Below are positions 1 to 64,000 of a stretch of DNA of 64,000 nucleotides, piece by piece (the stretch's first letter is position 1; each line of letters begins with the position of its first letter). A model generated the notes under the pieces. That model made no database searches, was not told where the DNA came from, and was given only the letters and a program-made list of their open reading frames with translations. The DNA comes from Cylindrospermum stagnale PCC 7417 (GTDB lineage: Bacteria > Cyanobacteriota > Cyanobacteriia > Cyanobacteriales > Nostocaceae): the NCBI RefSeq assembly GCF_000317535.1, contig NC_019757.1:2868501-2932500 (forward strand), written 5' to 3'. A program made the translations under genes and the position numbers.

Positions 1-365
1 AACACCTCTACCCCTCTGCTTGCAAGAGTGCTTATTACCTGTCTTTACTCCTTCAGTTTATGAATACCTTTGATAAGGTTACTAACAACATTTCTCCAGT
101 CTTAACAAAATGGAGAATTATCTGTTGTTTTGTTTCCCTGTGTTGGACAGCGATAATTAAAAACTTACCAAATAAGTTTTATTTTCAATAGCATATATTC
201 GCGCTCAGTAACTCAAATAACTTAATTTTAAAGACTCTCTTGTCTAAGTAGCTATGTTGCCTGCAAGCCCTCGATATTGTCAGGGTTTTGGGGCTTAGGT
301 CTGTTTAAGATTTTTTCAACAAACAACAAGTTGATCTGAAGTTGCTCTATTTAATAGAGAAGTTT
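1..365. other. AT-rich stretch without a recognised gene
   Basis: I see no convincing coding region, RNA gene or repeat here. It may contain the 3' flank of a gene lying outside the window. The sequence is AT-rich and has several in-frame stops in all frames. Confidence 0.4.
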
Positions 366-575
366 ATGTATAAATATCAGCAAATGCCCAAATTCAAAAG
401 AGATAAACACAGAGTAAACACTATGCTTTTTACTCTGTGTTGTTCAACGTTAGTCTTTGGGGCAGCTGCACCCTTAAGTCATGACGCCCTTTGCTTCTTA
501 TTTACTACTTTAAGTTTATTTATATTTGTCTTCATCTGTCTTTCGACTGGTTTAAATATATGGTTTTTACATTAA
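366..575 (+). CDS. Possible small membrane protein (hypothetical)
   Basis: A 69-codon reading frame starting at ATG 366; a TTG eight codons upstream would give 77. A basic, lysine-rich N-terminus of about 20 residues is followed by two hydrophobic stretches separated by a short loop (PLSHDA), which would give a two-helix membrane protein. No motif is recognised, there is no clear ribosome binding site, and base composition does not separate it from the surrounding AT-rich DNA. It may be a chance frame. Confidence 0.22.
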   Translation: MYKYQQMPKFKRDKHRVNTMLFTLCCSTLVFGAAAPLSHDALCFLFTTLSLFIFVFICLSTGLNIWFLH

Positions 576-760
576 CACTCTATCTTTTTATAGTGTTTTC
601 AGTAGGATTTAAATTTATAACCTGAATAGAGACAAGCTCAGAAAAGCCAAACTTTTTACTTGGGATATTTTCCGTTGTAGATTTGATTACATTTTCTCAC
701 TATCTACTCCCAAAATATAGCTATAGCTACAAAATTGTAACTAATTTATCGGAGGTTTCT

Positions 761-1270
761 GTGACTTATACGAATATCTATCCTTTAGAACAAGCTGTAT
801 CAGCGTTTAATAAGTTAGATATAGACGACCGCCTGGAGGTGCTGGCGTTACTGTATCAGCAGCGTGCTCACTTGATTTCCCTAGATGATTTAGATGCAAT
901 TGATCAAGACTCACTGCATCTGATGCTGACACAAATTCAACATCTCACCTCAGAAGAAAAGCTAGCATTTCTCAGTGATTTGCTATTAAAAGATGATACT
1001 GTCCAAGGTGGAATGACGCTGGACACAGATACCAGTATTGAGGTGATAGAACTTGCATCTAGCGGCAGTTCTTACCCTACTAATGAGTATCATTCTCTGG
1101 ATACTGAATCTAAGTTGGCTTTTTGGTTTGTCTTCGCAGAAAATTTGAGAGAATTAGTCATCGGTATTCCCAATGACTATAGCCCGACTGCGGTGGTTAA
1201 AAAAGTCTTTAATTCTCTCAATTCACTTGAACCTGATGAATTAGTAGTTTTTCTGAAGCAAGTCTTATAA
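761..1270 (+). CDS. OCP N-terminal-domain-like protein (first of tandem pair)
   Basis: A 169-residue, all-helical protein resembling the carotenoid-binding N-terminal half of the orange carotenoid protein (helical carotenoid protein type). What shows it: the block LAFWFVFAENL followed by VIGIPNDYSP matches the OCP segment with FWYELGR and APIPEGY, and a Tyr sits in the first helix pair (LALLYQQ), where OCP has its pocket Tyr44. The GTG at 761 is preferred over the ATG at 683 because GGAGG lies at 751-755 and because the resulting protein then aligns end to end with its neighbour. There is no C-terminal NTF2-like domain, so it cannot be a complete photoprotective switch. It is divergent: the pocket Trp near Tyr44 is not kept, so carotenoid binding is uncertain. 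It sits 14 bp before its paralogue, probably in one transcript. Confidence 0.6.
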   Translation: MTYTNIYPLEQAVSAFNKLDIDDRLEVLALLYQQRAHLISLDDLDAIDQDSLHLMLTQIQHLTSEEKLAFLSDLLLKDDTVQGGMTLDTDTSIEVIELASSGSSYPTNEYHSLDTESKLAFWFVFAENLRELVIGIPNDYSPTAVVKKVFNSLNSLEPDELVVFLKQVL

Positions 1271-1284
1271 ATTAGGAGGTTTTT

Positions 1285-1794
1285 ATGACTGCTACGAATA
1301 TTAACGCCGTCAGACAAGCTGTATCAGCTTTTCATGAGTTACAAGAAGACGAGCAGCTAACAGTTTTGGGTTTAATTTATGCGGAAAATGCTGATACAAT
1401 ACCCGCCGATGCAATCGATTCTTTACCGATAGAAACTGCTGGAGATTTGGTAGCACAAATTCAGCAACTATCCCCAGAAGAACAGTTATATGCTCTGGGT
1501 GATTTACTTTCAGCAAACAGGAATGATCAAGATGAAGTGATGCTTGATCCACACCCTAGCAAGGCATTAGTGGAACTTACTCGCGGTGGGACAAAGATTC
1601 CGACTGGTGAGTATGGCTCACTCAGTGCTGAAGCTAAATTAGCTTTTTGGTATTTGATAGGAGAAAGATTAGGCACTACAATCATCGGTATACCGCGTGA
1701 CTATAGTCCTTCTGAGTCAGCAACAGAATTGCTGAACACACTCAAGTCATTAAATACTAATGATTTAGTGACATTTCTCAAGCAGGTTTTGTAA
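1285..1794 (+). CDS. OCP N-terminal-domain-like protein (second of tandem pair)
   Basis: A 169-residue paralogue of the preceding gene. Both share a QAVSAF start, a QIQ.L..EE.L helix and an FLKQVL end. LAFWYLIGERL and IIGIPRDYSP match the OCP/HCP N-terminal-domain segment around the carotenoid-contacting Trp110, and LIYAEN keeps the Tyr. A strong AGGAGG lies at 1275-1280, and the gap to the upstream stop is only 14 bp, so cotranscription is likely. The 3' end overlaps the 3' end of the convergent ABC gene by 17 bp. Family membership is by eye. Function (carotenoid storage, quenching, or none) is unproven, because the pocket is only partly conserved and no NTF2-like partner gene is nearby. Confidence 0.6.
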   Translation: MTATNINAVRQAVSAFHELQEDEQLTVLGLIYAENADTIPADAIDSLPIETAGDLVAQIQQLSPEEQLYALGDLLSANRNDQDEVMLDPHPSKALVELTRGGTKIPTGEYGSLSAEAKLAFWYLIGERLGTTIIGIPRDYSPSESATELLNTLKSLNTNDLVTFLKQVL

Positions 1795-3784
1795 CTTTTT
1801 GGGTACGTTGAACAATGCCAATAAAGGCATCTTCGAGAGAAAAGGGAATCGGTCGCAGAGAGTGCAGATTGATTCCCTCTGCTTGTAAGATGGAGCGGAT
1901 TCGGGGAAGGTCGGAGTCGGGGTGATCGAGAACTAGGTGGAGGCGATCGCCAAATATCGAGACTCGCCAGGGTGTAAACTGAGTCTTGAGCAGGTTTGAG
2001 GCAATTTGCGTTTTATCAGTCGCCACCTCCACCAGTTGACCGGGAAGTGATGCTTTAATCTCACTCGGCGAACCTTGGATCACCACCTCACCGGCTACCA
2101 TAAACCCCATGCGGTGGCATTGTTCTGCTTCTTCTAAATAATGGGTTGTCACTAACACTGCTGTACCTGACCGCGCAAACTCATTAATCAACCGCCAAAA
2201 CTGACGCCGCGCTAAGGGATCTACCCCGGAAGTTGGTTCATCGAGAAACAAAATTTCTGGCTCATGCATCACTGAAGCACCGAAAGCAACTCGCTGCTTC
2301 CAACCTCCCGGTAGTTGACCTGTGAGCATATTCTCTTTACCGACTAAGCCGCAAGTTGCCAGTACCCAGTCAATTTTTTTACGGCGTAACCGAGGCGGCA
2401 CACTGTAAACGCCACAGTAAAATTCCAGATTTTGGATAATGCTCAAGTCGTCATAGAGGGTGAATTTTTGGCTCATGTAACCTAGGCGTTGGCGTAAGGC
2501 ACTACTACGCAGATTTTGGGTTTGTCCAGCTAGGGAAATTTTTCCAGATGTGGCTTCTAGCAATCCGCATAGCATCTTAATAGTCGTCGTTTTACCTGCG
2601 CCATTTGCTCCTAATAAGCCGTAAATTTCACCATGGCAAATTTCCAAATTGACACTTTTAACGGCTTGGAAGTCGCCAAAGACTTTTTTGAGGTTTTTGG
2701 CACCAATGGCGACATCTCCCCCAATTCCGCCGCTATCAGAGAAGGTGGTTAGGGGGTGAGTTTGCTGACGGGAACGGGGAAAGGGTAAAAATGCTGGGTC
2801 GTTACCAGATGCACGCAGGCGGGTCACAAAAACGTTTTCTAGGGTAGCTTCAGCGGTGTAAATGCTTTGTAGTTGCAGTTGCTGTTGACTGAAAATTTTC
2901 TCAACGGCTGCAATACCCACTGCGGCATCTTTCACCAGAACATCTAATCTATCGCCAAAGGTTTGGACATCGACGATGGTTGTTTGTTTGTTGGCTATGG
3001 CGTTGTGCAAGATTTGTTCGGCGGCGACAATTTGATCGGTTCGCACTTCTAGACGTTGTAAACCTAAACTTTTTCGCAATTGTCCGAGGGTGCCGATTTG
3101 CTGAATTTGTCCATCATAAATCAAAGCAAGGCGATCGCATCTTTCGGCTTCGTCTAAATAAGGTGTGGCTACGACTATAGTTACACCTTGTCCGGCCACA
3201 GCGGCGAGAATATCCCAAAATTCCCTTCGGGATACAGGGTCAACCCCTGTAGTTGGTTCATCCAACAGGAGAATTTCTGGTTGGGAAATCAACGCACAGC
3301 ACAGAGCTAATTTTTGCTTCATTCCCCCTGAAAGACGACCAGCGATGCGATCGCTAAATTGCTCTATACTCATCAAACGCAGATATTTGTCGCGACGCTG
3401 CCGAAAAACCTGATCTGGCACCTCACGCAACCCAGCACTGTAACGCAGATTTTCATCAATGCTTAAGTCGAGATAAAGTGAAAATTGCTGTGTCAAATAA
3501 CCAATAGATAAACGAGCATCGCGGGGTCGTTTGCCTAAAATCTCGATTTTGCCAGCAGATGCTTCCATTACCCCACCCAAAATGTGGAAGGTTGTGGTTT
3601 TTCCTGCACCATCAGGGCCAATTAAACCAAAGATTTCTCCCCGCTTGACTGCAAAATCTATTCCTTTAACAGCAACTAATTTTCCGTAACGTTTAGATAA
3701 ACCTGCTACTTGAATTACTTCAACATCGCTCTGGGGAGATTTTAAGTAATCTTCTCTAGCTGTGGCTGATGTGATAATAGTCAT
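1778..3784 (-). CDS. YbhF-like fused double ATP-binding ABC transporter protein
   Basis: A 668-residue protein carrying two complete ABC ATPase domains in tandem, as in YbhF-type drug/ABC-2 exporters. NBD1: Walker A GPDGAGKTT (about 56-64), signature LSGGMKQ (151-157), Walker B ILLLDEPTTGVDP. NBD2: Walker A GANGAGKTT (about 392-400), signature LPGGWKQ, Walker B ILFLDEPTSGVDP. The switch His is absent in NBD1 (VVATPYLDEA) but present in NBD2 (LVTTHYLEEA), so the two sites are not equivalent. YbhF proteins normally work with ABC-2 membrane subunits and a membrane-fusion protein; none is adjacent here, so partners must lie elsewhere. The ATG at 3784 has no overlapping upstream gene. The 3' end overlaps that of the OCP-like gene. 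Confidence 0.85.
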   Translation of the reverse strand: MTIITSATAREDYLKSPQSDVEVIQVAGLSKRYGKLVAVKGIDFAVKRGEIFGLIGPDGAGKTTTFHILGGVMEASAGKIEILGKRPRDARLSIGYLTQQFSLYLDLSIDENLRYSAGLREVPDQVFRQRRDKYLRLMSIEQFSDRIAGRLSGGMKQKLALCCALISQPEILLLDEPTTGVDPVSRREFWDILAAVAGQGVTIVVATPYLDEAERCDRLALIYDGQIQQIGTLGQLRKSLGLQRLEVRTDQIVAAEQILHNAIANKQTTIVDVQTFGDRLDVLVKDAAVGIAAVEKIFSQQQLQLQSIYTAEATLENVFVTRLRASGNDPAFLPFPRSRQQTHPLTTFSDSGGIGGDVAIGAKNLKKVFGDFQAVKSVNLEICHGEIYGLLGANGAGKTTTIKMLCGLLEATSGKISLAGQTQNLRSSALRQRLGYMSQKFTLYDDLSIIQNLEFYCGVYSVPPRLRRKKIDWVLATCGLVGKENMLTGQLPGGWKQRVAFGASVMHEPEILFLDEPTSGVDPLARRQFWRLINEFARSGTAVLVTTHYLEEAEQCHRMGFMVAGEVVIQGSPSEIKASLPGQLVEVATDKTQIASNLLKTQFTPWRVSIFGDRLHLVLDHPDSDLPRIRSILQAEGINLHSLRPIPFSLEDAFIGIVQRTQKVTKPA

Positions 3785-3874
3785 AAAATTTTTTACCTTG
3801 ATTTCAGAATAACTACAGTATCTTCAGGTAATAATTAGTAGAAATGATACTTTTAAAATAATCCGTCGGGGTTA

Positions 3875-4210
3875 ATGCCAAAAAACGAATTTACTATTAT
3901 GCCTGACGACACCCGCAAATTTACAGACAAAGTTGGCGCTATTGCTTTTTCAGGTGGTCAAATTACCCTTGGCATCCAAATCATTCAAGGACAACAAAAG
4001 CCAAACCCCACCAAATATATACCATATCGCGCCTCTGCTAGCTTCGTGGGACGAGAGCAAGAATTAACCATGCTGCATCCCACCTTCTCAACACCGCTGA
4101 ACCTCGACACGGTACATGATAGTAGTTTGCAAGATTTGGCAGTATCTATTGGTAACTATGGCTTTAACGACATCGGCACAGAGCAGTCTGTGAAGCAGCA
4201 AACATCGTGA
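3875..4210 (+). pseudogene. N-terminal fragment of a STAND/NB-ARC-type ATPase gene
   Basis: A 111-residue frame. Residues 1-75 look like the start of a cyanobacterial STAND/NB-ARC-type protein: MPDD..KF.DKVGAI..SGGQ, then YRASASFVGREQEL. FVGRExEL is the usual entry motif just before the P-loop region of AAA/STAND ATPases. After that motif the sequence becomes unrelated low-information residues and stops, with no P-loop. The simplest reading is a truncated remnant of a larger gene. An alternative start, ATG 3899, would give 103 residues. It could still be expressed as a small protein, but nothing supports a function. Confidence 0.45.
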
Positions 4211-4275
4211 GATTAGCGATCGCTCAGAACTACAAATCTCTTAAGTTGGGTATTTTGGTTATTAAAACGGTAAAG

Positions 4276-4863
4276 CTATACTTCTGGTGGCGGCAAGATT
4301 ATGGGTAAAGTAGTACTAGTGAGGTAGGCTCCACTAAAGTCGACTGCACTCAAATTGGCTCCACTCAAATTGGTTCTAATCAAATTGGTTCTACTCAAAT
4401 TGGCTCCACTCAAATCGGTTCTACTCATGTCAGTGTCCCGTATGTCGGCGTAACTAAGGTCGGCTTCACTGAGATTGGCCCCTATAAGTTTGGCCTCTAT
4501 AAGGATAGCGTAACTAAGGTCGACTCCACTAAGGTTGGCCTCTATAAGCCTGGTTTCCCATAGGGAAGCGTCACTAACATTGGCTTTACTAAGGTTGGCT
4601 TTACTAAGATTGGCTCTACTAAGGTCGGTTTCACTAAGGTTGGCTCTACTAAAGTCGGTTTCACTAAGATTGGCTCCTTCAAGGTTGGCTCTTAAAAGGT
4701 TGACTCCTTCGAGGTTAGCTCCTTCAAGGTTAGCTCCTTCAAGGTTAGCTCCTTCAAGGTCGCCTTTACTAAGGTCTACTTTAGTTTCATAATTTTTTAC
4801 TCGCCATTGATTCCAATTCTTTACCCCTTGCTTGAGCACAGATAGCTGCTCTTGATTAGCCAT
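4276..4863 (-). CDS. Pentapeptide-repeat protein
   Basis: A 195-residue protein. After an N-terminal helix of about 30 residues (MANQEQLSVLKQGVKNWNQW), almost the whole chain is pentapeptide repeats of the A(D/N)LxX kind, roughly 30 units such as LEGAN, LSETD, LSKAN and LSGAN. Such repeats form a right-handed quadrilateral beta-helix; in this family they occur in cytosolic or lumenal proteins with mostly unknown roles, some of them DNA mimics. There is no signal peptide and no fused domain. The DNA repeats are nearly identical in places (15-base GGAGCTAACCTTGAA-type units), suggesting recent expansion. The gene stands alone; a specific role cannot be read from the sequence. Confidence 0.88.
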   Translation of the reverse strand: MANQEQLSVLKQGVKNWNQWRVKNYETKVDLSKGDLEGANLEGANLEGANLEGVNLLRANLEGANLSETDFSRANLSETDLSRANLSKANLSKANVSDASLWETRLIEANLSGVDLSYAILIEAKLIGANLSEADLSYADIRDTDMSRTDLSGANLSRTNLIRTNLSGANLSAVDFSGAYLTSTTLPIILPPPEV

Positions 4864-4941
4864 TAGAAGTCTATGAATGGATAATAAATATTTTATACTG
4901 GATTTGGAGCCATTTGGAGCCTAATTATTAGCCAATACCGC

Positions 4942-4989
4942 CTGAGAATCAATTCTCAGTCTAATAGCCGAAGTCGGCTCAAGCCGACT
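4942..4989. repeat. Two small palindromes upstream of the pentapeptide gene
   Basis: Arms CTGAGAAT/ATTCTCAG at 4942-4959 and AGTCGGCT/AGCCGACT at 4972-4989. They could form two adjacent hairpins. They look like interspersed palindromic repeats rather than a terminator, since no T-run follows. Confidence 0.5.
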
Positions 4990-5219
4990 AAATAAAGCTC
5001 TCGAACACTGGAAGCAGACTTTGAAGCGCAACTACAATTTTAGCTCGACTTTATCCATTTTTACGAAACCCAAAATCTGACGCAGAAACCATTGTGGGAC
5101 GGTAGTTTTAGTTTTTGTAATTTATCGAAAATCAGTGACATAAAAAAAGTATTTGCCAAAAAACCAGGGTTTTTTCGGGTCAGGAAAATCGATTTCTTAA
5201 TTTTGGATAATGTGGAGCT

Positions 5220-5397
5220 TAGAGGATGTTTGGAAAGTCATAAAGTTTATCAAAAGACCCCTCTCCAAACCTCTCTCCCACAGTCCGAGAGGCTTTAAAA
5301 ATCCTATTCTTCGTTCCCCTTCCCTTCTAGGGAAGGGGTTAGGGGTTAGGTTTCCGAGATTTTGATGTTAATAACAATACTTTTCAAACATCCTCTT
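5220..5397. repeat. MITE-like element with 19-bp terminal inverted repeats
   Basis: The ends, 5220-5238 (AGAGGATGTTTGGAAAGT core) and 5379-5397 (ACTTTTCAAACATCCTCTT), are imperfect inverted repeats about 140 bp apart. The interior contains CCCTCTCC- and GGGAAGGGGTTAGGGG-type runs common in dispersed Nostocales repeats, and no credible coding frame. This suggests a non-autonomous mobile element or dispersed repeat. The remainder of 4864-5403 has no recognised gene. Confidence 0.6.
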
Positions 5398-5403
5398 AAA
5401 GTT

Positions 5404-6243
5404 TCATGCTCCAATCTCAAAGTTCTGCTGTAACCATCCTTCTAAATCCGCAACAGTAGAAAAATCCAACAACGCTTCACCTAAAGCCTCTAGCTGTGCC
5501 AAAGATAACACCTGAACCTCTGACAAAAATTCGTCAGGAATCACACCCAAGCGTCGGTTTAACTGTCTGAGAACAAGCGATCGCTCTCCTGCTTCACGAC
5601 CTGCTTCCCTCGCTTCTCGCAAAACCCTCGGTTCTTCTAGTGGCAATCCTAACATGGCATCAATCTCCTCTCGACTTAGGTTAGTGAACTTGTAGAAGAT
5701 AATAGTTGTGATTAAATCTATTATCGCTGGTTCTGACTGTACCTGCGCTTGTTCCAGCAGAAAACGTGCTGTTTCTATTACCTCCGTTCCTTCTTTAATA
5801 GTCAGCAACATTAACCCTAATCCTAAGGGTTGTTGCTGTAACTCTCCCAATTCATCAAGATAAACTCGACGAACTTGATCACCTGCTAACAAAGACCGAT
5901 GAATTATTAAATTTGAGGGTTCTAGGTTGCGAGAACCAAAAATTATTATCCCAAACCAGTCATCATAACGGATAGAATGGCGGTGAAGAAACAGCGATAA
6001 TTCTGAAAAGAAGCGAAAATACAAATCCTCATCTTTCTGAAATTGCACTTCAGCAAAAAAGACTACTTTAGAAACTGCATTGGCTGGAGGTAGAAATACT
6101 CCATCAATCCGAAATGCTGTTTCTTTTACCTCAACTGATTCAAACTGGTAGTTTTCGGCTTCTGGGGGTGGTTCATCTACTAATTCAAACAACAATCCCG
6201 GAAATTGCTTGAACAATTTATAAAAGATGGTATCACGTCGCAT
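5404..6243 (-). CDS. Rpn/DUF2887-DUF4351 family putative PD-(D/E)XK nuclease
   Basis: A 279-residue protein of the cyanobacterial Rpn-like (DUF2887 plus C-terminal DUF4351) family, related to recombination-promoting nuclease/putative transposase proteins. The N-terminus MRRDTIFYKLFKQFP, then FRIDGVFLPP with the active-site Asp, and FFAEVQFQK with the Glu-x-Gln variant of the (D/E)XK motif, are all visible, followed by YDDWFGIIIFGSR. The last about 60 residues (LRQLNRRLG...LEALGEALLDF) are the DUF4351-type helical tail. Members are abundant, often horizontally moved and of unclear cellular role. It stands alone between two repeat-rich gaps. Confidence 0.82.
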   Translation of the reverse strand: MRRDTIFYKLFKQFPGLLFELVDEPPPEAENYQFESVEVKETAFRIDGVFLPPANAVSKVVFFAEVQFQKDEDLYFRFFSELSLFLHRHSIRYDDWFGIIIFGSRNLEPSNLIIHRSLLAGDQVRRVYLDELGELQQQPLGLGLMLLTIKEGTEVIETARFLLEQAQVQSEPAIIDLITTIIFYKFTNLSREEIDAMLGLPLEEPRVLREAREAGREAGERSLVLRQLNRRLGVIPDEFLSEVQVLSLAQLEALGEALLDFSTVADLEGWLQQNFEIGA

Positions 6244-6248
6244 TATTA

Positions 6249-6377
6249 CTTCAATTTGTGTTAAGTAGCTGGCCGTAAATAATTAAAGGTTTGTAGTGAG
6301 GGCTTTAGCCCTCAATGTAGGGCTGAAGCCCTTACTACGAGCTAATTTTTTTTACATTAGTTAACACAATTTAAGTT
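6249..6377. repeat. MITE-like element with nested palindrome
   Basis: The outer ends, ACTTCAATTTGTGTTAAGTA at 6249-6268 and TTAGTTAACACAATTTAAGT at 6357-6376, are imperfect inverted repeats. Inside, 6293-6338 has two facing copies of GTAGT(G/A)AGGGCTT(T/C)AGCCCT. There is no coding capacity. The element lies just upstream of the Rpn-type gene. Confidence 0.5.
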
Positions 6378-6471
6378 ATTTTTATCAACCTACTTAAATA
6401 ATAGTTTTAATTGTGAAATATTGAGTTCCTAACATTTTGCCCCTAGCCCTAACGAAACGCATCCTACCTGT

Positions 6472-6645
6472 GGTTTTTTGATGCGTTAGGGAACGCATCC
6501 TACCTGTGTGTGTTTAGTCTCTAGAAGTTTCTTTAATCATTGCCTGATAGCGACCTAGGTTTTTTGATGCGTTAGGGAACGCATCCTACTTGTGTGTGTT
6601 TAGTCTCTAGAAGTTTCTTTAATCATTGCCTGATAGCGACCTAGG
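6472..6645. repeat. 86-bp tandem duplication covering the 3' end of shc
   Basis: Two head-to-tail units, 6472-6557 and 6558-6643, differ at one base (TACCTGTG versus TACTTGTG), and identity continues to 6645. Each unit holds the palindromic GATGCGTTAGGGAACGCATC plus the last about 44 bases of the cyclase reading frame with its stop. The copy at 6472-6557 is therefore a detached duplicate of the gene's 3' end. Confidence 0.88.
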
Positions 6646-8528
6646 GCTATTAACGGGAAGTATTGCTGATAGAGATGATACTTTAAATAAAAATGACCAG
6701 GGAAGCCAGTCCCTGTAAACTCTGCTTCATCCCAAGTACCATTTGACTGCTGAGTTGCTAATAGGTAGCTGATTCCTTTTTCAATAATATCAACAGCTAA
6801 TTTTTCTGTGGCTTCACCTGCGGCGATTAACCCAATTAACGCCCAAGCTGTTTGGGATGCTGTACTGCAACCTTGTCCTTTGAGACTGGGATCGTCGTAA
6901 CTGCGGCAAGTCTCGCCCCAACCACCATCTGGATTTTGACATTTAGCTAACCAAGCTGCACCCCGTTCGATGCTGAGTTTGTGCTTTTGGGGATTAATTA
7001 AAGCTAGGGCTGACAAAACGCCGCTGGTTCCATAAATGTAATTTACTCCCCAACGACCAAACCAACAACCTTCGGTTTCTTGCTCACTGATGATATATGC
7101 AAGTGCCCGTTCTAGATTATATGTATCGATGGATAGATGACACAAACCCAACATTTCTAATACTCTAGCGGTGACGTCTGCGGTGTTGGGGTCGATCATG
7201 GCTTTCAAGTCTGCATAAGGCATTGAGTTGAGCCAATCTTGATCATTATCTAAATCAAAGGCTGCCCAACCCCCTGGTTTGCACTGCATGGAAGCTATCC
7301 AGTTGAGGGCGCGAGCGATCGCATTTTGTTTGAGTTTTTCGTTAGGCAGTTTCGCGGCTTGGAGTGCCATCACCACCACTGCCGAATCGTCAACATCTGG
7401 ATAAAAGCGATTTTCAAACTCAAAGGCCCAAGCACCTGGTTTTCCCTGGCGATTCTTCACCGCCCAATCACCGTAATCGAGAATTTGCTTTTGCAATAAC
7501 CATTCTCCCCCCCGCACCACCGCCGGATGATCCCCTGCTAAACCAGAATCTATCAAGGCCCGCATCACCCAAGCTGTATCCCAAACAGGTGAAACACAAG
7601 GCTGGATGCGGTAATGATTTTCTGTTTCTATGGCAAAGTGATCAACTGCTTGCAAGCCTCGTTCGACAATGGGGTCGGTGACATCGTAACCCAGACAGCG
7701 CAAAGCTAACAGCGAATTTAGCATGGCGGGAATAATTCCCCCCCAATCGCCTGTAGCTTCTTGTCTCTCTAAAATCCACTTTTCGGCGGCTTTGATGCCT
7801 TCTTCTCGAAAGAAGACTAAATTCAGGCTTTCTGCTAATTTAAATCCATGATCTAGGGTGATGAATAAATCAGTCCAATCACCGTTGCGGGGTAATTCAA
7901 ACTGTACTTGATTGATACTTTCTGCATATAACTCATCTAAGGAGATAGTTGGATCTGTCAGATAAACAGGTTTACGATCCAAGACAATCAACAATGGCAC
8001 TGTGCTGGAACGGGCCCAGCTAGACATGGAATAAATATTGACTGGAAAATCATTGGGTACAAGCATTACCCAAGGAGGCAGGGAGGGGAGTCCGCGCCAG
8101 TTGTAGCAGCCAATGAGGGCTAAGTACAATTTGGTAAAAATCCGAGTTTTGCTGATTCCACCCCGCCCAACAATAAAGGCTTGGGCTTTGATCATTGCCG
8201 GATCTGTTGCTGGTACACCTAGCAACTTCAGCGCCATGTAAGCCTCTACGGAAGTACTCAAGTCTCCACCATCGCCATAAAACATTTCCCAGCCGCCATG
8301 CTGCCTTTGCTGAGAACGGAGGTAAGTGGCAACTTTGTCTAAGGATCTGGTTTTGTCTGTGCCCCAAATTTTATGCAGCAGGACAACTTCAGCGGTGATG
8401 GTGACATTAGATTCTAATTCTGCCCACCAGTAACCATCTGTATTTTGTAACGACAGCAGAAAGTTTTGACTGGCGGCGATCGCAGTTTCAACTTGCTTGA
8501 CTTTTACTTGATATTGTGTTTGCATCAA
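6600..8528 (-). CDS. shc: Squalene-hopene cyclase
   Basis: A 642-residue class II triterpene cyclase converting squalene to hopene/hopanol in the hopanoid pathway. It is a monotopic membrane enzyme. The protonating DxDD motif appears as DVDD at 378-381. QW-type repeats occur along the chain (QNTDGYWWAEL, QEATGDWGG, QCKPGGWAAF, QNPDGGWGE, QSNGTWDE). Its length is normal for the family. The ATG at 8528 is the first in frame. It is divergent from an HpnB-like glycosyltransferase gene 121 bp away, so the two probably form a hopanoid locus with a shared regulatory gap. The final about 15 codons are repeated downstream by an 86-bp tandem duplication, which leaves the stop unchanged. Confidence 0.96.
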   Translation of the reverse strand: MMQTQYQVKVKQVETAIAASQNFLLSLQNTDGYWWAELESNVTITAEVVLLHKIWGTDKTRSLDKVATYLRSQQRQHGGWEMFYGDGGDLSTSVEAYMALKLLGVPATDPAMIKAQAFIVGRGGISKTRIFTKLYLALIGCYNWRGLPSLPPWVMLVPNDFPVNIYSMSSWARSSTVPLLIVLDRKPVYLTDPTISLDELYAESINQVQFELPRNGDWTDLFITLDHGFKLAESLNLVFFREEGIKAAEKWILERQEATGDWGGIIPAMLNSLLALRCLGYDVTDPIVERGLQAVDHFAIETENHYRIQPCVSPVWDTAWVMRALIDSGLAGDHPAVVRGGEWLLQKQILDYGDWAVKNRQGKPGAWAFEFENRFYPDVDDSAVVVMALQAAKLPNEKLKQNAIARALNWIASMQCKPGGWAAFDLDNDQDWLNSMPYADLKAMIDPNTADVTARVLEMLGLCHLSIDTYNLERALAYIISEQETEGCWFGRWGVNYIYGTSGVLSALALINPQKHKLSIERGAAWLAKCQNPDGGWGETCRSYDDPSLKGQGCSTASQTAWALIGLIAAGEATEKLAVDIIEKGISYLLATQQSNGTWDEAEFTGTGFPGHFYLKYHLYQQYFPLIALGRYQAMIKETSRD

Positions 8529-8649
8529 CTCTTACTCAACCTCAGAAAGGAGACAATGGTGAGAAACTCGGCTGTGGGGAGATAACATTCTTTCCCATCA
8601 ACAGTAGACATAGTATTCTGTCTGAGACATTGAGAATTTGCAATACATC

Positions 8650-9837
8650 ATGGCTGCAATTGTGTTCGGGCTGATGCTTTTATCCTTGATCATTTGGGTC
8701 GGTTTACTGAGTTTTTGGGGGCAGTTTTGGCGAGCAGATCAGCAATTAGAACTATCTAGAGACGTTGCCTATAACGCCTCTACACCAACGGTTTGTGCGG
8801 TGATTCCTGCCCGCAACGAAGCTGAATTATTACCAATCACTTTGCGATCGCTATTACGCCAAGATTATCCCGGTACTTTTAACGTGGTTTTAGTAGATGA
8901 TCACAGCACAGACCAAACAGCTAATTTTGCTGAAGGCATTGCCCACGCTGTCAACAAAGCCCAGCAATTACACATTGTCTCTGGTGAATCTCTACCTCCC
9001 GGTTGGACGGGTAAACTTTGGGCAATGGAACAAGGCATTCAGAAAGCTGTAGAGACGTTTCATGAAACGTCTTTACAAACACCAGACTATTTTTTGCTCA
9101 CTGACGCAGATATCGAACATGATATTGGCAATCTCCACCGCATGGTTGCGAAAGCGGTGAGGGAAGATTTAGACATGGTTTCTGTAATGGTGCGACTTAG
9201 ATGTGAAAGCTTTTGGGAAAAACTGTTAATTCCGGCTTTTGTCTTTTTCTTCCAAAAACTCTACCCCTTTCGCTGGGTGAATGACCCCAAAAATAAAGCC
9301 GCAGCAGCGGCTGGGGGTTGTATTTTAATTCGGAGAGAAGCTTTAGCCCGAATTGGTGGGTTATCAGTGATTCGCCAAGCTTTAATTGACGATTGCTCTT
9401 TAGCGCAAGCTGTTAAATCCAGTGGAGGGCGCATTTGGTTAGGATTGAGTGATTTAACTCGCAGCTTGCGTCCTTATGATTCCCTAGAGACAATTTGGCA
9501 GATGGTAGCCCGCAGTGCTTACACTCAACTAAATTATTCCCCATTGCTGTTAGTGGGCAGTTTATTGGGGATGATTTTGGTTTATCTAGTGCCACCCGTG
9601 GGGATGATTTTGGGTGGATTGATGGGGAATTGGGCAATCGCATTTACAGGTTTATGTGGATGGTTGCTGTGTACATGGGCTTATTTCCCGATTATCCGTT
9701 TTTACAAGTGTTCCCCGGCTTTAGCTTTTTGCTTACCTGCGATCGCCTTTCTCTATACCCTCATGACCCTAGACTCAGCAATCCGTCATTGGCAAGGGCG
9801 CGGCGGTGCTTGGAAGGGACGGGTTTACAAAATTTGA
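8650..9837 (+). CDS. hpnB: HpnB-like hopanoid-associated glycosyltransferase (GT2)
   Basis: A 395-residue membrane-bound family-2 glycosyltransferase. An N-terminal membrane helix (VFGLMLLSLIIWVGLL) precedes the GT-A domain. VIPARNEAELLPITLRSL, the nucleotide-binding DDHSTD, LTDADIEHD (the DxD site) and a later RSAYTQL (Q/RxxRW-like) region are seen, followed by four hydrophobic C-terminal helices. This architecture, together with the divergent shc gene, fits HpnB, a hopanoid-cluster glycosyltransferase whose exact substrate is not settled. ATG 8650 is chosen; a TTG at 8638 is a less likely start. The gene ends 17 bp before the convergent cytochrome b561 gene. Confidence 0.85.
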   Translation: MAAIVFGLMLLSLIIWVGLLSFWGQFWRADQQLELSRDVAYNASTPTVCAVIPARNEAELLPITLRSLLRQDYPGTFNVVLVDDHSTDQTANFAEGIAHAVNKAQQLHIVSGESLPPGWTGKLWAMEQGIQKAVETFHETSLQTPDYFLLTDADIEHDIGNLHRMVAKAVREDLDMVSVMVRLRCESFWEKLLIPAFVFFFQKLYPFRWVNDPKNKAAAAAGGCILIRREALARIGGLSVIRQALIDDCSLAQAVKSSGGRIWLGLSDLTRSLRPYDSLETIWQMVARSAYTQLNYSPLLLVGSLLGMILVYLVPPVGMILGGLMGNWAIAFTGLCGWLLCTWAYFPIIRFYKCSPALAFCLPAIAFLYTLMTLDSAIRHWQGRGGAWKGRVYKI

Positions 9838-9853
9838 GCAAACTGTGGAAAAT

Positions 9854-10432
9854 TCATTTTGATGACACAAGTGCGATCGCAGCTTGGGAAAACCGCCGCA
9901 TTTGGGCGCGTAAGTATTTCCTTTGGTCGAAGGAATGCAGGATAATAAAAGCTAGAAATGTGTAGGATATCCAAAAGTGTAAACTTTCGGCCAAGTCATA
10001 TAGAGATTTGTTGGTGGGAAACAAGCGTGGTAGCACAAGCCCAGTATTAAATACTTTGACCTCATAACCAGCAGAGTTAGAAAAAAAGTAACCGCTGAGT
10101 GGTACTAAAAGCATAAAAAAGTATAGCGCACTGTGCAAAGCCACAATTTGCAACCAGTCTCCTTTGCGTTGAGGCTGACGCCGTCTATATTTGTGTTGGA
10201 GAGCCAGCAGCAAAAAAGAAATTCTCGCTAGCAACAAACTCATAACGGTAGCCCCAAGCACCTTATGGAAGTCGTAAAAACTCTCCCTATAAGCAAAGGA
10301 ATCTGAGAGACTTACCATCACCCGACCACTAACAAATATCAGTAAGTAGAATGAGGCCATGAGCCAATGCAAAAACCACAACCTCTGCGCGGCCGACTTT
10401 TTTCTTACTCGCTTTTGTTGAGCAACTGTCAT
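9854..10432 (-). CDS. Cytochrome b561 family membrane protein
   Basis: A 192-residue integral membrane protein with four predicted helices and histidines in the places expected for two b-type hemes: RLWFLHWLMA (helix 1), YDFHKVLGA (helix 2), ALHSALYFFMLL (helix 3), ESLHFWISYTF and IILHSFDQRK (helix 4). This matches the bacterial cytochrome b561/cytochrome b domain, which passes electrons from quinol or superoxide across the membrane. Its basic N-terminus (KRVRKKSAAQR) suggests a cytoplasmic N end. It stands alone and is convergent with the glycosyltransferase. The partner electron donor is unknown. Confidence 0.85.
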   Translation of the reverse strand: MTVAQQKRVRKKSAAQRLWFLHWLMASFYLLIFVSGRVMVSLSDSFAYRESFYDFHKVLGATVMSLLLARISFLLLALQHKYRRRQPQRKGDWLQIVALHSALYFFMLLVPLSGYFFSNSAGYEVKVFNTGLVLPRLFPTNKSLYDLAESLHFWISYTFLAFIILHSFDQRKYLRAQMRRFSQAAIALVSSK

Positions 10433-10500
10433 CTGAATTACTCCTTTATTTCTTAGTAATTATTGCTCAGTTTGATTTTTTTTAGCAAGTTCAGGCATAA

Positions 10501-10702
10501 TTACAACGAAACAATCAGGATTCTAGACAAAACCCCAAACCTCCTCAGAGTAAGCCGCGATAATCTTTCATATTCTGCCACGGCTTTGTCGGCGATGATC
10601 CTCTTTACCTGCTGAAAGTTAGTGACATCTGCAATCACAGATATCGCTTCACCGCCAAAGCCGCAGATTTGCGCCAATGATTACTACCTGCTGATTAATT
10701 AG
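10501..10702 (-). pseudogene. Degenerate PAS-domain fragment
   Basis: Read on the minus strand, two frames give pieces of a PAS sensor domain: LINQQVVIIGANLRL in one, and GGEAISVIADVTNFQQ followed by AEYERLSRLTLRR in the next, with a frame change around 10660. The first looks like a PAS entry, and the second like the PAS end plus the linker to a kinase or GGDEF domain. No start and no downstream domain exist, so it is the relic of a sensor gene. The rest of the gap 10433-10930 shows nothing recognisable beyond a GCGGGCGTTTCGCC-type repeat near 10870. Confidence 0.38.
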
Positions 10703-10930
10703 ACATCTGGTAAAAAAGAATCTAGAGACGTGACATGTCAGGTTTCTACAAGGGTTCCAGGTAATGCATATTTAATTTTCACTCCTATGTCTATTGGCTT
10801 TAATTGCATGGTAAATAATCTGTATCTACTTCTTCGATGTGATCAGTTGGATTTGCGTTCGCCAACAGCGGGCGTTTCGCCATCGCTTCACCCCTCACAA
10901 GCCTCACAAGACTGATGCCGAGAGCAAAGT

Positions 10931-11638
10931 CTAATCTTTCCACAAAGCAATCCCACCTAATAAACCGGTGACATTGGGGATGAGTTTCACATTTAATGGC
11001 AGATGCATATTCACCTTGACAGCTTCACCACCACCGATGTAAAGGTAGTCATAATTGAAGAGATGCTGCAAAGAAGCGATCGCTTTTTCTAACCGCCGAT
11101 TCCACTTTTTCTCACCAATTTGTTCCAAAGCTGCCCGTCGGAGTTGTTCTTCATAAGTCTCCCCTTTGCGAAACTGATGATGTCCCATTTCCATATTTGG
11201 CACCAATTTACCATCGATAAACAACGCCGAACCAAAGCCAGTCCCCAGGGTCACCACTAATTCTACACCCTTGCCTGCGATCGCACCTAAACCCTGCATA
11301 TCAGCGTCATTAATCACCCGCACAGGTTTGTTTAACTGCTTAGACAAGGTTGTTGCCAAATCACAGCCAATCCAATCTGGATGTAAATTTACCGCTGTTT
11401 CCGTAACGCCACATCGCACCACACCCGGAAAACCTACGGAAACACGATGAAAATCACCTTGTGCCGCTGCTAACACCACAATTGCATTAATCACTACCTC
11501 CGGTTTAGCCGGTTGGGGCGTTTCTAAACGCGCCCTTTCCGTTAAGGGCTTCCCAGCGATATCCAACACCATAGCCTTAACACCACTACCGCCAATATCC
11601 ACTGATAGGGTGCGAACTGATCCATTATCTTCAACCAT
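10931..11638 (-). CDS. ppgK: Polyphosphate glucokinase-like ROK kinase
   Basis: A 235-residue cytosolic sugar kinase of the ROK family, of the type annotated as polyphosphate glucokinase. The phosphate-binding LSVDIGGSGVKAMVLD (11-26), VGFPGVV, the catalytic Asp in RVINDADMQGLGA and the second phosphate loop VVTLGTGFGSALF are present; the ROK zinc cluster is missing, as is usual for the short PpgK group. It would phosphorylate glucose using polyphosphate or ATP at the entry to glycolysis. The start ATG 11638 is the only good candidate. It appears monocistronic. Phosphoryl donor specificity cannot be read from the sequence. Confidence 0.85.
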   Translation of the reverse strand: MVEDNGSVRTLSVDIGGSGVKAMVLDIAGKPLTERARLETPQPAKPEVVINAIVVLAAAQGDFHRVSVGFPGVVRCGVTETAVNLHPDWIGCDLATTLSKQLNKPVRVINDADMQGLGAIAGKGVELVVTLGTGFGSALFIDGKLVPNMEMGHHQFRKGETYEEQLRRAALEQIGEKKWNRRLEKAIASLQHLFNYDYLYIGGGEAVKVNMHLPLNVKLIPNVTGLLGGIALWKD

Positions 11639-12055
11639 TGTTTTTTTCCTTTTCGCTGCTTCCTCTTTGGATATTATGCTGCGGCGTCCAGGTGATATCC
11701 AGATATTTTGATAGTCTTCACATCTTTGAGATTGCTACCCGCAACCTCTTTACCATAAACCCACGCAGTTATGGTAAAGATAAAGTTAGAGGGCTTTTAA
11801 TCCCTAGCCAGAATACTTGCCACCCTTGCCACCATTTTATTTATCCTCCAATCTGTCGCCAACGCTTGGGTACAGGTAATTAAAGAGATTTACAGCTTTC
11901 GCCAACCCCAACCGAGTTAAAAATTCGGGTAATCACTACCGCCAGCCCCCATCCAGATTTGTTAGTGTAGGGATAATGGAAATAGTGGTGGTGTCACTGC
12001 GCGATAGTTATCGGGCAGGAGTTCTCTATTAAAATTAATTTCAGAGCTAAGAATT
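11639..12055. other. Intergenic gap between ppgK and 2TM gene
   Basis: It holds the upstream region of both flanking genes. A weak inverted pair, TTTACCATAAAC/GTTATGGTAAAG, lies at about 11750-11780. No coding region or RNA gene is recognised. Confidence 0.35.
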
Positions 12056-12559
12056 ATGACGGCGTTTGAACCTAAAAGTCTCCGTTCTTATAGCCAAGAA
12101 GACGTACAGAAAATTTTGCAATTTGCGATCGCCCGCCAAGCTGACGATCAAAATAAAGAATTTTCTTATGAGCAAATATTAGAAATCGCGGCTGAGTTAG
12201 AAATATCCCCAGACTCTTTAAATCTAGCAGAACGCGACTGGCTAGCACAACGGAGCGAAGGGCAACAGCGACAAGCTTTTGATGTTTACCGCCAAGGAAG
12301 ATTTAAGAAGCGTCTTGGCAATTATGCCATTGTCAACGGTTTTTTTATGGTGGTAGATTTGATTGGTGGTGGCGGCATCTCTTGGGCGCTGTACATTTTG
12401 CTATTCTGTGGATTCGCCCTAGGGCTAGATATCTGGAATACCTTTCAAACTAAAGGCGAAGAATATGAAATGGCATTTCAGAAATGGAATCGCAAGCATC
12501 AAATCAAACAAACCATCAACACAGTGATCAATAAGTGGTTCAAAGCTTTGCAGATTTAG
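12056..12559 (+). CDS. 2TM-domain membrane protein (hypothetical)
   Basis: A 167-residue protein. The N-terminal 75 residues are charged and helical (SYSQEDVQKILQFAIARQ, then FSYEQILEIAAELEIS). This is followed by a two-helix membrane hairpin (YAIVNGFFMVVDLIGGGG and WALYILLFCGFALGLDIW) and a basic, coiled tail. This layout matches the 2TM domain family that is common in cyanobacteria and Bacteroidetes and sometimes attached to kinases. No enzymatic motif is seen. It stands alone. A GC-rich hairpin with CCCCCC and GGGGGG runs follows at about 12600-12650, possibly a terminator. Confidence 0.7.
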   Translation: MTAFEPKSLRSYSQEDVQKILQFAIARQADDQNKEFSYEQILEIAAELEISPDSLNLAERDWLAQRSEGQQRQAFDVYRQGRFKKRLGNYAIVNGFFMVVDLIGGGGISWALYILLFCGFALGLDIWNTFQTKGEEYEMAFQKWNRKHQIKQTINTVINKWFKALQI

Positions 12560-12750
12560 CTCAAACTTGTTTGAAAGAAAACTAAACCTACCGCCCGTTT
12601 TAGGGGAAATGAAGCCCCCCAGGACTTGGGGGGTTGGGGGGATCTTCTTGATCTAAGGGAATACCAAAAAATAAAATATCCAGTAATCATAGACTTGTAG
12701 CAATGCTGTGTCCCTACCGATTGGATATTTTTTTATTGGAAGTCCCTAAA

Positions 12751-13374
12751 TTACCAATTAGCTACCGCTTGAGCGATCGCATCCTTAGCTGCGGCTAAAG
12801 ACTTATCACGGGCATCATCACCGAAGTTCAGGCTATCGGCATGGATAAAAGTAATGTCAGTAATACCAATAAAACCGAAAATAGTGCGGATGTAGGGTTC
12901 TTGCAAATCATAGGCAGCGTAGGCGGTTCCTGGTGGGTAAGTACCACCACGCGACGTGATAACCAGTGCTTTTTTACTGCTATCAACTAAACCTTTGTAG
13001 CCTTGCTCACCAATTGCAAAGGTACGCCCAATACGAACAATTTGGTCAATGTAAGCCTTGAAAGTAGAAGGGATGCTCAGGTTGTACATCGGCACACCAA
13101 AGACATAGAGATCAGCCGCTAGCAGTTCATCAATCAGGGTATCAGATAACTTAATTGCCTCAACCAATTCGGGTGTACGCGCATCGGGTGGTGTGAAAGC
13201 ACCAGCAATCCACGATTCGTCTACATGGGGCACAGGATTGCGGCCTAAATCCCGGTAAGTGACTGTATCACCAGAATGAGCATCTTTCCAAGAAGTGACG
13301 AACTCATAGGAGAGTGCGCGGGAAACAGAGCGATCGCCACGAGGACTAGAATCAATATGAAGGATATTTGCCAT
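12751..13374 (-). CDS. azoR: FMN-dependent NADH-azoreductase
   Basis: A 207-residue flavodoxin-fold quinone/azo reductase. The FMN-phosphate loop ILHIDSSPRGDRSVSR at the N-terminus, PMYNLSIPSTFKAYIDQIVRIGRTF in the middle and ITSRGGTYPPGT are diagnostic for AzoR. It would carry out two-electron NAD(P)H reduction of quinones and azo compounds in the cytosol, as a dimer. It is divergent from an HxlR-type regulator with a 149-bp shared gap containing palindromes, which strongly suggests quinone- or electrophile-responsive control. The start is ATG 13374, with AGGAACTT-like spacing upstream. Confidence 0.93.
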   Translation of the reverse strand: MANILHIDSSPRGDRSVSRALSYEFVTSWKDAHSGDTVTYRDLGRNPVPHVDESWIAGAFTPPDARTPELVEAIKLSDTLIDELLAADLYVFGVPMYNLSIPSTFKAYIDQIVRIGRTFAIGEQGYKGLVDSSKKALVITSRGGTYPPGTAYAAYDLQEPYIRTIFGFIGITDITFIHADSLNFGDDARDKSLAAAKDAIAQAVANW

Positions 13375-13495
13375 AATTTAAAGTTCCTAAATAAAACTAC
13401 GCCTGTGGGCGTTTAATAGTGTTCAGTCAGGCGACAAAATTCTTAACCGTAATGACTTTAACCTATGTACAATTGCTATGAACAGTAGGCACTAA

Positions 13496-13521
13496 TAAGT
13501 AAGATACTTACTAAAAAGTAA
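13496..13521. promoter_or_regulatory. Candidate HxlR operator
   Basis: Inverted repeat TAAGTAAG-ATA-CTTACTAA (13496-13514, one mismatch), overlapping TACT-AAAA-AGTA (13510-13521) directly before the HxlR start codon. The TACT...AGTA form resembles operators of YodB/HxlR-type regulators. Its position would let the regulator block its own gene and affect azoR. By eye only. Confidence 0.4.
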
Positions 13522-13523
13522 CC

Positions 13524-13856
13524 ATGAAAGCTGAAGCAGAAATCGAAAGCAGACTGACTTGTGAAGTAGAAACCACGATCAAGGTAATCGGCGGACGCTG
13601 GAAGGTTTTGATTATTAGAGAATTAATTGCAGGGGTAAAACGGTTTGGTGAGTTGCAGCGTTCCTTACCAGGAATTACCCAAAAAATGCTCACCCAGCAA
13701 CTCAGAGAAATGGAAGAAGACGGGATCATACATCGAGAAGTCTACCCACAAATCCCCCCCAAGGTAGAATATTCATTAACGCCTTTGGGAGAAAGTCTCA
13801 AACCCATTCTCTATGCAATGCATGAATGGGCTATACAGCATTTAAGTAATAGGTAA
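13524..13856 (+). CDS. HxlR family winged-helix transcriptional regulator
   Basis: A 110-residue MarR-like HxlR/DUF24 regulator. Family hallmarks: [22 protein letters not shown] (helix 1-2, with the conserved Cys near residue 11), [26 protein letters not shown] (recognition region) and [19 protein letters not shown] (wing). The N-terminal Cys is the redox/quinone-sensing residue in characterised members such as YodB. It is divergent from azoR, so it probably represses that gene until an electrophile modifies the Cys. Its stop lies inside a short tandem repeat (GGTAATG units). Confidence 0.9.
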
Positions 13857-13902
13857 TGGGTAATGGGTAATTGGTAATGGGTAATGGGTAATAGGTAATT
13901 GG
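13851..13902. repeat. Short tandem heptamer repeat (GGTAATG type)
   Basis: About seven imperfect copies of GGTAATG/GGTAATT/GGTAATA, overlapping the HxlR stop codon. These are the short tandemly repeated repetitive sequences known from heterocystous cyanobacteria. The complementary form recurs at about 44250-44282. Confidence 0.8.
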
Positions 13903-13911
13903 CTCTTTTTA

Positions 13912-14304
13912 TTAATTACTTTGCAAATATTCAATCGCCGCTTCTAATTTTGAAGGAAATCCTTTAGCAAAACTTTCAAACCAAAGTCCTTCTGATGAAA
14001 GTGGATCTAATTTGGCTAGCCATTCTTTAGCAGGTTTTCTTAAAGCCTCTAGTTGCTTGGCTTTGAGTTGTTCTTGGCGAACTTTCTCCGCTGCTAATTC
14101 TTGCTGTTTTCTCAACTCCTCAGCAGCATCTTGTTCAGCAATATCAGCTTGAACTTCCGCCAACAAGTTATCTATAAAAGATCCTGAATTTGCTGGCGGT
14201 TGCACGAATGATTTAGCAGGAGTTGATTGAGGCTGCTGCTGTTGAGGTTTTGGTTCTTCATATTCAGCTTTGATTTCAGATAACAGCTTATCAATGGAAT
14301 CCAT
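13912..14304 (-). CDS. Conserved cyanobacterial protein (Slr1339-like), third gene of VWA operon
   Basis: A 130-residue soluble protein. It has two related short motifs, IDKLLSEIKAEYEE near residue 3 and IDNLLAEVQADIAEQ near residue 43, separated by a Gln/Pro-rich linker (PKPQQQQPQ), then a charged coiled coil and a conserved C-terminus, AKEWLAKLDPLSSEGLWFE...YPS-like. From memory it resembles the cyanobacterial Slr1339-type salt-stress family; I could not check this. It lies 154 bp downstream of two VWA genes on the same strand and may be cotranscribed. The repeated short motif suggests two copies of a docking helix. Function is unknown. Confidence 0.6.
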   Translation of the reverse strand: MDSIDKLLSEIKAEYEEPKPQQQQPQSTPAKSFVQPPANSGSFIDNLLAEVQADIAEQDAAEELRKQQELAAEKVRQEQLKAKQLEALRKPAKEWLAKLDPLSSEGLWFESFAKGFPSKLEAAIEYLQSN

Positions 14305-14370
14305 TTTTTCGAGTCCTGTTAAGGGTATGGCTAGTACCGCTATCTCTACGAGACGCTACGCGAACGCGGA

Positions 14371-14400
14371 ATTCAAAATTCAAAATTTAAAATTCAAAAA
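14371..14400. repeat. AATTCAAA short tandem repeat
   Basis: Several imperfect copies of AATTCAAA in a row between the VWA gene and the downstream small gene; a typical cyanobacterial short tandem repeat. Confidence 0.65.
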
Positions 14401-14458
14401 GTTGATGACGTAGGCTTTTGGTCTATTTTGAATAGTAGCCTTATTACGCCATTATGTA

Positions 14459-15064
14459 TTAGTCAGTAATGGCATTGAGTAGCACTTCTGATAAACTCAT
14501 ATCTTCCATATCATCCATTGTCACAGTGTCACAGATATCAAATTTTGCACCAGCGCCTTGGAGTTCATCATCCAAAACTTTCAGAAAGCGGGTAGCTTGG
14601 GCATCTGTGCCAACTTGAATAAAAGAAATAGCTAATTCTTCATCGCGATCCATTCGGCGAGAAGCTTCAATAATTACCTTCATCACCGCTTTGCGATCAT
14701 CTGGTTCCCCATCAGTCACAACTAAAATTGTCTCGCCATTCGCTTTAGTTTTATTAGCTGCTTTGCGTTGAAAGTAATCATCAGTAGCGTGTTTCAACAC
14801 ACCAGCTAAATCAGTAGTACCAGAGGGATCATTTTCTTGAAAAATTTGTGATACCTTGCTGGTTGTGACATTTTCATAGCGCTTGAATCTACCAGAAAAT
14901 ACATAAATGGTGATGCCATCTGGGTCAAATTGCTCGCACTTATTAGCTAAAGCTAAGGTAGATTCCTGTGCGGCTAGCCATCTGCTTCTACCACCTTTTT
15001 GATCTGGGGTAGCCATGCTGCCACTTTTATCGATAATTAATGTATAATCCCGGTTTTCCAACAC
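14459..15064 (-). CDS. VWA domain protein (second paralogue)
   Basis: A 201-residue stand-alone von Willebrand factor A domain. The MIDAS metal site DKSGSM (DxSxS) is at 12-17, with a downstream Thr in DPSGTTDLAGVL and an Asp in VVTDGEPDD. Such short VWA proteins (TerY-like) bind partners through a divalent metal. It is closely similar to the next upstream gene throughout, so the pair arose by tandem duplication. The 56-bp gap and shared strand suggest one transcript. The absence of membrane or signal segments points to the cytosol. Partners are not evident apart from the small downstream gene. Confidence 0.85.
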   Translation of the reverse strand: MLENRDYTLIIDKSGSMATPDQKGGRSRWLAAQESTLALANKCEQFDPDGITIYVFSGRFKRYENVTTSKVSQIFQENDPSGTTDLAGVLKHATDDYFQRKAANKTKANGETILVVTDGEPDDRKAVMKVIIEASRRMDRDEELAISFIQVGTDAQATRFLKVLDDELQGAGAKFDICDTVTMDDMEDMSLSEVLLNAITD

Positions 15065-15120
15065 TTTTCCCTCACCAGTTATCAGTTATTTATGATTCCG
15101 GACTTTAGACTATTGATAAA

Positions 15121-15726
15121 TTAGTCGGTTATCGCATTCATTAAAACATCTGCAAGGCTCATGTCTTCTAAATCATCTAAAGTGATGGTGTCGCAAATAT
15201 CAAATTTAGCGCCTACACCTTGTAATTGATCGTCCAAAGCTTTGAGAAACTTAGTTGCTTGAGCGTCAGAACCTACTTGAATGATCGAAATTGCTAATTC
15301 TTCATCCCGTTCCATTTGACGAGTTGCTTGAATGATTACCTCAAAGACCGCTTTGCGATCGTCTGGTTCGCCATCGGTGATGACTAATATTGTCTCACCA
15401 TTGGGCTTAGTTTGACCGCTGGCTTTGCGCTGAAAGAAATTGTTGACGGCATCCTGAAGTACACCTGCTAAGTTTGTCGTTCCAGCGGGGTCGTTTTCTT
15501 GAAATATCTGCGCGACTTTGGCTGTGGTGACGTTTTCGTAGCGTTTAAATCTCCCGGAAAACAGGTAAACGGTGATCCCGTCAGGGTCAAACTGTTCGCA
15601 TTTTCTGGCTAAGGCGATTGTAGACTCTTGGGCTATCTCCCATCTACTTCTACCGCCCGCTTGGTCGGGGGTAGACATACTGCCGCTTTTGTCAATAATT
15701 AAAGTATAGTCGCGATCGCTCATCAT
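15121..15726 (-). CDS. VWA domain protein (first paralogue)
   Basis: A 201-residue von Willebrand A-domain protein with an intact MIDAS (DKSGSM; DPAGTTNLAGVL; VITDGEPDD), nearly the same as its downstream neighbour. Differences cluster in surface stretches, e.g. GKTKANGE versus GQTKPNGE. It is the first gene of a probable three-gene operon reading leftward; the 222-bp gap upstream is shared with the divergent NACHT-like gene. No catalytic domain is attached, so an adaptor or metal-dependent binding role is inferred. Confidence 0.85.
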   Translation of the reverse strand: MMSDRDYTLIIDKSGSMSTPDQAGGRSRWEIAQESTIALARKCEQFDPDGITVYLFSGRFKRYENVTTAKVAQIFQENDPAGTTNLAGVLQDAVNNFFQRKASGQTKPNGETILVITDGEPDDRKAVFEVIIQATRQMERDEELAISIIQVGSDAQATKFLKALDDQLQGVGAKFDICDTITLDDLEDMSLADVLMNAITD

Positions 15727-15948
15727 AATATCCCTGTGATTACATCCCTGTGGTTCTAGTTTAGTTCAAGAATAGCTCCCTAGCATCTTGCTCTAGACGG
15801 TTTCCCACCCCTAGGACGTTTTTCTTCTCGCTATAAGTTACTCTACATATTTATAACATTTATAACTAAGAGAAACTACCGAAAAAACCCGTAACTATGG
15901 GCTAAAGTACAGATAAGGTATTAAATTATTGCTCTCACAACAGCAAAG

Positions 15949-17505
15949 ATGAATATTGACTTCGTTATAAACACAATTAAAGCTGCTGGCCCTCTAAGTT
16001 TTAGACAAGCGCAGAAAAGCGAAATTTTCATTAAAGTTTTACAAAACTTAAAACTTGACCAATCACAACCACCAAAAGATTTTGAGGGGGTTTATGCTTA
16101 TGCTTTAGTAAAGTATGGCGTACCTAAATCTGATAATTTACTAGATTTTTTTAGACAAAAAGAGATTAAACAGGCTTTTTGGAAAGCGTTTCAGGAAAAT
16201 CCCACAAATTTTATTGAGGATGCAGAATATTTTCTCGACTGGAATATCTTAGGGGATGAGATTAGAGCAGAGAAAATCAATATTCGTCAGGAATTTAAAG
16301 AATTTTATCATATTTTTCTGGGCGTAACGAGGCGCACGAGAAACCCAGCAGAAATTTTACTTGATCCCAATTTCCGGGAAATGGGGGAAGAGTTACCCTA
16401 CCCAGATAAGTTTAAGTCACTGATTGAAGAAAAAATTAGGGCGTTTCGTGGTCGTAAATTCGTGTTTGCTGAGTTTGATAATTTCCTCAAAAACCAGCGA
16501 AAGGGCTATTTTACGGTGATTGGGGATGCGGGGATGGGAAAAAGTGCGATCGCTGCTAAATACGTTTATGACCATCAAGCGATATGTTATTTCAATGTTA
16601 TCGCTGAAGGTAGCAATCGACCAGAGCAATTTCTAGAAAGTATTCGTAAACAACTAATTGAACGTTATCGATTGACAGATGCAGACAACGCCGATTTACC
16701 AACATTGTTGAATAAAATCAGTGAAAACTTTACCGCTAATGAACGGCTAATAATTGTCGTTGATGCTCTCGATGAAGTGGAACAAGAACCAGGAGCAGAG
16801 AATATTTTATATTTGCCTAAAACTCTGCCAAATAGAATTTATTTTTTGCTCACTAGACGACCTTATGCACCGAATAAAAAACGCCTGTTTACTGAAGGAT
16901 TGAAGCAGCAAGAGTTAGATTTGACAGCAGGTGAATATGCAGAGTTTAACCGCGCCGATGTGAAAGAGTATATTCGGTTATTTGTCAATGAAGATTCAGA
17001 ATATAAAGACGCTTTAAGCAAATGGATTAAAGACCGCAATATCTCATCTGAAGAATTTATTGAGCAGGTGTCTGTTAAGAGCGACAATAATTTCATGTAC
17101 CTGCGCTATGTCTTACCAGGTATTGCTCAAGGTTTGTATAATGACCTATCTTTGCAGCAGTTACCAGAAGGTTTACAAGAATATTATCAAATTCATTGGG
17201 AACGGATGGGTATGGAGAATGAACCCAATAGATTAAAGGTAATTGTGTTGTTTATTTTGGTGGAGATTGGTACAGCTATTACCTGTGAAATTATCGCGGC
17301 GATTTCTCAGCAGGATGAATGTGATGTTGAAAAGATTTTAGATACTTGGCGGGAATATTTGAAGAAGCGGGAAATCCAGGGAGAAATTTGTTATAGCATT
17401 TATCATGCAAGTTTTCTGGACTTCTTAAAAGGTAAGCGGGAATTGAAATCGAGCAGGAAGATTTTTGATGAGGTGAATCAACAAATTGCTAATTATTTAT
17501 ATTAA
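15949..17505 (+). CDS. NACHT-like STAND ATPase with uncharacterised N-terminal helical domain
   Basis: A 518-residue protein. Residues 1-150 form a helical domain (INTIKAAGPLSFRQAQKSE...GVYAYALVKYG...FRQKEIKQAFWKAF) that resembles an N-terminal module I associate with Nostoc STAND proteins; it could be an effector or adaptor. Residues 165-400 are the NTPase: GRKFVFAEFDNFL, P-loop VIGDAGMGKSAIAAKY, Walker B LIIVVDALDEVE and sensor ILLTRRPY-like FLLTRRPY. A winged-helix-like section ends with YHASFLDFLKG. There is no sensor repeat domain; the WD40 repeats are on the next gene, 193 bp on. This fits a signal-transducing conflict or programmed-death ATPase split from its sensor. Confidence 0.82.
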   Translation: MNIDFVINTIKAAGPLSFRQAQKSEIFIKVLQNLKLDQSQPPKDFEGVYAYALVKYGVPKSDNLLDFFRQKEIKQAFWKAFQENPTNFIEDAEYFLDWNILGDEIRAEKINIRQEFKEFYHIFLGVTRRTRNPAEILLDPNFREMGEELPYPDKFKSLIEEKIRAFRGRKFVFAEFDNFLKNQRKGYFTVIGDAGMGKSAIAAKYVYDHQAICYFNVIAEGSNRPEQFLESIRKQLIERYRLTDADNADLPTLLNKISENFTANERLIIVVDALDEVEQEPGAENILYLPKTLPNRIYFLLTRRPYAPNKKRLFTEGLKQQELDLTAGEYAEFNRADVKEYIRLFVNEDSEYKDALSKWIKDRNISSEEFIEQVSVKSDNNFMYLRYVLPGIAQGLYNDLSLQQLPEGLQEYYQIHWERMGMENEPNRLKVIVLFILVEIGTAITCEIIAAISQQDECDVEKILDTWREYLKKREIQGEICYSIYHASFLDFLKGKRELKSSRKIFDEVNQQIANYLY

Positions 17506-17570
17506 TTAACTCGGAGATACCCAAGCTACCGTGTACACACAAGTTATCCGATTAACCAAAAGTCTTGAAA

Positions 17571-17651
17571 AACCTCACCCTGTCCTGACGGACATCCCTC
17601 TCCTTGCGAAGGAGAGGGACAGGTTGTGCGTAGCAGAACCAGGGTGAGGTT
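17571..17651. repeat. Palindromic element between the NACHT and WD40 genes
   Basis: The outer arms AACCTCACCCTG (17571-17582) and CAGGGTGAGGTT (17640-17651) are perfect inverted repeats. Inside, CCCTCTCCTT/AAGGAGAGGG (17596-17618) form a second hairpin. This type of 80-bp palindrome is a dispersed cyanobacterial repeat; here it occupies the gap between two genes that are usually fused. Confidence 0.75.
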
Positions 17652-17698
17652 CCTCTCGTTCCTAGGCTCTGCCTAAGTACTTACAAATCTATCAATAA

Positions 17699-19822
17699 AT
17701 GAGAAATATTAACGAGAAATCACTAACAGAAAGTCCTGCATTTCAACGCGCTCGACTGAAGAGTTTACCCTATAGCTTGGTGCAGTCGGGGCAATTGCCA
17801 AGGTATTATCAAACGCTGACAGATTTTGACTTTTTGGCTAACAAAATTAATCATCCTGAGTTTGGGGTGCAGTCGCTGATTGAAGATTATGATTTGATAG
17901 AGCAGCCAGAAATATTAAATCACCCAGAATATCAGCCGGAGAAGGTGAAAGCGCTAAAGTTGATTCAAGGAGCGTTGGGACTGTCAGCGCAGATTTTGAG
18001 AGAGGACCAAACCCAATTAGTAGCGCAATTATTAGGACGAATGCTGTGTTTTGAATTGCCAGAAATTCAAGCAATGTTGGAGCAAGCAAAACAGCGGCAA
18101 ATTTCACCTTGGTTGCGTCCCTTAACATCAAGCTTAACCCCCCCTGGTGGCAGATTATTACGCACCCTCAGCGGTCATCGTCACTCGGTAAATGCAGTCG
18201 CTATCACCCCCGATGGCCAGCAGGTGATTTCTGGTTCTTGTGACGAGACAATCAAAGTCTGGAGTTTAGCCACAGGGTCAGAATTGCAGACTTTTACTGG
18301 TCATCGTCACTCGGTAAATGCAGTCACTATCACCCCCGATGGCCAGCAGGTGATTTCTGGTTCTTATGACGACACAATCAAAGTCTGGAGTTTAGCCACA
18401 GGGGAAGAATTGCGGACTTTTACTGGTCATAGTCACTCGGTAAATGCGATCGCTATCACCCCCGATGGACAGCAGGTGATTTCTGGTTCTTGTGACGAGA
18501 CAATCAAAGTCTGGAGTTTAGCCACAGGGTCGGAATTGCGGACTTTTACTGGTAATAGTGACTCGGTAACAGCGATCGCTATCACCCCCGATGGCCAGCA
18601 GGTGATTTCTGGTTCTTATTACGGAACAATCAAAGTCTGGTGTTTAGCCACAGGGTCAGAATTGCGGACTTTTACTGGTCATAGTTCCTATGTAAATGCA
18701 GTCGCTATTGTAAATGCAGTCGCTATCACCCCCGATGGCCAGCAGGTGATTTCTGGTTCATCGGACAACACAATCAAAGTCTGGAGTTTAGCCACAGGGT
18801 CAGAATTGCGGACTTTTACTGGTCATCGTTACGGGGTAACAGCAGTCGCTATCACCCCCGATGGCCAGCAGGTGATTTCTGGTTCATCGGACAACACAAT
18901 CAAAGTCTGGAGTTTAGCCACAGGGTCAGAATTGCGGACTTTTACTGGTAATAGTGACTCGGTAACAGCGATCGCTATCACCCCCGATGGCCAGCAGATG
19001 ATTTCTGGTTCAGAGGACGAGACAATCAAAGTCTGGAGTTTAGCCACAGGGTCAGAATTGCGGACTTTTACTGGTCATAGTGACTCGGTATATGCAGTCG
19101 CTATCACCCCCGATGGCCAGCAGGTGATTTCTGGTTCTTATGACAAGACAATCAAAGTCTGGAGTTTAGCCACAGGGTCAGAATTGCTGACTTTTACTGG
19201 TCATCGTTCCTGGGTAAATGCGATCGCTATCACCCCCGATGGCCAGCAGGTGATTTCTGGTTCAGAGGACAAGACAATCAAAGTCTGGAGTTTAGCCACA
19301 GGGTCAGAATTGCTGACTTTTACTGGTCATCGTTCCTGGGTAAATGCGATCGCTATCACCCCCGATGGCCAGCAGGTGATTTCTGGTTCAGAGGACAAGA
19401 CAATCAAAGTCTGGAGTTTAGCAATAGGGTTAGAATTGCGGACTTTTACTGGTCATAGCTTCGGGGTAACAGCAGTCGCTATCACCCCCGATGGCCAGCA
19501 GGTGATTTCTGGTTCAGGGGACAACACAATCAAAGTCTGGTGTTTAGCAACGGGGGAAGAATTGCGGACTTTTACTGGTGATAGTTACGGGGTAAAAGCA
19601 GTCGCTATCACCCCCGATGGCCAGCAGGTGATTTCTGGTTCATGGGACACCACAATCAAAGTCTGGTGTTTAGCAACGGGGGAAGTAATTACCACTTTTA
19701 TCGGGGAAAGTTCCTTACTTTGCTGCGCTGTTGCACCGGATGGGGTGACAATTGTAGCGGGGGATGAATCAGGAAGATTGCATTCTTTGCGGTGGGAAGG
19801 TGGGGAAGGTTCAGAATTATGA
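17699..19822 (+). CDS. WD40-repeat sensor protein with near-identical hypervariable repeats
   Basis: A 707-residue protein. Residues 1-152 are a helical linker (SLPYSLVQSGQLPRYYQTL, then FDFLANKINHPEFGVQSLIEDYDL) of the kind that sits between NACHT and WD40 parts in fused proteins. From residue 154 there are twelve 42-residue WD40 repeats (about 18158-19687) plus a degenerate thirteenth; this is roughly enough for two seven-bladed propellers. The repeats are almost identical in protein and DNA, except at positions 8, 9, 10, 12, 28 and 30 of the unit. Repeat 5 has a six-residue duplication (VNAVAI twice). Repeats 9 and 10 are practically the same. The stop overlaps the next ATPase start (ATGA). 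Confidence 0.95.
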   Translation: MRNINEKSLTESPAFQRARLKSLPYSLVQSGQLPRYYQTLTDFDFLANKINHPEFGVQSLIEDYDLIEQPEILNHPEYQPEKVKALKLIQGALGLSAQILREDQTQLVAQLLGRMLCFELPEIQAMLEQAKQRQISPWLRPLTSSLTPPGGRLLRTLSGHRHSVNAVAITPDGQQVISGSCDETIKVWSLATGSELQTFTGHRHSVNAVTITPDGQQVISGSYDDTIKVWSLATGEELRTFTGHSHSVNAIAITPDGQQVISGSCDETIKVWSLATGSELRTFTGNSDSVTAIAITPDGQQVISGSYYGTIKVWCLATGSELRTFTGHSSYVNAVAIVNAVAITPDGQQVISGSSDNTIKVWSLATGSELRTFTGHRYGVTAVAITPDGQQVISGSSDNTIKVWSLATGSELRTFTGNSDSVTAIAITPDGQQMISGSEDETIKVWSLATGSELRTFTGHSDSVYAVAITPDGQQVISGSYDKTIKVWSLATGSELLTFTGHRSWVNAIAITPDGQQVISGSEDKTIKVWSLATGSELLTFTGHRSWVNAIAITPDGQQVISGSEDKTIKVWSLAIGLELRTFTGHSFGVTAVAITPDGQQVISGSGDNTIKVWCLATGEELRTFTGDSYGVKAVAITPDGQQVISGSWDTTIKVWCLATGEVITTFIGESSLLCCAVAPDGVTIVAGDESGRLHSLRWEGGEGSEL

Positions 19823-20277
19823 ATAATTCGCCGTCTATCGCTAACAATAACGGCAGATATCCGCTAGAGTTTCAGCAAGTCTTGCAAGCACACAACCTCA
19901 ATTTTGTTGGTCGTGGGTTCGTGTTTACTGCGATTTCTAACTTTCTTCAGCGCTATGACCGGGGTTACTTTACGATTGTGGGTACTCCCGGCAGCGGTAA
20001 AAGTGCTATCCTCGCTAATTATGCGATCGCCTCCGGTGGGCGGTACGCGATCGCTAATCCCCAAGTTGTCTATTACAATGCTCAAGTTGCTGGCAAAAAT
20101 CGCGCTGATGTTTTTCTGGCTTCTCTCTGCACCCAATTTACTCAACCGTTGGCGGAAATATCTCTGCAATCTCTTCTCCAGCAAGTCAGCAATCAGCTAC
20201 AACCGCAGCAAAGGTTGATTATTGCTATTGATGCGGTGGATGCAATTGACCGAAGTTTCCAATCTCCTAGCGGTTAG
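19819..20277 (+). pseudogene. Truncated NACHT-like ATPase
   Basis: A 152-residue frame beginning at ATG 19819, which overlaps the WD40 stop by four bases (ATGA), implying translational coupling. It contains the entry region LNFVGRGFVFTAISNFLQRY, P-loop TIVGTPGSGKSAILANYA and Walker B LIIAIDAVDAID, then ends at SFQSPSG, where related ATPases continue for another 150-plus residues. The break coincides with a palindromic repeat starting near 20263. It is therefore probably an N-terminal stub of a second STAND ATPase cut by element insertion; a short expressed fragment is possible. It is homologous to the ATPase part of the gene at 15949. Confidence 0.72.
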
Positions 20278-20354
20278 AAACCGCGTCTACACAGGCAAAA
20301 CCCACCGACCTGGGTTTAAAACAGTAGTAGAGACGTTGCATGCAACGTCTCTAC
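20263..20354. repeat. Palindromic repeat cluster ending the truncated ATPase
   Basis: Three hairpins in a row: GCGGTT-AGA-AACCGC at about 20270-20284, AAACCCA-type arms (ACCCACCGACCTGGGT) near 20299-20314, and a perfect 28-base palindrome at 20327-20354 with half-site GTAGAGACGTTGCA. These are dispersed repeat units of Nostocales genomes. Confidence 0.75.
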
Positions 20355-20383
20355 ATTGATTTACAGAATTTTTTATTGGGTGA

Positions 20384-21508
20384 CTATGCGGGGTTAAGCT
20401 GGGATCTGCGCTTAATTAGCTGGACAATTTCTGTTTTTTCTAAGATTCCCACTAGCACGCCGTTGTCACGAATTACGGGGAGTGAAGATAGCTGTTGTTG
20501 TTCGAGTAGCTGCACTACTTCTAATAAAGGGCGATCGCATTGCACTGTGGTAGATAATGTATTTGGTCGCATGATGTCTCTGACTTGAGTCTCTGTCCAC
20601 TGGGCTGTTGGGACATTTTGCAACTCGTTAACGGCGATCGCACCGATTAATTGTCCCTCATCGTCTGTAACCAAGAACCGACGCCAGTTATTGTCACTCA
20701 CCACCTGCTGATCGGCAAACTCTCTCAAGGTTAAACTAGCAGAGATAATTGGGCTATTAGCTGTGACAACATCCCCAGCAGTCAAACCGATCAGTTGTTC
20801 TTGCACTCTGCCAAATTGAGCAGAACTACCAGCATTTTGCAGCAAGAAGAAACCAATTAACCCGTACCAAGCGTTTGCAAAGCTGCCATATACGATTAGG
20901 GGAAGTAAACCATAAATCACCGCCACCCAACCAAATAGTTGTCCAATGCGGCTGGCGAAAAGCACACCTTTATAAGGTTTACCTGTGATTTTCCAAACTA
21001 AAGCTTTCAGTATATTTCCGCCATCTAACGGCAAGCCAGGAATCAGGTTAAATAAGGCTAGTGCTAGGTTTACAGATGCCAGCAGGTTGAGAATTGCTCC
21101 TAATGGACTTGATATGGTGGTAGCAAAACCGATGGCTGTGGTTGTGGCAAATAGCAGTAAACTAACTAAAGGCCCGGCGATCGCTACCCAAAAAGCATCA
21201 GCTGGTGTTTCTGACTCTTTTTCTAAACTCGCCAACCCGCCAAATATAAATAGTGTGATTGATTTAACTTCAATTCCCTGGCGCAGGGCGACAAAGCTGT
21301 GTCCTAATTCGTGGGCGACGACAGAGGCAAATAACAACAGCGCTGTCAGCAATCCTAGTACCAAAGCTAACCCCCCATCTAATTGGGGAAATTGCGCTGC
21401 CAATCCACCGCTATAGCTCCAAGTTACCAGACCTAGAACTAAAAACCACGATGGATGGATATAGAAGGGAATTCCCCAGAGATTACCAACGCGAATTGTG
21501 CCATTCAT
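20384..21508 (-). CDS. Site-2-type M50 metalloprotease with CBS domains
   Basis: A 374-residue membrane protease of the S2P/SpoIVFB-like group that cleaves substrates within the membrane. Catalytic features: zinc motif HELGH in VVAHELGHSFVA, and the third ligand region NLIPGLPLDGG (NxxPxxxxDGG). About six hydrophobic helices fill the N-terminal 220 residues. The last 140 residues carry two CBS motifs (AGDVVTANSPIISASLTLRE and VRDIMRPNTLSTTVQCDRPL), likely regulatory adenine-nucleotide sensors. I prefer ATG 21508 (MNGTIRVGNLWGIPF) to 21550, because family members start at this point. It stands alone; the substrate is unknown. Confidence 0.92.
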   Translation of the reverse strand: MNGTIRVGNLWGIPFYIHPSWFLVLGLVTWSYSGGLAAQFPQLDGGLALVLGLLTALLLFASVVAHELGHSFVALRQGIEVKSITLFIFGGLASLEKESETPADAFWVAIAGPLVSLLLFATTTAIGFATTISSPLGAILNLLASVNLALALFNLIPGLPLDGGNILKALVWKITGKPYKGVLFASRIGQLFGWVAVIYGLLPLIVYGSFANAWYGLIGFFLLQNAGSSAQFGRVQEQLIGLTAGDVVTANSPIISASLTLREFADQQVVSDNNWRRFLVTDDEGQLIGAIAVNELQNVPTAQWTETQVRDIMRPNTLSTTVQCDRPLLEVVQLLEQQQLSSLPVIRDNGVLVGILEKTEIVQLIKRRSQLNPA

Positions 21509-22001
21509 GTCGTTTGCCTTTAATTTCAATTTTGAGATCTTGGCTTTCACCGCTCTCGATGTCTCTAGTGTAACGATATGTAAACAAAAATGAGAATTTC
21601 TAACGGTAGTGGTGTCCGGCTATAAAGGTGCGGTTATCGGGAATTATTGCTATCCCCTAATAAAGGTGCAAATCTATCTCATAGAAAACTGAGAAATCCG
21701 GCGCTTCACTCCAAGGTACTTTCTCACAGACTGAAACTCTTTTGTCAAAAACCTGGATTTAAAAAACTTTGATTATTTTTAGTTAGAAAAATAGTTGACT
21801 ACTTGGGATGATTTTTATTTTTCCAGAGAAATAAAGTTGTGTTAACAGTCTGTCTTCGCTACTACAGTTAATCCCCATTCAGTCCTAAACTTACTACTAC
21901 AGGTTGTCAAACTTGCTTTGTATCTATCCCCAGATAGATATTTTCAGCCTGCAACCTGATAAATCCCTGCTCAACATCACTAATCAGTAACGAGTGCCAT
22001 A
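21509..22001. other. Intergenic gap upstream of the copper-oxidase remnant
   Basis: No coding region or RNA is seen. Two copies of a TATAAAGGTGC/AATAAAGGTGC sequence occur near 21620 and 21658, of unknown meaning. Confidence 0.35.
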
Positions 22002-22274
22002 ATGGGAAAACGCCTCTTCAGTATTCTCTGTGTATTTGCTGCGACGGTAATATTGGTAATTACACCAGTTTCTGCCTCTTATGCGGCTTCGTTACAAATT
22101 GCACAGCGTGGCAATGATGAGTTGATTTGGCGGGATACATTGCTGGTGAGACAGGGTGAACCTGTAAATATCCGCAGCCGTTATACGCTATTCACTGGCG
22201 AATTTGTGCTCCACTGTCACATCCTAGACCATGAGGATCTAGGAATGATGAAATTCGTCAAAATAGAGGAATAG
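22002..22274 (+). pseudogene. Multicopper oxidase C-terminal remnant behind a signal peptide
   Basis: A 90-residue frame. Residues 1-28 form a clear Sec signal peptide (basic start, hydrophobic core, SASYA-A cleavage region). The remainder is only the last about 50 residues of a multicopper oxidase: LIWRDTLLVRQGEPVNIRSRY and the terminal copper cluster HCHILDHEDLGMM. The first two cupredoxin domains are missing, so electron transfer and oxygen reduction are impossible. It is probably an internal-deletion derivative of a full-length oxidase that kept the signal peptide and stop. A small exported copper-binding peptide is possible, since the frame is intact. Confidence 0.72.
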
Positions 22275-22373
22275 GGCAGAAAAGCCTGATTTTTGAGCAG
22301 TTTCTCATTGCCAAATTCAGAGATTTGGATGACTGATATAGACCAAGAATGCGATCGCTTTTTGAGCGATCGC

Positions 22374-22727
22374 TCACCACATCTGGGAAACACTTTTTTT
22401 CACCGTTGAAGATTCAACCAGCAATGGTTGAGCCGATCGCAACACTGCACCCAGCAACCCCGGAAACAGCGCCTCTAAATCTTCACATCGCAACTGATTG
22501 ATGTGCTGTGTGCCTTCTTTGTGAGTCAAGACTACCCCCGACTCCCGCAAAATCTTAAAGTGGTTAGACATGGTAGATTTAGCAATGGCAAAATTAAACT
22601 CAGCACAACATTGCTCTCCCTTAGTCGCCAGCAACCGCACAATCTCTAGCCGCACTGGGTCTCCCAAGGCATACAGCACTCCCGGTAAACAAATGTCTTT
22701 TCGATCTGGATGATATAAAAATCTCAT
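22374..22727 (-). CDS. ArsR family transcriptional regulator
   Basis: A 117-residue winged-helix repressor. PGVLYALGDPVRLEIVRLLA begins the typical ArsR helix 1-2, EQCCAEFNFAIAKSTMSNHFKILRESGVV is the helix-turn-helix, and LTHKEGTQHINQLR the wing. The adjacent cysteines (QCC) in the DNA-recognition region could sense thiol-reactive compounds or metals. It is divergent from the thioredoxin gene, and an almost perfect 21-base palindrome in the shared gap is a likely operator. It probably controls the redox gene run to its right. The palindromic pair AGCGATCGCT at 22351-22375 overlaps its 3' end. Confidence 0.9.
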   Translation of the reverse strand: MRFLYHPDRKDICLPGVLYALGDPVRLEIVRLLATKGEQCCAEFNFAIAKSTMSNHFKILRESGVVLTHKEGTQHINQLRCEDLEALFPGLLGAVLRSAQPLLVESSTVKKSVSQMW

Positions 22728-22762
22728 AGTTGCATTATCTCTTAAGATGACTTATATTTTAC

Positions 22763-22783
22763 TTATTCGATAATATCGAATAA
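22763..22783. promoter_or_regulatory. Palindromic operator between arsR-type gene and trx
   Basis: Two perfect 10-base arms, TTATTCGATA and TATCGAATAA, flank a single central A. The site lies 36 bp from the regulator start and 25 bp from the thioredoxin start, so it can control both promoters. Length and AT-rich form fit ArsR-family operators. Confidence 0.72.
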
Positions 22784-22807
22784 ATGAATTAACTCAAGAG
22801 GGCAACT

Positions 22808-23131
22808 ATGTCATCCATTACAAATGTCACAGAAGCCACATTCAAGCAAGAAGTTCTGGAAAGTGAAACTCCGGTCTTGGTTGACTTTTGGGCACCTTGG
22901 TGCGGCCCTTGTCGGATGTTGGCTGTAGTCGTCGATGAGGTTGCGAACGAGTACCTTGGACAGGTGAAAGTAGTGAAGCTGAATACAGATCAAAATCCTA
23001 CCGTCGCCAGTCACTATGGAATTCGTAGCATTCCCACGCTGATGGTGTTTAAAGGGGGTCGGCAAGTGGATACTGTTGTGGGGGCAGTGCCCAAAGCTAG
23101 CTTAACCAAAACTTTAACACAGTATATTTAA
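22808..23131 (+). CDS. trxA: Thioredoxin
   Basis: A 107-residue cytosolic thioredoxin with the intact active site [12 protein letters not shown] at about 28-39, the cis-Pro in [12 protein letters not shown], and [14 protein letters not shown]. It reduces protein disulfides and takes electrons from thioredoxin reductase. Its position, divergent from an ArsR-type regulator and first in a run of reductases, makes it a stress-induced paralogue rather than the housekeeping copy (inference). AGAGGGCAACT precedes the ATG at 22808. Confidence 0.95.
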
Positions 23132-23194
23132 GCAGTTGTAGAGTTATAACTGTTCGGTTTTAGACAGTGGAATCTCTGCCAGGGAAGAAGCGCA

Positions 23195-23808
23195 ATGGAC
23201 TTGAAATTAGATGGTAAATCTGCGCTAGTGAGTGGTTCAACCGCAGGCATTGGTTTTGCGGTTGCCCAAGCACTAGCCCAAGAGGGTGTATCAACAATTA
23301 TCAACGGTCGGACTGAAGCAAGAGTAGCCGAAGCGATCGCCTCCGGCGCGGCAAAGCCGAACGCCAAAATTCAGCAAACTACTCCCACAGCGAAAGTTTC
23401 CGGTGTCGTTGCTGATCTCGCAACAATTGAAGGAGTAGAGCAACTTTTTCAACAAGTACCTCACATCGATATCCTAATTAACAATTTGGGTATTTACGAA
23501 CCCAAAGCGTTTCTTGATATTACCGATGAGGACTGGTTAAATATATTTGAAGTTAACGTACTCAGTGGCATTCGCTTGAGTCGGCAATATCTGCCCAAGA
23601 TGCCAAAATGGGTCAAGACCGAGGCATTAGTCCAGCAGAAGTTGAGGCTGAGTTTTTCCAGACCCTGCGACCAACTTCCTTAATCAAACGCTTTGCAACT
23701 AACGAAGAAGTAGCAGCAATGGTTGTTTACCTTTCCAGTGCTCTAGCTTCAGCAACTAATGGCGCAGCTGTGCGAGTTGATGGTGGCGTTGTAAGATCAA
23801 TTATTTAG
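23195..23808 (+). pseudogene. Short-chain dehydrogenase with internal deletion and frameshift
   Basis: Frame 1 (23195-23683) encodes the SDR N-terminal half: nucleotide motif VSGSTAGIGFAVAQAL, then NGRTEARV, ILINNLGIYEPK and the NVLSGIRLSRQYLPKM helix. It then jumps into foreign-looking residues. Frame 2 resumes from about 23615 with the SDR C-terminal end: GISPAEVEAEFFQTLRPTSLIKRF, AAMVVYLSSALASATNGAAVRVDGG. The stretch that should hold the catalytic Ser-Tyr-Lys is absent, about 80-90 residues missing at a junction near 23600. It is therefore inactive. It lies between trx and the ene-reductase, as an intact SDR probably once did. Confidence 0.85.
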
Positions 23809-23821
23809 AGATATAACCAAA

Positions 23822-24943
23822 ATGAATACCGAGATTAACTTATTCTCTCCCTACCAGTTAGGTGACTTAGAACTGCCTAATCGGATAGTCATGGCACCCT
23901 TAACCCGACAAAGAGCAGCAGCGGGAAACGTTCCGCACCAACTCAACGCCACTTACTACGCCCAACGCGCTACCGCTGGACTGATTATTTCAGAAGCGAC
24001 TCAGATTTCTCCTCAAGGACTGGGCTATCCAGATACACCAGGAATTTATTCATCAGCACAGGTAGCAGGTTGGCGGTTGGTGACAGATGCCGTGCATCAA
24101 CAAGGAGGGAGAATTTTTCTGCAACTATGGCACGTAGGCAGAATTTCCCACCCAGACTTACAACCAGATGGGGCATTACCTGTGGCACCTTCAGCCATTG
24201 CACCTAAAGGTCAGGCGTTAACATATCAGGGTTATAAACCCTTTGTCACGCCCCGTGCCTTGGAAACCTCAGAAATTCCAGGAATTGTGGAACAGTACCG
24301 TCAAGGTGCTGCCAATGCCCTAGCGGCTGGGTTTGATGGGGTAGAAATTCATGCAGCCAATGGTTATCTAATTGACCAATTTCTCCGAGATGGCACAAAT
24401 CAACGCACCGATAAATATGGGGGCGCGATTGAAAATCGGACAAGATTGTTGTTAGAGGTGACAGAGGCGGTAACTGGTGTGTGGGATTCTCAACGGGTGG
24501 GGGTACGTCTTGCACCCAGTGGGACATTTAACGATATGCATGATTCTCATCCCCTAGAAACCTTTGGTTATGCGGCTCAAGCGCTGAACCAGTTTGATTT
24601 AGCATATCTGCATATTGTTGAGGGGCTAGAAGGAGACATCAGACATGGTGCAACACTTGTGCCTACCAGTCATTTGCGGCAAAAGTTTACAGGTGGTCTG
24701 ATAGTCTGTGGTGGTTATACCCGTGAAAGAGGTGATGCCGTATTAGCAAACAAAGCAGCAGATTTAGTTGCCTTTGGCATCCCATATATAGCCAATCCTG
24801 ATTTACCTCAACGGTTCGCTCTAAATGCACCGCTGAATCAGCCAAATCAAACAACCTTTTATGGTGGTAATGGTAGGGGTGAAGAAGGATATACAGATTA
24901 TCCCTTTTGGTCGGTTACTAGCGAGCCAGTAGTTAGTCAGTAG
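23822..24943 (+). CDS. Old yellow enzyme family ene/alkene reductase
   Basis: A 373-residue FMN flavoprotein of the NemA/xenobiotic reductase type. Seen: LFSPYQLGDLELPNRIVMAPLTR (FMN contact), LQLWHVGRISHP, the active-site His-Asn pair in VEIHAANGYLIDQFL, NQRTDKYGG, and VCGGYTRERGD for phosphate binding. It reduces activated C=C bonds or nitro groups with NAD(P)H. It is 14 bp after the broken SDR and on the same strand as the thioredoxin, nitroreductase and GST, a set that suggests electrophile detoxification. Length is normal. Confidence 0.94.
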   Translation: MNTEINLFSPYQLGDLELPNRIVMAPLTRQRAAAGNVPHQLNATYYAQRATAGLIISEATQISPQGLGYPDTPGIYSSAQVAGWRLVTDAVHQQGGRIFLQLWHVGRISHPDLQPDGALPVAPSAIAPKGQALTYQGYKPFVTPRALETSEIPGIVEQYRQGAANALAAGFDGVEIHAANGYLIDQFLRDGTNQRTDKYGGAIENRTRLLLEVTEAVTGVWDSQRVGVRLAPSGTFNDMHDSHPLETFGYAAQALNQFDLAYLHIVEGLEGDIRHGATLVPTSHLRQKFTGGLIVCGGYTRERGDAVLANKAADLVAFGIPYIANPDLPQRFALNAPLNQPNQTTFYGGNGRGEEGYTDYPFWSVTSEPVVSQ

Positions 24944-25017
24944 TTTTTTATCTACTTTTTAGCTCGATAATAAAAGGCGCTACAGCGGCACCATATTTTA
25001 AACAAGAGGAGATTTTC

Positions 25018-25683
25018 ATGAGTGCAATCACCCAAATTCAACCCCTAGATGTACCCAGCGCTATAGTTCAGCGTCGTTCAATCAAAACTTTCAAATCAGA
25101 CCCCATAGCCCCAGAACTACTTAAGCAACTGGTAGAGTTGACTGTGGCTGCACCCAGTAGCTTTAATACCCAAGCTTGGCGGATCATTCTCGTTCAAGAT
25201 GAGGCGCAAAAGGCAGCTTTATCAGCAGCATCTTGGAATCAAAAGCAAATTGTTCAAGCACCTGTTACCTTTGTCTTTGCCGCTGATAGCTCCGCAGGTG
25301 AACAAGATTTGACACCAATTTTAGAGCAAGGACTCCAAACCGGGGCATGGAATGAGGGCACAGTCGGCTACTTTAAAAACGCTGTTCCCCAGTTTCAAGC
25401 TGGGTTGGGAGATAAGCGGCGCGAATATGCGATTAAAGATGCGATTATTGCCGCTACCCATTTGGTTTTAGCAGCAGAAAGTTTGGGGTTATCCACCTGC
25501 TTTATGAATGGCTGGATTGAGGAGCAGGTGAAGGCTGTGATTGGGGCAGAGGATAATTCAGATTTAGCGATCGCTGTTTTAGTCCCTGTTGGTTATGCCG
25601 CAGAACCACGCTTGAATCCCGGCCGCTTGCCATTTGCCTACAACGTTTCTGTGGACACCATCGGCAACCCTTACCAGGGTTAG
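25018..25683 (+). CDS. Nitroreductase family protein
   Basis: A 221-residue FMN-dependent nitroreductase. Motifs: AIVQRRSIKTFKSDPI at the N-terminus (phosphate-binding RRS), LTVAAPSSFNTQAWRIILV, AIKDAIIAATHLVLAAESLGLSTCFMNGW, and an end with IAVLVPVGYAAE. Typical substrates are nitroaromatics and quinones. An AAGAGGAG ribosome site lies just before ATG 25018. It probably belongs to the same regulated run as the upstream ene-reductase, 74 bp away. Confidence 0.92.
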   Translation: MSAITQIQPLDVPSAIVQRRSIKTFKSDPIAPELLKQLVELTVAAPSSFNTQAWRIILVQDEAQKAALSAASWNQKQIVQAPVTFVFAADSSAGEQDLTPILEQGLQTGAWNEGTVGYFKNAVPQFQAGLGDKRREYAIKDAIIAATHLVLAAESLGLSTCFMNGWIEEQVKAVIGAEDNSDLAIAVLVPVGYAAEPRLNPGRLPFAYNVSVDTIGNPYQG

Positions 25684-25830
25684 TTTTCAGTGAAGCGCCT
25701 ACACCGTACCCTAATAGTGTAGGCTTCTGGCACTTTGCGGCTATCAGAATTTCCTTGGTGTTGTGCGACCTTGGGTAGAGCGTTTTTAGGCTAAACAATC
25801 TTAGAGCAAATTTCTTAGGAGAACTAACTC

Positions 25831-26529
25831 ATGATTGAACTTTACTATTGGGCAACCCCCAACGGTCATAAAATCACGATTTTCTTAGAAGAAGCGGGAC
25901 TGCCTTACAAGATAATTCCGGTAAATATCGGTGCTGGCGACCAATTTAAGCCCGAATTTCTGAAAATTTCTCCCAATAATCGCATCCCGGCAATCGTGGA
26001 CAACGAACCAGCAACCGGAGGTGCGCCAATTTCTGTATTTGAGTCTGGGGCAATCTTGCTATATTTAGCCGAAAAAACCGGGAAATTCATCCCCCAAGAC
26101 TTGCCTGGACGAGTTGAAGTCCTCCAGTGGTTATTTTGGCAAATAGGAGGGTTGGGGCCAATGGCGGGGCAAAACCACCACTTTAACCAATACGCTCCCG
26201 AAAAAATTGAGTATGCCATTAACCGCTATGTGAAGGAGACAGGACGTTTATATGCAGTGCTGAATAAACGACTGGCAGATAGAGAGTTTGTAGCTGGCGA
26301 TTATTCCATTGCAGATATGGCAATTTATCCTTGGATTGCGCCTTATGAGCGCCAAAACCAAAAGCTAGAAGATTTTCCGGCGTTGCAGCACTGGTTTGAG
26401 GCAATTAAAGTCCGTCCGGCAACAATTCGCGCCTACGATCAGGCAGAAGCCTTGAAAAATCAGGCTCTTGATCTCGAAAAGTCGCGAGATGTGTTATTTA
26501 ACCAATCGGCGAACACTATCCAGCGTTGA
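25831..26529 (+). CDS. Glutathione S-transferase family protein (YfcG-like)
   Basis: A 232-residue thioredoxin-fold plus alpha-helical protein of the Ure2p/YfcG class. The N-terminal IELYYWATPNGHKITIFLEEAGLPY has the catalytic TPNGxK motif of this class rather than a Cys. NNRIPAIVD has the cis-Pro, and SVFESGAILLYLAEK binds the glutathione gamma-glutamyl group. The C-terminal domain has FWQIGGLGPMAGQ and YSIADMAIYPW. Characterised YfcG proteins reduce disulfide-bonded compounds using glutathione. TTAGGAG precedes the ATG. Confidence 0.93.
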   Translation: MIELYYWATPNGHKITIFLEEAGLPYKIIPVNIGAGDQFKPEFLKISPNNRIPAIVDNEPATGGAPISVFESGAILLYLAEKTGKFIPQDLPGRVEVLQWLFWQIGGLGPMAGQNHHFNQYAPEKIEYAINRYVKETGRLYAVLNKRLADREFVAGDYSIADMAIYPWIAPYERQNQKLEDFPALQHWFEAIKVRPATIRAYDQAEALKNQALDLEKSRDVLFNQSANTIQR

Positions 26530-26607
26530 GCCTTCTCGGTATTACACAATTGCAGAATTGTGGATAATGAAGCTCATCTTCGTTCGGGGATACTTTCGTC
26601 ATTGTCC

Positions 26608-26654
26608 GCCTTATATCCCCTCCCTACTTCGTTGAGGAAGGGGTATTACGGCGC
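26608..26654. repeat. Palindromic repeat before the hydrolase gene
   Basis: Arms CGCCTTATATCCCCTCC and GGAAGGGGTATTACGGCG (imperfect) around CTACTTCGTTGA. It is likely a dispersed palindrome, and could also act as a hairpin between the GST and hydrolase transcripts. Confidence 0.55.
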
Positions 26655-26679
26655 TTTTGATAAAAACCATCGAGTAATC

Positions 26680-27525
26680 ATGCCGAAGCTTCAGGTTAAC
26701 GATATTGACTTGTTCTACGACATTAAGGGAATAGGCGAACCTTTACTATTAATAGCGGGGTTCTCTTGCGATCATTTTTATTGGTCGCAGTTTATCCCAT
26801 CCCTCACCAAGCAATATCAGGTGATTCGCTTAGACAATCGAGGCATAGGGCGCAGTTCTGCTCCTGATAGCCCCTATACTATCCAGCAAATGGCAAAGGA
26901 TGCCGCAGCATTACTTGAGCATATCGGAATTAACAAGGTACATGTCATAGGTCATTCAATGGGCGGTCAAATTGCCCAAGAGTTAGTATTTGCACATCCC
27001 GAAAAAATTCAAAGTCTCATTTTAATTTCTACTTTGGCAAAGGGTGATGCATTATTTAATAGTGTCGTCGAGACTTGGGGCAACCTCCTTGATAAAGTAG
27101 ACTTGAAGCTATTTGAACAACTGATATTACCCTGGATTTTTACCCCAGAGTTCTACTCGATTCCGGGGATGATAGAACAGCTGATCGAATGGGCGATTAA
27201 TTACCCCGCACCACCGACGGCTCATGGACTCTATCATCAGAGCCGAGCTATTATTAACAGTGACACAAGCGATCGCCTGTCAGATATTCATTGTCCTACC
27301 CTCGTTTTAGTCGGTAGACAGGATATTCTCACCCCAGTGAAGTTTTCTCAACAACTGGCTCAAAACATTCCCAATGCTGAACTTGTGGTGCTTGACAGTG
27401 GCGGGCATGGTTTTTTGATTGAGTCGCCGGCGGCTGTGGCTAAAATTATGCTCAACTTTCTAGACAAGTTGACGCCAGCTAACAGTGATCGTTTGTCTTC
27501 TCCTGCTCTAACTATAAACATCTAG
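26680..27525 (+). CDS. Alpha/beta hydrolase
   Basis: A 281-residue alpha/beta-fold hydrolase. Seen: oxyanion region LLLIAGFSCDHFYW, LDNRGIGRSSAP, the nucleophile elbow VIGHSMGGQIAQE with its Ser, the acid Asp in LVGRQDILTPV, and the His in DSGGHGFLIESP. ATG 26680 (MPKLQVNDIDLFYD) is chosen; an upstream GTG at 26560 would add 40 residues encoded by a palindromic repeat and is unlikely. The esterase, lactonase or dienelactone substrate is unknown. It is last in the redox/detoxification run. Confidence 0.9.
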   Translation: MPKLQVNDIDLFYDIKGIGEPLLLIAGFSCDHFYWSQFIPSLTKQYQVIRLDNRGIGRSSAPDSPYTIQQMAKDAAALLEHIGINKVHVIGHSMGGQIAQELVFAHPEKIQSLILISTLAKGDALFNSVVETWGNLLDKVDLKLFEQLILPWIFTPEFYSIPGMIEQLIEWAINYPAPPTAHGLYHQSRAIINSDTSDRLSDIHCPTLVLVGRQDILTPVKFSQQLAQNIPNAELVVLDSGGHGFLIESPAAVAKIMLNFLDKLTPANSDRLSSPALTINI

Positions 27526-27559
27526 CGCTCAATCACCATCTACGGGGACTTTAAGAGTT

Positions 27560-27645
27560 TCTTGCCCCCCTTTCAAAGGGGGATTGAGGGGATCTAAACA
27601 TTTTTGATACATCACCAAGGTCTTTTAAAACATCCTCTAAAATTT
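27560..27645. repeat. Dispersed repeat with CCCCC/GGGGG hairpin
   Basis: GCCCCCCTTTCAAAGGGGGATTGAGGGG forms a hairpin. It is followed about 40 bp on by TTTTAAAACATCCTCTAAA, which matches one end of the MITE-like element at 5379-5397. It may be a related, partial copy lying between the two convergent genes. Confidence 0.45.
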
Positions 27646-27673
27646 AAATTCATAAGTGGCAACTTATATCAAG

Positions 27674-29659
27674 TTAGGCAGTTTGCTGCTTTTGTTGTTT
27701 GAGAGGAATTACCAGGACAAATTCTGCACCCTTACCAGGAGAGGAAATACACTGCAATTTACCCTGATGTTTTTCAGTAATAATTTGGTAACTTATAGAT
27801 AAGCCCAATCCTGTACCTTTACCCACTGGTTTAGTTGTAAAGAAGGGTTCAAATAATCGCTGTTGCACAGTTTCAGGAATACTAGGGCCATTATTAGCAA
27901 TGCCAATAATTACTTGCTGGTTGGCAGTCAATTTAGTATAAATGAAAATTGTTGGTAATTGGTCATGGGAATTATCTTGCCCATCACCCACAAACCATGA
28001 TTCATTAGCATTTTCTAAAGCATCAATAGCATTTACCAGAATATTCATAAATACCTGATTTAGTTCTCCGGCGTAACATTCCACCAGCGGCAGATCATTA
28101 TATTCTTTTGTAACTGTAATTGTTGGATGTTTAGTTGTATCCTTGAGGCGACTTTCTAGAATCATCAGCGTACTATCGATGCCTTCGTGAATATTTACCG
28201 CTTTCATATCTGCTTCATCTAAGCGGGAAAAGTTTCGCAGAGATAAGACAATATCTTTAATTCTGTCAGCACCCACTTTCATCGAATCCAGCAAATTCGG
28301 CAAGTCTTGCATCAAGAAATTCAATTCAATTGCTTCTACTTCATTTTGAATTTCTGGTGCTGGGTGAGGATAGTACTGTTGGTAAAGTTGCAGTAACCTG
28401 AATAAATCTTGTGTATATTCATAGGCAGGGGTAATATTGCTGTAAATGAAGCTGACTGGGTTATTGATTTCATGGGCTACCCCCGCGACCAACTGTCCCA
28501 AACTGGACATTTTTTCTCTCTGAATTAACTGACTTTGAGTTTTTTGTAATTCCTGCAAGGTTTGCACTAGTTCATGCGATTGCTGTTGCAGTGTCTTCTG
28601 TTGTTGACTCAGTAGTGTAACTTGTATTTTTGCTTGTTCAGATAATTGTATTTGCCGCCAAGCTACAATTGCTGCAATCAGAAGCAGTCCACCTAATATA
28701 GAAGCGAGTAAGTTGAGCGCTCCCAGTTGAGATTCGATATTTTCCCGCGGTATGACTAGAGCTACTGACCAATCCGTTTGTTTGAGGGGGATATGGGCAA
28801 CATACTTGTTCGTACCGTCAATAGAAATGAGTTCAATTCCTGGCTCTTTACTCACCATCCGACGAGCGCTCGCTGCTAGGCCAGGATCAGTTGACTCTAG
28901 AAAACTGGGAGCAGGTTTTTCTATCGTCGACATCAACGCTGGATTGGGATGAATAATAGCCTGCCCTTTGGAGTTGAGTGCAAAGGCATAACTGTTATTG
29001 CCATAGCGCAATCTACTGACTACCTTAGAGACGAGATCTACCTTTAAGCTACCAAATAATACTCCAATAGGGGCGTTGACACTGCCATCAGCTTGACTAA
29101 TCGGCGCGGCGATCGCGATCGCCGGAATTCCAGTAGTACGACCAATAAAGGGAGCGGAAATGTTGACTTGTCCTGCCAATGCTTTTTGGATGTAATCCCG
29201 ATCTTTATTATTTTTCTTAGTGTTAATTGATTCAGTCGTGTAAAAAGAACCGTCAGGGTAGGTTAACCCAAAAATAAAAAATCCATTAATACGTTTAAGT
29301 TCTGACTGCAAATATGGTTCTATCTCTTGCCAATTAAGAGAACTTACTATATTTGTATTGGCTAGAGTTTGGATTGTACTAGAGCGAGTTGCCAACCATT
29401 GATCAAGTTCATCAGTTCCTTGACGAACTTGAAGCAGTGCTTTTTCCTGAAGTTGTTGCAGAATTAAACTCCTGACTACTTGGTAACTAGTAATGCCAAT
29501 GATACCTATGGCTAAGGTAGTGCTAATCAAAATCAATGATGTGGTCAAATTAGGCTTGGATGCAAAGTGGCTTGTCGCTAGATATCTCATTTGCCGCTGA
29601 GTTTGACTTTGCCAAGTCTTGAATAAGTTTCGGGATTTTTTAGGTTTATCTATTATCAT
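27674..29659 (-). CDS. Cache-domain sensor histidine kinase
   Basis: A 661-residue membrane kinase. Helix 1 (about 40-64) and helix 2 (about 315-335) bracket an extracytoplasmic double-Cache domain (FGLTYPDGSFYTT, RDYIQKALAGQVNISAPF, YAFALNSKGQAIIHPNP), a small-molecule sensor. A coiled coil follows, then a HisKA-type box with His396 (GVAHEINNP) and the ATPase domain: N-box NILVNAIDAL, G1 IANNGP, F-box FEPFFTTKPVGKG, G2 GTGLGLS. It phosphorylates a response regulator not encoded nearby. The kinase half is very similar to the next gene's. Confidence 0.95.
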   Translation of the reverse strand: MIIDKPKKSRNLFKTWQSQTQRQMRYLATSHFASKPNLTTSLILISTTLAIGIIGITSYQVVRSLILQQLQEKALLQVRQGTDELDQWLATRSSTIQTLANTNIVSSLNWQEIEPYLQSELKRINGFFIFGLTYPDGSFYTTESINTKKNNKDRDYIQKALAGQVNISAPFIGRTTGIPAIAIAAPISQADGSVNAPIGVLFGSLKVDLVSKVVSRLRYGNNSYAFALNSKGQAIIHPNPALMSTIEKPAPSFLESTDPGLAASARRMVSKEPGIELISIDGTNKYVAHIPLKQTDWSVALVIPRENIESQLGALNLLASILGGLLLIAAIVAWRQIQLSEQAKIQVTLLSQQQKTLQQQSHELVQTLQELQKTQSQLIQREKMSSLGQLVAGVAHEINNPVSFIYSNITPAYEYTQDLFRLLQLYQQYYPHPAPEIQNEVEAIELNFLMQDLPNLLDSMKVGADRIKDIVLSLRNFSRLDEADMKAVNIHEGIDSTLMILESRLKDTTKHPTITVTKEYNDLPLVECYAGELNQVFMNILVNAIDALENANESWFVGDGQDNSHDQLPTIFIYTKLTANQQVIIGIANNGPSIPETVQQRLFEPFFTTKPVGKGTGLGLSISYQIITEKHQGKLQCISSPGKGAEFVLVIPLKQQKQQTA

Positions 29660-29739
29660 CTTTATCTCCCATTATTAAATTTTTTTTGAGCAAGAATGGA
29701 CAAGGTTATTATTTGTGACTTCAGCTAAACTGTTATAAA

Positions 29740-32571
29740 TTATTGATGCAGAGGAATTATAATCACAAATTCTGTACCCTGGTCAGGAGCAGAATTACAT
29801 TTTAATTCTCCCCCATGTTTTTCAGTTATAATTTTATAGCTAATAGATAAGCCCAGCCCCGTACCTTTACCCACTGGTTTAGTAGTGAAAAAGGGATCAA
29901 ATAAGCGCTGTTGCACAGTTGTTGTCATGCCAGAACCGTTATCAGCAATGCGAATAATTACTTGGTTGTCGGCAGTTAGTTCTGTAGAAATAATAATTTG
30001 CGGTTTGTTAGTGCTCAGTTGTTTACTGACAAAGGATTCTTCCAAAGCATCAATGGCATTTACCAGAATATTCATTAACACCTGATTGAGTTGTCCGGCG
30101 TAACATTCGACTAATGGTAAGTTGCTATACTCTTTAATTACCTGAATTTCTGGATTATTTGGATTAGATTTGAGACGATTAGCCAAAATCATCAGCGTAC
30201 TATCAATACCCTCATGGATATCCACGGCTTTGATTTCTGACTCATCCAAGCGAGAGAAGTTTCGCAGAGATAAAACAATTTCTTTAATTCTCTGGGCACC
30301 TACTGTCATCGAATTGAGGGATTTGGGCAAGTCTGCGAGCAGGAAATTTAAGTCGATGGCTTCTGCCTGGGTTTGAATTTCTGGGACTGGCTGGGGATAA
30401 TGCTGCTGGTAAAGTTGCAATAGTCTGATTAAATCTTGGATGTATTCACTAGTAGGTGCAAGGTTGCCATAGATAAAATTGACTGGGTTATTGATTTCAT
30501 GGGCCACACCTGCCACCAATTGCCCCAAGCTAGACATCTTTTCGCTTTGCACCAGTTGGTTAGCTAGTTGCTGGGCTTCTTGCCGCAATTGCGCTTCTTC
30601 TCGTCTCAATATTTCCTCTGCCTGTTTGCGTTGGCTAATGTCGTGGATGATGACGACGTATTCCTGAAAATCTTGGTCTTTGCGGTCGGAGATGGAAACT
30701 TCGAGAGTTCTGGTTTGATTGTTGTGGAGTAGGGTGTGTTCGCTGCGCTTTGCCCATTGTTCTGGATAGTTGGTTAATTCGGGGAGCCATTGTTGCAGAT
30801 GTTGTCCCAATAACTGCAATGGGTTGACATTAAAGAAAGATGCGGTTGCGGGGTTGGCTTGGCGGATAATGCCTTGGTTGTCTACGACTAAAATACTATC
30901 TTGGGCTACGTTAAACAGGTGTTCGGCTGCAACTCTGGCTTCTGTCAAGGCGACTATTTGGGGTAAACTTGTCCAACAGGCGATCGCAACTCCCACAAAA
31001 GCCACTATCATCAGCAGCACCACAACTAAATTCTCACCCCCCGCATTTGCCGCTTTATTCAGCTTGACACCAAATAACCAGCCCACCCCAACTGCACTGC
31101 ACAGCAAAAAAATCAGGATGCTCACTTGCAGCATCACTGAGTCTTTAATAATGACTGAAGGTCGGGATTGATATCGTCGCATCCACCAACTTAGATGGAA
31201 CGGAGGAAAAGCCACACGGCGGATTACCTGATCAATTCCCATGACGCCAATGGGAAATAGCAGCCCAATGATCAAGTTTCCCCAACCCCAAGCAGTTCCA
31301 CCTACCAGCAGCACCACAATTTCTAACAGCAGAATAGCCAAAGATATCCAGGGAAGCAAAACGAATGAGTGTTTACGTTGTAGCCAAAGCCCCAGATGCA
31401 ATAACATCAAGGAGACGAACCAACCAATGTTGCCAACAGCCACAATTCGAGCGACATCTCCCCAAAACAGATAAATCAAGCAAAACAATAATGTCAAGCT
31501 CAAAGCAGGTACAAACACACCCCGGCGCGTCACCACAGAAAACACTGGAGAAATGTGCTGGTCTAAAGCTAGCTGATACAATATTCGCGGGCAATTAGAA
31601 ACGACGGTTGCCGAACCTAGTAGACAAGAAGCTACCAGCAAAAAGGTAACACTAACAGCAGCTGATTTTCCCCAGAAGGGGGTGGCAGCCGCCAAAAAAT
31701 TGAGGAAAGCACTGTCTTTGAGGTCGGGAGCAGTTGCTAACCGCATCACAACCCAAGATCCCCCTAGAAAGATGGGTGGCATCATCCAAGCAGCAATATC
31801 TAGAAAGCGCAGTGTCTGGCTGGGGTGGCGGCTATCAGCGACAAAGGAAGAAGCTGTTTCACAACCGTAGGTTGTATAGGTAACGAAAAAGAACCATTTT
31901 GCCCAGTCCACAAAGTTCAGAGATGACCAACTGCTAGGAAAAAATCCAGGACTGTCTGGAGAAAAGGCTAACCAGCCTAAACCCTGCATACAAAAGGTGA
32001 TTAGCAATCCTAAGGCGGGAATCACAAAAAACACATGCAAGATACTCAAGGCGCGAGTACCACTAAAAGCGACGACAAATGGCAACAGCGTTAAGCCAAT
32101 ATCTAGAAATATTACCGGACAGGCAATGCCCAACGCCGCCAAATTCACTTTAATTAAATCTCTGAGTACGATTGTATTAACTGCCAAGTAAGAAATCCAA
32201 GCGAGGATATATGCAATTGCGGCATAGCAAGCTAATTTTGGGTAGCGTCTCAGCAGCTTAGTGGCATAGTTGGGTGTCCCGCCAGCTACATCCATGAAAT
32301 GCATACCCAAGCGTTTTACTTGATAGTTGAGCAGCATGCCCACAATTACGGCGGGTATCCAGACGAAAATAGCTTGTGAACCCAAAGCAGCATGAATTGT
32401 TGGTACCAAAGCTGTCCAGGAAATATGAGATGTCAGACCGAAGCCCCAAGTTTCAACGGTACTCAGGCTTTTGGTTAAACGAGGGGATGAAAATTGGCTC
32501 AGAGGAGTATGGTCGCGATGGGACATTATTGGTAGCACTGGGCAGTTAACCTCATTTCCTAGAGTTCCCAT
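29740..32571 (-). CDS. APC-type transporter fused to PAS-histidine kinase
   Basis: A 943-residue fusion. Residues 1-540 are an amino-acid-permease-like membrane domain with about 12 helices (start VETWGFGLTSHISWTALVP, then FVTYTTYGCETASSFVADSRHPSQTLR and FLLVASCLLGSATVVSNCPRIL). A PAS domain follows (HLFNVAQDSILVVDNQGIIRQ), then a coiled coil, the phospho-acceptor GVAHEINNP (His about 690), N-box NILVNAIDAL, G1 IADNGSGM and G2 GTGLGLS. The layout recalls CbrA-type transporter-kinases, though CbrA uses an SLC5 fold. ATG 32526 (MSHRDHTPL) is an alternative start. It may sense a substrate by transport or binding. It is 93 bp from divergent tmk. Confidence 0.9.
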   Translation of the reverse strand: MGTLGNEVNCPVLPIMSHRDHTPLSQFSSPRLTKSLSTVETWGFGLTSHISWTALVPTIHAALGSQAIFVWIPAVIVGMLLNYQVKRLGMHFMDVAGGTPNYATKLLRRYPKLACYAAIAYILAWISYLAVNTIVLRDLIKVNLAALGIACPVIFLDIGLTLLPFVVAFSGTRALSILHVFFVIPALGLLITFCMQGLGWLAFSPDSPGFFPSSWSSLNFVDWAKWFFFVTYTTYGCETASSFVADSRHPSQTLRFLDIAAWMMPPIFLGGSWVVMRLATAPDLKDSAFLNFLAAATPFWGKSAAVSVTFLLVASCLLGSATVVSNCPRILYQLALDQHISPVFSVVTRRGVFVPALSLTLLFCLIYLFWGDVARIVAVGNIGWFVSLMLLHLGLWLQRKHSFVLLPWISLAILLLEIVVLLVGGTAWGWGNLIIGLLFPIGVMGIDQVIRRVAFPPFHLSWWMRRYQSRPSVIIKDSVMLQVSILIFLLCSAVGVGWLFGVKLNKAANAGGENLVVVLLMIVAFVGVAIACWTSLPQIVALTEARVAAEHLFNVAQDSILVVDNQGIIRQANPATASFFNVNPLQLLGQHLQQWLPELTNYPEQWAKRSEHTLLHNNQTRTLEVSISDRKDQDFQEYVVIIHDISQRKQAEEILRREEAQLRQEAQQLANQLVQSEKMSSLGQLVAGVAHEINNPVNFIYGNLAPTSEYIQDLIRLLQLYQQHYPQPVPEIQTQAEAIDLNFLLADLPKSLNSMTVGAQRIKEIVLSLRNFSRLDESEIKAVDIHEGIDSTLMILANRLKSNPNNPEIQVIKEYSNLPLVECYAGQLNQVLMNILVNAIDALEESFVSKQLSTNKPQIIISTELTADNQVIIRIADNGSGMTTTVQQRLFDPFFTTKPVGKGTGLGLSISYKIITEKHGGELKCNSAPDQGTEFVIIIPLHQ

Positions 32572-32664
32572 ACCTGCAAATTTCTGAACAGAGACTTTTA
32601 TCCAATTGTGATGGTTAGCTGATAGCTTTATAAAGCGTCAGCGAAAAAGCTAAATTAAAAAAGC

Positions 32665-33303
32665 ATGAGTGGCAAATTGATTGTATTTGAAGGGGTGGAA
32701 GGCTGCGGCAAAACTACCCAGATGCAGCTTTGTGCTGAATGGCTGCAAAGCCTGGGTGTTTCTGTGGTTCTGACTCGTGAACCGGGGGGTACAGAGTTAG
32801 GTTTGCATCTTCGCCGCTTGTTACTGTCCAAGTCAGAGAACACACTAATTGCGGAGGTGACGGAACTGTTGTTGTATGCTGCTGACCGATCGCAACACGT
32901 TGAACAAGAACTCAAGCCTAATCTAGCCGGGGGGAAATTTATTTTGTGCGATCGCTATACTGACTCTACCATTGCCTACCAGGGTTATGGCAGGGGTTTG
33001 AGTATGACTATTATTAACCAGCTTAATTATATTGCTACTGGTGGTTTGGAAAGTGATTTAACTATCTGGCTAGATGTGGATGTCGAGGTGGGACTAGCCC
33101 GCAAACTTGGTGGTGAAGTTGGACTAGACCGGATTGAGCAAGAAGCGATCGCATTTCATCGCCGCGTTCAGCAAGGATATGCAGAGTTAGCCGCATCCGG
33201 GAGCGGGCAGATTGTGCGGGTAGATGGCAGCTTGGATAAAGAAACTGTTCAACAGACAATTCAGGGAATTTTGGGCGATCGCCTTCTATCTTCTGTGAGA
33301 TAG
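32665..33303 (+). CDS. tmk: Thymidylate kinase
   Basis: A 212-residue cytosolic enzyme phosphorylating dTMP to dTDP. It has P-loop FEGVEGCGKTTQ at about 8-19, the DR(Y/F/E) motif as LTREPGGTELG, LLYAADRSQHVEQ, FILCDRYTDSTIAYQGYGRG and LDVDVEVGLARK. ATG 32665 is the family start. It is 32 bp upstream of holB; this pairing of tmk with the clamp-loader delta' gene is common across bacteria and indicates a DNA-replication operon. Confidence 0.97.
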   Translation: MSGKLIVFEGVEGCGKTTQMQLCAEWLQSLGVSVVLTREPGGTELGLHLRRLLLSKSENTLIAEVTELLLYAADRSQHVEQELKPNLAGGKFILCDRYTDSTIAYQGYGRGLSMTIINQLNYIATGGLESDLTIWLDVDVEVGLARKLGGEVGLDRIEQEAIAFHRRVQQGYAELAASGSGQIVRVDGSLDKETVQQTIQGILGDRLLSSVR

Positions 33304-33335
33304 GTTAACATCATGAGTCAACCTATAATTGACTC

Positions 33336-34292
33336 ATGAGTGTTGACACATTTGCTCCCCTTATTGGACAAAAACAAGCCGTAGAATTACTGACTCAGGC
33401 TGTGAGGCAAAACCGAGTGGCCCCGGCTTATATGTTTGTTGGCCCTGATGGTGTGGGGCGGAGTTTAGCAGCACGATGCTTTATAGAATTACTCTTTTTT
33501 GACCCGCAGCGCGACTTCAACACGCTACACAATCGCGTGCGTCAAGGAAACCACCCATCTTTATTATGGGTAGAACCAACATATCAATATCAAGGACAAC
33601 GACTAACAGCCGCAGAAGCAGCCGAGAAAGGGGTGAAGCGCAAAGCACCGCCGGTGATTCGTCTAGAGCAAATTCGGGGAATTACCGAGTTTTTGGGACG
33701 TCCGCCTTTGGAAGCGCCGCGCAATGTGGTGGTGTTGGAACAAGCAGAAACGATGGCGGAAGGCGCAGCGAATGCTTTATTGAAGACTTTGGAAGAACCG
33801 GGACAGGCGACTTTGATTTTGATTGCACCAACGCCTGAGGCTGTTTTACCAACGTTGGTTTCTCGCTGTCAACGCATTCCTTTTTATCGCTTAGATGTGG
33901 CTGCTGTGGCGCAAGTGCTGACACAGACGGGGAATCAGGAAATTTTGCAGCATCCAGCGGTGTTAAATTTAGCGGCTGGTAGTCCGGGGAGTGCGATCGC
34001 ATCTTACCAACAATTACAAACCATTTCCCCTGAGTTGCTCCAACAAGTTACCAAAGCACCGACAACCTACCGCAGCGCCTTAGAATTAGCCAAAAAAATT
34101 GATAAAGATTTAGACACAGAAGCACAACTCTGGTTAGTTGATTATCTCCAGCAATCCTACTGGCAGCAAACCCATCAATCCAGCATAATTAACGAACTAG
34201 AAAAAGCTCGTAAATACTTACTTACTTACGCCCAACCGCGACTCGTTTGGGAATGTACATTAATGGCGTTATGTAAAATATCCCGTGGTTAG
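33336..34292 (+). CDS. holB: DNA polymerase III subunit delta'
   Basis: A 318-residue clamp-loader subunit. The N-terminal AAA+ fold shows LIGQKQAVELLTQAV, a degenerate Walker A (VGPDGVGRSLAARCF, lysine replaced), which is normal for delta' since it does not hydrolyse ATP, NALLKTLEEPGQATLILIAP and the SRC sensor motif LVSRCQRIPFYRL. It works in the pentameric loader that opens the beta clamp at the replisome. It is cotranscribed with tmk. Length is typical for cyanobacteria. Confidence 0.95.
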   Translation: MSVDTFAPLIGQKQAVELLTQAVRQNRVAPAYMFVGPDGVGRSLAARCFIELLFFDPQRDFNTLHNRVRQGNHPSLLWVEPTYQYQGQRLTAAEAAEKGVKRKAPPVIRLEQIRGITEFLGRPPLEAPRNVVVLEQAETMAEGAANALLKTLEEPGQATLILIAPTPEAVLPTLVSRCQRIPFYRLDVAAVAQVLTQTGNQEILQHPAVLNLAAGSPGSAIASYQQLQTISPELLQQVTKAPTTYRSALELAKKIDKDLDTEAQLWLVDYLQQSYWQQTHQSSIINELEKARKYLLTYAQPRLVWECTLMALCKISRG

Positions 34293-34332
34293 TGATTTAT
34301 ATATTGGCGTGAATGCGTCAGATATCGAAAAT

Positions 34333-34584
34333 CTTAGGACTTACTTCCTTTGGAAATTCATCCTGTAGGGTGCGTTCCCTAACGCACGGATTAAGATTTT
34401 CAATTTACCTGTAGGGTGTGTTCCCTAACGCACGGATTAAAATTTTCAATTTACCTGTAGGGTGCGTTCCCTAACGCACGGATTAAGATTTTCAATTTAC
34501 CTGTAGGGTGCGTTCCCTAACGCACGGATTAAAATTTTCAATTTACCTACATATTTAGCATTGTTTGTCAATGCGTAAGTCCTG
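34333..34584. repeat. Element with AGGACTTAC ends and a 4 x 46-bp tandem array
   Basis: The flanks TTAGGACTTAC (about 34334) and GTAAGTCCTGAA (about 34575) are inverted. Between them, 34362-34545, are four contiguous 46-base units, each with the palindrome GTGCGTTCCCTAACGCAC followed by GATTAA(G/A)ATTTTCAATTTA. Units 1 and 3 share one variant base and units 2 and 4 the other (AAG versus AAA), suggesting duplication of a two-unit block. No coding frame is present. This is not a CRISPR: there are no spacers. Confidence 0.85.
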
Positions 34585-34759
34585 AAATTGTGGCAATATC
34601 TAATTTCTAGTAGTACAAAAAGACTACTAACATCTTTTTTCTCGAATTTGCATAAAGAGTTGGTTTAGCTGTGATAAGTACACAGAGAACTCTAGCAATA
34701 GCAAATTGTGGCCTCTCTTTCAGCAGTTAAATGTTTTTCTCTGGAAAAAGATTAAACTG

Positions 34760-35940
34760 CTTAATAGGCGAAGGTCAATTTTGTGCTATTTATAGTTTTT
34801 AATACAGAAGTGTTGAATGTTAAGAAAATTCCGATAAGAATAGCCCAAAATATGTTAGATTTTGGGCAAAGGATTAAAATATTTCGATTAACGATGATTA
34901 TAAATTCATTTCCCAAGATTGTCAAAAATATCCTGGGAGGGCTACCAAAAAATGATTATCCTGTTTTGAACAGCCGTCTTTTTGTCGAGTGTTGGTTAGC
35001 TTATGCCCTGGATAATAGCTTAACGAGTATGAGGGATTTATTTAAACGATTAAACAATACAGGATTTGATGTAGATATTTCCACGTTTTCCAAAGCTAAC
35101 ACTCATCGAAGTCAAGAAGTATTCCAGAAGATTTATCATCAATTAAATCAATTAGTCCAGAATAAAGTCCAGAAAAAGTTACACAATAAATATGCAATAT
35201 GTCCAATTGATTCAACAATTATTACATTGACAAGTAAGCTGTTATGGATTCTGGATTATCATCAAGTTAAACTGTTTAGTTCCCTAAATCTTGCTACAGG
35301 AAGTCCAGAAGATAATTTCATCAACTTTGGTCATAATCATGATTATAAATTTGGCTCAAAGATGATGTCTAATTTGCCAGCAGATGCTGTTGGAGTAATG
35401 GATAGGGGCTTTGCAGGTTTAAATTTTATTCAAGAACTAGTTCAAGAAAATAAATACTTTGTGTTACGGATTAAAAATAATTGGAAGTTAGAATTTGAAT
35501 CAGAAAATGGACTGGTAAAAATTAGGCTCATCAACAGATGCACAAGCTTATAGAGTGATTAATTTTTGTGATTTAGAAACGAGAACTGAATTTCGCTTAG
35601 TCACTAATTTACCAACTAATGGAGATGCAGCAGTTAGAGATGATGATATTAGAGATATTTATCGCTTAAGGTGGGGAGTTGAATTGTTATGGAAATTTTT
35701 AAAGATGCACCTAAAACTTGATAAATTAATTACCAAAAATGTTAATGGTATTACCATACAAATCTATGCAAGTCTCATTGCTTATCTGATTTTACAACTT
35801 GTATCTGTTCCTAAACAATGGGGTGAAAAAATATTAGATAAATTCCGCTATTTACAAGCCTGTATGTGTCAACAAATTAGTTATGTACATTGGATGGAAG
35901 ATATTATGAAATGTTGACAATTAACCCTTGATAGGACAAT
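34760..35940 (+). mobile_element. IS4-family insertion sequence (approximate limits)
   Basis: The transposase gene inside defines the element. Weak inverted ends may be AAGGTCAATTTTGTGC (about 34771) and the reverse complement of GTTGACAATTAACCCT (about 35914-35929), with about ten of sixteen bases matching. The limits are estimates, and I could not find a target-site duplication. Confidence 0.45.
34894..35917 (+). pseudogene. IS4-family transposase, frameshifted
   Basis: The first frame (ATG 34894 to about 35520) has the DDE domain start AICPIDSTIITL and second Asp region VGVMDRGFAGLNFI. The second frame (about 35520-35917) has INFCDLETRTEFRLVTNL and the IS4 signature Y-x2-R-x3-E-x6-K in YRLRWGVELLWKFLKMHLKL. 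The frame changes at the A-run 35519-35523: dropping one A gives continuous LGSSTDAQAYRVINF. An extra base in a homopolymer explains it; programmed slippage is possible but less likely. All three acidic residues exist, so it is only one base from an intact gene. Confidence 0.88.
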
Positions 35941-36399
35941 TACATCTTAGTATGTAAAGTTTTATTGCTGCATTCAACGTTTCTGTTTTTAATATTATTA
36001 CAAAACAGTTATTTCTTTATCTAAAATTTAGAACCTTGCGTTATTTGCTGAAAGGTATTTACTGAGCAATAAGAAATCTCTGCGTAAAGTTTCATAAATT
36101 ATTTGTCGTGATTGTTCATAATTACAACTATTGTTTTGTGTGATATATAATTTATTAAATTAAGCCTTGAGGCAGATGACAATCTAAATATTGGTAGTCA
36201 AACAGCCGGAAATTGGGCAATCGATCTGAGAAATGCGGCTGTTGACCGGTCTAACACAAAAGCAATATCTCAGTAGCTATTTTGTTACACGCCTATATCA
36301 AGGCTAGATGAATTGTAAAAATAGCCAACATCAAAATTAAAAAAATGTACTTTTTTAATTCAATTATTTCAATACAAAACGCTTGATCATGAGGTACAG
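35918..36399. other. Gap upstream of parB-like gene
   Basis: AT-rich, with no complete gene. A 41-codon open stretch ending at 36276 (ADDNLNIGSQTAGNWAIDL) has no start and may be a relic of a lost gene's 3' end. No parS-like GTTTCACGTGAAAC palindrome is seen. Confidence 0.35.
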
Positions 36400-37218
36400 A
36401 TGACAATTACTGAGAATAGCGAAGTTAAAGAAATTCCACTTGACGCAATTGACATCGGACTGTCTCAAGTTCGTACTAGCGATGTTAACGAAGGTATTCA
36501 GGAATTAGCAGCCAGCATTGAAAAAATAGGACTTCTTGAGCCAATTGTTGTCTTTCGGAAAGCGGACGGTCGATATGAAGTAGTCACAGGTCAGAGGCGT
36601 TTTCTAGCCCATCAGCATTTAGAATATGAAACTATACGTGCCACAATACTTTCTAAACCAGTAGAACCAGGTTTTGCAAAAGCGATTTCGCTAACTGAGA
36701 ATATGGTTCGGCAAAATTTGTCAACTCAAGACTATATTGACGCTTGCACAGAATTATACAGAGAATATGGGTCGATTAAAAAGATTTCAGAAGTATTAGG
36801 ACTACCGCGTGCTAAGGTCAGCCAGTATGTAAAGTATGAGCAACTTATTGAACCACTAAAACAAAAAGTTGAAAGCGGTTTAAAGCTTGATGTTGCTCTT
36901 CGAGCGCAAAAAGCAGCTACAGATTCAAGTAGTCAAAATGTCAACGAAGAAGCTGCTATTGCTTATGCTGAAGAAATGCAAAAAATGAGTGGTGTTCAAC
37001 AACGACAACTCGAAAAAGTTGCGATTCAAGAGCCAAGCATTCCTCCAGAAGAAGCTATCAAAAAGAGTAGACGGCAGCAGCAAATAAATCTCAGAATAGT
37101 CGTTGGCGACAACCTATATGATGCTATAAATCAATTTACACAAGATGAGAAGATTGACCAAAATAATGCGGTTATTACTCTCCTTGAAGCAGCACTTTCT
37201 GAACGGGGTTATCTCTAA
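36400..37218 (+). CDS. ParB/Spo0J family protein
   Basis: A 272-residue ParB-like DNA-binding CTPase. The N-terminal domain has IPLDAIDIGLSQVRTSD, LAASIEKIGLLEPIVV, the nucleotide-site motif GQRRFLAHQHL (GxRRxxA) and LTENMVRQNLSTQDY (ENxxRxxL). A HTH follows (GSIKKISEVLGLPRAKVSQYVKY). The C-terminal 45 residues (INLRIVVGDNLYDAINQF...) look like a ribbon-helix-helix-type dimer module. There is no ParA partner nearby, so this is not an ordinary plasmid partition locus. It is 12 bp before a second ParB-like gene, so the two are cotranscribed. Confidence 0.85.
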   Translation: MTITENSEVKEIPLDAIDIGLSQVRTSDVNEGIQELAASIEKIGLLEPIVVFRKADGRYEVVTGQRRFLAHQHLEYETIRATILSKPVEPGFAKAISLTENMVRQNLSTQDYIDACTELYREYGSIKKISEVLGLPRAKVSQYVKYEQLIEPLKQKVESGLKLDVALRAQKAATDSSSQNVNEEAAIAYAEEMQKMSGVQQRQLEKVAIQEPSIPPEEAIKKSRRQQQINLRIVVGDNLYDAINQFTQDEKIDQNNAVITLLEAALSERGYL

Positions 37219-37230
37219 GTTAAAATATTT

Positions 37231-37944
37231 ATGTTAGATTCACTTTCGTCTGATGAACGGCGAGATATAATTCTCTCTATTGGAACGCATAAGAAAAATC
37301 GCAGATTGTCTCCGATACAAGTTGCTCAATTATTAAATCGCTTGTATCAAGTTCAAGGAATTTCCCTCAATCAAATCGCCCAGGAACTGGAGTTAAAAGA
37401 CTCCTCTATTGTGCGTAGGTTTCTTTCACTATTATTGCTGCCGCCTGAACTACAATCTCTCGTCAATTGGGGAACATCACCAGGTCATCTGTCTTTTTCC
37501 GTAGCGTCTGAAATTTCTAGAGCTAAAGAGCCTGAAAAAATTAAGCTCTTAGCTAAAGATGCGCTTGAAAATCAGAGGAGTAAAGAAGAAGTTCGTGCAA
37601 TTCTTCAATGCAACTTACGGGGAGGAGGAAGCTTAACTCACTGTATAGAAACAATTGACTCAACTCGACCCAAGGTTATTCACCATTATGTTTTCTTGGG
37701 GCAACTTCCAACTTTAACTAATGGGAGCCAATGGGAAGAACAGTATAGTTTTGAGCTTCGAGCTATTTTATCTAAGCTAGTACGTGAGGAAAACGTTCTT
37801 TCTGCTGCTATCAAAGATGGACGTTTTAGCTTCACCTTAACGGAGTCAGCCATGAATAATCCTACAGTTGCTCCCCATCTTACACCAGAGAAACTCGAAG
37901 CTTTTGTCGCCAATTTACTGATGAAAAGGAGCAACAATGAATAA
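37231..37944 (+). CDS. ParB-like HTH protein lacking the CTPase domain
   Basis: A 237-residue protein with only the ParB/KorB-type helix-turn-helix part: SPIQVAQLLNRLYQVQGISLNQIAQELELKDSSIVRRFLSLLLLPPELQSLVNWGTSPGHLSFSVA is the recognisable stretch (about 30-105). The following AKEPEKIKLLAKDALENQRSKEEVRAIL is the helical extension. The remaining 110 residues are not recognised. It lacks the GxRRxxA CTP-binding motif present in its neighbour and may act as its partner or adaptor. Its stop overlaps the next start by eight bases (ATGAATAA), which implies translational coupling. Confidence 0.75.
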   Translation: MLDSLSSDERRDIILSIGTHKKNRRLSPIQVAQLLNRLYQVQGISLNQIAQELELKDSSIVRRFLSLLLLPPELQSLVNWGTSPGHLSFSVASEISRAKEPEKIKLLAKDALENQRSKEEVRAILQCNLRGGGSLTHCIETIDSTRPKVIHHYVFLGQLPTLTNGSQWEEQYSFELRAILSKLVREENVLSAAIKDGRFSFTLTESAMNNPTVAPHLTPEKLEAFVANLLMKRSNNE

Positions 37945-40231
37945 TCTTCGAGGTGCGGCTACGGTTCGCAAGGATGGATGCATTCTTATTGGTAAGACTG
38001 TGACTTGTGATGGATTTGCTCTAGAGCGTTCTATTCGCATACAGACTAATATCAATCGTCTTAAGGATTTCAGTACCAGTAAAGGAAAGCAAGGAAAGAT
38101 TGTTTTAAGTCAAGAAACTCATGATAAGTTGTTAGAACAATCTCCAGATATAAAATCTAGACGTGAGCAATTTGTAGTTCTTCCAGCAGATGGAAGCTGT
38201 CATACAGTCGAGAATATTCAAATATGTCTGTTTCCATCGGGTTATATGCCCGGTTCAGTGATGCCAGTGATTCGCACTGAAAATAGCATTAACGTAATGT
38301 ATTCATCGGATTTCTCTTGTACTCCGAATTTATCACAGCTTTCATTCCCTGAAATAGATGTTTTGGTTGTAGATGTAAAATCAGGAAATTTTGACTCTAA
38401 TAGTGCTGATGTGAGCGGAGTAGTATCACTAATACAAAAAGTACAGCCAGCTTTAGTTATCACTTACAGTTCGCAAGATGGAAATGCTAGGTTACTAGCT
38501 GAATACATAGAAAATAACTTAGGAATCGAAGCAAGTTTCGAGGAACAGCCTGTAGGACTGGCTTGGGGAGGGACAGACGGAACAAGAACAACTAGTCAAT
38601 CTGCAACTAGAACTACTCCGGTTAGCTCAACTTCCTTAAAACGGCTCATCGTTGTTGTTCCCTCTGAAAATCAAAATGCTCATAGTTGGAAGCCATTAGT
38701 TGAAGAACTTAAGGAGGAAACTGCCCTAACTGAGAGTGAATGGCTACTTTGGGATAAGCATAAACTTCATGATTGGAGTTTTGAGAGAGGCATCAACTTA
38801 TCTACACAGCTAAAAGCTCAGATAGATGCGAAATGGCAAAAGGACGGAGCTTTTGAAGAAGTTATCCTTGTCGGACATAGCTTAGGTGGTATTCTTGTTC
38901 GGCAGGCTTATCTACTAGCCTCTGGTGATTATCATGACCTAGGCTATAATCAAAGTCCCTGGTATAAGTACGTTAGCCGCTTTGTTCTTTTCGCTTCACC
39001 CAATCGCGGTTTAGATCCTACTCAATCTCGAATTTGGCAAATAGCAAGAGCCGTCGAGAAAGCCACATCTTTTTCCTTACGGAGCTTGATGCCATTACAA
39101 GACTTTGTTAAGGGTTCTGCATTTATCACTAATTTAAGGATTGACTGGATTCGACATTTCTCAAAATTTTATTATCCACTAACTGTCGTTCAACTACTGG
39201 GGGCAAAAGATGGAAATATAACTCGTGATGACAGCGTTGATTTAGATCAGTTTCCTGATGCCTTTCATGTAGATGTTCCTGATGCTGAAAACACTAATAT
39301 TCACTGCATAGATCAGGCAGAAGACAGGGTAGAAAGGTATAAGCTCATTAGGGAAGCAATTTTCAAAGAAAGACTATTAGATAGAAATACGAATTTAGAG
39401 CCATCCATTGCTAAAAATAATGTGGTATTTATTCTTCATGGGATTCGAGCTAGCAATAGTGGCTGGGTTGAACAAGTAAAAGAGAAAATAGGTCTAGAAG
39501 ATCCAGACACAGTAGTTATCACTCCTTCCTACGATTACTTCTCAGCGTTTAACTTTGTTCTTCCTGGTCTTCGCCAAATTAATGTTGACTGGTTTCAAGA
39601 TGAATATAGCTACTATTTCGCTAAATATCCTGACACTAATTTCCATTTTATTGGACATAGTAATGGTACTTATATTCTAGGGGAAACTTTAAAGAAATTA
39701 TCTGGAATGAAGTTCCAGCGAGTGTACTTGGCTGGTAGTGTTTTACCACGAGACTATCCTTGGAAAGAGAAATTTGATAAAGATCAGGTAGAAATGCTAT
39801 GCAACGCCCGTAGCTCTTCTGATTGGCCTGTGGGAATTCTATGTAATGGTTTACGAGGAGTAGGAATGCGAGATATTGGAACTGGAGGATTTGATGGGTT
39901 TTTGATGGGAGATAATCGGCTGAAAGAATTGTGCTATTTTAATGGAGATCATGGAAAACCTGTTGAGGAGAGTAATCACAACAGTATTATTCAATATATT
40001 TTGACTGGCATAATTTCTAAACCAGAGGGATTAAAATCTGAAGCAGAAATATCTAAATTTCAATTTTTCTCAAGGTTTTCGCCTTTTGCTAGTCGTTTGA
40101 TTATTATAGGGTTTATAATAGTCGATTTGATATTAATAATTTATAATTTTTCAGTGATAAAGTTAGCGATAATTTTAATGACCCATGTATTAATTTTCTG
40201 GGTTATCCGAATTTTATTAAGTGTGATATAA
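37937..40231 (+). CDS. Degenerate MBL-fold / double alpha-beta hydrolase / membrane-tail fusion
   Basis: A 764-residue multidomain protein. Residues 1-210 resemble a beta-lactamase-like (RNase J/beta-CASP-type) fold: PSGYMPGSVMPVI, then INVMYSSDFSC and EIDVLVVDVKSG align with HxPGS, YTGDF and DVLIxExTYG. However, the HxHxDH metal motif is replaced (QTNINRLKDF), so it is probably inactive. Residues 235-460 are an alpha/beta hydrolase (LIVVVPSENQ, VGHSLGGILVRQ, FASPNRG, GAKDGN). Residues 480-690 are a second one (VVFILHGIRASNSGW, FIGHSNGTYILGE, SSSDWPVG, NGDHG). Two hydrophobic helices end the chain. It is coupled to the ParB-like genes. I know no system of this composition. Confidence 0.72.
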   Translation: MNNLRGAATVRKDGCILIGKTVTCDGFALERSIRIQTNINRLKDFSTSKGKQGKIVLSQETHDKLLEQSPDIKSRREQFVVLPADGSCHTVENIQICLFPSGYMPGSVMPVIRTENSINVMYSSDFSCTPNLSQLSFPEIDVLVVDVKSGNFDSNSADVSGVVSLIQKVQPALVITYSSQDGNARLLAEYIENNLGIEASFEEQPVGLAWGGTDGTRTTSQSATRTTPVSSTSLKRLIVVVPSENQNAHSWKPLVEELKEETALTESEWLLWDKHKLHDWSFERGINLSTQLKAQIDAKWQKDGAFEEVILVGHSLGGILVRQAYLLASGDYHDLGYNQSPWYKYVSRFVLFASPNRGLDPTQSRIWQIARAVEKATSFSLRSLMPLQDFVKGSAFITNLRIDWIRHFSKFYYPLTVVQLLGAKDGNITRDDSVDLDQFPDAFHVDVPDAENTNIHCIDQAEDRVERYKLIREAIFKERLLDRNTNLEPSIAKNNVVFILHGIRASNSGWVEQVKEKIGLEDPDTVVITPSYDYFSAFNFVLPGLRQINVDWFQDEYSYYFAKYPDTNFHFIGHSNGTYILGETLKKLSGMKFQRVYLAGSVLPRDYPWKEKFDKDQVEMLCNARSSSDWPVGILCNGLRGVGMRDIGTGGFDGFLMGDNRLKELCYFNGDHGKPVEESNHNSIIQYILTGIISKPEGLKSEAEISKFQFFSRFSPFASRLIIIGFIIVDLILIIYNFSVIKLAIILMTHVLIFWVIRILLSVI

Positions 40232-40320
40232 GTTTAATTTCGCAAATTTTCAGTCATTTCCTCAAAAATTCTTAGTACAAACGCATCTGCATAGCGCTGC
40301 TGGTGCAGCTATTCTAAATA

Positions 40321-40722
40321 ATGCCACTACTTACAAACATTCGCAGACGTTCCGTTCTTTCTCTGGCTATTATTCTCCCCATTGGACTTTTATACAGCCA
40401 CTATCGCCATTCTATTTGGTGGTTGAACCAAGAGGTAGGAGGGATTTTTTATGAGATATTTTGGTGCTTGTTCGTCTTTCTATTTATTCCCACTCGCCGA
40501 GCAGTTTGGCAAATCCCTTTATGGGTATTAGTAATTACTTGCTTGTTGGAGTTTATGCAATTGTGGCATCCACCATTTCTAAATTGGGTACGTTCATTTT
40601 GGTGGGGAAAAATGTTAATCGCTACTACCTTCACTTGGGCAGATTTTCCCTATTATTTTATTGGAAGTGGCTTAGGATGGCTATGGTTGCGGCTGATAGT
40701 TTGGGGAGCGAAGCTAAATTAA
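40321..40722 (+). CDS. DUF2809 family membrane protein
   Basis: A 133-residue integral membrane protein with four hydrophobic helices. The family pattern is visible: LPIGLLYSHYRHS...WWLNQEVGGIFYEIFW (helix 2 entry), FIPTRRAVWQIPLWVLVITCLLEFMQLWHPPFL, and WADFPYYFIGSGLGW at the end. Function is unknown; the family often sits singly next to varied genes. It is convergent with the oxidase operon, with a small GGGCA/TGCCC hairpin between them. Confidence 0.85.
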   Translation: MPLLTNIRRRSVLSLAIILPIGLLYSHYRHSIWWLNQEVGGIFYEIFWCLFVFLFIPTRRAVWQIPLWVLVITCLLEFMQLWHPPFLNWVRSFWWGKMLIATTFTWADFPYYFIGSGLGWLWLRLIVWGAKLN

Positions 40723-40786
40723 TTTAGCAACTAGACATTTAAACATTTTTCTAAATTAGAAATTATCAATAATAAGACAAATTGCA

Positions 40787-40807
40787 AGATGGGCATTGCC
40801 CACCTTA
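40787..40807. terminator. Hairpin between convergent genes
   Basis: AAG-A-TGGGCA TTGCCCA-C-CTT forms a stem of about nine pairs. It lies between the DUF2809 stop and the ctaE stop. It could stop transcription in both directions but lacks a long T-run. A related dispersed repeat is an alternative. Confidence 0.4.
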
Positions 40808-40813
40808 CAATAT

Positions 40814-41416
40814 TTACTGCCAAACGTAAATGAGGAGAAACAAAACAATCCAAATAACATCGACAAAGTGCCAAAACAACGAAGTTGCATTAACGCCGTA
40901 GTGACTTGTTTCGTAATTACCAGGAATGAAAGAACGCACCAAAATCATTAACTGCAACAACACACCGGTGAGAACGTGCAAACCGTGGAAACCTGTTAAC
41001 AGATAGAACATTCCACCGAATGTCCCAGAAGTGAAGCCAAATTCTAGATGACTCCATTCAATCATCTGCCCAAGTAAAAAGTAACTGCCCATCGCCATTG
41101 TTGCCAACAGATACAGACGAAACCCCTTTAAATTGTGGCGTTGGAGTTCCCGTTCTGCTAAATAAATCACAAAACTACTGGCAACAAGAATAACTGTGTT
41201 GATTGCCGGTTCTTTAATTTCTAAACCGGAAACACCAGCCGGCAGCCAGTTAGGAGTTGTGGTTTTGTAGATGATATATCCGGCGAAGAAGCTGAGAAAA
41301 ATTACACTTTCAGAAAGTAAGAAGACGATGAAGCCAAACATTTTATTGCCTTCTTCATCATGTTCATGTTCACCACTTGCGTGATGTAATTCTTCGGGAA
41401 TTAGAGAACTGTCCAT
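40814..41416 (-). CDS. ctaE: Heme-copper oxidase subunit III
   Basis: A 200-residue five-helix subunit III. Seen: a His/Glu-rich N-terminus (HHASGEHEHDEEGNK), FGFIVFLLSESVIFLSFFAGYI (helix 1 with the conserved Glu), LGQMIEWSHLEF, and FYLLTGFHGLHVLTGVLLQL and SLFWHFVDVIWIVLFLLIYVW at the end. It supports stability and proton uptake of subunit I. It is last in the operon ctaC-D-E, 64 bp after ctaD. Confidence 0.96.
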   Translation of the reverse strand: MDSSLIPEELHHASGEHEHDEEGNKMFGFIVFLLSESVIFLSFFAGYIIYKTTTPNWLPAGVSGLEIKEPAINTVILVASSFVIYLAERELQRHNLKGFRLYLLATMAMGSYFLLGQMIEWSHLEFGFTSGTFGGMFYLLTGFHGLHVLTGVLLQLMILVRSFIPGNYETSHYGVNATSLFWHFVDVIWIVLFLLIYVWQ

Positions 41417-41480
41417 TGGGGGAATTTTCCTTTACCTTGGGTGAAGTTGGAAACGCAAAGGTTACGCAGAGAAAATTCCT

Positions 41481-43148
41481 TTATGCGTGGCTTTCAAGGT
41501 TAGCTGTTAAGGGTTCAGATTTGCCATAGCCGTAGGGTTCGCTGAGGATAATGGGGATTTCTTCAAAGTTCTCTACAGGTGGAGGTGAAGAAACTAACCA
41601 TTCTAAACCAATGGCGCGCCAAGGATTATTGGGTGCTTTCTCTCCTTGCATCCAAGAAATCACCATATTGAAAATAAAGGGTAAGGTGGACATCCCTAAA
41701 AGGAAGCCGCCGATGCTAGCGATGATATTCCAAAATGCATATTCTGGCGCATAGGAAGAAACTCGGCGTAACATTCCTTGTAAACCTAAGGGATGCATGG
41801 GTAAAAAGTTGAGGTTAGTGCCGATAAATGCTAACCAAAAATGCAATTTACCCCAGCCTTCTAAATACATCCGCCCTGTCATTTTGGGGAACCAGTGATA
41901 GATGGCTGCATATAAGCCCATCGTCACGGTACCGTAAAGAACATAATGAAAGTGTCCAACTACAAAGTAGGTGTTGTTAACGTGTACATCAACCGGCACA
42001 GAAGAAAGCATGATTCCTGTGATACCGGCGAAAACAAACATTACTAAACCACCCAAAGCGAATAACATGGGGGTATCTAGCCGCAATTTACCGCCCCAGA
42101 TAGTTGCTACCCAAGCAAATACTTTAATGCCTGTGGGAACTGAGACAAACATTGTTGTCAGCATGAAAATCAACCGCATCCAGCTAGGAGTACCGCTGAC
42201 ATACATGTGGTGTACCCAGACGATGCCGCTGACTACGGCAATCAACATTGATGAAATGGCAACGACTTTGTAGCCAAATAAGGGTTTGCGGGAGTAAACC
42301 GGGAAGATTTCTGAGAATATGCCGAAGATGGGCAGAATGATCACATAAACGGCGGGGTGGGAGTAGAACCAAAAGTAATGCTGAAACATGACTGGATTTC
42401 CTCCCTTGGAGGGATCAAAAAAGCCAGTACCGACGGTTAAATCAAGGAGTAACATGACTGCGCCAGCTGTCAGCGCCGGTAGTCCGAAAAGTTGGATTAT
42501 TTGAGCGCTAAATACTGCCCAAACAAATAGGGGCATTTTGAAAAAGCCCATACCAGGGGCGCGCATTTTGACGATTGTCGTCACAAAGTTGACTGCCCCC
42601 ATAATTGAGGACACGCCGGAAATTGCTACCGCTAACAACCAGATAACTTGACCATTAATCAAGTTACCTGTGGGGTTTTGTAAGCTTACTGGTGGATAAG
42701 ACCACCAACCTGCTTGGGCTGGGCCACCGGGAACTAAAAAGCTACCCATTAACAAAATTCCCACTACCGGCACCATCCAAAAGGCAACGGCATTTAAGCG
42801 GGGAAATGCCATATCTCGTGCCCCAATCATTAAGGGGACTAGATAGTTAGCTAAACCAACTAATGAGGGAAATGTCCATAAGAACAGCATGATGGTGCCG
42901 TGCATGGTGAACATTCCGTTATAAACGGTGCGGTCGATTAAATCTGATTCGGGTGTAATTAGTTCTCCCCTAATCACCATCGCGAACATCCCGCCGATGA
43001 GAAAGAAGAGGAATGAGGTAACGAGGTATTGGATACCAATTACTTTGTGGTCAATGCTAAAGCTGAAGTATTCTTTCCAGTTGCCTGGAGGTTGATGATG
43101 TGGCTTTTCACCATCAATACTTATGCTTTCAATGGGAATATTAGTCAT
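41481..43148 (-). CDS. ctaD: Heme-copper terminal oxidase subunit I
   Basis: A 555-residue, 12-helix catalytic subunit. Low-spin heme ligands: FTMHGTIMLFLW and VVGHFHYVLYG. CuB ligands: WFYSHPAVYV plus WVHHMYVSG; the His-Tyr crosslink pair is present. The usual Glu of HPEVYILILP is Ala here, and YSHP is present; this YS pattern marks A2-type oxidases, in which these residues replace the Glu in proton transfer. Together with the CuA-less subunit II this is the cyanobacterial ARTO/Cox3-like enzyme, likely a quinol oxidase. It would reduce oxygen, a role tied in Anabaena heterocysts to oxygen removal (family knowledge). Confidence 0.96.
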   Translation of the reverse strand: MTNIPIESISIDGEKPHHQPPGNWKEYFSFSIDHKVIGIQYLVTSFLFFLIGGMFAMVIRGELITPESDLIDRTVYNGMFTMHGTIMLFLWTFPSLVGLANYLVPLMIGARDMAFPRLNAVAFWMVPVVGILLMGSFLVPGGPAQAGWWSYPPVSLQNPTGNLINGQVIWLLAVAISGVSSIMGAVNFVTTIVKMRAPGMGFFKMPLFVWAVFSAQIIQLFGLPALTAGAVMLLLDLTVGTGFFDPSKGGNPVMFQHYFWFYSHPAVYVIILPIFGIFSEIFPVYSRKPLFGYKVVAISSMLIAVVSGIVWVHHMYVSGTPSWMRLIFMLTTMFVSVPTGIKVFAWVATIWGGKLRLDTPMLFALGGLVMFVFAGITGIMLSSVPVDVHVNNTYFVVGHFHYVLYGTVTMGLYAAIYHWFPKMTGRMYLEGWGKLHFWLAFIGTNLNFLPMHPLGLQGMLRRVSSYAPEYAFWNIIASIGGFLLGMSTLPFIFNMVISWMQGEKAPNNPWRAIGLEWLVSSPPPVENFEEIPIILSEPYGYGKSEPLTANLESHA

Positions 43149-43269
43149 CGAATTTTGGATTTTGGTTGACTGATTTTAGATTGGTGAAAAAAGTGGTAGT
43201 CAATTTTAGATTCTGAATTTTGGATTTTGGATTTTTTTATTCCAAAATCTAAAATCGGCAATCCAAAAT
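43149..43269. repeat. TCCAAAATCTAAAAT-type repeats between ctaC and ctaD
   Basis: Multiple direct and inverted copies of ATTTTAGATT(T/C)(T/G)G and CCAAAATC. A large hairpin can form between the GATTTTGGAT and ATCCAAAATC copies. These are common short repeats in Nostocales. They sit inside an operon, so they may affect the mRNA between the two cistrons. Confidence 0.65.
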
Positions 43270-44184
43270 CTAAAATTGGTTGACCAGGGGAGGTGCGGCA
43301 GGTACAACGGTGGCCCAGCCTGTTTTTACTTTTTGACTGGCTGCTTGGGCATATTCCGCCGCTGCTTGATTGTTTGCGGGAGTTAGCTTTTGGGTTGCAG
43401 CTTTTGCTAACCACTGCTGGTAATCTTCGGGTGATTGGACGACTACATTTGCTTGCATGGTGGCAAAGTAGGTGCCGCTATATTGGGAGTCGGTGAGTTG
43501 GTATTCACCGGGGCGGATGGGTGTGAATTCAAAGTCAATAGTTTGGTTGGGAACTATGTCTTGTTTGAGGCGGAATGCGGGGATGTAGAAGCCGTGGAGT
43601 ACGTCTGCTGATTGCAAAGCTAAACGAATTCGGCGATCGCTAGGTAGATGCAATTCTGTACTTGTGACGTTATTCTCTGGATAGTGGAAAACCCAAGCCC
43701 ACTGTTTAGCCAGCACGTCAATTTTTTCTACAGGTTCGGTTACAGCTGCCTCTTTGGGGGCTGCTAATGCTGTTTGTGTAGCGATGGGGTTGTGTACATG
43801 GAGATGTTCGGCTGGCCCTTGAATTCCCATTTGGTCATAGACTTGATAGCTATAACTAGCAATCCACAGCACTAACATGATGGGAATGGCTGTCCAGACA
43901 ACTTCTAGGGTGACATTACCTTGAATTGGGGGGCCGTCGCTGAAGTCATCTTTAGCCGCGCGATGGAAAATCAGGGAATAAGTGAGAGTGGCTGTCACTC
44001 CCAGAAAGATGAAGGCACCTAAAGTAACTAAGAAACTCAGCAAATCATCAATCAGTACAGATTCGGCTGCGGCTTGGGGGGGAAGCCAGGAGTAAGCTTG
44101 TTTGCCTATCCAGAGACTGATGACTGTAATTGCGATCGCACCGACAATCAAGGTGGCAATATTTAAAGTCTTTCGGAGTGTCAT
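43270..44184 (-). CDS. ctaC: Terminal oxidase subunit II without CuA site (ARTO type)
   Basis: A 304-residue subunit II with two N-terminal helices (TLNIATLIVGAIAITVISLW and LVTLGAFIFLGVTATLTYSLIF) and a periplasmic or lumenal cupredoxin domain. The first CuA His is kept (VLHGFYIPAFRL). The core loop, however, reads TDSQYSGTYFATM where CuA enzymes have CxEyCGxxHxxM: both Cys, the Glu and the second His are changed. CuA cannot form, so cytochrome c or plastocyanin oxidation is unlikely and quinol is the inferred donor. ATG 44184 is preferred over 44235. It is first of the cta genes, after two DUF2231 genes. Confidence 0.93.
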   Translation of the reverse strand: MTLRKTLNIATLIVGAIAITVISLWIGKQAYSWLPPQAAAESVLIDDLLSFLVTLGAFIFLGVTATLTYSLIFHRAAKDDFSDGPPIQGNVTLEVVWTAIPIMLVLWIASYSYQVYDQMGIQGPAEHLHVHNPIATQTALAAPKEAAVTEPVEKIDVLAKQWAWVFHYPENNVTSTELHLPSDRRIRLALQSADVLHGFYIPAFRLKQDIVPNQTIDFEFTPIRPGEYQLTDSQYSGTYFATMQANVVVQSPEDYQQWLAKAATQKLTPANNQAAAEYAQAASQKVKTGWATVVPAAPPLVNQF

Positions 44185-44244
44185 GTTAGTCGTTGATAAT
44201 TGGTGATGAGGTGATTGGTAATTAGTGACTGGCAAAAAGGAAAA

Positions 44245-44283
44245 AACTCTTACCCATTACCCATTACCCGTTACCCATTACCT
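44245..44283. repeat. Short tandem heptamer repeat (CCATTAC type)
   Basis: Five copies of CCATTAC/CCGTTAC between the DUF2231 and ctaC genes; it is the complement of the array at 13851-13902 and overlaps the DUF2231 stop. Confidence 0.75.
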
Positions 44284-44895
44284 GAGGGTTTTGTTCAGGT
44301 CTTGGCCCAATCGCAGCAAACTATCTGCTGTGTTGTGAACGCCAAACTCGGCGGCTAATTGCGCTCCCAGTGTGCCGTGGATATACATAACCAACATCAC
44401 AGTCACCCCTGCAAGCAGATAACTCCACTGCACTTGTCTATCTACTTGGTTGCTGATTTCCCGACTCCACACAAAGCGCTGCCATCCTCTCCAGACAGTC
44501 ATGCCAACAATTACTGCTAATAGCAAAACGCCGATTACACCATGCCAAATCATGGTTTCCATTGCCTGAAATCCCCAGGCACTCTTAACATCAGTCGGTG
44601 GGGTAGCTAGCAACATTTCATAAAAACCAGCCGCCACCGTGAAAAAGGTGATGATGGATGAAGCCAGCATGTTGTACCAGCCAACTTCAAAGAAATAGGC
44701 ACGTTCAACAGAAATTGCCAAAAATTTGAAGACCCATTTTTCCAAGGGGAAAAGAACACCAACGATATCAAAAAGAATCGCAATAATGAACAAACCCAAA
44801 GTCAAATGAACTAAGTTGGGATGAATGGGAATAGTGTAAGGTAGTCCGTTTGCACCTAGTTGGTTGCTTAATTGGTCAATTAGTTCTGAATTCAT
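44278..44895 (-). CDS. DUF2231 membrane protein (second, oxidase operon)
   Basis: A 205-residue membrane protein. It has the DUF2231 start (IPIHPNLVHLTLGLFIIAILFDIVG), then helices around MLASSIITFFTVAAGFYEM, GVIGVLLLAVIVGMTVW and YLLAGVTVMLVMYIHGTLGA. The His residues in HPNLVH, WHG and YIHG could bind heme. The start at ATG 44895 overlaps the preceding stop by four bases (ATGA), so translation is coupled. Its placement directly before ctaC suggests a role in assembly, or as a quinol-side electron-transfer subunit of the oxidase; that is inference. Confidence 0.85.
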   Translation of the reverse strand: MNSELIDQLSNQLGANGLPYTIPIHPNLVHLTLGLFIIAILFDIVGVLFPLEKWVFKFLAISVERAYFFEVGWYNMLASSIITFFTVAAGFYEMLLATPPTDVKSAWGFQAMETMIWHGVIGVLLLAVIVGMTVWRGWQRFVWSREISNQVDRQVQWSYLLAGVTVMLVMYIHGTLGAQLAAEFGVHNTADSLLRLGQDLNKTLR

Positions 44896-45392
44896 GGCAA
44901 AAGACCGTCCTTTATTGCTTCCACAACTGGTACGGTATGCAGTCCATACACCCACACAAGCTGATCACCGAGATATACTTGAAAGCCAACAATTAAAGTT
45001 AAAACTAGACCCGCTGCCATATAGTGAACTGGTAATTTGTGTGGGTTGCGGGTACGAAGTACATAGCGCCACGCTGTAATTGCCGCGAGTATTCCAGAAA
45101 TCGACCAACCCATCAGGGTGTGTACATTTAGCACTGACTTTGCCAAGTCGTAAGGTTCTGCTAAACCCGCTTCAAATTGACCAAAAATAACGGCAACAAA
45201 GACAGCGAGTGTGGCAACACACAAATTCCACCAACTCACTTCAAAAAGGTTAGTTCTGCCAGTGAAATAACCTACTAAATCACAGAAAAAGGCAAATATT
45301 ACCATCGCAATTACGAAGTGAACAACGATGGGATGAAGCGTATCTGGGTAGGGTAAGTTGTGGTCGTTTAACGACGTAAAAAGACTTTGCAT
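44892..45392 (-). CDS. DUF2231 membrane protein (first, oxidase operon)
   Basis: A 166-residue four-helix membrane protein of DUF2231: DTLHPIVVHFVIAMVIFAFFCDLVGYF, then LCVATLAVFVAVIFGQFEAGL, VLNVHTLMGWSISGILAAI and HYMAAGLVLTLIVGFQVYLGDQLV. Paired histidines in HPIVVH, NVHT and HYM resemble the ligand spacing of four-helix cytochrome b proteins. It is the first gene of the five-gene operon and is related to the next gene. A TAGGAGAG ribosome site precedes ATG 45392. Confidence 0.85.
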   Translation of the reverse strand: MQSLFTSLNDHNLPYPDTLHPIVVHFVIAMVIFAFFCDLVGYFTGRTNLFEVSWWNLCVATLAVFVAVIFGQFEAGLAEPYDLAKSVLNVHTLMGWSISGILAAITAWRYVLRTRNPHKLPVHYMAAGLVLTLIVGFQVYLGDQLVWVYGLHTVPVVEAIKDGLLP

Positions 45393-46275
45393 AATTCTCT
45401 CCTAGACATATATGATACTCCTAGACGGAACTTGAATAAGCGATATAAACCCGCTAATATCACTACTAGCATTTACATCTGACTGGATTCTGTTCAATAT
45501 CTGCGCGTTGCGATTCAATTCAGCAAGTGTCAGCTTTTGGTGACTAAATGGGGCGAACTTGCTGCAATTTATAGTGAATGATTTTGGTTCAAGTTGTTTC
45601 CTCATGCCAATATTCTGCAACAGCAATTTTTGATGTAGCTAAATTAAATTGCTGTTGCTTGTTTGATTTACTAGCCCTATCTTTTAGCTTAAGTAAACTT
45701 TTGTGAATTGTCAAAAAAATAAAGGTTAAGCCTTTAAAATTAGTTAGTTAGCAAAAAAAGAAATTTCAAAATGTAACTATTTTTGCTTTCTTTAAATATT
45801 ATTAAATAAAAAAAATAATTTTAATGCTAAATATTTAACATTAATGAATTAAATGTTTGTAATTTAAATTACAGAAGTTTACAGGTTTTCGGATTATGTG
45901 CATAAACTTAGCGACAGAATAATTTTTGTTTTTGGGAAAATTTATGAATTATACATTTTGCATTTGATGCATAATTTATACTCCTGTGACAAAAGATTTA
46001 AATAAATTATTTTCAAACATCGATAACTCGCTAAAAGCTTTGTTAAATAAAAGTCCCATATTATTCTCTGGCTAGAGTAAAAAAAGGGGTTAATCGGTTC
46101 CCATTACCACATTATTGCTGTTTGCTACACAATTCTTACTTTAACTTTGTTGTGGTTAAAATGCTAAAATTCTTAAAATTTGGTTAAATTTTTCAAAATA
46201 TCAGCCATATGGGGTACTTAAAGACATAGAGTACGAAATGTATAATTGCTCTGAGTACAAAATTAAATAAATGTC
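45393..46275. other. Long AT-rich regulatory gap (oxidase operon / egt genes)
   Basis: A 0.9-kb divergent gap with no convincing gene; a 74-codon minus-strand frame at 45402-45626 lacks recognisable features. It is very AT-rich from 45640 to 46050. It contains a perfect NtcA-type site (given separately), so a long 5' leader or distant promoter for one or both operons is plausible. Confidence 0.45.
45859..45872. promoter_or_regulatory. ntcA box: NtcA-type binding site GTA-N8-TAC
   Basis: GTAATTTAAATTAC is a perfect GTA-N8-TAC match inside the 16-base palindrome TGTAATTTAAATTACA. NtcA is the cyanobacterial nitrogen regulator. The site is 467 bp before the oxidase operon and 403 bp before the sulfoxide synthase gene. 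I see no ideal -10 box at the usual 22-base distance in either direction. Confidence 0.5.
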
Positions 46276-47634
46276 ATGGGTATAGTTCCAACGATAGATA
46301 AACTGACATCCGCTCAAGTCCTCAGACTAGATGATTGCAGTTCACAAAGCTTACTCAACTACTTTGAAAATTCCTGGGAACTTGAAGAGAAACTCATGAA
46401 AAGTTTGGTCGGGGAAGATACTTTCTATCTTAACCCTGATCCTTTAAGAAACCGTCTAATTTTTTATCTTGGTCACACATCTGTTTTTTACATCAACAAG
46501 TTAATTAGCGTTGGTTTAATAGAAAAGCGAATTAATTCACAATACGAAATTCTCTTTGAAATCGGAGTTGATCCAGAAACACCGACAGAACTCGATGCAG
46601 CTATGCAAGGAGTTAACTGGCCAGATGTCGGAAAAGTTTGGCAATATCGAGACAAAGCACGGGAGGCCATCACAAAGGTTATTCAAAAAACTTGCCTAAA
46701 TCTCCCCATTGATCAACAGCATCCTTTTTGGGCTTTGCTGATGGGAATAGAACACAGTCGGATTCACTTTGAAACTTCTTCGATGCTGCTGCGTCAATTG
46801 CCTGTTGATCGCCTAAAACGCCCCCAAGGCTGGAATTACGCACCTAGCTATGGTGACACTCCCAAAAATCAAAAGTCAGCAATTCCGGGGGGTGTGGTGC
46901 GACTGGGTAAAGCCAAGGATGATCTTACTTACGGTTGGGATAGCGAATATGGCGATCGCACAATTGAAGTGAAACCGTTTTTAGCTAGCAAGTGTCTAGT
47001 CACTAACAAAGAATTTCTAGAGTTTGTCCAGCAAGATGGCTACAACAACCCCGACTACTGGAATGCTGAATCTGCGGCATGGAAACAACTCTACAACGTC
47101 CAACATCCCAAATTTTGGCTACCCATCCCAGATGGCTACCGCTATCGAGCTACATTCGACGAAATCGACTTACCCCTTGACTGGCCTGTAGAAGTCAACT
47201 ACTACGAAGCGATCGCATTTTGCACTTGGAAAGGCAGAGATATCCGCTTGATGACCGAAGCCGAATGGAATCAAGCCTTACTCACATCCGAGGGAAACCA
47301 CTTATCAACTAACCATAATCTCAACTTACAATTCATTTCCCCTAGTCCAGTAGGAATGTTCAAACCAGCAAACAGCGCTTCTGGTCTTTATGACCTGCGC
47401 GGAAATGTTTGGGAATGGCTAGCAGACACCTTCAACCCCCTACCAGGATTTCAACCCCATCCACTCTACCAAGACCAAGCAGCACCCTTTTTTGATAGCA
47501 GACATCAGATGATGCTCGGTGGTTCTTGGGCTAGTAACGGTTCAATGGCATTACCATCCTATCGTAACTGGTTTCGTCCGTACTTTTATCAGCACGTCGG
47601 TTTTAGAACTGTTCAAGATTTGAATCCTATGTAA
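46276..47634 (+). CDS. egtB: OvoA/EgtB-type sulfoxide synthase
   Basis: A 452-residue non-heme iron enzyme joining a sulfur donor to (trimethyl)histidine. The N-terminal DinB-like domain has YFENSWELEEKLMKSL, LIFYLGHTSVFYINKL and the iron ligands in LMGIEHSRIHFETSS (HxxxHxE). The C-terminal FGE-sulfatase-like domain has PFLASKCLVTNKEFLEFV and SGLYDLRGNVWEWLAD, then LGGSWAS and YRNWFRPYF. The N-terminal motifs are OvoA-like rather than mycobacterial EgtB-like, but the C-terminal methyltransferase of OvoA is absent and egtD follows. Cyanobacterial EgtB enzymes of this OvoA-related kind are known from the literature, so ergothioneine synthesis is likely. Confidence 0.88.
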   Translation: MGIVPTIDKLTSAQVLRLDDCSSQSLLNYFENSWELEEKLMKSLVGEDTFYLNPDPLRNRLIFYLGHTSVFYINKLISVGLIEKRINSQYEILFEIGVDPETPTELDAAMQGVNWPDVGKVWQYRDKAREAITKVIQKTCLNLPIDQQHPFWALLMGIEHSRIHFETSSMLLRQLPVDRLKRPQGWNYAPSYGDTPKNQKSAIPGGVVRLGKAKDDLTYGWDSEYGDRTIEVKPFLASKCLVTNKEFLEFVQQDGYNNPDYWNAESAAWKQLYNVQHPKFWLPIPDGYRYRATFDEIDLPLDWPVEVNYYEAIAFCTWKGRDIRLMTEAEWNQALLTSEGNHLSTNHNLNLQFISPSPVGMFKPANSASGLYDLRGNVWEWLADTFNPLPGFQPHPLYQDQAAPFFDSRHQMMLGGSWASNGSMALPSYRNWFRPYFYQHVGFRTVQDLNPM

Positions 47635-47717
47635 TTTACATTTTTTTCACCTAGAGTCGCTCCAGAGAATTAAAGAGTCAGGATTTTCTAATATCAAACA
47701 ATAGAAGGAATGAAAAA

Positions 47718-48692
47718 ATGCTAATTAAACCTTTGACAATTCTTGATGAACACTATCAAGATTTAAACAATGATGGTGCCGATATTATTCAAAGATTAAC
47801 CCAAACACCAAAGAGTTTACCACCCAAATATTTTTATGATGATCATGGTTCTGAACTATTTGAAAAAATCTGTGAGTTACCTGAATATTACCCCACACGC
47901 ACAGAAGCATGGATTTTGAGCCAATATGCCGATGAAATTGCTCAAATTACAGGCTGTTGTGAACTAGTAGAATTAGGTAGTGGCAGTTCTACTAAAACTC
48001 GTCTTTTATTAGATGCATATCAAAAAATTGCCGATTCTTGTAGATATCTACCCATTGATGTTAGTGGGGGAATTCTCAAAACCAGTGTCCTCCAGCTACA
48101 AAAAGAATATCCTGATTTCTTGATTCATGGATTACTAGGAACTTATGAACAAGCCTTAACTCACCTAGAATCTAACTATTTTCAATCACGAATGCTATTT
48201 TTTCTAGGAAATTCAATCGGGAATTTTGCCACACAAGAATCTGACCAGTTCTTGAGCCAAATTGCTCACACTCTAAAACCAGGAGACTACTTTCTACTCG
48301 GCATTGATTTGCAAAAACCAACAGAAATTTTAGAAGCAGCCTATAACGACATTCAAGAGGTAACGGCTGCTTTTAATTTGAATATGCTCTCTCATTTAAA
48401 TTGGCGGTTTCAAGGTAATTTCGACCTCAATTTATTTAGACATCAAGCAATTTATAATCAAGCTGATACTCAAATTGAAATGTATCTCCATTGCCAAGAG
48501 AGTCATTTGGTATCCCTCGATGTTCTCAATTTAAAAGTTTCCTTTCAAGCTGGAGAAAGCATTCTCACAGAAATCTCTCGCAAGTTCGATTTAGTAAAAT
48601 TGCAAAAACAACTTGCAGACCAAGGACTGAAACCATTGAAAGTTTGGACAGATACTCAAAAGTGGTTTGGCTTAATTCTTTGTCAAGCTTAA
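47718..48692 (+). CDS. egtD: L-histidine N-alpha-methyltransferase
   Basis: A 324-residue SAM-dependent enzyme that trimethylates histidine to hercynine, the first step of ergothioneine synthesis. Seen: LPPKYFYDDHGSELFEKICEL and LPEYYPTRTEAWIL (histidine site), SAM loop LVELGSGSSTKTRLLLDA, YLPIDVSGG and MLFFLGNSIGNFA. An AGAAGGAA ribosome site precedes ATG 47718. It is 83 bp downstream of the sulfoxide synthase, in the same orientation, and would feed it hercynine. Confidence 0.95.
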   Translation: MLIKPLTILDEHYQDLNNDGADIIQRLTQTPKSLPPKYFYDDHGSELFEKICELPEYYPTRTEAWILSQYADEIAQITGCCELVELGSGSSTKTRLLLDAYQKIADSCRYLPIDVSGGILKTSVLQLQKEYPDFLIHGLLGTYEQALTHLESNYFQSRMLFFLGNSIGNFATQESDQFLSQIAHTLKPGDYFLLGIDLQKPTEILEAAYNDIQEVTAAFNLNMLSHLNWRFQGNFDLNLFRHQAIYNQADTQIEMYLHCQESHLVSLDVLNLKVSFQAGESILTEISRKFDLVKLQKQLADQGLKPLKVWTDTQKWFGLILCQA

Positions 48693-48734
48693 TGGCTTTT
48701 TATATCACTAAAAAAAATCACTCTCAGGGTTACT

Positions 48735-49856
48735 ATGCCAGAAATTTGGAACGCGCTAAAAAATATCAATTATTCAGGCATACCAATTGCTAAAATCCTT
48801 GTTATCATTGTCATCCTGACGCTAACACAGGCTTTAAGGCGGTTTTTGGTTGCCGGAATCATTAAAAATATCGAGCGCTTCACTAACAAAACTGAAACTA
48901 AATTTGACGATGAGTTGATCGAAATTATCAAACCCTCCTTAAGCTGGATGATTCTCATTAGTGGACTGTGGCTAGTCAAGGAGATTCTGGCAGAAAATAT
49001 TGGACTGCAATTAAGCGAAACAATCACTAGAATTCTCAACTTAATCGTTGTTTTCATAGTAGCTTATGTGATTTATCGAGCCTCTTCAATTCTTGGGCAG
49101 ATAATTGCTAACATGGTGCTGCACACAGACACTGAGCTTGATGAATTACTTAGGCCATTGATGCCGAAAATTTTTCAATCGGCAGCAATTGTCGTCATCA
49201 CAATTAAGGTAAGTGAGATATTTTTAGGACAATCAGCAGCCGCACTTGTTGGTTTACTAGGTGGTGCTGGGATCACTATAGGGTTGCTGTTAAAAGACAT
49301 TGTTTATGACTGGTTTTGCACACTAATTATCTATTCTGATAATCTCTATAAAGAAGGTGATTGGGTAGGAATATCAGGAATAGATGGTTTTGTGCAAATC
49401 AAAGATATTGGCTTTAGAACCACAAGCTTGCATCTAGCTAAATGGGGCTCTATTCTAAAAATGCCCAACTCTCGGATGATTTCTGGAATTGTGGAGAATT
49501 GGTCACAAAATCCGGGTGACGAACTAAAATGGGGACTGAATTTAATTCTCCGCATTGACGGAATTTCTGCACAACAAACTGCCAGAATTTGCGATAGTAT
49601 TCAAGAATTACCAAAACAGATTCCTGGCTTTTCTCCATCTTGTACAGTGCGATTCAAAAAAATTGAACAAAATGCCCGCGTCATCGAAATTATGGCTTTT
49701 GTTAATGATGACAATCTTTACTTTACGGCAGAGAGAGAATTAAATCTAGCCATACTAGAACTCTTGGAAACAGAGGGCATCGATTTCTTGTCTGTAGAAC
49801 TACAAGCCAACCCAGAGAGCTATAAACCAAGCAGACAAACAGCCGACAAAAATTGA
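48735..49856 (+). CDS. MscS family mechanosensitive channel
   Basis: A 373-residue small-conductance mechanosensitive channel. Four N-terminal hydrophobic helices are followed by the pore helix SAAALVGLLGGAGITIGLLLKDIVYDWF, with Gly/Ala packing. The beta domain then begins (IIYSDNLYKEGDWVGISGIDGFVQIKDIGFRTTSL) with PNSRMISGIVENWS. It opens under membrane tension during osmotic downshock. It starts 42 bp after egtD and is probably cotranscribed, an odd partner for a thiol pathway. It might export a solute, but that is inference. Confidence 0.93.
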   Translation: MPEIWNALKNINYSGIPIAKILVIIVILTLTQALRRFLVAGIIKNIERFTNKTETKFDDELIEIIKPSLSWMILISGLWLVKEILAENIGLQLSETITRILNLIVVFIVAYVIYRASSILGQIIANMVLHTDTELDELLRPLMPKIFQSAAIVVITIKVSEIFLGQSAAALVGLLGGAGITIGLLLKDIVYDWFCTLIIYSDNLYKEGDWVGISGIDGFVQIKDIGFRTTSLHLAKWGSILKMPNSRMISGIVENWSQNPGDELKWGLNLILRIDGISAQQTARICDSIQELPKQIPGFSPSCTVRFKKIEQNARVIEIMAFVNDDNLYFTAERELNLAILELLETEGIDFLSVELQANPESYKPSRQTADKN

Positions 49857-50022
49857 AGACTAAATTCATGTGATTTTTTGCACATTCATAGCATTTTTCA
49901 AGAAACTTGTATAACATTACTAACAGACAAAGCTCCCACAAGCTGACAGTCAATCAAGTAAGTTACTGAATAGGTGATCGCTTGCATCAACTCAAGACCT
50001 TTAAATTAGGAGATTACTAGCA

Positions 50023-50517
50023 ATGAAAACCAATCCTATCCCCCCACAACCAGGTCAAGAATCAGTTTGGGATTATCCCCGTCCTGCTATTTTACAAGAT
50101 ACCAATAAACACCTGAAAGTTATTTGTAACAGCATCGTTTTAGCAGAAACAGACAGAGGTAAAAGAGTCTTAGAAACCAGTCACCCTCCCACCTATTACT
50201 TTCCCCCTGAAGACATTAAACTAGAACATCTAATCGAAACACCGAAAAAAGGTTTGTGTGAATGGAAAGGTCGATATCAATATTATGATGTCCGCATTGG
50301 TGATAAGTATATAAATTATGGTGCTTGGCGATATTTTGACCCCACACCAGATTTTTTGCAGATTGGGGAATACTACGGTTTTATTGCCGCTTTAATGGAT
50401 GCTTGCTATGTCAATGATGAGCTAGTTACGCCTCAATCTGGTGATTTTTATGGAGGATGGATTACCGCTGATATTGTTGGGCCATTTAAAGGTGGTGCTG
50501 GCACATGGGGATGGTAA
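50023..50517 (+). CDS. DUF427 domain protein
   Basis: A 164-residue soluble protein of the DUF427 family. Seen: SVWDYPRPAILQDT (entry), VILAET-like IVLAETDRGKRVLETSHPPTYYF, the block GLCEWKGRYQYYDV with a conserved Cys and Trp, and AWRYFDP. The fold is a small beta-barrel of unknown function. TTAGGAGAT precedes ATG 50023. It is in line with the egt genes, 167 bp after the channel gene. Confidence 0.88.
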   Translation: MKTNPIPPQPGQESVWDYPRPAILQDTNKHLKVICNSIVLAETDRGKRVLETSHPPTYYFPPEDIKLEHLIETPKKGLCEWKGRYQYYDVRIGDKYINYGAWRYFDPTPDFLQIGEYYGFIAALMDACYVNDELVTPQSGDFYGGWITADIVGPFKGGAGTWGW

Positions 50518-50537
50518 ATGGGACAGTTAAATTAAAA

Positions 50538-50608
50538 GGAAGTTCGTAGTAAGGACTTTAGTCCTTAATATCTTTGTAGAGAGCGATAAATCGTTCACTA
50601 CAAACAAA
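50538..50608. repeat. Dispersed palindromic repeat
   Basis: AAGGACTTTAGTCCTT, followed by GTAGAGAGCGATAAATCGTTCACTAC, whose GCGAT/ATCG arms pair. It is related to the GTAGTGAGGGCTTTAGCCCT repeat at 6293-6338. It separates the DUF427 and MurL-like genes. Confidence 0.55.
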
Positions 50609-50644
50609 TTACCATTTTAAATTCAACTATCTCTACCTACTTAA

Positions 50645-52006
50645 ATGATGAAAATTGAAGTAATTAAAATAGATGAGTTGAAAATCCATGAACATCATTT
50701 AGATATTATCTATAGTGCAGATAAATTTAAATTCTGCACTAAAGTTTTCTATCATGATGTTTCATTTTCTGCGCTCAAGATAAAGTATCCTCAAAAACTT
50801 ATCGAGGGCATTGCTGCTCATATTGCCTTATTTGAAGGCATGAAATTATGTTCATTATTTCCTAAATATTACGATATTTCGGTAATTGCTGAACATCTAG
50901 AAAAGCCTGTTTTAGACTTATTTGGCAAGATATACCAAGGAGTATTTGCTCAACATTGGTATGAAAATAATGTTAGCGATTATCAACAACCAGAAATTAT
51001 CTATTCACAAGTTAGTTTAGAAAAAAGCAATCCTTTCCCCATATTAGGGGACAATTCTACCATCCTTGCGGGTTGTGGCGGTGGTAAAGATAGTATTTTA
51101 GCTATGAAAATGTTGCAAGAAGTAGATATTCCTTTTGCTTCAATGCAATATTCTCATAGTGTTTATGGTAAAGCTGATATTCAGCATAACTTAATTTCTG
51201 GAGTGCTAGAACATGTTAAGCCAGTTAAAAACCATAAAATTTCAATTTACGATGATTTTATTGATTTTCCCTTTCTCCAGCTATATTTTCCTGAAAATTC
51301 AGGAATTACTGTCCCGGAAACTCCAGTTTCTATCTTTGAATCCTTATTTATCATGCTGGATGGAGGATATCATTATTTATCTCTCGCTCATGAGAAAAGT
51401 GCTAATACTGGAAATTTGTTTTGGGAGGAATTAGGGCTAGAAGTTAACCATCAATGGGGGAAAAGTTTTGTCGCTGAACAAATTTTAGACCAATTTATTC
51501 GAGAAAACCTTTTATCTAATTTCCAATATTTCAGCCTTTTACAACCTATCTACGACTTCCGTATCTTTAAAAATTTTAGCAAATATCCCGAAGTTTTACC
51601 AAAAATTCATTCTTGTAATATTCAGAAGCCTTGGTGTAAGAAATGCCCTAAATGTGCTTATGTTTGGGTAGGATTAATGGCATTTTTTCAACCGGATATT
51701 GTCGATGCAGTTTTTGAGGTAAATTTGTTTAACGATGAAGATTTATTAACTACATTTCGGCAAATGGTAGGCTTAACTAAGCATACTCCGTTTGAATGTA
51801 TCGGCGAAATTGATGAAAGCCGATTGATGATAAAAAAATGTTTAGAGAAAGGTTTATCGGGTAAAGCATTGGATATGTTTGCTCAAGAAATTTTACCAGA
51901 CCCTGCAATTAATTGGCAAAAACTTGAAGCAAAATATGACCGTGTTTACCAGACAGAACACTCTATTCCAAATTGGTTATTCACTCAAATTGAGGGGAAT
52001 TTATGA
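50645..52006 (+). CDS. MurL-like PP-loop protein
   Basis: A 453-residue protein. The PP-loop GCGGGKDSILAMKML (about 143-157) would bind ATP for adenylation. Further blocks SLAHEKSANTGNLFW, VNHQWGKSFVAEQ, FSLLQPIYDFRI and CKKCPKCAYVWVGL match the pattern I know from MurL, the ATP-dependent UDP-MurNAc-L-Ala-L-Glu epimerase. No MurD2-type ligase, the usual partner, is nearby, so the substrate may differ; an amino-acid or peptide carboxylate is inferred. The Cys pairs may bind zinc. The stop overlaps the next start by four bases (ATGA), so it works with the radical SAM protein. Confidence 0.72.
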   Translation: MMKIEVIKIDELKIHEHHLDIIYSADKFKFCTKVFYHDVSFSALKIKYPQKLIEGIAAHIALFEGMKLCSLFPKYYDISVIAEHLEKPVLDLFGKIYQGVFAQHWYENNVSDYQQPEIIYSQVSLEKSNPFPILGDNSTILAGCGGGKDSILAMKMLQEVDIPFASMQYSHSVYGKADIQHNLISGVLEHVKPVKNHKISIYDDFIDFPFLQLYFPENSGITVPETPVSIFESLFIMLDGGYHYLSLAHEKSANTGNLFWEELGLEVNHQWGKSFVAEQILDQFIRENLLSNFQYFSLLQPIYDFRIFKNFSKYPEVLPKIHSCNIQKPWCKKCPKCAYVWVGLMAFFQPDIVDAVFEVNLFNDEDLLTTFRQMVGLTKHTPFECIGEIDESRLMIKKCLEKGLSGKALDMFAQEILPDPAINWQKLEAKYDRVYQTEHSIPNWLFTQIEGNL

Positions 52007-53565
52007 GATTAACATCTAACAATACTCCGACAATTGGACTGATTGAAGTGCCTGCTCTAGGACTATATGATCCAGATGGACACAACTGGACGGCGCTATA
52101 TAGACGTAACACTTTACTGAGCAAGCAAGTTTTGCTGGCAGATTTGCAAGCGGGTGGGTTCGATGCCAGACTAGTTAACCTCAAAGATGGCGATCGCAGA
52201 GAACCATTCGGAGAAGTAACTTGGAAAGGCATGAAGTTGACCAAAGCCTATGTAGGGCAGCGGATTTTCGATCTCGATCCTCAAACCTATGATGCCTGGG
52301 GAGTAACAGTTAACTTCACCCAAGAACGCCAAGTAACCTGTATGGTAATCGCTCATCTTGCCAGTAAAGGCAAGCCAGTGGTTGTAGGTGGTTCCGATGC
52401 CATTGCGGAACCCAAACACTACTTAGAAGCAGGGGCAACAGCCATAGTGATTGACAAATCTGGTGCAGCCAATTGGCCGATTTTTGACTACGTACTGGGG
52501 CGGACTCCACGAGAGCCGCTTAGTGGTGTGATCTTGGCTGATGGTACTTATTATCCAGTGCGTACTAAAGCCATGAGTCCAGATGAGTGGGCAATACCAT
52601 CAGTGGAAGTGGCCAGGCAATGTTTGGGTACAGAATACTCAGAGGAGCCTTTTATCGAAAATTTAGTACCTATAGGCTCGGTATATCCTGACATTGGGTG
52701 CGATCGCAAATGTGACTTTTGCCAGACTCCAACTTACACATCAGGCTATCGGCGAATGTCCCCGGAAACAACCCTCAAATGGATTGCGCGTCAGAAAGAA
52801 GCCGGGGCGCGTTGCACAGTCATGGGTTCCGATCAATTCCTCGGCCGCGTTCTCTTTCCAGGGGGTAAAGAAGAAATTCTAGAGATTACCACAGCAGCAA
52901 GAGAGATGGGAATGCCGCTGTTGTGGCCCAATGGTTTAGAACTGAGAAAGGCAACTTTAGGCAGGGGACGCAACTATGAGCATACTGACCTCACACCTGA
53001 TGAAGAACTGATCGAAGCACTTTGGGGTTGGGATGGCAAAGTTGGCGGCTTTCTGGGTTACATTCCCGCTGAACGTCCAGTTTTTGGCAGAGAATCCTAT
53101 AGCAAGCTTCTCCCCTGGAAACAGCATTGTGAAATGATGCAACTAATTGTCCAAGCTGGTCTACCCGTGATTGTCTATGGTCTAATCATTGGCTTTCCCG
53201 ATGACAACCACGAGAGTTTACTCCGTCTTGAGGAAGCAGTCTTGGAACTTCATCAGCAACTCAGGGCGATTAATCCAGCACTGGAATTTCAAGTAGCAGC
53301 CTATTCTATCTCCCCCATACCAGGAACACCCCAAGGTGAGAACATCCGCAAGTCCGGTTTGTTGCGCTTTGATGATCCCTCTATTATCGGCGGGTTCTGG
53401 ACACCAAGTTGCGATACCCAGCATCTCAGCTACGAAGATATTTCCGAGTGGCAATTTCGTTTGACTAAAATCGGTAAAGCCGAGTCTAAATTGATCAACT
53501 ATCACGGGGGATTAACAAAGATATCTACTGGTGCTAAACAAAGAACAAGTGACGCAAAAGTTTAA
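52003..53565 (+). CDS. B12-binding-type radical SAM protein
   Basis: A 520-residue protein. Residues about 60-170 resemble a cobalamin-binding domain (FDLDPQTYDAWGVTVNF, KPVVVGGSDAIAEPKHYLEAGATAIV). The radical SAM cluster motif is IGCDRKCDFCQTPTYTSGYR (CxxxCxxC), followed by the TIM-barrel parts VMGSDQFLGR and VIVYGLIIGFPDDNHESLLRL, and YSISPIPGTP. It probably performs a methyl transfer or rearrangement on a small molecule. It is translationally coupled to the MurL-like gene and ends just before a strong terminator, so it is last in the run starting at egtB or at the MurL-like gene. Confidence 0.88.
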   Translation: MRLTSNNTPTIGLIEVPALGLYDPDGHNWTALYRRNTLLSKQVLLADLQAGGFDARLVNLKDGDRREPFGEVTWKGMKLTKAYVGQRIFDLDPQTYDAWGVTVNFTQERQVTCMVIAHLASKGKPVVVGGSDAIAEPKHYLEAGATAIVIDKSGAANWPIFDYVLGRTPREPLSGVILADGTYYPVRTKAMSPDEWAIPSVEVARQCLGTEYSEEPFIENLVPIGSVYPDIGCDRKCDFCQTPTYTSGYRRMSPETTLKWIARQKEAGARCTVMGSDQFLGRVLFPGGKEEILEITTAAREMGMPLLWPNGLELRKATLGRGRNYEHTDLTPDEELIEALWGWDGKVGGFLGYIPAERPVFGRESYSKLLPWKQHCEMMQLIVQAGLPVIVYGLIIGFPDDNHESLLRLEEAVLELHQQLRAINPALEFQVAAYSISPIPGTPQGENIRKSGLLRFDDPSIIGGFWTPSCDTQHLSYEDISEWQFRLTKIGKAESKLINYHGGLTKISTGAKQRTSDAKV

Positions 53566-53630
53566 CTACTGGCGGCAGATTTGCCATTTTCTACAGATTC
53601 AGATATCTCTAAAGTTTAGAGTTAAACAAA

Positions 53631-53659
53631 ATCCCCGACTTCTCTGAGAAGTCGGGGAT
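53631..53659. terminator. Strong bidirectional terminator
   Basis: Perfect 14-bp stem ATCCCCGACTTCTC/GAGAAGTCGGGGAT with a single-base T centre, followed by TTTTC on the right and preceded by AAAA on the left. It lies between the convergent radical SAM and osmoprotectant transporter genes. Confidence 0.9.
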
Positions 53660-53662
53660 TTT

Positions 53663-55195
53663 TCATAATTGAGATTTAGACTTGAGCCACTCAGTAACAA
53701 CTTGTTCAACGGGACGAGATTGATTATCTACTTGATAATTCATCTTTTGTATTTCTTCAGTCGAAACTAACCCAGCCAATTGATTGATAGTTTTGCGTAA
53801 CTCTGGATATTTTTTCAGCGTTGCTTGATTAAAAACAGGAACAGCTTGATAAGGTGGGAAATATTTTTTGTCATCTTCTAAAATGACTAACTTCAGCACA
53901 GGAATCAAGGCATCTGTAGAATTTGCGGCGATGAAATCTACTTTTTTTTCTGCTAAAGCTTGATACATCACTCCTAACTCCATTTGTTGAGGAGGTTTAG
54001 TAAACTTTAAGTTATAAGTCTTCGCTAACCCTCGATAGCCGTCTTCTCGTGCGAAAAATTCATATCCAAAGGCTGCTTGCCATTGAGGAGCATATTTGGC
54101 TACTTCGGTAAGAGTTTTGATCTGCAACCGTTTAGCATCATCACCTCGAATAATCATTGCATAAGTACTATTTACTCCCAACGGCTGCATAATTTCTAAT
54201 TTAAATTGCTGGTTGTAGTCTTGCTTGACTTTGTCATAGACAACTTGAGGATTACTGACAGGTTTCTGTTTCAAGATAGCTGTCAATGACGTTCCTGTAT
54301 ATTCTACATAGCCAGCAATTTTGCCTGCTTTCACAGCTTCATGACAGATTAAAGTTCCCCCTAAATTGAAGCGTCGGTCAACCTTTAATTTAGTATGGGA
54401 TTCAATTTGTTGAGCAAGTAATTCTCCTAAAATCACTTGTTCAGTGAAATTTTTAGAGCCAATAATAATGGTTGGTGGTGTTTGTTGATAGGCAAGGGCT
54501 ATTAATCCAATAAGCAGTAAGGCTAATATGCCAAAAACAATGCCAAGTTGGCGATTAACTTTTCCCTTTTTGTCTCTTTGCAATGTCAACCGTTTTTCTA
54601 CCCATCCCAAGCCTAAATCTGCACCTAAGGCGATGATAGCGGCGGGTATGGCTCCGGCTAAAATTAATTCATTATTAACCGTAGAAATTCCCCGAAAAAT
54701 AAACACCCCCAAACCACCGCCACCAATCGCCGCCGCAATGGTGGCAATTCCCACAGAAATCACCGTTGCTACCCGCACTCCTGCCAAAATCACCCCTGAG
54801 GCTAGGGGAATTTCTACCTGAAATAGCAATTGCCAGTCTGTCATCCCCATTCCTCTTCCTGCTTCTCGAATCGCCGGATCGACGTTATTAATGCCGATAT
54901 AGGTATTGCGAATCAGGGGGAGCAAAGCATAGAGAGTCAAGGCGACAATGGCCGGAACTTTGCCAATTCCGCCGATAAAGGGCACAGAAATCAGGAAGCC
55001 AAAGATGGCTAAACTGGGAATGGTTTGCAGGGCGTTAGCTAAACCGAGAACGGGTTGGGCGAGTTTTGGTTGACGAGTGATGAGAATGCCTAAGGGAATG
55101 CCGATGGAGATGGCCACTAGCATGGCGATCGCCACTAATATTAAATGTTCCCCGGTATGGAGAAGGATTTCTGGGGCGTATTGGGTTAAAAACAA
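53663..55195 (-). CDS. Osmoprotectant ABC permease / substrate-binding fusion
   Basis: A 510-residue protein joining a permease (residues 1-220, about six helices; ISIGIPLGILITRQPKLAQPVLGLANALQTIPSLAIFGF, and the EAA-type loop EAGRGMGMTDWQLLFQVEIPLA) to an OpuAC-like substrate-binding domain (about 245-510; IIIGSKNFTEQVILGELLAQ, YVEYTGTSL, DFIAANSTDALI). Such QAT-family fusions import glycine betaine, choline or similar quaternary amines. It is read with the ATPase gene 15 bp upstream. Substrate choice cannot be assigned. Confidence 0.93.
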   Translation of the reverse strand: MFLTQYAPEILLHTGEHLILVAIAMLVAISIGIPLGILITRQPKLAQPVLGLANALQTIPSLAIFGFLISVPFIGGIGKVPAIVALTLYALLPLIRNTYIGINNVDPAIREAGRGMGMTDWQLLFQVEIPLASGVILAGVRVATVISVGIATIAAAIGGGGLGVFIFRGISTVNNELILAGAIPAAIIALGADLGLGWVEKRLTLQRDKKGKVNRQLGIVFGILALLLIGLIALAYQQTPPTIIIGSKNFTEQVILGELLAQQIESHTKLKVDRRFNLGGTLICHEAVKAGKIAGYVEYTGTSLTAILKQKPVSNPQVVYDKVKQDYNQQFKLEIMQPLGVNSTYAMIIRGDDAKRLQIKTLTEVAKYAPQWQAAFGYEFFAREDGYRGLAKTYNLKFTKPPQQMELGVMYQALAEKKVDFIAANSTDALIPVLKLVILEDDKKYFPPYQAVPVFNQATLKKYPELRKTINQLAGLVSTEEIQKMNYQVDNQSRPVEQVVTEWLKSKSQL

Positions 55196-55210
55196 GGTTA
55201 AATCCTTAAA

Positions 55211-55969
55211 TTAAGCGCTGTTTTCCCAAGCATTCAAACAAGCAATAAAAGCCTTGGCCTCTGGATGTTGGGATTGGAGGAATTCTGCCTTCGTTCCCAG
55301 AAAAACTAAATTCCCTTCATACATCAACCCAATTCGAGTCGCCAGAAAGAAAGCTTCTTGAATGTCGTGGGTGACAAAGATAACTGTTTTTCCCAGTTGC
55401 TTTTGCAAGTGATGGAACTGTTGTTGTAATTCTAGGCGAGTGATGGGATCGAGTGCCCCAAAAGGCTCATCCATCAATAATATAGGCGGGTCGGCAGCTA
55501 ATGCCCTGGCCACACCAACTCGCTGACGCTGACCGCCAGATAGCTGATTTGGATAACGGTGGGCAAATGTTTCCGGATCTAAATCAACTAAGTGTAACAT
55601 TTCATAGACTCGCGCCTCAATCCGCTGTTGTGTCCACTTTTCTAGAGAGGGGACAAGTGCAACATTTTCGCCGACGCTAATGTGGGGAAACAAGCCGATG
55701 TCCTGGATAACGTAGCCGATGCGCCGCCGCAGTTGAATGGCATCCCAGTCAGTTGTAGGGCGATTGTTGACTAAAACTTGCCCTTGAGTGGGTATGAGGA
55801 GGTGATTGATTAATTTTAAGGTGGTGGTTTTGCCGCTACCACTGCGTCCTAGTAAGACGAGGGCTTCCCCTTGGTAGATGGTGAGATTTAAGTGAGATAA
55901 CAGGGTACGGCGATTAATTTGGAAGCTGACATCCCGAAACTCAACGGCAATTTCTGGTGCTGGGGACAT
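55211..55969 (-). CDS. Osmoprotectant ABC ATP-binding protein
   Basis: A 252-residue ATPase of the quaternary-amine uptake family. Walker A LLGRSGSGKTTTLKL (about 35-49), Q-loop YVIQDIGLFPHISV, signature QLSGGQRQRVGVARAL, Walker B ILLMDEPFGALDP and H-loop VIFVTHDIQEA are all intact. The C-terminal CBS domains of OpuAA/OpuCA types are missing. It drives the permease fusion next to it (operon, 15-bp spacing). Confidence 0.94.
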   Translation of the reverse strand: MSPAPEIAVEFRDVSFQINRRTLLSHLNLTIYQGEALVLLGRSGSGKTTTLKLINHLLIPTQGQVLVNNRPTTDWDAIQLRRRIGYVIQDIGLFPHISVGENVALVPSLEKWTQQRIEARVYEMLHLVDLDPETFAHRYPNQLSGGQRQRVGVARALAADPPILLMDEPFGALDPITRLELQQQFHHLQKQLGKTVIFVTHDIQEAFFLATRIGLMYEGNLVFLGTKAEFLQSQHPEAKAFIACLNAWENSA

Positions 55970-56043
55970 GAGAGTTTGGTTAAATGAATAAAGAGCGGCT
56001 TGTCGTCATGCGATCGCCAATTTCACATTCATACATTTCTCAA

Positions 56044-56115
56044 AGCGGGCGATGGGACTCGAACCCACGACATTCTGCATGGGAAGCAGACATTCTACCA
56101 CTGAATTACACCCGC
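56044..56115 (-). tRNA. trnG: tRNA-Gly (anticodon CCC)
   Basis: On the minus strand, acceptor GCGGGTG pairs with CGCCCGC (one G-U), with D-stem ATTC/GAAT, anticodon stem TCTGC/GCAGA around loop TTCCCAT (anticodon CCC), and T-arm GTGGG-TTCGAGT-CCCAT. CCA is not encoded, as is usual in cyanobacteria. The discriminator base is U. It is 72 nt with no intron. Confidence 0.95.
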
Positions 56116-56157
56116 GAGGCGTTGTTAGCTCAGTTGAGGCTAACAAGCATTATATCA

Positions 56158-59100
56158 TTATTTGCTAATTGTCGAAACAGGTTTTTCGCTGGTAGGGGGC
56201 AGATTGATTACTTCTGGCTCAACTACTGGGGGACGAGGACGCTTTCTGCCAAAGCCATAACGGAATATTCCCAAAATCCAATCTTGGAAGTTGTCAATAT
56301 AGCTAAAAATCACAGGTACAACCACCAGGGTTAACAGCGTCGAAGTTGTGAAACCTCCCATAATGGCGATTCCCATTGGTTGACGGACTTCTGAACCGAT
56401 ACCAATACCCAAGGCTAAAGGTAAGATACCGACAATTGTGGCGAGAGAAGTCATCATAATTGGACGTAGTCGGGAAACACCAGCTTCTATGAGTGCTTCT
56501 CGTTGGGTTTTACCTTCCTGCATATTGATGATTGTATAGTCCACCAAGAGAATGGAGTTTTTGGTGACAATCCCCAACAGCAGCACAATCCCAATCAGGG
56601 CATAGATTCCCAAGGGTTTTTGCATCACCATCAAGGCGATTAGTGCGCCACCTAAAGAAAAAGGTAACGCTGCCATAATCGACAAGGGATGGAGAAAGTT
56701 GTTATATAGCAAGACGAGAATCGCATAGATACACATCAGTGCTAGGGCTAGGGCAAGACCAAAGCGACTGAAGATGTCTTGCATAATTTTCGCACCACCG
56801 GAAGATTGCTGTGCTACTCCTGACGGTAGGTTTAGCATCACCGGTAATTTGTTGACAGCTTGCACACCTTCACCCAAGGAAATACCTTGTAAGTTAGCTT
56901 CTACAGCAACTTGACGGGCGCGATCATAACGGTTAATTGTTGCCGGGCCACTACCAAAGCGGATCTCTGCAACTGCCCCTAATGATACTAAATTGCCGTT
57001 GGTGGCAGGGACTTGGAGATTTTTGATTGTGTTGATGTCTGCGCGTGCTCTGGGGTCGATTTGTACCCGAATCGGAATTTGGCGATCGCTTAAATTGTAT
57101 TTAGCCAAGTTGGCCTCATTGTCGCCGATAGTAGCGAGGGAGGCTGTCCGGGCTATCGATCTGACTGTCACCCCCAAATCTGCTGCCCGTTGGGGATTGG
57201 GAATAACTAATATTTCAGGTTTTACCAAACTCGCACTGGAAGCGACTTCCACCAAACCGCGTACAGATCGCATCTGCGTTTCTAGGGCATCAGCCGCTTG
57301 AGTCAAGGCTTGGGGATTTTCACTTCTGAGGACTATAGATAAATCCTTGTTACTACCACCTGGCCCCTGACTTTGAAAACTGATTCTAGCTCCCGGTATT
57401 TGCCCAAATAGAGGGCGTATTTCTTCCTGAAACTGTTTTTGATTGATTTTCCGTTCTTCCTTGGGTTTGAGAGTAATGGCCAAGGAGGCAGAATTAATCT
57501 CTTCTGTGGCTAGCACCCCGACAACATTGGGATTTTCTCTGATGGTATTCGTTAACTGTGTGACTACCTTGTTGACGTCTGCCAAAGTGGAACCGGGCGG
57601 TACTTCCACAGAAACGTTAGAAATGCCAAAGTCACCATCATCCACAAAACCCTTGGGAATCAAAGGTACTAGCATCAGACTGGCAACGAAAAAAGCGATC
57701 GCGATCGCCATTGTCGTTAATCTGTGGCGTAATGCCCACTGAAGAAGGGATTTATAGGGTTTAAAGCCAGTGTTGGTTGCTTTGTGTTGAGAGCTAAAAG
57801 GAAGTGTAAATCTAAAATTGAAAAAACGAATGACTTTAGGCTTTTTCGACTTTTGAATTATCTCTTTATCCTTCATCAGGTAAGCCCCCATCATCGGCGT
57901 TACCATCCGGGCGACAACAGTTGAGAAAATCGTCGAAACGGCAACGGTAACGCCAAAAGGTTGAAAAAACTGCCCTGGAATGCCACCCATAAAGGCAACC
58001 GGCAGAAACACGGCAATAATGGTTGCTGCCGAAGCGATTACGGCTAATCCCACTTCATCAGAAGAATCAAAAGCTGCTTCCCAGGAAGATTTCCCCATTG
58101 CCATGTGCCGTTCCATGTTTTCGATTTCCACAACGGCATCATCCACCAAGTTACCTACCGCCAATGCTAAGGCTAACAACGTCATGTTGTTGAGGGTGTA
58201 ACCAAGGGCCTGCTGCACCGCAAAGGTGGGAATCATCGACAAAGGCAGGGCGACTGCGGTAATTAATGTAGCTCGCCAGTCCCGTAAAAATAACATGATC
58301 ACGATTACCGCCAACACCGAAGCCTGAATCAATTCATCAATGGTGCTTTGATAAGATTGACGAACAATGTCGGCTCTTGTAAAAATCAAATCCAGCTTCA
58401 CATCGGCAGGAAGTGTTTTTTGCAGTTCTTTGACTGCTGCTTTCACCCCTTCTTCTACTGTCACCAAGACGCTGCCAGTACTGCGTAACACTTGGAAAGC
58501 GACCACAGGCTGATTATTCAAGCGTGCAGATTGACGCACGTCGCCATATTTATCTTCTACGGTTCCCAAGCTGGACAAAGGGATAGAACCGCCCCCAGGA
58601 AGCAGGATTTCGTAGGTTCCCAAATCATCTACACTCTTAGCACTACCTAGGGTGCGGATGGTTTGTTCACTACCACCAACTTCAGCCCGTCCCCCTGGTA
58701 AATTAATATTCAAATTCCGGATTTGGTCGTTGACTTGGGTGGCGGTGATGCCTAGAGATTGTAAGCGGTTTGGATCAAGGTTAATCCGGATTTCTCGGTC
58801 AACTCCACCCACACGCTTAATTTGGGCTACACCCTTGACTGCTAATAAAGCGCGGCTAATGGTTTGGTCTACGAGATTGCTTAATTCTTCTACAGAACGC
58901 TGGTCAGATTTTACCGCGTAGGTGATGACTGGGCCGCCGGCAAATTCCAGACGTTGGATAATTGGCTCGTTGATTTCTTGGGGGAGGTTTTGGCGAATTT
59001 GGGAGACAGCGTTGCGGACATCATTGGTGGCGCGATCGCTATCAGTGCCCAAAAGAAAATTGATGATCGTCCTGGATGAGCCGTCAGTCACCGTGGAGAT

Positions 59101-59346
59101 CATGTTATCAATATTGCCCAACCCAGCGACGGCATCTTCAACTTTTTTCGTCACTTGAGATTCAAGTTCTGCCGGGCCTGCTCCTGGTTGTGTTACCGTC
59201 ACCGTCACGGTTGGCACGTCAATATTCGGGTTGATATCAATCCCCAAGGTGGTAAAAGAGAACCAACCGATTACCGTCAAAATTAAAAATATAACTATTG
59301 TCGGAACAGGTTTTTTAATCGACCAAGCTGAGATATTGAAGGACAT
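56158..59346 (-). CDS. RND (HAE1-type) efflux pump inner-membrane subunit
   Basis: A 1062-residue AcrB/MexB-like drug/proton antiporter with 12 helices and two large periplasmic loops. Seen: start WSIKKPVPTIVIFLILTVIGW, LGIDINPNIDVPTVTV, QPGAGPAELESQVTKKVEDAV, the proton-relay DD in LALAVGNLVDDAVVEIEN (helix 4), GIPGQFFQPFGVTVA and SILLVDYTI..MQEGKTQREALIEAG (helix 10-11). It works as a trimer with a periplasmic adaptor and a TolC-like outer membrane channel. The adaptor is the gene directly upstream; no TolC is seen here. Confidence 0.96.
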   Translation of the reverse strand: MSFNISAWSIKKPVPTIVIFLILTVIGWFSFTTLGIDINPNIDVPTVTVTVTQPGAGPAELESQVTKKVEDAVAGLGNIDNMISTVTDGSSRTIINFLLGTDSDRATNDVRNAVSQIRQNLPQEINEPIIQRLEFAGGPVITYAVKSDQRSVEELSNLVDQTISRALLAVKGVAQIKRVGGVDREIRINLDPNRLQSLGITATQVNDQIRNLNINLPGGRAEVGGSEQTIRTLGSAKSVDDLGTYEILLPGGGSIPLSSLGTVEDKYGDVRQSARLNNQPVVAFQVLRSTGSVLVTVEEGVKAAVKELQKTLPADVKLDLIFTRADIVRQSYQSTIDELIQASVLAVIVIMLFLRDWRATLITAVALPLSMIPTFAVQQALGYTLNNMTLLALALAVGNLVDDAVVEIENMERHMAMGKSSWEAAFDSSDEVGLAVIASAATIIAVFLPVAFMGGIPGQFFQPFGVTVAVSTIFSTVVARMVTPMMGAYLMKDKEIIQKSKKPKVIRFFNFRFTLPFSSQHKATNTGFKPYKSLLQWALRHRLTTMAIAIAFFVASLMLVPLIPKGFVDDGDFGISNVSVEVPPGSTLADVNKVVTQLTNTIRENPNVVGVLATEEINSASLAITLKPKEERKINQKQFQEEIRPLFGQIPGARISFQSQGPGGSNKDLSIVLRSENPQALTQAADALETQMRSVRGLVEVASSASLVKPEILVIPNPQRAADLGVTVRSIARTASLATIGDNEANLAKYNLSDRQIPIRVQIDPRARADINTIKNLQVPATNGNLVSLGAVAEIRFGSGPATINRYDRARQVAVEANLQGISLGEGVQAVNKLPVMLNLPSGVAQQSSGGAKIMQDIFSRFGLALALALMCIYAILVLLYNNFLHPLSIMAALPFSLGGALIALMVMQKPLGIYALIGIVLLLGIVTKNSILLVDYTIINMQEGKTQREALIEAGVSRLRPIMMTSLATIVGILPLALGIGIGSEVRQPMGIAIMGGFTTSTLLTLVVVPVIFSYIDNFQDWILGIFRYGFGRKRPRPPVVEPEVINLPPTSEKPVSTISK

Positions 59347-59392
59347 CGCAGAATTTTAAAGAAAGAGATTTTGGTTTGATTGTCTACAGTTA

Positions 59393-60910
59393 TTATTGAC
59401 TTACGACTCGGACGCGATCGCCATCTTTGAGATAACCAGCACCATCTACGACCACGCTTAACCGCTGCCCGTCTGGCTGTGAGCCATCGCCCAATTCCAA
59501 CCCGCTCTTAATTTCCACCCGGTCACCGTTGATCGATTCTCCTACTTCTACTTTCTGGGCGCGAACTTCTCTTACTTCTACGTTGGGATTGGGGTCTAAG
59601 TCTTCACCCGACTGGGTGAATACAATTACACTGCCATCTGCTTGAGATTGGACTGCTTTCTGTGGTACAGCCATCCCCATTTTTGTACTGGTAGTAATTT
59701 CTGCACTGGCAAACATCCCTGGCTTCAACAAATTTGTTGAGGGCAAATCAATTTTCACTATTGCCTGACGATTTTTATCGTTCACCAATGGTTGAATATC
59801 TCTGACCCTTCCCTGCAAGCTCACACGGTTATCAAGCTTAGAGGTGATTTGCACTTGGGCACCGATTTTTAAGAGTGAAAGTTGAAGATCGGGCACTTCT
59901 GCCTGAAGTTCCAACTGCCCATTTTGGATAATCGAAAACAGCTTTTGCGAACCGCCAATCACATTCCCGATTTGGGTTTGTGGCGGCACACCTGTTACAT
60001 CCCCAACCCTGACCAGTTTCTCAGCAATAATTCCCGTCGCTGGGGCACGCACCACAGTTTGAGCTAACTGAGCTTGTAGTTGTGCCACCTTGGCAGCACT
60101 GTTGCGAACATCAGCTTTGGCTTTATTCACAACAGCTTCGGCGTTGCCAATATTTGCCTTCGCACTGTTCACATTCGCTTGAGCACTACGGACATTTTCT
60201 TCCCCCACACGCACAGTTTCTATAGCAGTTTTCACAGTGTAGGAGCGAGTATCGAGTTCTTGATCACTAATCGCCCCAGAGGTTGCGAGTTCTTGATAGC
60301 GTCGAAAATTCTTTTGTGCTTCTTCTAATCTCGCCTTAGCTTGAGCTAAATCTGCTCTTCTTTGCTGAACTATCGCTAGACTTGCGGCTACAGATGCTCG
60401 CTTAGATTCGACATCAGCCTCCTTAGATACCACATCTGCTTGCTTAGATTCTACATCTGCTTTAGCTTGGCTAATTTGGGTTTGCAGAACAGAATCATCC
60501 AAAATCGCCAAAACTTGACCTTTGTTGACCAAAGCGCCTTCTCTCACATTGTCGGGGATGCTTTTGATTTGTAAGCCGTTGGTCTGCGGCAAAACTGGAA
60601 TCAAGTCACGGGCTGCTACAGTACCTGTAGTGTTGAGAGTTAGAGACACAGAGGCAGTTTCTACGGGAGCGACGGTGACTGTCAGTGATGGGGTAAGCTT
60701 TGGCGCCGATTTATCCCCAGGGGCATTTTGGTTACTAGCGAGAAGACGACTGACTAAACCCCCACCACCTGCGATCGCCATCCCTAACCCAGTACCCAAC
60801 AACAACGGTTTCAACCAAGGGCGAGTTGATTTTCTTTGCAAGCTTGCTTCCTCAAGCATCACAGGTTCTACCATCTCAACTTCTGAGAAGTTTTCATCGC
60901 CAATCTTCAT
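59393..60910 (-). CDS. RND efflux periplasmic adaptor subunit
   Basis: A 505-residue membrane-fusion protein. An N-terminal membrane anchor (LLLGTGLGMAIAGGGGLVS, about 36-54) precedes the lipoyl half-motif (IKSIPDNVREGALVNKGQVLAILDD). A long coiled-coil hairpin of about 165 residues follows (ADVESKQADVVSKEADVESK..., AKARLEEAQKNFRRYQEL...), then the second lipoyl half (VVRAPATGIIAEKLVRVGDV) and beta-barrel. The hairpin has heptad-like ADVxSK repeats, longer than in AcrA, indicating recent repeat expansion. It is 46 bp upstream of the pump gene; one transcript. Confidence 0.95.
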   Translation of the reverse strand: MKIGDENFSEVEMVEPVMLEEASLQRKSTRPWLKPLLLGTGLGMAIAGGGGLVSRLLASNQNAPGDKSAPKLTPSLTVTVAPVETASVSLTLNTTGTVAARDLIPVLPQTNGLQIKSIPDNVREGALVNKGQVLAILDDSVLQTQISQAKADVESKQADVVSKEADVESKRASVAASLAIVQQRRADLAQAKARLEEAQKNFRRYQELATSGAISDQELDTRSYTVKTAIETVRVGEENVRSAQANVNSAKANIGNAEAVVNKAKADVRNSAAKVAQLQAQLAQTVVRAPATGIIAEKLVRVGDVTGVPPQTQIGNVIGGSQKLFSIIQNGQLELQAEVPDLQLSLLKIGAQVQITSKLDNRVSLQGRVRDIQPLVNDKNRQAIVKIDLPSTNLLKPGMFASAEITTSTKMGMAVPQKAVQSQADGSVIVFTQSGEDLDPNPNVEVREVRAQKVEVGESINGDRVEIKSGLELGDGSQPDGQRLSVVVDGAGYLKDGDRVRVVSQ

Positions 60911-61797
60911 ATCCCCACTCCTCTTTTGGTAATTACCACTATTAGCATTTTCTTAAGAAAGATTGAATTTTGTTACTATCTATCAACTATGACGCATTTT
61001 ATTGGCTGACGACACCGCTAACCTTTGGTAGACAATCCAAGAAAAAGTCACCACTTACTAATCTAGTAATAGCCGCAAACGTATATTTACCTAAGTAAAT
61101 AGCGAAATCTAATTCTGCATTCATCTCACTCCATGATTTCAACAACCCTGGCTAAGTCAAATAGCAGATGAATTCCGAGCCTATTGTCAATAGAAATAAA
61201 ATAAAAACTTTATGAAGATAATATACATTTATCTTAGGGACGCCATCTGCACCCATGTCTCTTGCTATACTAAGTTGCTGAATTGTGCCATCCGCCTGTT
61301 CAAAAATTAAAAATGAAAACCTGTTACATAAGGGGATTTCAACATTTTATTTTTGGAGATTTTTCGTGGAAGATTAGAAGTCAATGTTCGGACAACATCA
61401 TTAGTGATAATCCAATCCTGTATCCAGTTACCGCTAACTCATGCAACGCCTTCGCCAAAATTTAGTCTTTTGTTCAGCTTACTTATTTCTTTAAGCCAAT
61501 ATAATGCAATATTAGATAGCACCCAGGATAAAGCATGGCAGTTTCTACCCTCCGGGAAGCCAGCCGCCAGAAGACACGGCCTGATTTATTGGGATCTGAA
61601 GACTTCAAAACTAGATTGAACTTGAACTACCAGCAACAACCTGTAATGGCGAAATACGCAGGATATTACTGGGGCTTAAGATGATGGAGTAAGGCGTACA
61701 AACAAGGAATCGAGCCGAATATTCAGCAACCATAGTCAAATGCAGTCTCCCTGGATGAAATTTAGAACCCAGATTAATATGTATGTGAGTATCTACT
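60911..61797. other. Gap upstream of the HD gene
   Basis: AT-rich with no recognised large gene. It includes the promoter region of the RND operon on the left and one short candidate frame at 61535-61684 (separate entry). No RNA or repeat is recognised. Confidence 0.4.
61535..61684 (+). CDS. Candidate small protein (49 residues)
   Basis: ATG 61535 to TGA 61684. The peptide begins MAVSTLREASRRQKTRPDLL and ends YAGYYWGLR: charged, with a balanced amino-acid mix and an aromatic tail, more protein-like than other frames in this gap. A weak AGGA lies eight bases upstream. I recognise no family; it may be a chance frame. Confidence 0.25.
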   Translation: MAVSTLREASRQKTRPDLLGSEDFKTRLNLNYQQQPVMAKYAGYYWGLR

Positions 61798-62673
61798 ATG
61801 TTCAATGCCACAGAGATTCTAATTGATGCTTTTGTAAATCAAATTCGAGAAGGATATAGTCGTACTTACGGCTGCTTGAAAAGCGAATATGAGGATATTA
61901 TAGCCTGGGCGGGTAACATGGCTTTGGAAAACATTGCCAATAGTGATGCCCTATATCACAATGTTGAACACTCAGTCCTCGTCGCCCTTGTAGGGCAGGA
62001 AATTTTACGCGGTAAACACATCCGAGAAGGTGGTGTTTCTAGCGAGGATTGGTTGCATTTTATTATCTCCTTAGTATGTCATGATATTGGCTATGTCAAA
62101 GGAGTTTGCCGACAAGACAGAGAAACCGAAGACGTCTATGCCACAGGTCAAAATGGCAAAATGATTGCTCTACCTCCGGGCGCTTCTGATGCTAGTTTGA
62201 CACCATATCATGTAGATCGGGCAAAGCTGTTTATAGAAGAGCGTTTTGGTGGTCACAAGTTAATAGACGGTGAAGCGATTAAGAGCAACATTGAATTAAC
62301 TCGGTTTCCTGTACCTACGGCAGAAGATCATCAAGATACCAAAAATTTTGCCGGTTTAGTGCGTGCGGCTGATTTGATTGGGCAATTAAGCGACCCGCGT
62401 TACTTGAAAAAAATTACTTCTTTATTCTACGAGTTTGAAGAAACCGGCATGAATAAAGTTTTGGGCTATCAAAATCCTGCCGATTTACGGAAGAATTACG
62501 CCAAGTTTTACTGGCATGGTGTCTATCCATATATTAAAGATGGATTGCGTTATCTATCTCTGACACAGCAAGGAAAACAAATTCTTGCTAACCTTTACTC
62601 AAATGTGTTTGTTGTGGAACATGAAAAACAGTTTGAAGAACAGCGGTATTTAGTTGAGCAATTTCATGCTTAG
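61798..62673 (+). CDS. HD-domain metalloprotein (Npun_R2479-like)
   Basis: A 291-residue soluble HD-superfamily phosphohydrolase. Metal ligands: His in LYHNVEHSVLVALVGQE, the HD pair in ISLVCHDIGYVKGVCRQD, a further His in TPYHVDRAKLFIEERFGGH, and Asp in LVRAADLIGQLSDPRYL. From memory it matches the cyanobacterial family named after Npun_R2479. The substrate, possibly a nucleotide, is unknown. ATG 61798 is followed by the conserved start ATEILIDAFV. It is 72 bp before the DppC-like gene. Confidence 0.85.
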   Translation: MFNATEILIDAFVNQIREGYSRTYGCLKSEYEDIIAWAGNMALENIANSDALYHNVEHSVLVALVGQEILRGKHIREGGVSSEDWLHFIISLVCHDIGYVKGVCRQDRETEDVYATGQNGKMIALPPGASDASLTPYHVDRAKLFIEERFGGHKLIDGEAIKSNIELTRFPVPTAEDHQDTKNFAGLVRAADLIGQLSDPRYLKKITSLFYEFEETGMNKVLGYQNPADLRKNYAKFYWHGVYPYIKDGLRYLSLTQQGKQILANLYSNVFVVEHEKQFEEQRYLVEQFHA

Positions 62674-62745
62674 TCATAAGTCGTTAGTTATGACCAATGA
62701 CTTGTTACTCTTGAATGAATAACCTTTGACTCTTGACTCAAAACT

Positions 62746-63861
62746 ATGGATTGGTGGCATCGATTAAAGAAAAATCCTTTGGCACGATTCGGGGCGATTA
62801 TACTGCTAGTGTTTTATTTTGCAGTAATTGCGGCTGATTTTGTCGCCCCTTACGATCCTTATGCCTCACAGGCGAATGGTTCGTTACTGCCACCAACTCA
62901 AATCCACTGGGTTTCTCAGTCAGGACAATTTATCGGACCCCATGTTTATCCGACGACTCAGGGAGACACAGATTTAGAAACAGGCGATCGCAAACTAACT
63001 GTAGACTACAAACAGCCCTCACCCTTGCGTTTATTTGTGTCTGGGCCAAAATACCGCTTATTGCAAATGAGTTTGCCACTACCGCCGAAGTGGAAGGAAG
63101 TCACAATTTTTCCCGGCATCCCCCTAAATTGGCATTTATTTGGCACCACTGGCGGAGCCAAATTCAACATCTTGGGTACTGATGACCAAGGACGCGACCA
63201 ATTCAGCCGTCTGGTACATGGCGGTCGCATCAGTATGTTCATCGGTATTTTCGGCGTTGCCATTTCCTTTCCCCTCGGTCTATTGATGGGTGGCATTTCT
63301 GGCTATTTCGGAGGCGTGACAGATAGCATCATCATGCGCTTGGCAGAAGTGCTGATGAGTTTCCCCAGCATCTATCTGTTGGTCACATTAGGCGCAGTCT
63401 TACCCCCTGGTTTAAGCAGCACCCAACGCTTTGTGCTAATTGTAGTCATAACTTCCATTATCGGCTGGGCAGGTTTAGCAAGGGTAATTCGCGGACAGGT
63501 GCTATCAATTAAAGAGCGAGAATTTGTGCAAGCAGCAAGGGCAATGGGCGGCAACCCACTATATATCATCCTCCGCCACGTTTTGCCGCAAACCGCCAGT
63601 TATGTAATTATCTCAGCTACCTTATCAGTTCCCGGCTTCATCGGTTCAGAAGCGATACTCAGTCTCATCGGCTTAGGCATTCAACAACCAGACCCATCTT
63701 GGGGCAATATGCTTACCCTGGCAAGCAATGCTTCTATCATAGTGCTGCAACCTTGGCTGATCTGGCCGCCAGTGGTGCTAATTATCCTCACAGTGCTGGC
63801 ATTCAACCTACTAGGTGATGGGCTGCGAGATGCCCTCGACCCCCGCAGTTTAAGAAGATAG
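62746..63861 (+). CDS. DppC/OppC-type ABC transporter permease
   Basis: A 371-residue inner-membrane permease for dipeptide/oligopeptide or nickel-type ABC importers. It has an N-terminal helix (LARFGAIILLVFYFAVIAADFVAPYDPY), a large extracytoplasmic insert of about 130 residues that is longer than in DppC, then LGTDDQGRDQFSRLVHGGRISM and five helices. The EAA motif is EFVQAARAMGGNPLYIILRHVLP, and the end is FNLLGDGLRDALDPR. No ATPase or partner permease is in the window, though they may be beyond it. Confidence 0.94.
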   Translation: MDWWHRLKKNPLARFGAIILLVFYFAVIAADFVAPYDPYASQANGSLLPPTQIHWVSQSGQFIGPHVYPTTQGDTDLETGDRKLTVDYKQPSPLRLFVSGPKYRLLQMSLPLPPKWKEVTIFPGIPLNWHLFGTTGGAKFNILGTDDQGRDQFSRLVHGGRISMFIGIFGVAISFPLGLLMGGISGYFGGVTDSIIMRLAEVLMSFPSIYLLVTLGAVLPPGLSSTQRFVLIVVITSIIGWAGLARVIRGQVLSIKEREFVQAARAMGGNPLYIILRHVLPQTASYVIISATLSVPGFIGSEAILSLIGLGIQQPDPSWGNMLTLASNASIIVLQPWLIWPPVVLIILTVLAFNLLGDGLRDALDPRSLRR

Positions 63862-63894
63862 CCTTACCGTCATCTACTTTATAAACGAAGTCTC

Positions 63895-64000
63895 ATGACC
63901 GTAACTACCTATAAATGGACAATTGAACGCTATCACCGGGCAATAGAAGCAGGCATCTTTGACGACCAGCCTATAGAACTATTGCGCGGAGACCTCATTG
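63895..64000 (+). CDS. Uma2-family (DUF820) putative endonuclease, partial
   Basis: The first 35 codons of a gene cut by the window edge. YKWTIERYHRAIEAGIFDD and PIELLRGDLI match the conserved N-terminus of Uma2 proteins, in which E(L)xxGxxx starts the PD-(D/E)XK-like core. The family is very abundant in cyanobacteria. Function is unclear. Confidence 0.8.
   Translation, partial: MTVTTYKWTIERYHRAIEAGIFDDQPIELLRGDLI

What the first reader, a model, noticed from the sequence alone, without database searches (positions are those of the whole stretch)
18158..19687. WD40 repeats vary only at the six positions that vary in fungal HET allorecognition repeats
Seen: twelve 42-residue repeats are nearly identical in protein and DNA, but positions 8, 9, 10, 12, 28 and 30 differ: GH(RHS/SHS/SDS/SSY/RYG/RSW/SFG/SYG)V(N/T/Y/K) and GS(C/Y/S/E/G/W)D(E/D/N/K/T/G). 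Known: in Podospora HET-D/E/R NACHT-WD40 proteins, positions 10, 11, 12, 14, 30 and 32 of the 42-residue repeat (the same sites, offset by two) are under diversifying selection on the binding face. Inference: a bacterial self/non-self or phage-recognition sensor evolving by repeat shuffling.
Basis: partly seen in the sequence, partly recalled or inferred. Interest (0 to 1): 0.88.

Follow-up and report, generated by a model that had tools for sequence, protein, structure and literature searches.

The report
Fast-changing sensor of bacterial split NLR
In a filamentous cyanobacterium, the sensor gene of an immune-receptor-like three-gene operon is built from near-identical propeller repeats that change mainly at the same binding-face positions used by fungal self/non-self receptors, and in relatives whole sensor arrays differ while the neighbouring genes stay similar; what it recognises is unknown.

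Summary
The repeats are real and the coordinates exact: twelve WD40 repeats (one with an 18-bp in-frame insert) plus a degenerate thirteenth. The six named positions are among the most variable, though 2, 7, 14, 36 and 41 vary too. Amino-acid change at the six sites is 3.5 times the synonymous rate (bootstrap 2.3-5.0), against below 0.7 elsewhere; all six map to one propeller face. The excess holds in 47 of 56 homogenised arrays of the family and includes all four fungal codons under strong selection; the seventh fungal site is not variable here. The gene is not a fused NACHT-WD40 protein but the middle gene of a conserved operon in filamentous cyanobacteria: A (NNH5-NACHT), B (APAF-1-like helical domain plus WD40), C (second NACHT). 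A+B looks like an APAF-1-type receptor split in two. At one site in four Nostoc genomes A and C stay 83-94% identical while the WD40 array falls to 33-40% in five of six comparisons. Two other ortholog pairs keep repeat order with no excess. Gene C is truncated here. Function is untested. Repetitive WD40s with variable hotspots and repetitive STAND propellers in Nostoc are published, so this is a new variant of a known kind.

The parts
15949..17505 (+). Gene A, 518 aa: NNH5 (NACHT N-terminal helical domain 5) followed by a NACHT/STAND NTPase half; no WD40
   Evidence: Pfam NNH5 E=4.4e-44 and NACHT E=5.3e-8; NTPase motifs invariant in 34 homologues; model matches Apaf-1, CED-4 and plant resistosomes
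17522..17651 (.). About 130-bp repetitive element (MITE-like) sitting between A and B, where many relatives have 0-2 nt
   Evidence: many copies in a congener, up to 97% identical; A-B junctions in relatives
17699..19822 (+). Gene B, 707 aa: sensor protein made of a helical domain plus WD40 propellers
17699..18157 (+). Helical domain of B, related to the APAF-1 helical domain (PF17908)
   Evidence: weak in the window itself (E=0.018) but reaches Pfam's cut-off in family members L062 and L138; all-helical in the model, residues 13-132
18158..19687 (+). Twelve near-identical 42-residue WD40 repeats; hypervariable positions 8, 9, 10 (d-a loop), 12 (start of strand a), 28 and 30 (b-c loop)
18691..18726 (+). 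18-bp in-frame tandem duplication inside repeat 5 (VNAVAI twice)
   Evidence: TRF; sequence; low model confidence at residues 327-343
19688..19819 (+). Degenerate 13th WD40 repeat, conserved at the C-terminus of B in the family
   Evidence: conserved C-terminal residues in alignment A1
19819..20277 (+). Gene C, truncated: N-terminal part of a second NACHT/AAA protein (likely start ATG 19819 overlapping the B stop as ATGA; full length about 330-440 aa in relatives)
   Evidence: no intact copy found in this genome

Best explanation
Gene B is the sensor subunit of a split APAF-1-like NLR. A (NNH5-NACHT) supplies the signalling domain and the oligomerising NTPase; B supplies the helical domain plus WD40 propellers that in APAF-1 belong to the same chain; C is a second NACHT protein. 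B is expected to hold A inactive in trans and, on binding a ligand with the one face formed by its d-a and b-c loops, to let A oligomerise and trigger a defence or cell-death output. The array is kept homogeneous by repeat duplication and conversion and diversifies at face residues; in relatives large parts of B differ completely between conserved A and C. Shown: operon, domains, homogenisation, site-specific amino-acid excess, one-face location, array turnover. Inferred: A-B contact, autoinhibition, oligomerisation, ligand, output, and the role of C. In this genome C is truncated, so the system may be partly inactive or may work as A+B.
For: A-B-C order in 64 non-redundant loci, plus 8 with two B genes and one with three. 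In 25 loci examined the A stop and B start are 0-2 nt apart in 14 and overlap in 4; B and C are fused in L069. B model: best PDB matches 2YMU, then full-length Apaf-1 over the whole length; B N-terminus reaches the APAF1_C cut-off in relatives. A model: Apaf-1, CED-4, resistosomes. Window pN6/pS = 3.48 (bootstrap 2.33-5.02), pN36/pS 0.23-0.62. In arrays with identity at least 0.75, pN6 exceeds pS36 in 33 of 39 (Wilcoxon p=2.5e-7), and in 14 of 17 at 0.70-0.75 (p=0.009). 524 different six-site signatures among 608 repeats. Same-site comparisons: WD40 identity lower than C (p=0.002) and A (p=0.03) over 9 site clusters; array turnover at Nostoc site S1. The same chromosomal slot in a congener holds a TIR-methyltransferase gene and an 8xMP gene instead.
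Against: No interaction, expression or phenotype data. Gene C is truncated in the window and broken in the other operon of this genome, which also lacks gene A, and an element separates A from B here. Ortholog pairs L131/L132 and L133b/L145 keep repeat order with pN6 below pS. Arrays of lower internal identity show no excess. Some relatives are short-read-style assemblies, which can collapse such arrays (PMC12222747). Counting tests on repeats that exchange sequence are approximate.
Confidence: 0.62

Rival explanations
1. Kin or allorecognition version of the split receptor: B senses a polymorphic self protein of neighbouring filaments, as HET-D/HET-E sense HET-C.
For: Same selected face positions as HET-D/E; A and C at the Nostoc site are conserved while B differs between species; the named hosts among the best 80 matches are filamentous genera (habit from general knowledge).
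Against: No polymorphic self partner known; cyanobacterial filaments do not fuse cytoplasm as hyphae do; within-species allele data not available here.
Confidence: 0.15
2. Phage or parasite sensing version of the split receptor: B binds a phage protein, as Avs and bacterial NACHT sensors do, and diversifies in an arms race.
For: NACHT half weakly similar to Avs1b and a STAND_TPR model; the genomic slot is occupied by TIR-methyltransferase and 8xMP genes in a congener; N-terminal domains of A differ between loci, NNH5 versus HTH-like, typical of conflict systems.
Against: No phage ligand or protection data; known Avs sensors recognise conserved phage folds rather than using hypervariable sites (general knowledge).
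Confidence: 0.45
3. Ordinary relaxed constraint: young WD40 repeats vary at surface hotspots because nothing selects against change; B is a generic scaffold.
For: Hu 2017 (PMC5587647) reports diversity at predicted hotspots in repetitive WD40s generally; paralogous repeats in proteins show relaxed or positive selection generally (PMC5120217, title and abstract); divergent arrays have pN6 about equal to pS.
Against: Relaxation alone gives pN/pS near 1, not 3.5; codon 11 between the variable codons is invariant GTA in all twelve copies; conserved operon and array turnover between conserved genes.
Confidence: 0.2
4. Targeted hypermutation (DGR-like) generates the variable codons.
For: Codon 9 has the form NNC throughout in the window; DGRs diversify NACHT-linked sensors in other multicellular bacteria (PMC10907252).
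Against: No template repeat elsewhere in the genome: DNA matches to a repeat lie in this gene, in the paralogous array, or are one 35-bp match at another WD40 locus. Third bases of codons 9 and 10 are nearly constant while first and second bases vary without A-specificity; synonymous diversity at codons 11 and 13 is below average.
Confidence: 0.03
5. Decaying remnant: the operon is being lost here and the array is drifting.
For: Truncated C, inserted element between A and B, duplication in repeat 5.
Against: A and B are intact open frames; the 36 framework codons are under purifying selection (pN36/pS 0.23-0.62) and NTPase motifs are intact.
Confidence: 0.15

Closest known systems
Podospora anserina HNWD NLRs (HET-D, HET-E, HET-R)
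   Same: near-identical 42-residue WD40 repeats; same face positions diversified (fungal codons equal to 10, 12, 28, 30 strongest); repeat number changes; NACHT-type NTPase
   Different: bacterial; sensor and NTPase on separate genes; NNH5 instead of the HET effector; a second NACHT gene; fungal position 39 not variable; no RIP; no incompatibility phenotype known
WRAP / Npun_R6612 STAND operon of Nostoc (PDB 2YMU; Dunin-Horkawicz 2014, as described in PMC9218822 and PMC6805158)
   Same: filamentous cyanobacteria, recently amplified WD40 double propeller, operon with a second STAND protein, proposed innate immunity; closest PDB match to B
   Different: there the propeller is fused to a STAND ATPase and the partner carries TIR; the 14 blades are nearly identical, with no synonymous change reported; here B has no NTPase and differs at face sites
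Highly repetitive WD40 proteins of prokaryotes (Hu 2017, PMC5587647)
   Same: high internal identity with diversity at predicted top-face hotspots; abundant in cyanobacteria
   Different: in the passages read: no operon context, no test against the synonymous rate, no orthologous-locus comparison
APAF-1 / apoptosome
   Same: NTPase half, helical domain, two WD40 propellers
   Different: one chain, CARD, not hypervariable; here split into A and B and with gene C
Avs / bacterial NACHT antiphage proteins
   Same: STAND NTPase with N-terminal effector and C-terminal sensor logic
   Different: single polypeptide; only weak profile similarity; function not tested here

Membership tests
STAND/NACHT NLR-like system | NACHT/STAND P-loop NTPase | tested here: met
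   Pfam NACHT over cut-off in gene A; invariant Walker regions; fold matches Apaf-1 and CED-4
STAND/NACHT NLR-like system | effector, NTPase and repeat sensor in one polypeptide | tested here: not met
   A and B are separate ORFs in the window and in the A-B(-C) loci found
Fungal HNWD (HET-D/E/R) family | high internal conservation of WD40 repeats with number polymorphism | tested here: met
   mean identity 0.81; 19 versus 11 repeats at an orthologous locus, one side from a 110-contig assembly
Fungal HNWD (HET-D/E/R) family | diversifying selection at face codons equal to 10, 12, 28, 30 | tested here: met
   pN at the four 0.496 against pS 0.129 in the window; top-ranked in the family
Fungal HNWD (HET-D/E/R) family | variability at fungal position 39 | tested here: not met
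   corresponding position 37 has pooled pN/pS 0.11 and is invariant in the window
Fungal HNWD (HET-D/E/R) family | HET-type N-terminal effector on the same chain | tested here: not met
   N-terminus of A is NNH5
Fungal HNWD (HET-D/E/R) family | incompatibility or cell death on recognition of a polymorphic partner | not testable with these tools
   needs experiment
APAF-1-like (helical domain plus WD40) | APAF-1 helical domain next to WD40 propellers | tested here: met
   APAF1_C reaches cut-off in family members L062 and L138, weak in the window copy; full-length structural match
DGR-diversified sensor | template repeat elsewhere in the genome | tested here: not met
   no template copy of the repeat unit found
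WRAP STAND operon | propeller fused to STAND ATPase, partner with TIR | tested here: not met
   B lacks an NTPase, A carries NNH5
Avs antiphage family | over-threshold match to an Avs model | tested here: not met
   NF041810 19 bits against cut-off 1500; PADLOC Avs1b only partial

The most novel reading that the evidence does not exclude
A split NLR whose sensor is a separate, exchangeable gene: A and C form a conserved frame and B is a hypervariable slot renewed by repeat homogenisation, face-site selection and large-scale array replacement, making it a bacterial recognition locus convergent with fungal het genes at the level of individual residues.
Probability: 0.4. Interest if true: 0.85.

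Novelty: new variant of a known kind. Interest (0 to 1): 0.66.

Why it matters
If right, bacteria and fungi independently use the same residues of the same repeat to diversify an immune-type sensor, and the bacterial version is split so that the sensor can be replaced without touching the NTPase. That gives a defined, two-gene, testable system for how recognition specificity in NLR-like proteins is generated, and a way to ask whether filamentous bacteria recognise phage or kin with it.

Tried and rejected
DGR origin: no template copy of the repeat in the genome. Programmed frameshift joining A and B: rejected as the default, because where A and B abut, A ends in a stop and B begins at its own ATG 0-2 nt later after an SD-like sequence. 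Window locus in congeners by synteny: the slot is syntenic, but A-B-C is absent and replaced by a TIR-methyltransferase and an 8xMP gene in G002, and the interval in G001 is partly masked. Array comparison with L135 discarded because its array is a run of N. First genome-contig scan with the B N-terminus found nothing; the NACHT alignment worked. Neighbouring vWA genes were considered as operon members and rejected: they are present at the site in species lacking A-B-C there. The large site cluster 0 may merge several sites and was not used as a single clean example. Strain-level dN/dS could not be done: the collections hold one genome per species.

Full report
What is there. The window lies in a 7.6-Mb cyanobacterial genome. 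A same-genus genome (G001) has a main replicon of exactly the length of Cylindrospermum sp. NIES-4074 AP018269.1, so the host is a Cylindrospermum-like filamentous cyanobacterium (inference). Gene B (17699-19822) encodes a 153-residue helical region, twelve 42-residue WD40 repeats (18158-19687) and a degenerate thirteenth. Repeat 5 carries an 18-bp in-frame duplication.

Is the pattern more than chance? At positions 8, 9, 10, 12, 28 and 30 mean pN is 0.449, at the other 36 it is 0.049, and pS over all codons is 0.129. The ratio at the six sites is 3.48, bootstrap interval over repeats 2.33-5.02; elsewhere it is 0.23-0.62. With pS at the six codons themselves (0.256, few sites) as denominator the ratio is about 1.8. 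No random six-position set out of 200,000 reached the observed mean. The word 'only' is too strong: position 41 is as variable as 12, and positions 2 and 14 are slightly above 8. Codon 11, in the middle of the variable block, is GTA in all twelve copies, which argues against a local mutation hotspot.

Where the sites lie. In the AlphaFold2 model (mean pLDDT 83.6) each repeat has four strands. In the repeat at residues 496-537, for example, strands run 495-500, 506-511, 517-522 and 526-531: positions 8-10 form the d-a loop, 12 starts strand a, and 28 and 30 are in the b-c loop. These loops lie on one face of a propeller, the one on which Paoletti 2007 placed the fungal sites. The opposite-face a-b loop (TPDGQ) is invariant in this array. 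The face assignment rests on the strand order and the known WD40 topology; model coordinates were not inspected.

The real unit is an operon. Gene A upstream is NNH5 plus NACHT and has no WD40; gene C downstream starts with ATG overlapping the stop of B but is truncated at about 150 residues. Relatives show the same order: 64 non-redundant A-B-C loci, 8 with two B genes and one with three. In 25 junctions examined A stop and B start are 0-2 nt apart in 14 and overlap in 4. B and C are fused in one relative, L069. The named hosts among the best 80 hits are filamentous genera (habit from general knowledge). The N-terminus of B reaches Pfam's cut-off for the APAF-1 helical domain in two family members, L062 and L138; the B model matches 2YMU and then full-length Apaf-1, and the A model matches Apaf-1, CED-4 and plant resistosomes. 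A+B therefore looks like an APAF-1-type receptor cut in two.

The family shows the same regime. In 39 arrays with internal identity at least 0.75, pN at the six sites exceeds pS at the other sites in 33 (Wilcoxon p=2.5e-7); at 0.70-0.75 in 14 of 17 (p=0.009); below 0.70 the excess vanishes, as expected if synonymous change has caught up or selection differs. Pooled ranking is 28, 9, 10, 12, 30, then 5, 2, 1, with 8 at 0.70. So five of the six, including the four fungal codons under strong selection, stand out; position 8 does not, and fungal position 39 (37 here) has ratio 0.11. Among 608 repeats of homogenised arrays there are 524 different six-site signatures.

Orthologous loci. L050 (this genome) and L062 (a congener) share flanks 88-95% identical over most of their length, yet have 19 and 11 repeats, with no shared six-site signature and repeats mostly more alike within than between species. 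L062 is from a genome in 110 contigs, so its repeat count carries the assembly caveat. At Nostoc site S1 (L138, L147, L148, L151; flanks 89-97% identical) A is 83-94% and C 85-92% identical; L138/L148 have the same array (92%), while the other five comparisons have arrays 33-40% identical. At S4 (L152/L154) A is 96% and the array 45%. Across nine site clusters the array is less conserved than C (p=0.002) and A (p=0.03). Against this, L131/L132 and L133b/L145 keep repeat order and have pN6 below pS, and L138/L148 changed mainly in the first five repeats, pN6/pS36 about 1.5. The regime is therefore not uniform.

The chromosomal slot. In congener G002 the same neighbours (vWA genes on one side, M50-type peptidase on the other) flank a TIR-methyltransferase gene and an 8xMP gene instead of A-B-C. 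A slot that carries different conflict-type genes in close relatives fits a defence function but does not prove it.

State of this copy. A 130-bp repetitive element separates A and B, and C is truncated; no intact C was found in the genome. A and B themselves are intact and under constraint.

Compared with what is known. Repetitive WD40 proteins with diverse hotspots (Hu 2017), recently amplified STAND propellers in Nostoc with a proposed immune role, and DGR-diversified NACHT sensors are published. Searches of the open library found no report of a test against synonymous change in bacterial arrays, of the A-B-C split operon, or of sensor replacement between conserved A and C; that library lacks most subscription journals. 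Verdict: new variant of a known kind.

Noticed in passing
L098:6327-8902 (G002, syntenic to window 15770-20369): The slot that holds A-B-C in the window holds a TIR plus methyltransferase protein and an 8xMP membrane protein in a congener: a possible defence slot.
   Followed up: partly
window 14459-15726: Two tandem vWA (TerF-like) genes on the minus strand; DNA matches in congener G002 suggest three copies there. They flank the slot.
   Followed up: partly
L055, L062, L066, L220 gene A: The N-terminal domain of gene A differs between loci (NNH5, or HTH-like), sometimes at the same genomic site, suggesting exchange of the output module.
   Followed up: partly
L141, L133, L059, L217, L235, L236: Two or three B genes in tandem between A and C.
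   Followed up: no
L069:5888-8839 (oriented): B and C fused in one open reading frame.
   Followed up: no
window 4327-4760: 15-bp period tandem repeats, as expected for a pentapeptide-repeat gene.
   Followed up: no
window 6472-6645 and 34362-34548: Tandem arrays of 86-bp and 46-bp units, both containing a motif built around 'AACGCA'/'TGCGTT' that looks like a small dispersed repeat.
   Followed up: no
G000:C2:6710186-6710485: A stray fragment similar to the C-terminal part of gene C, far from both operons.
   Followed up: no
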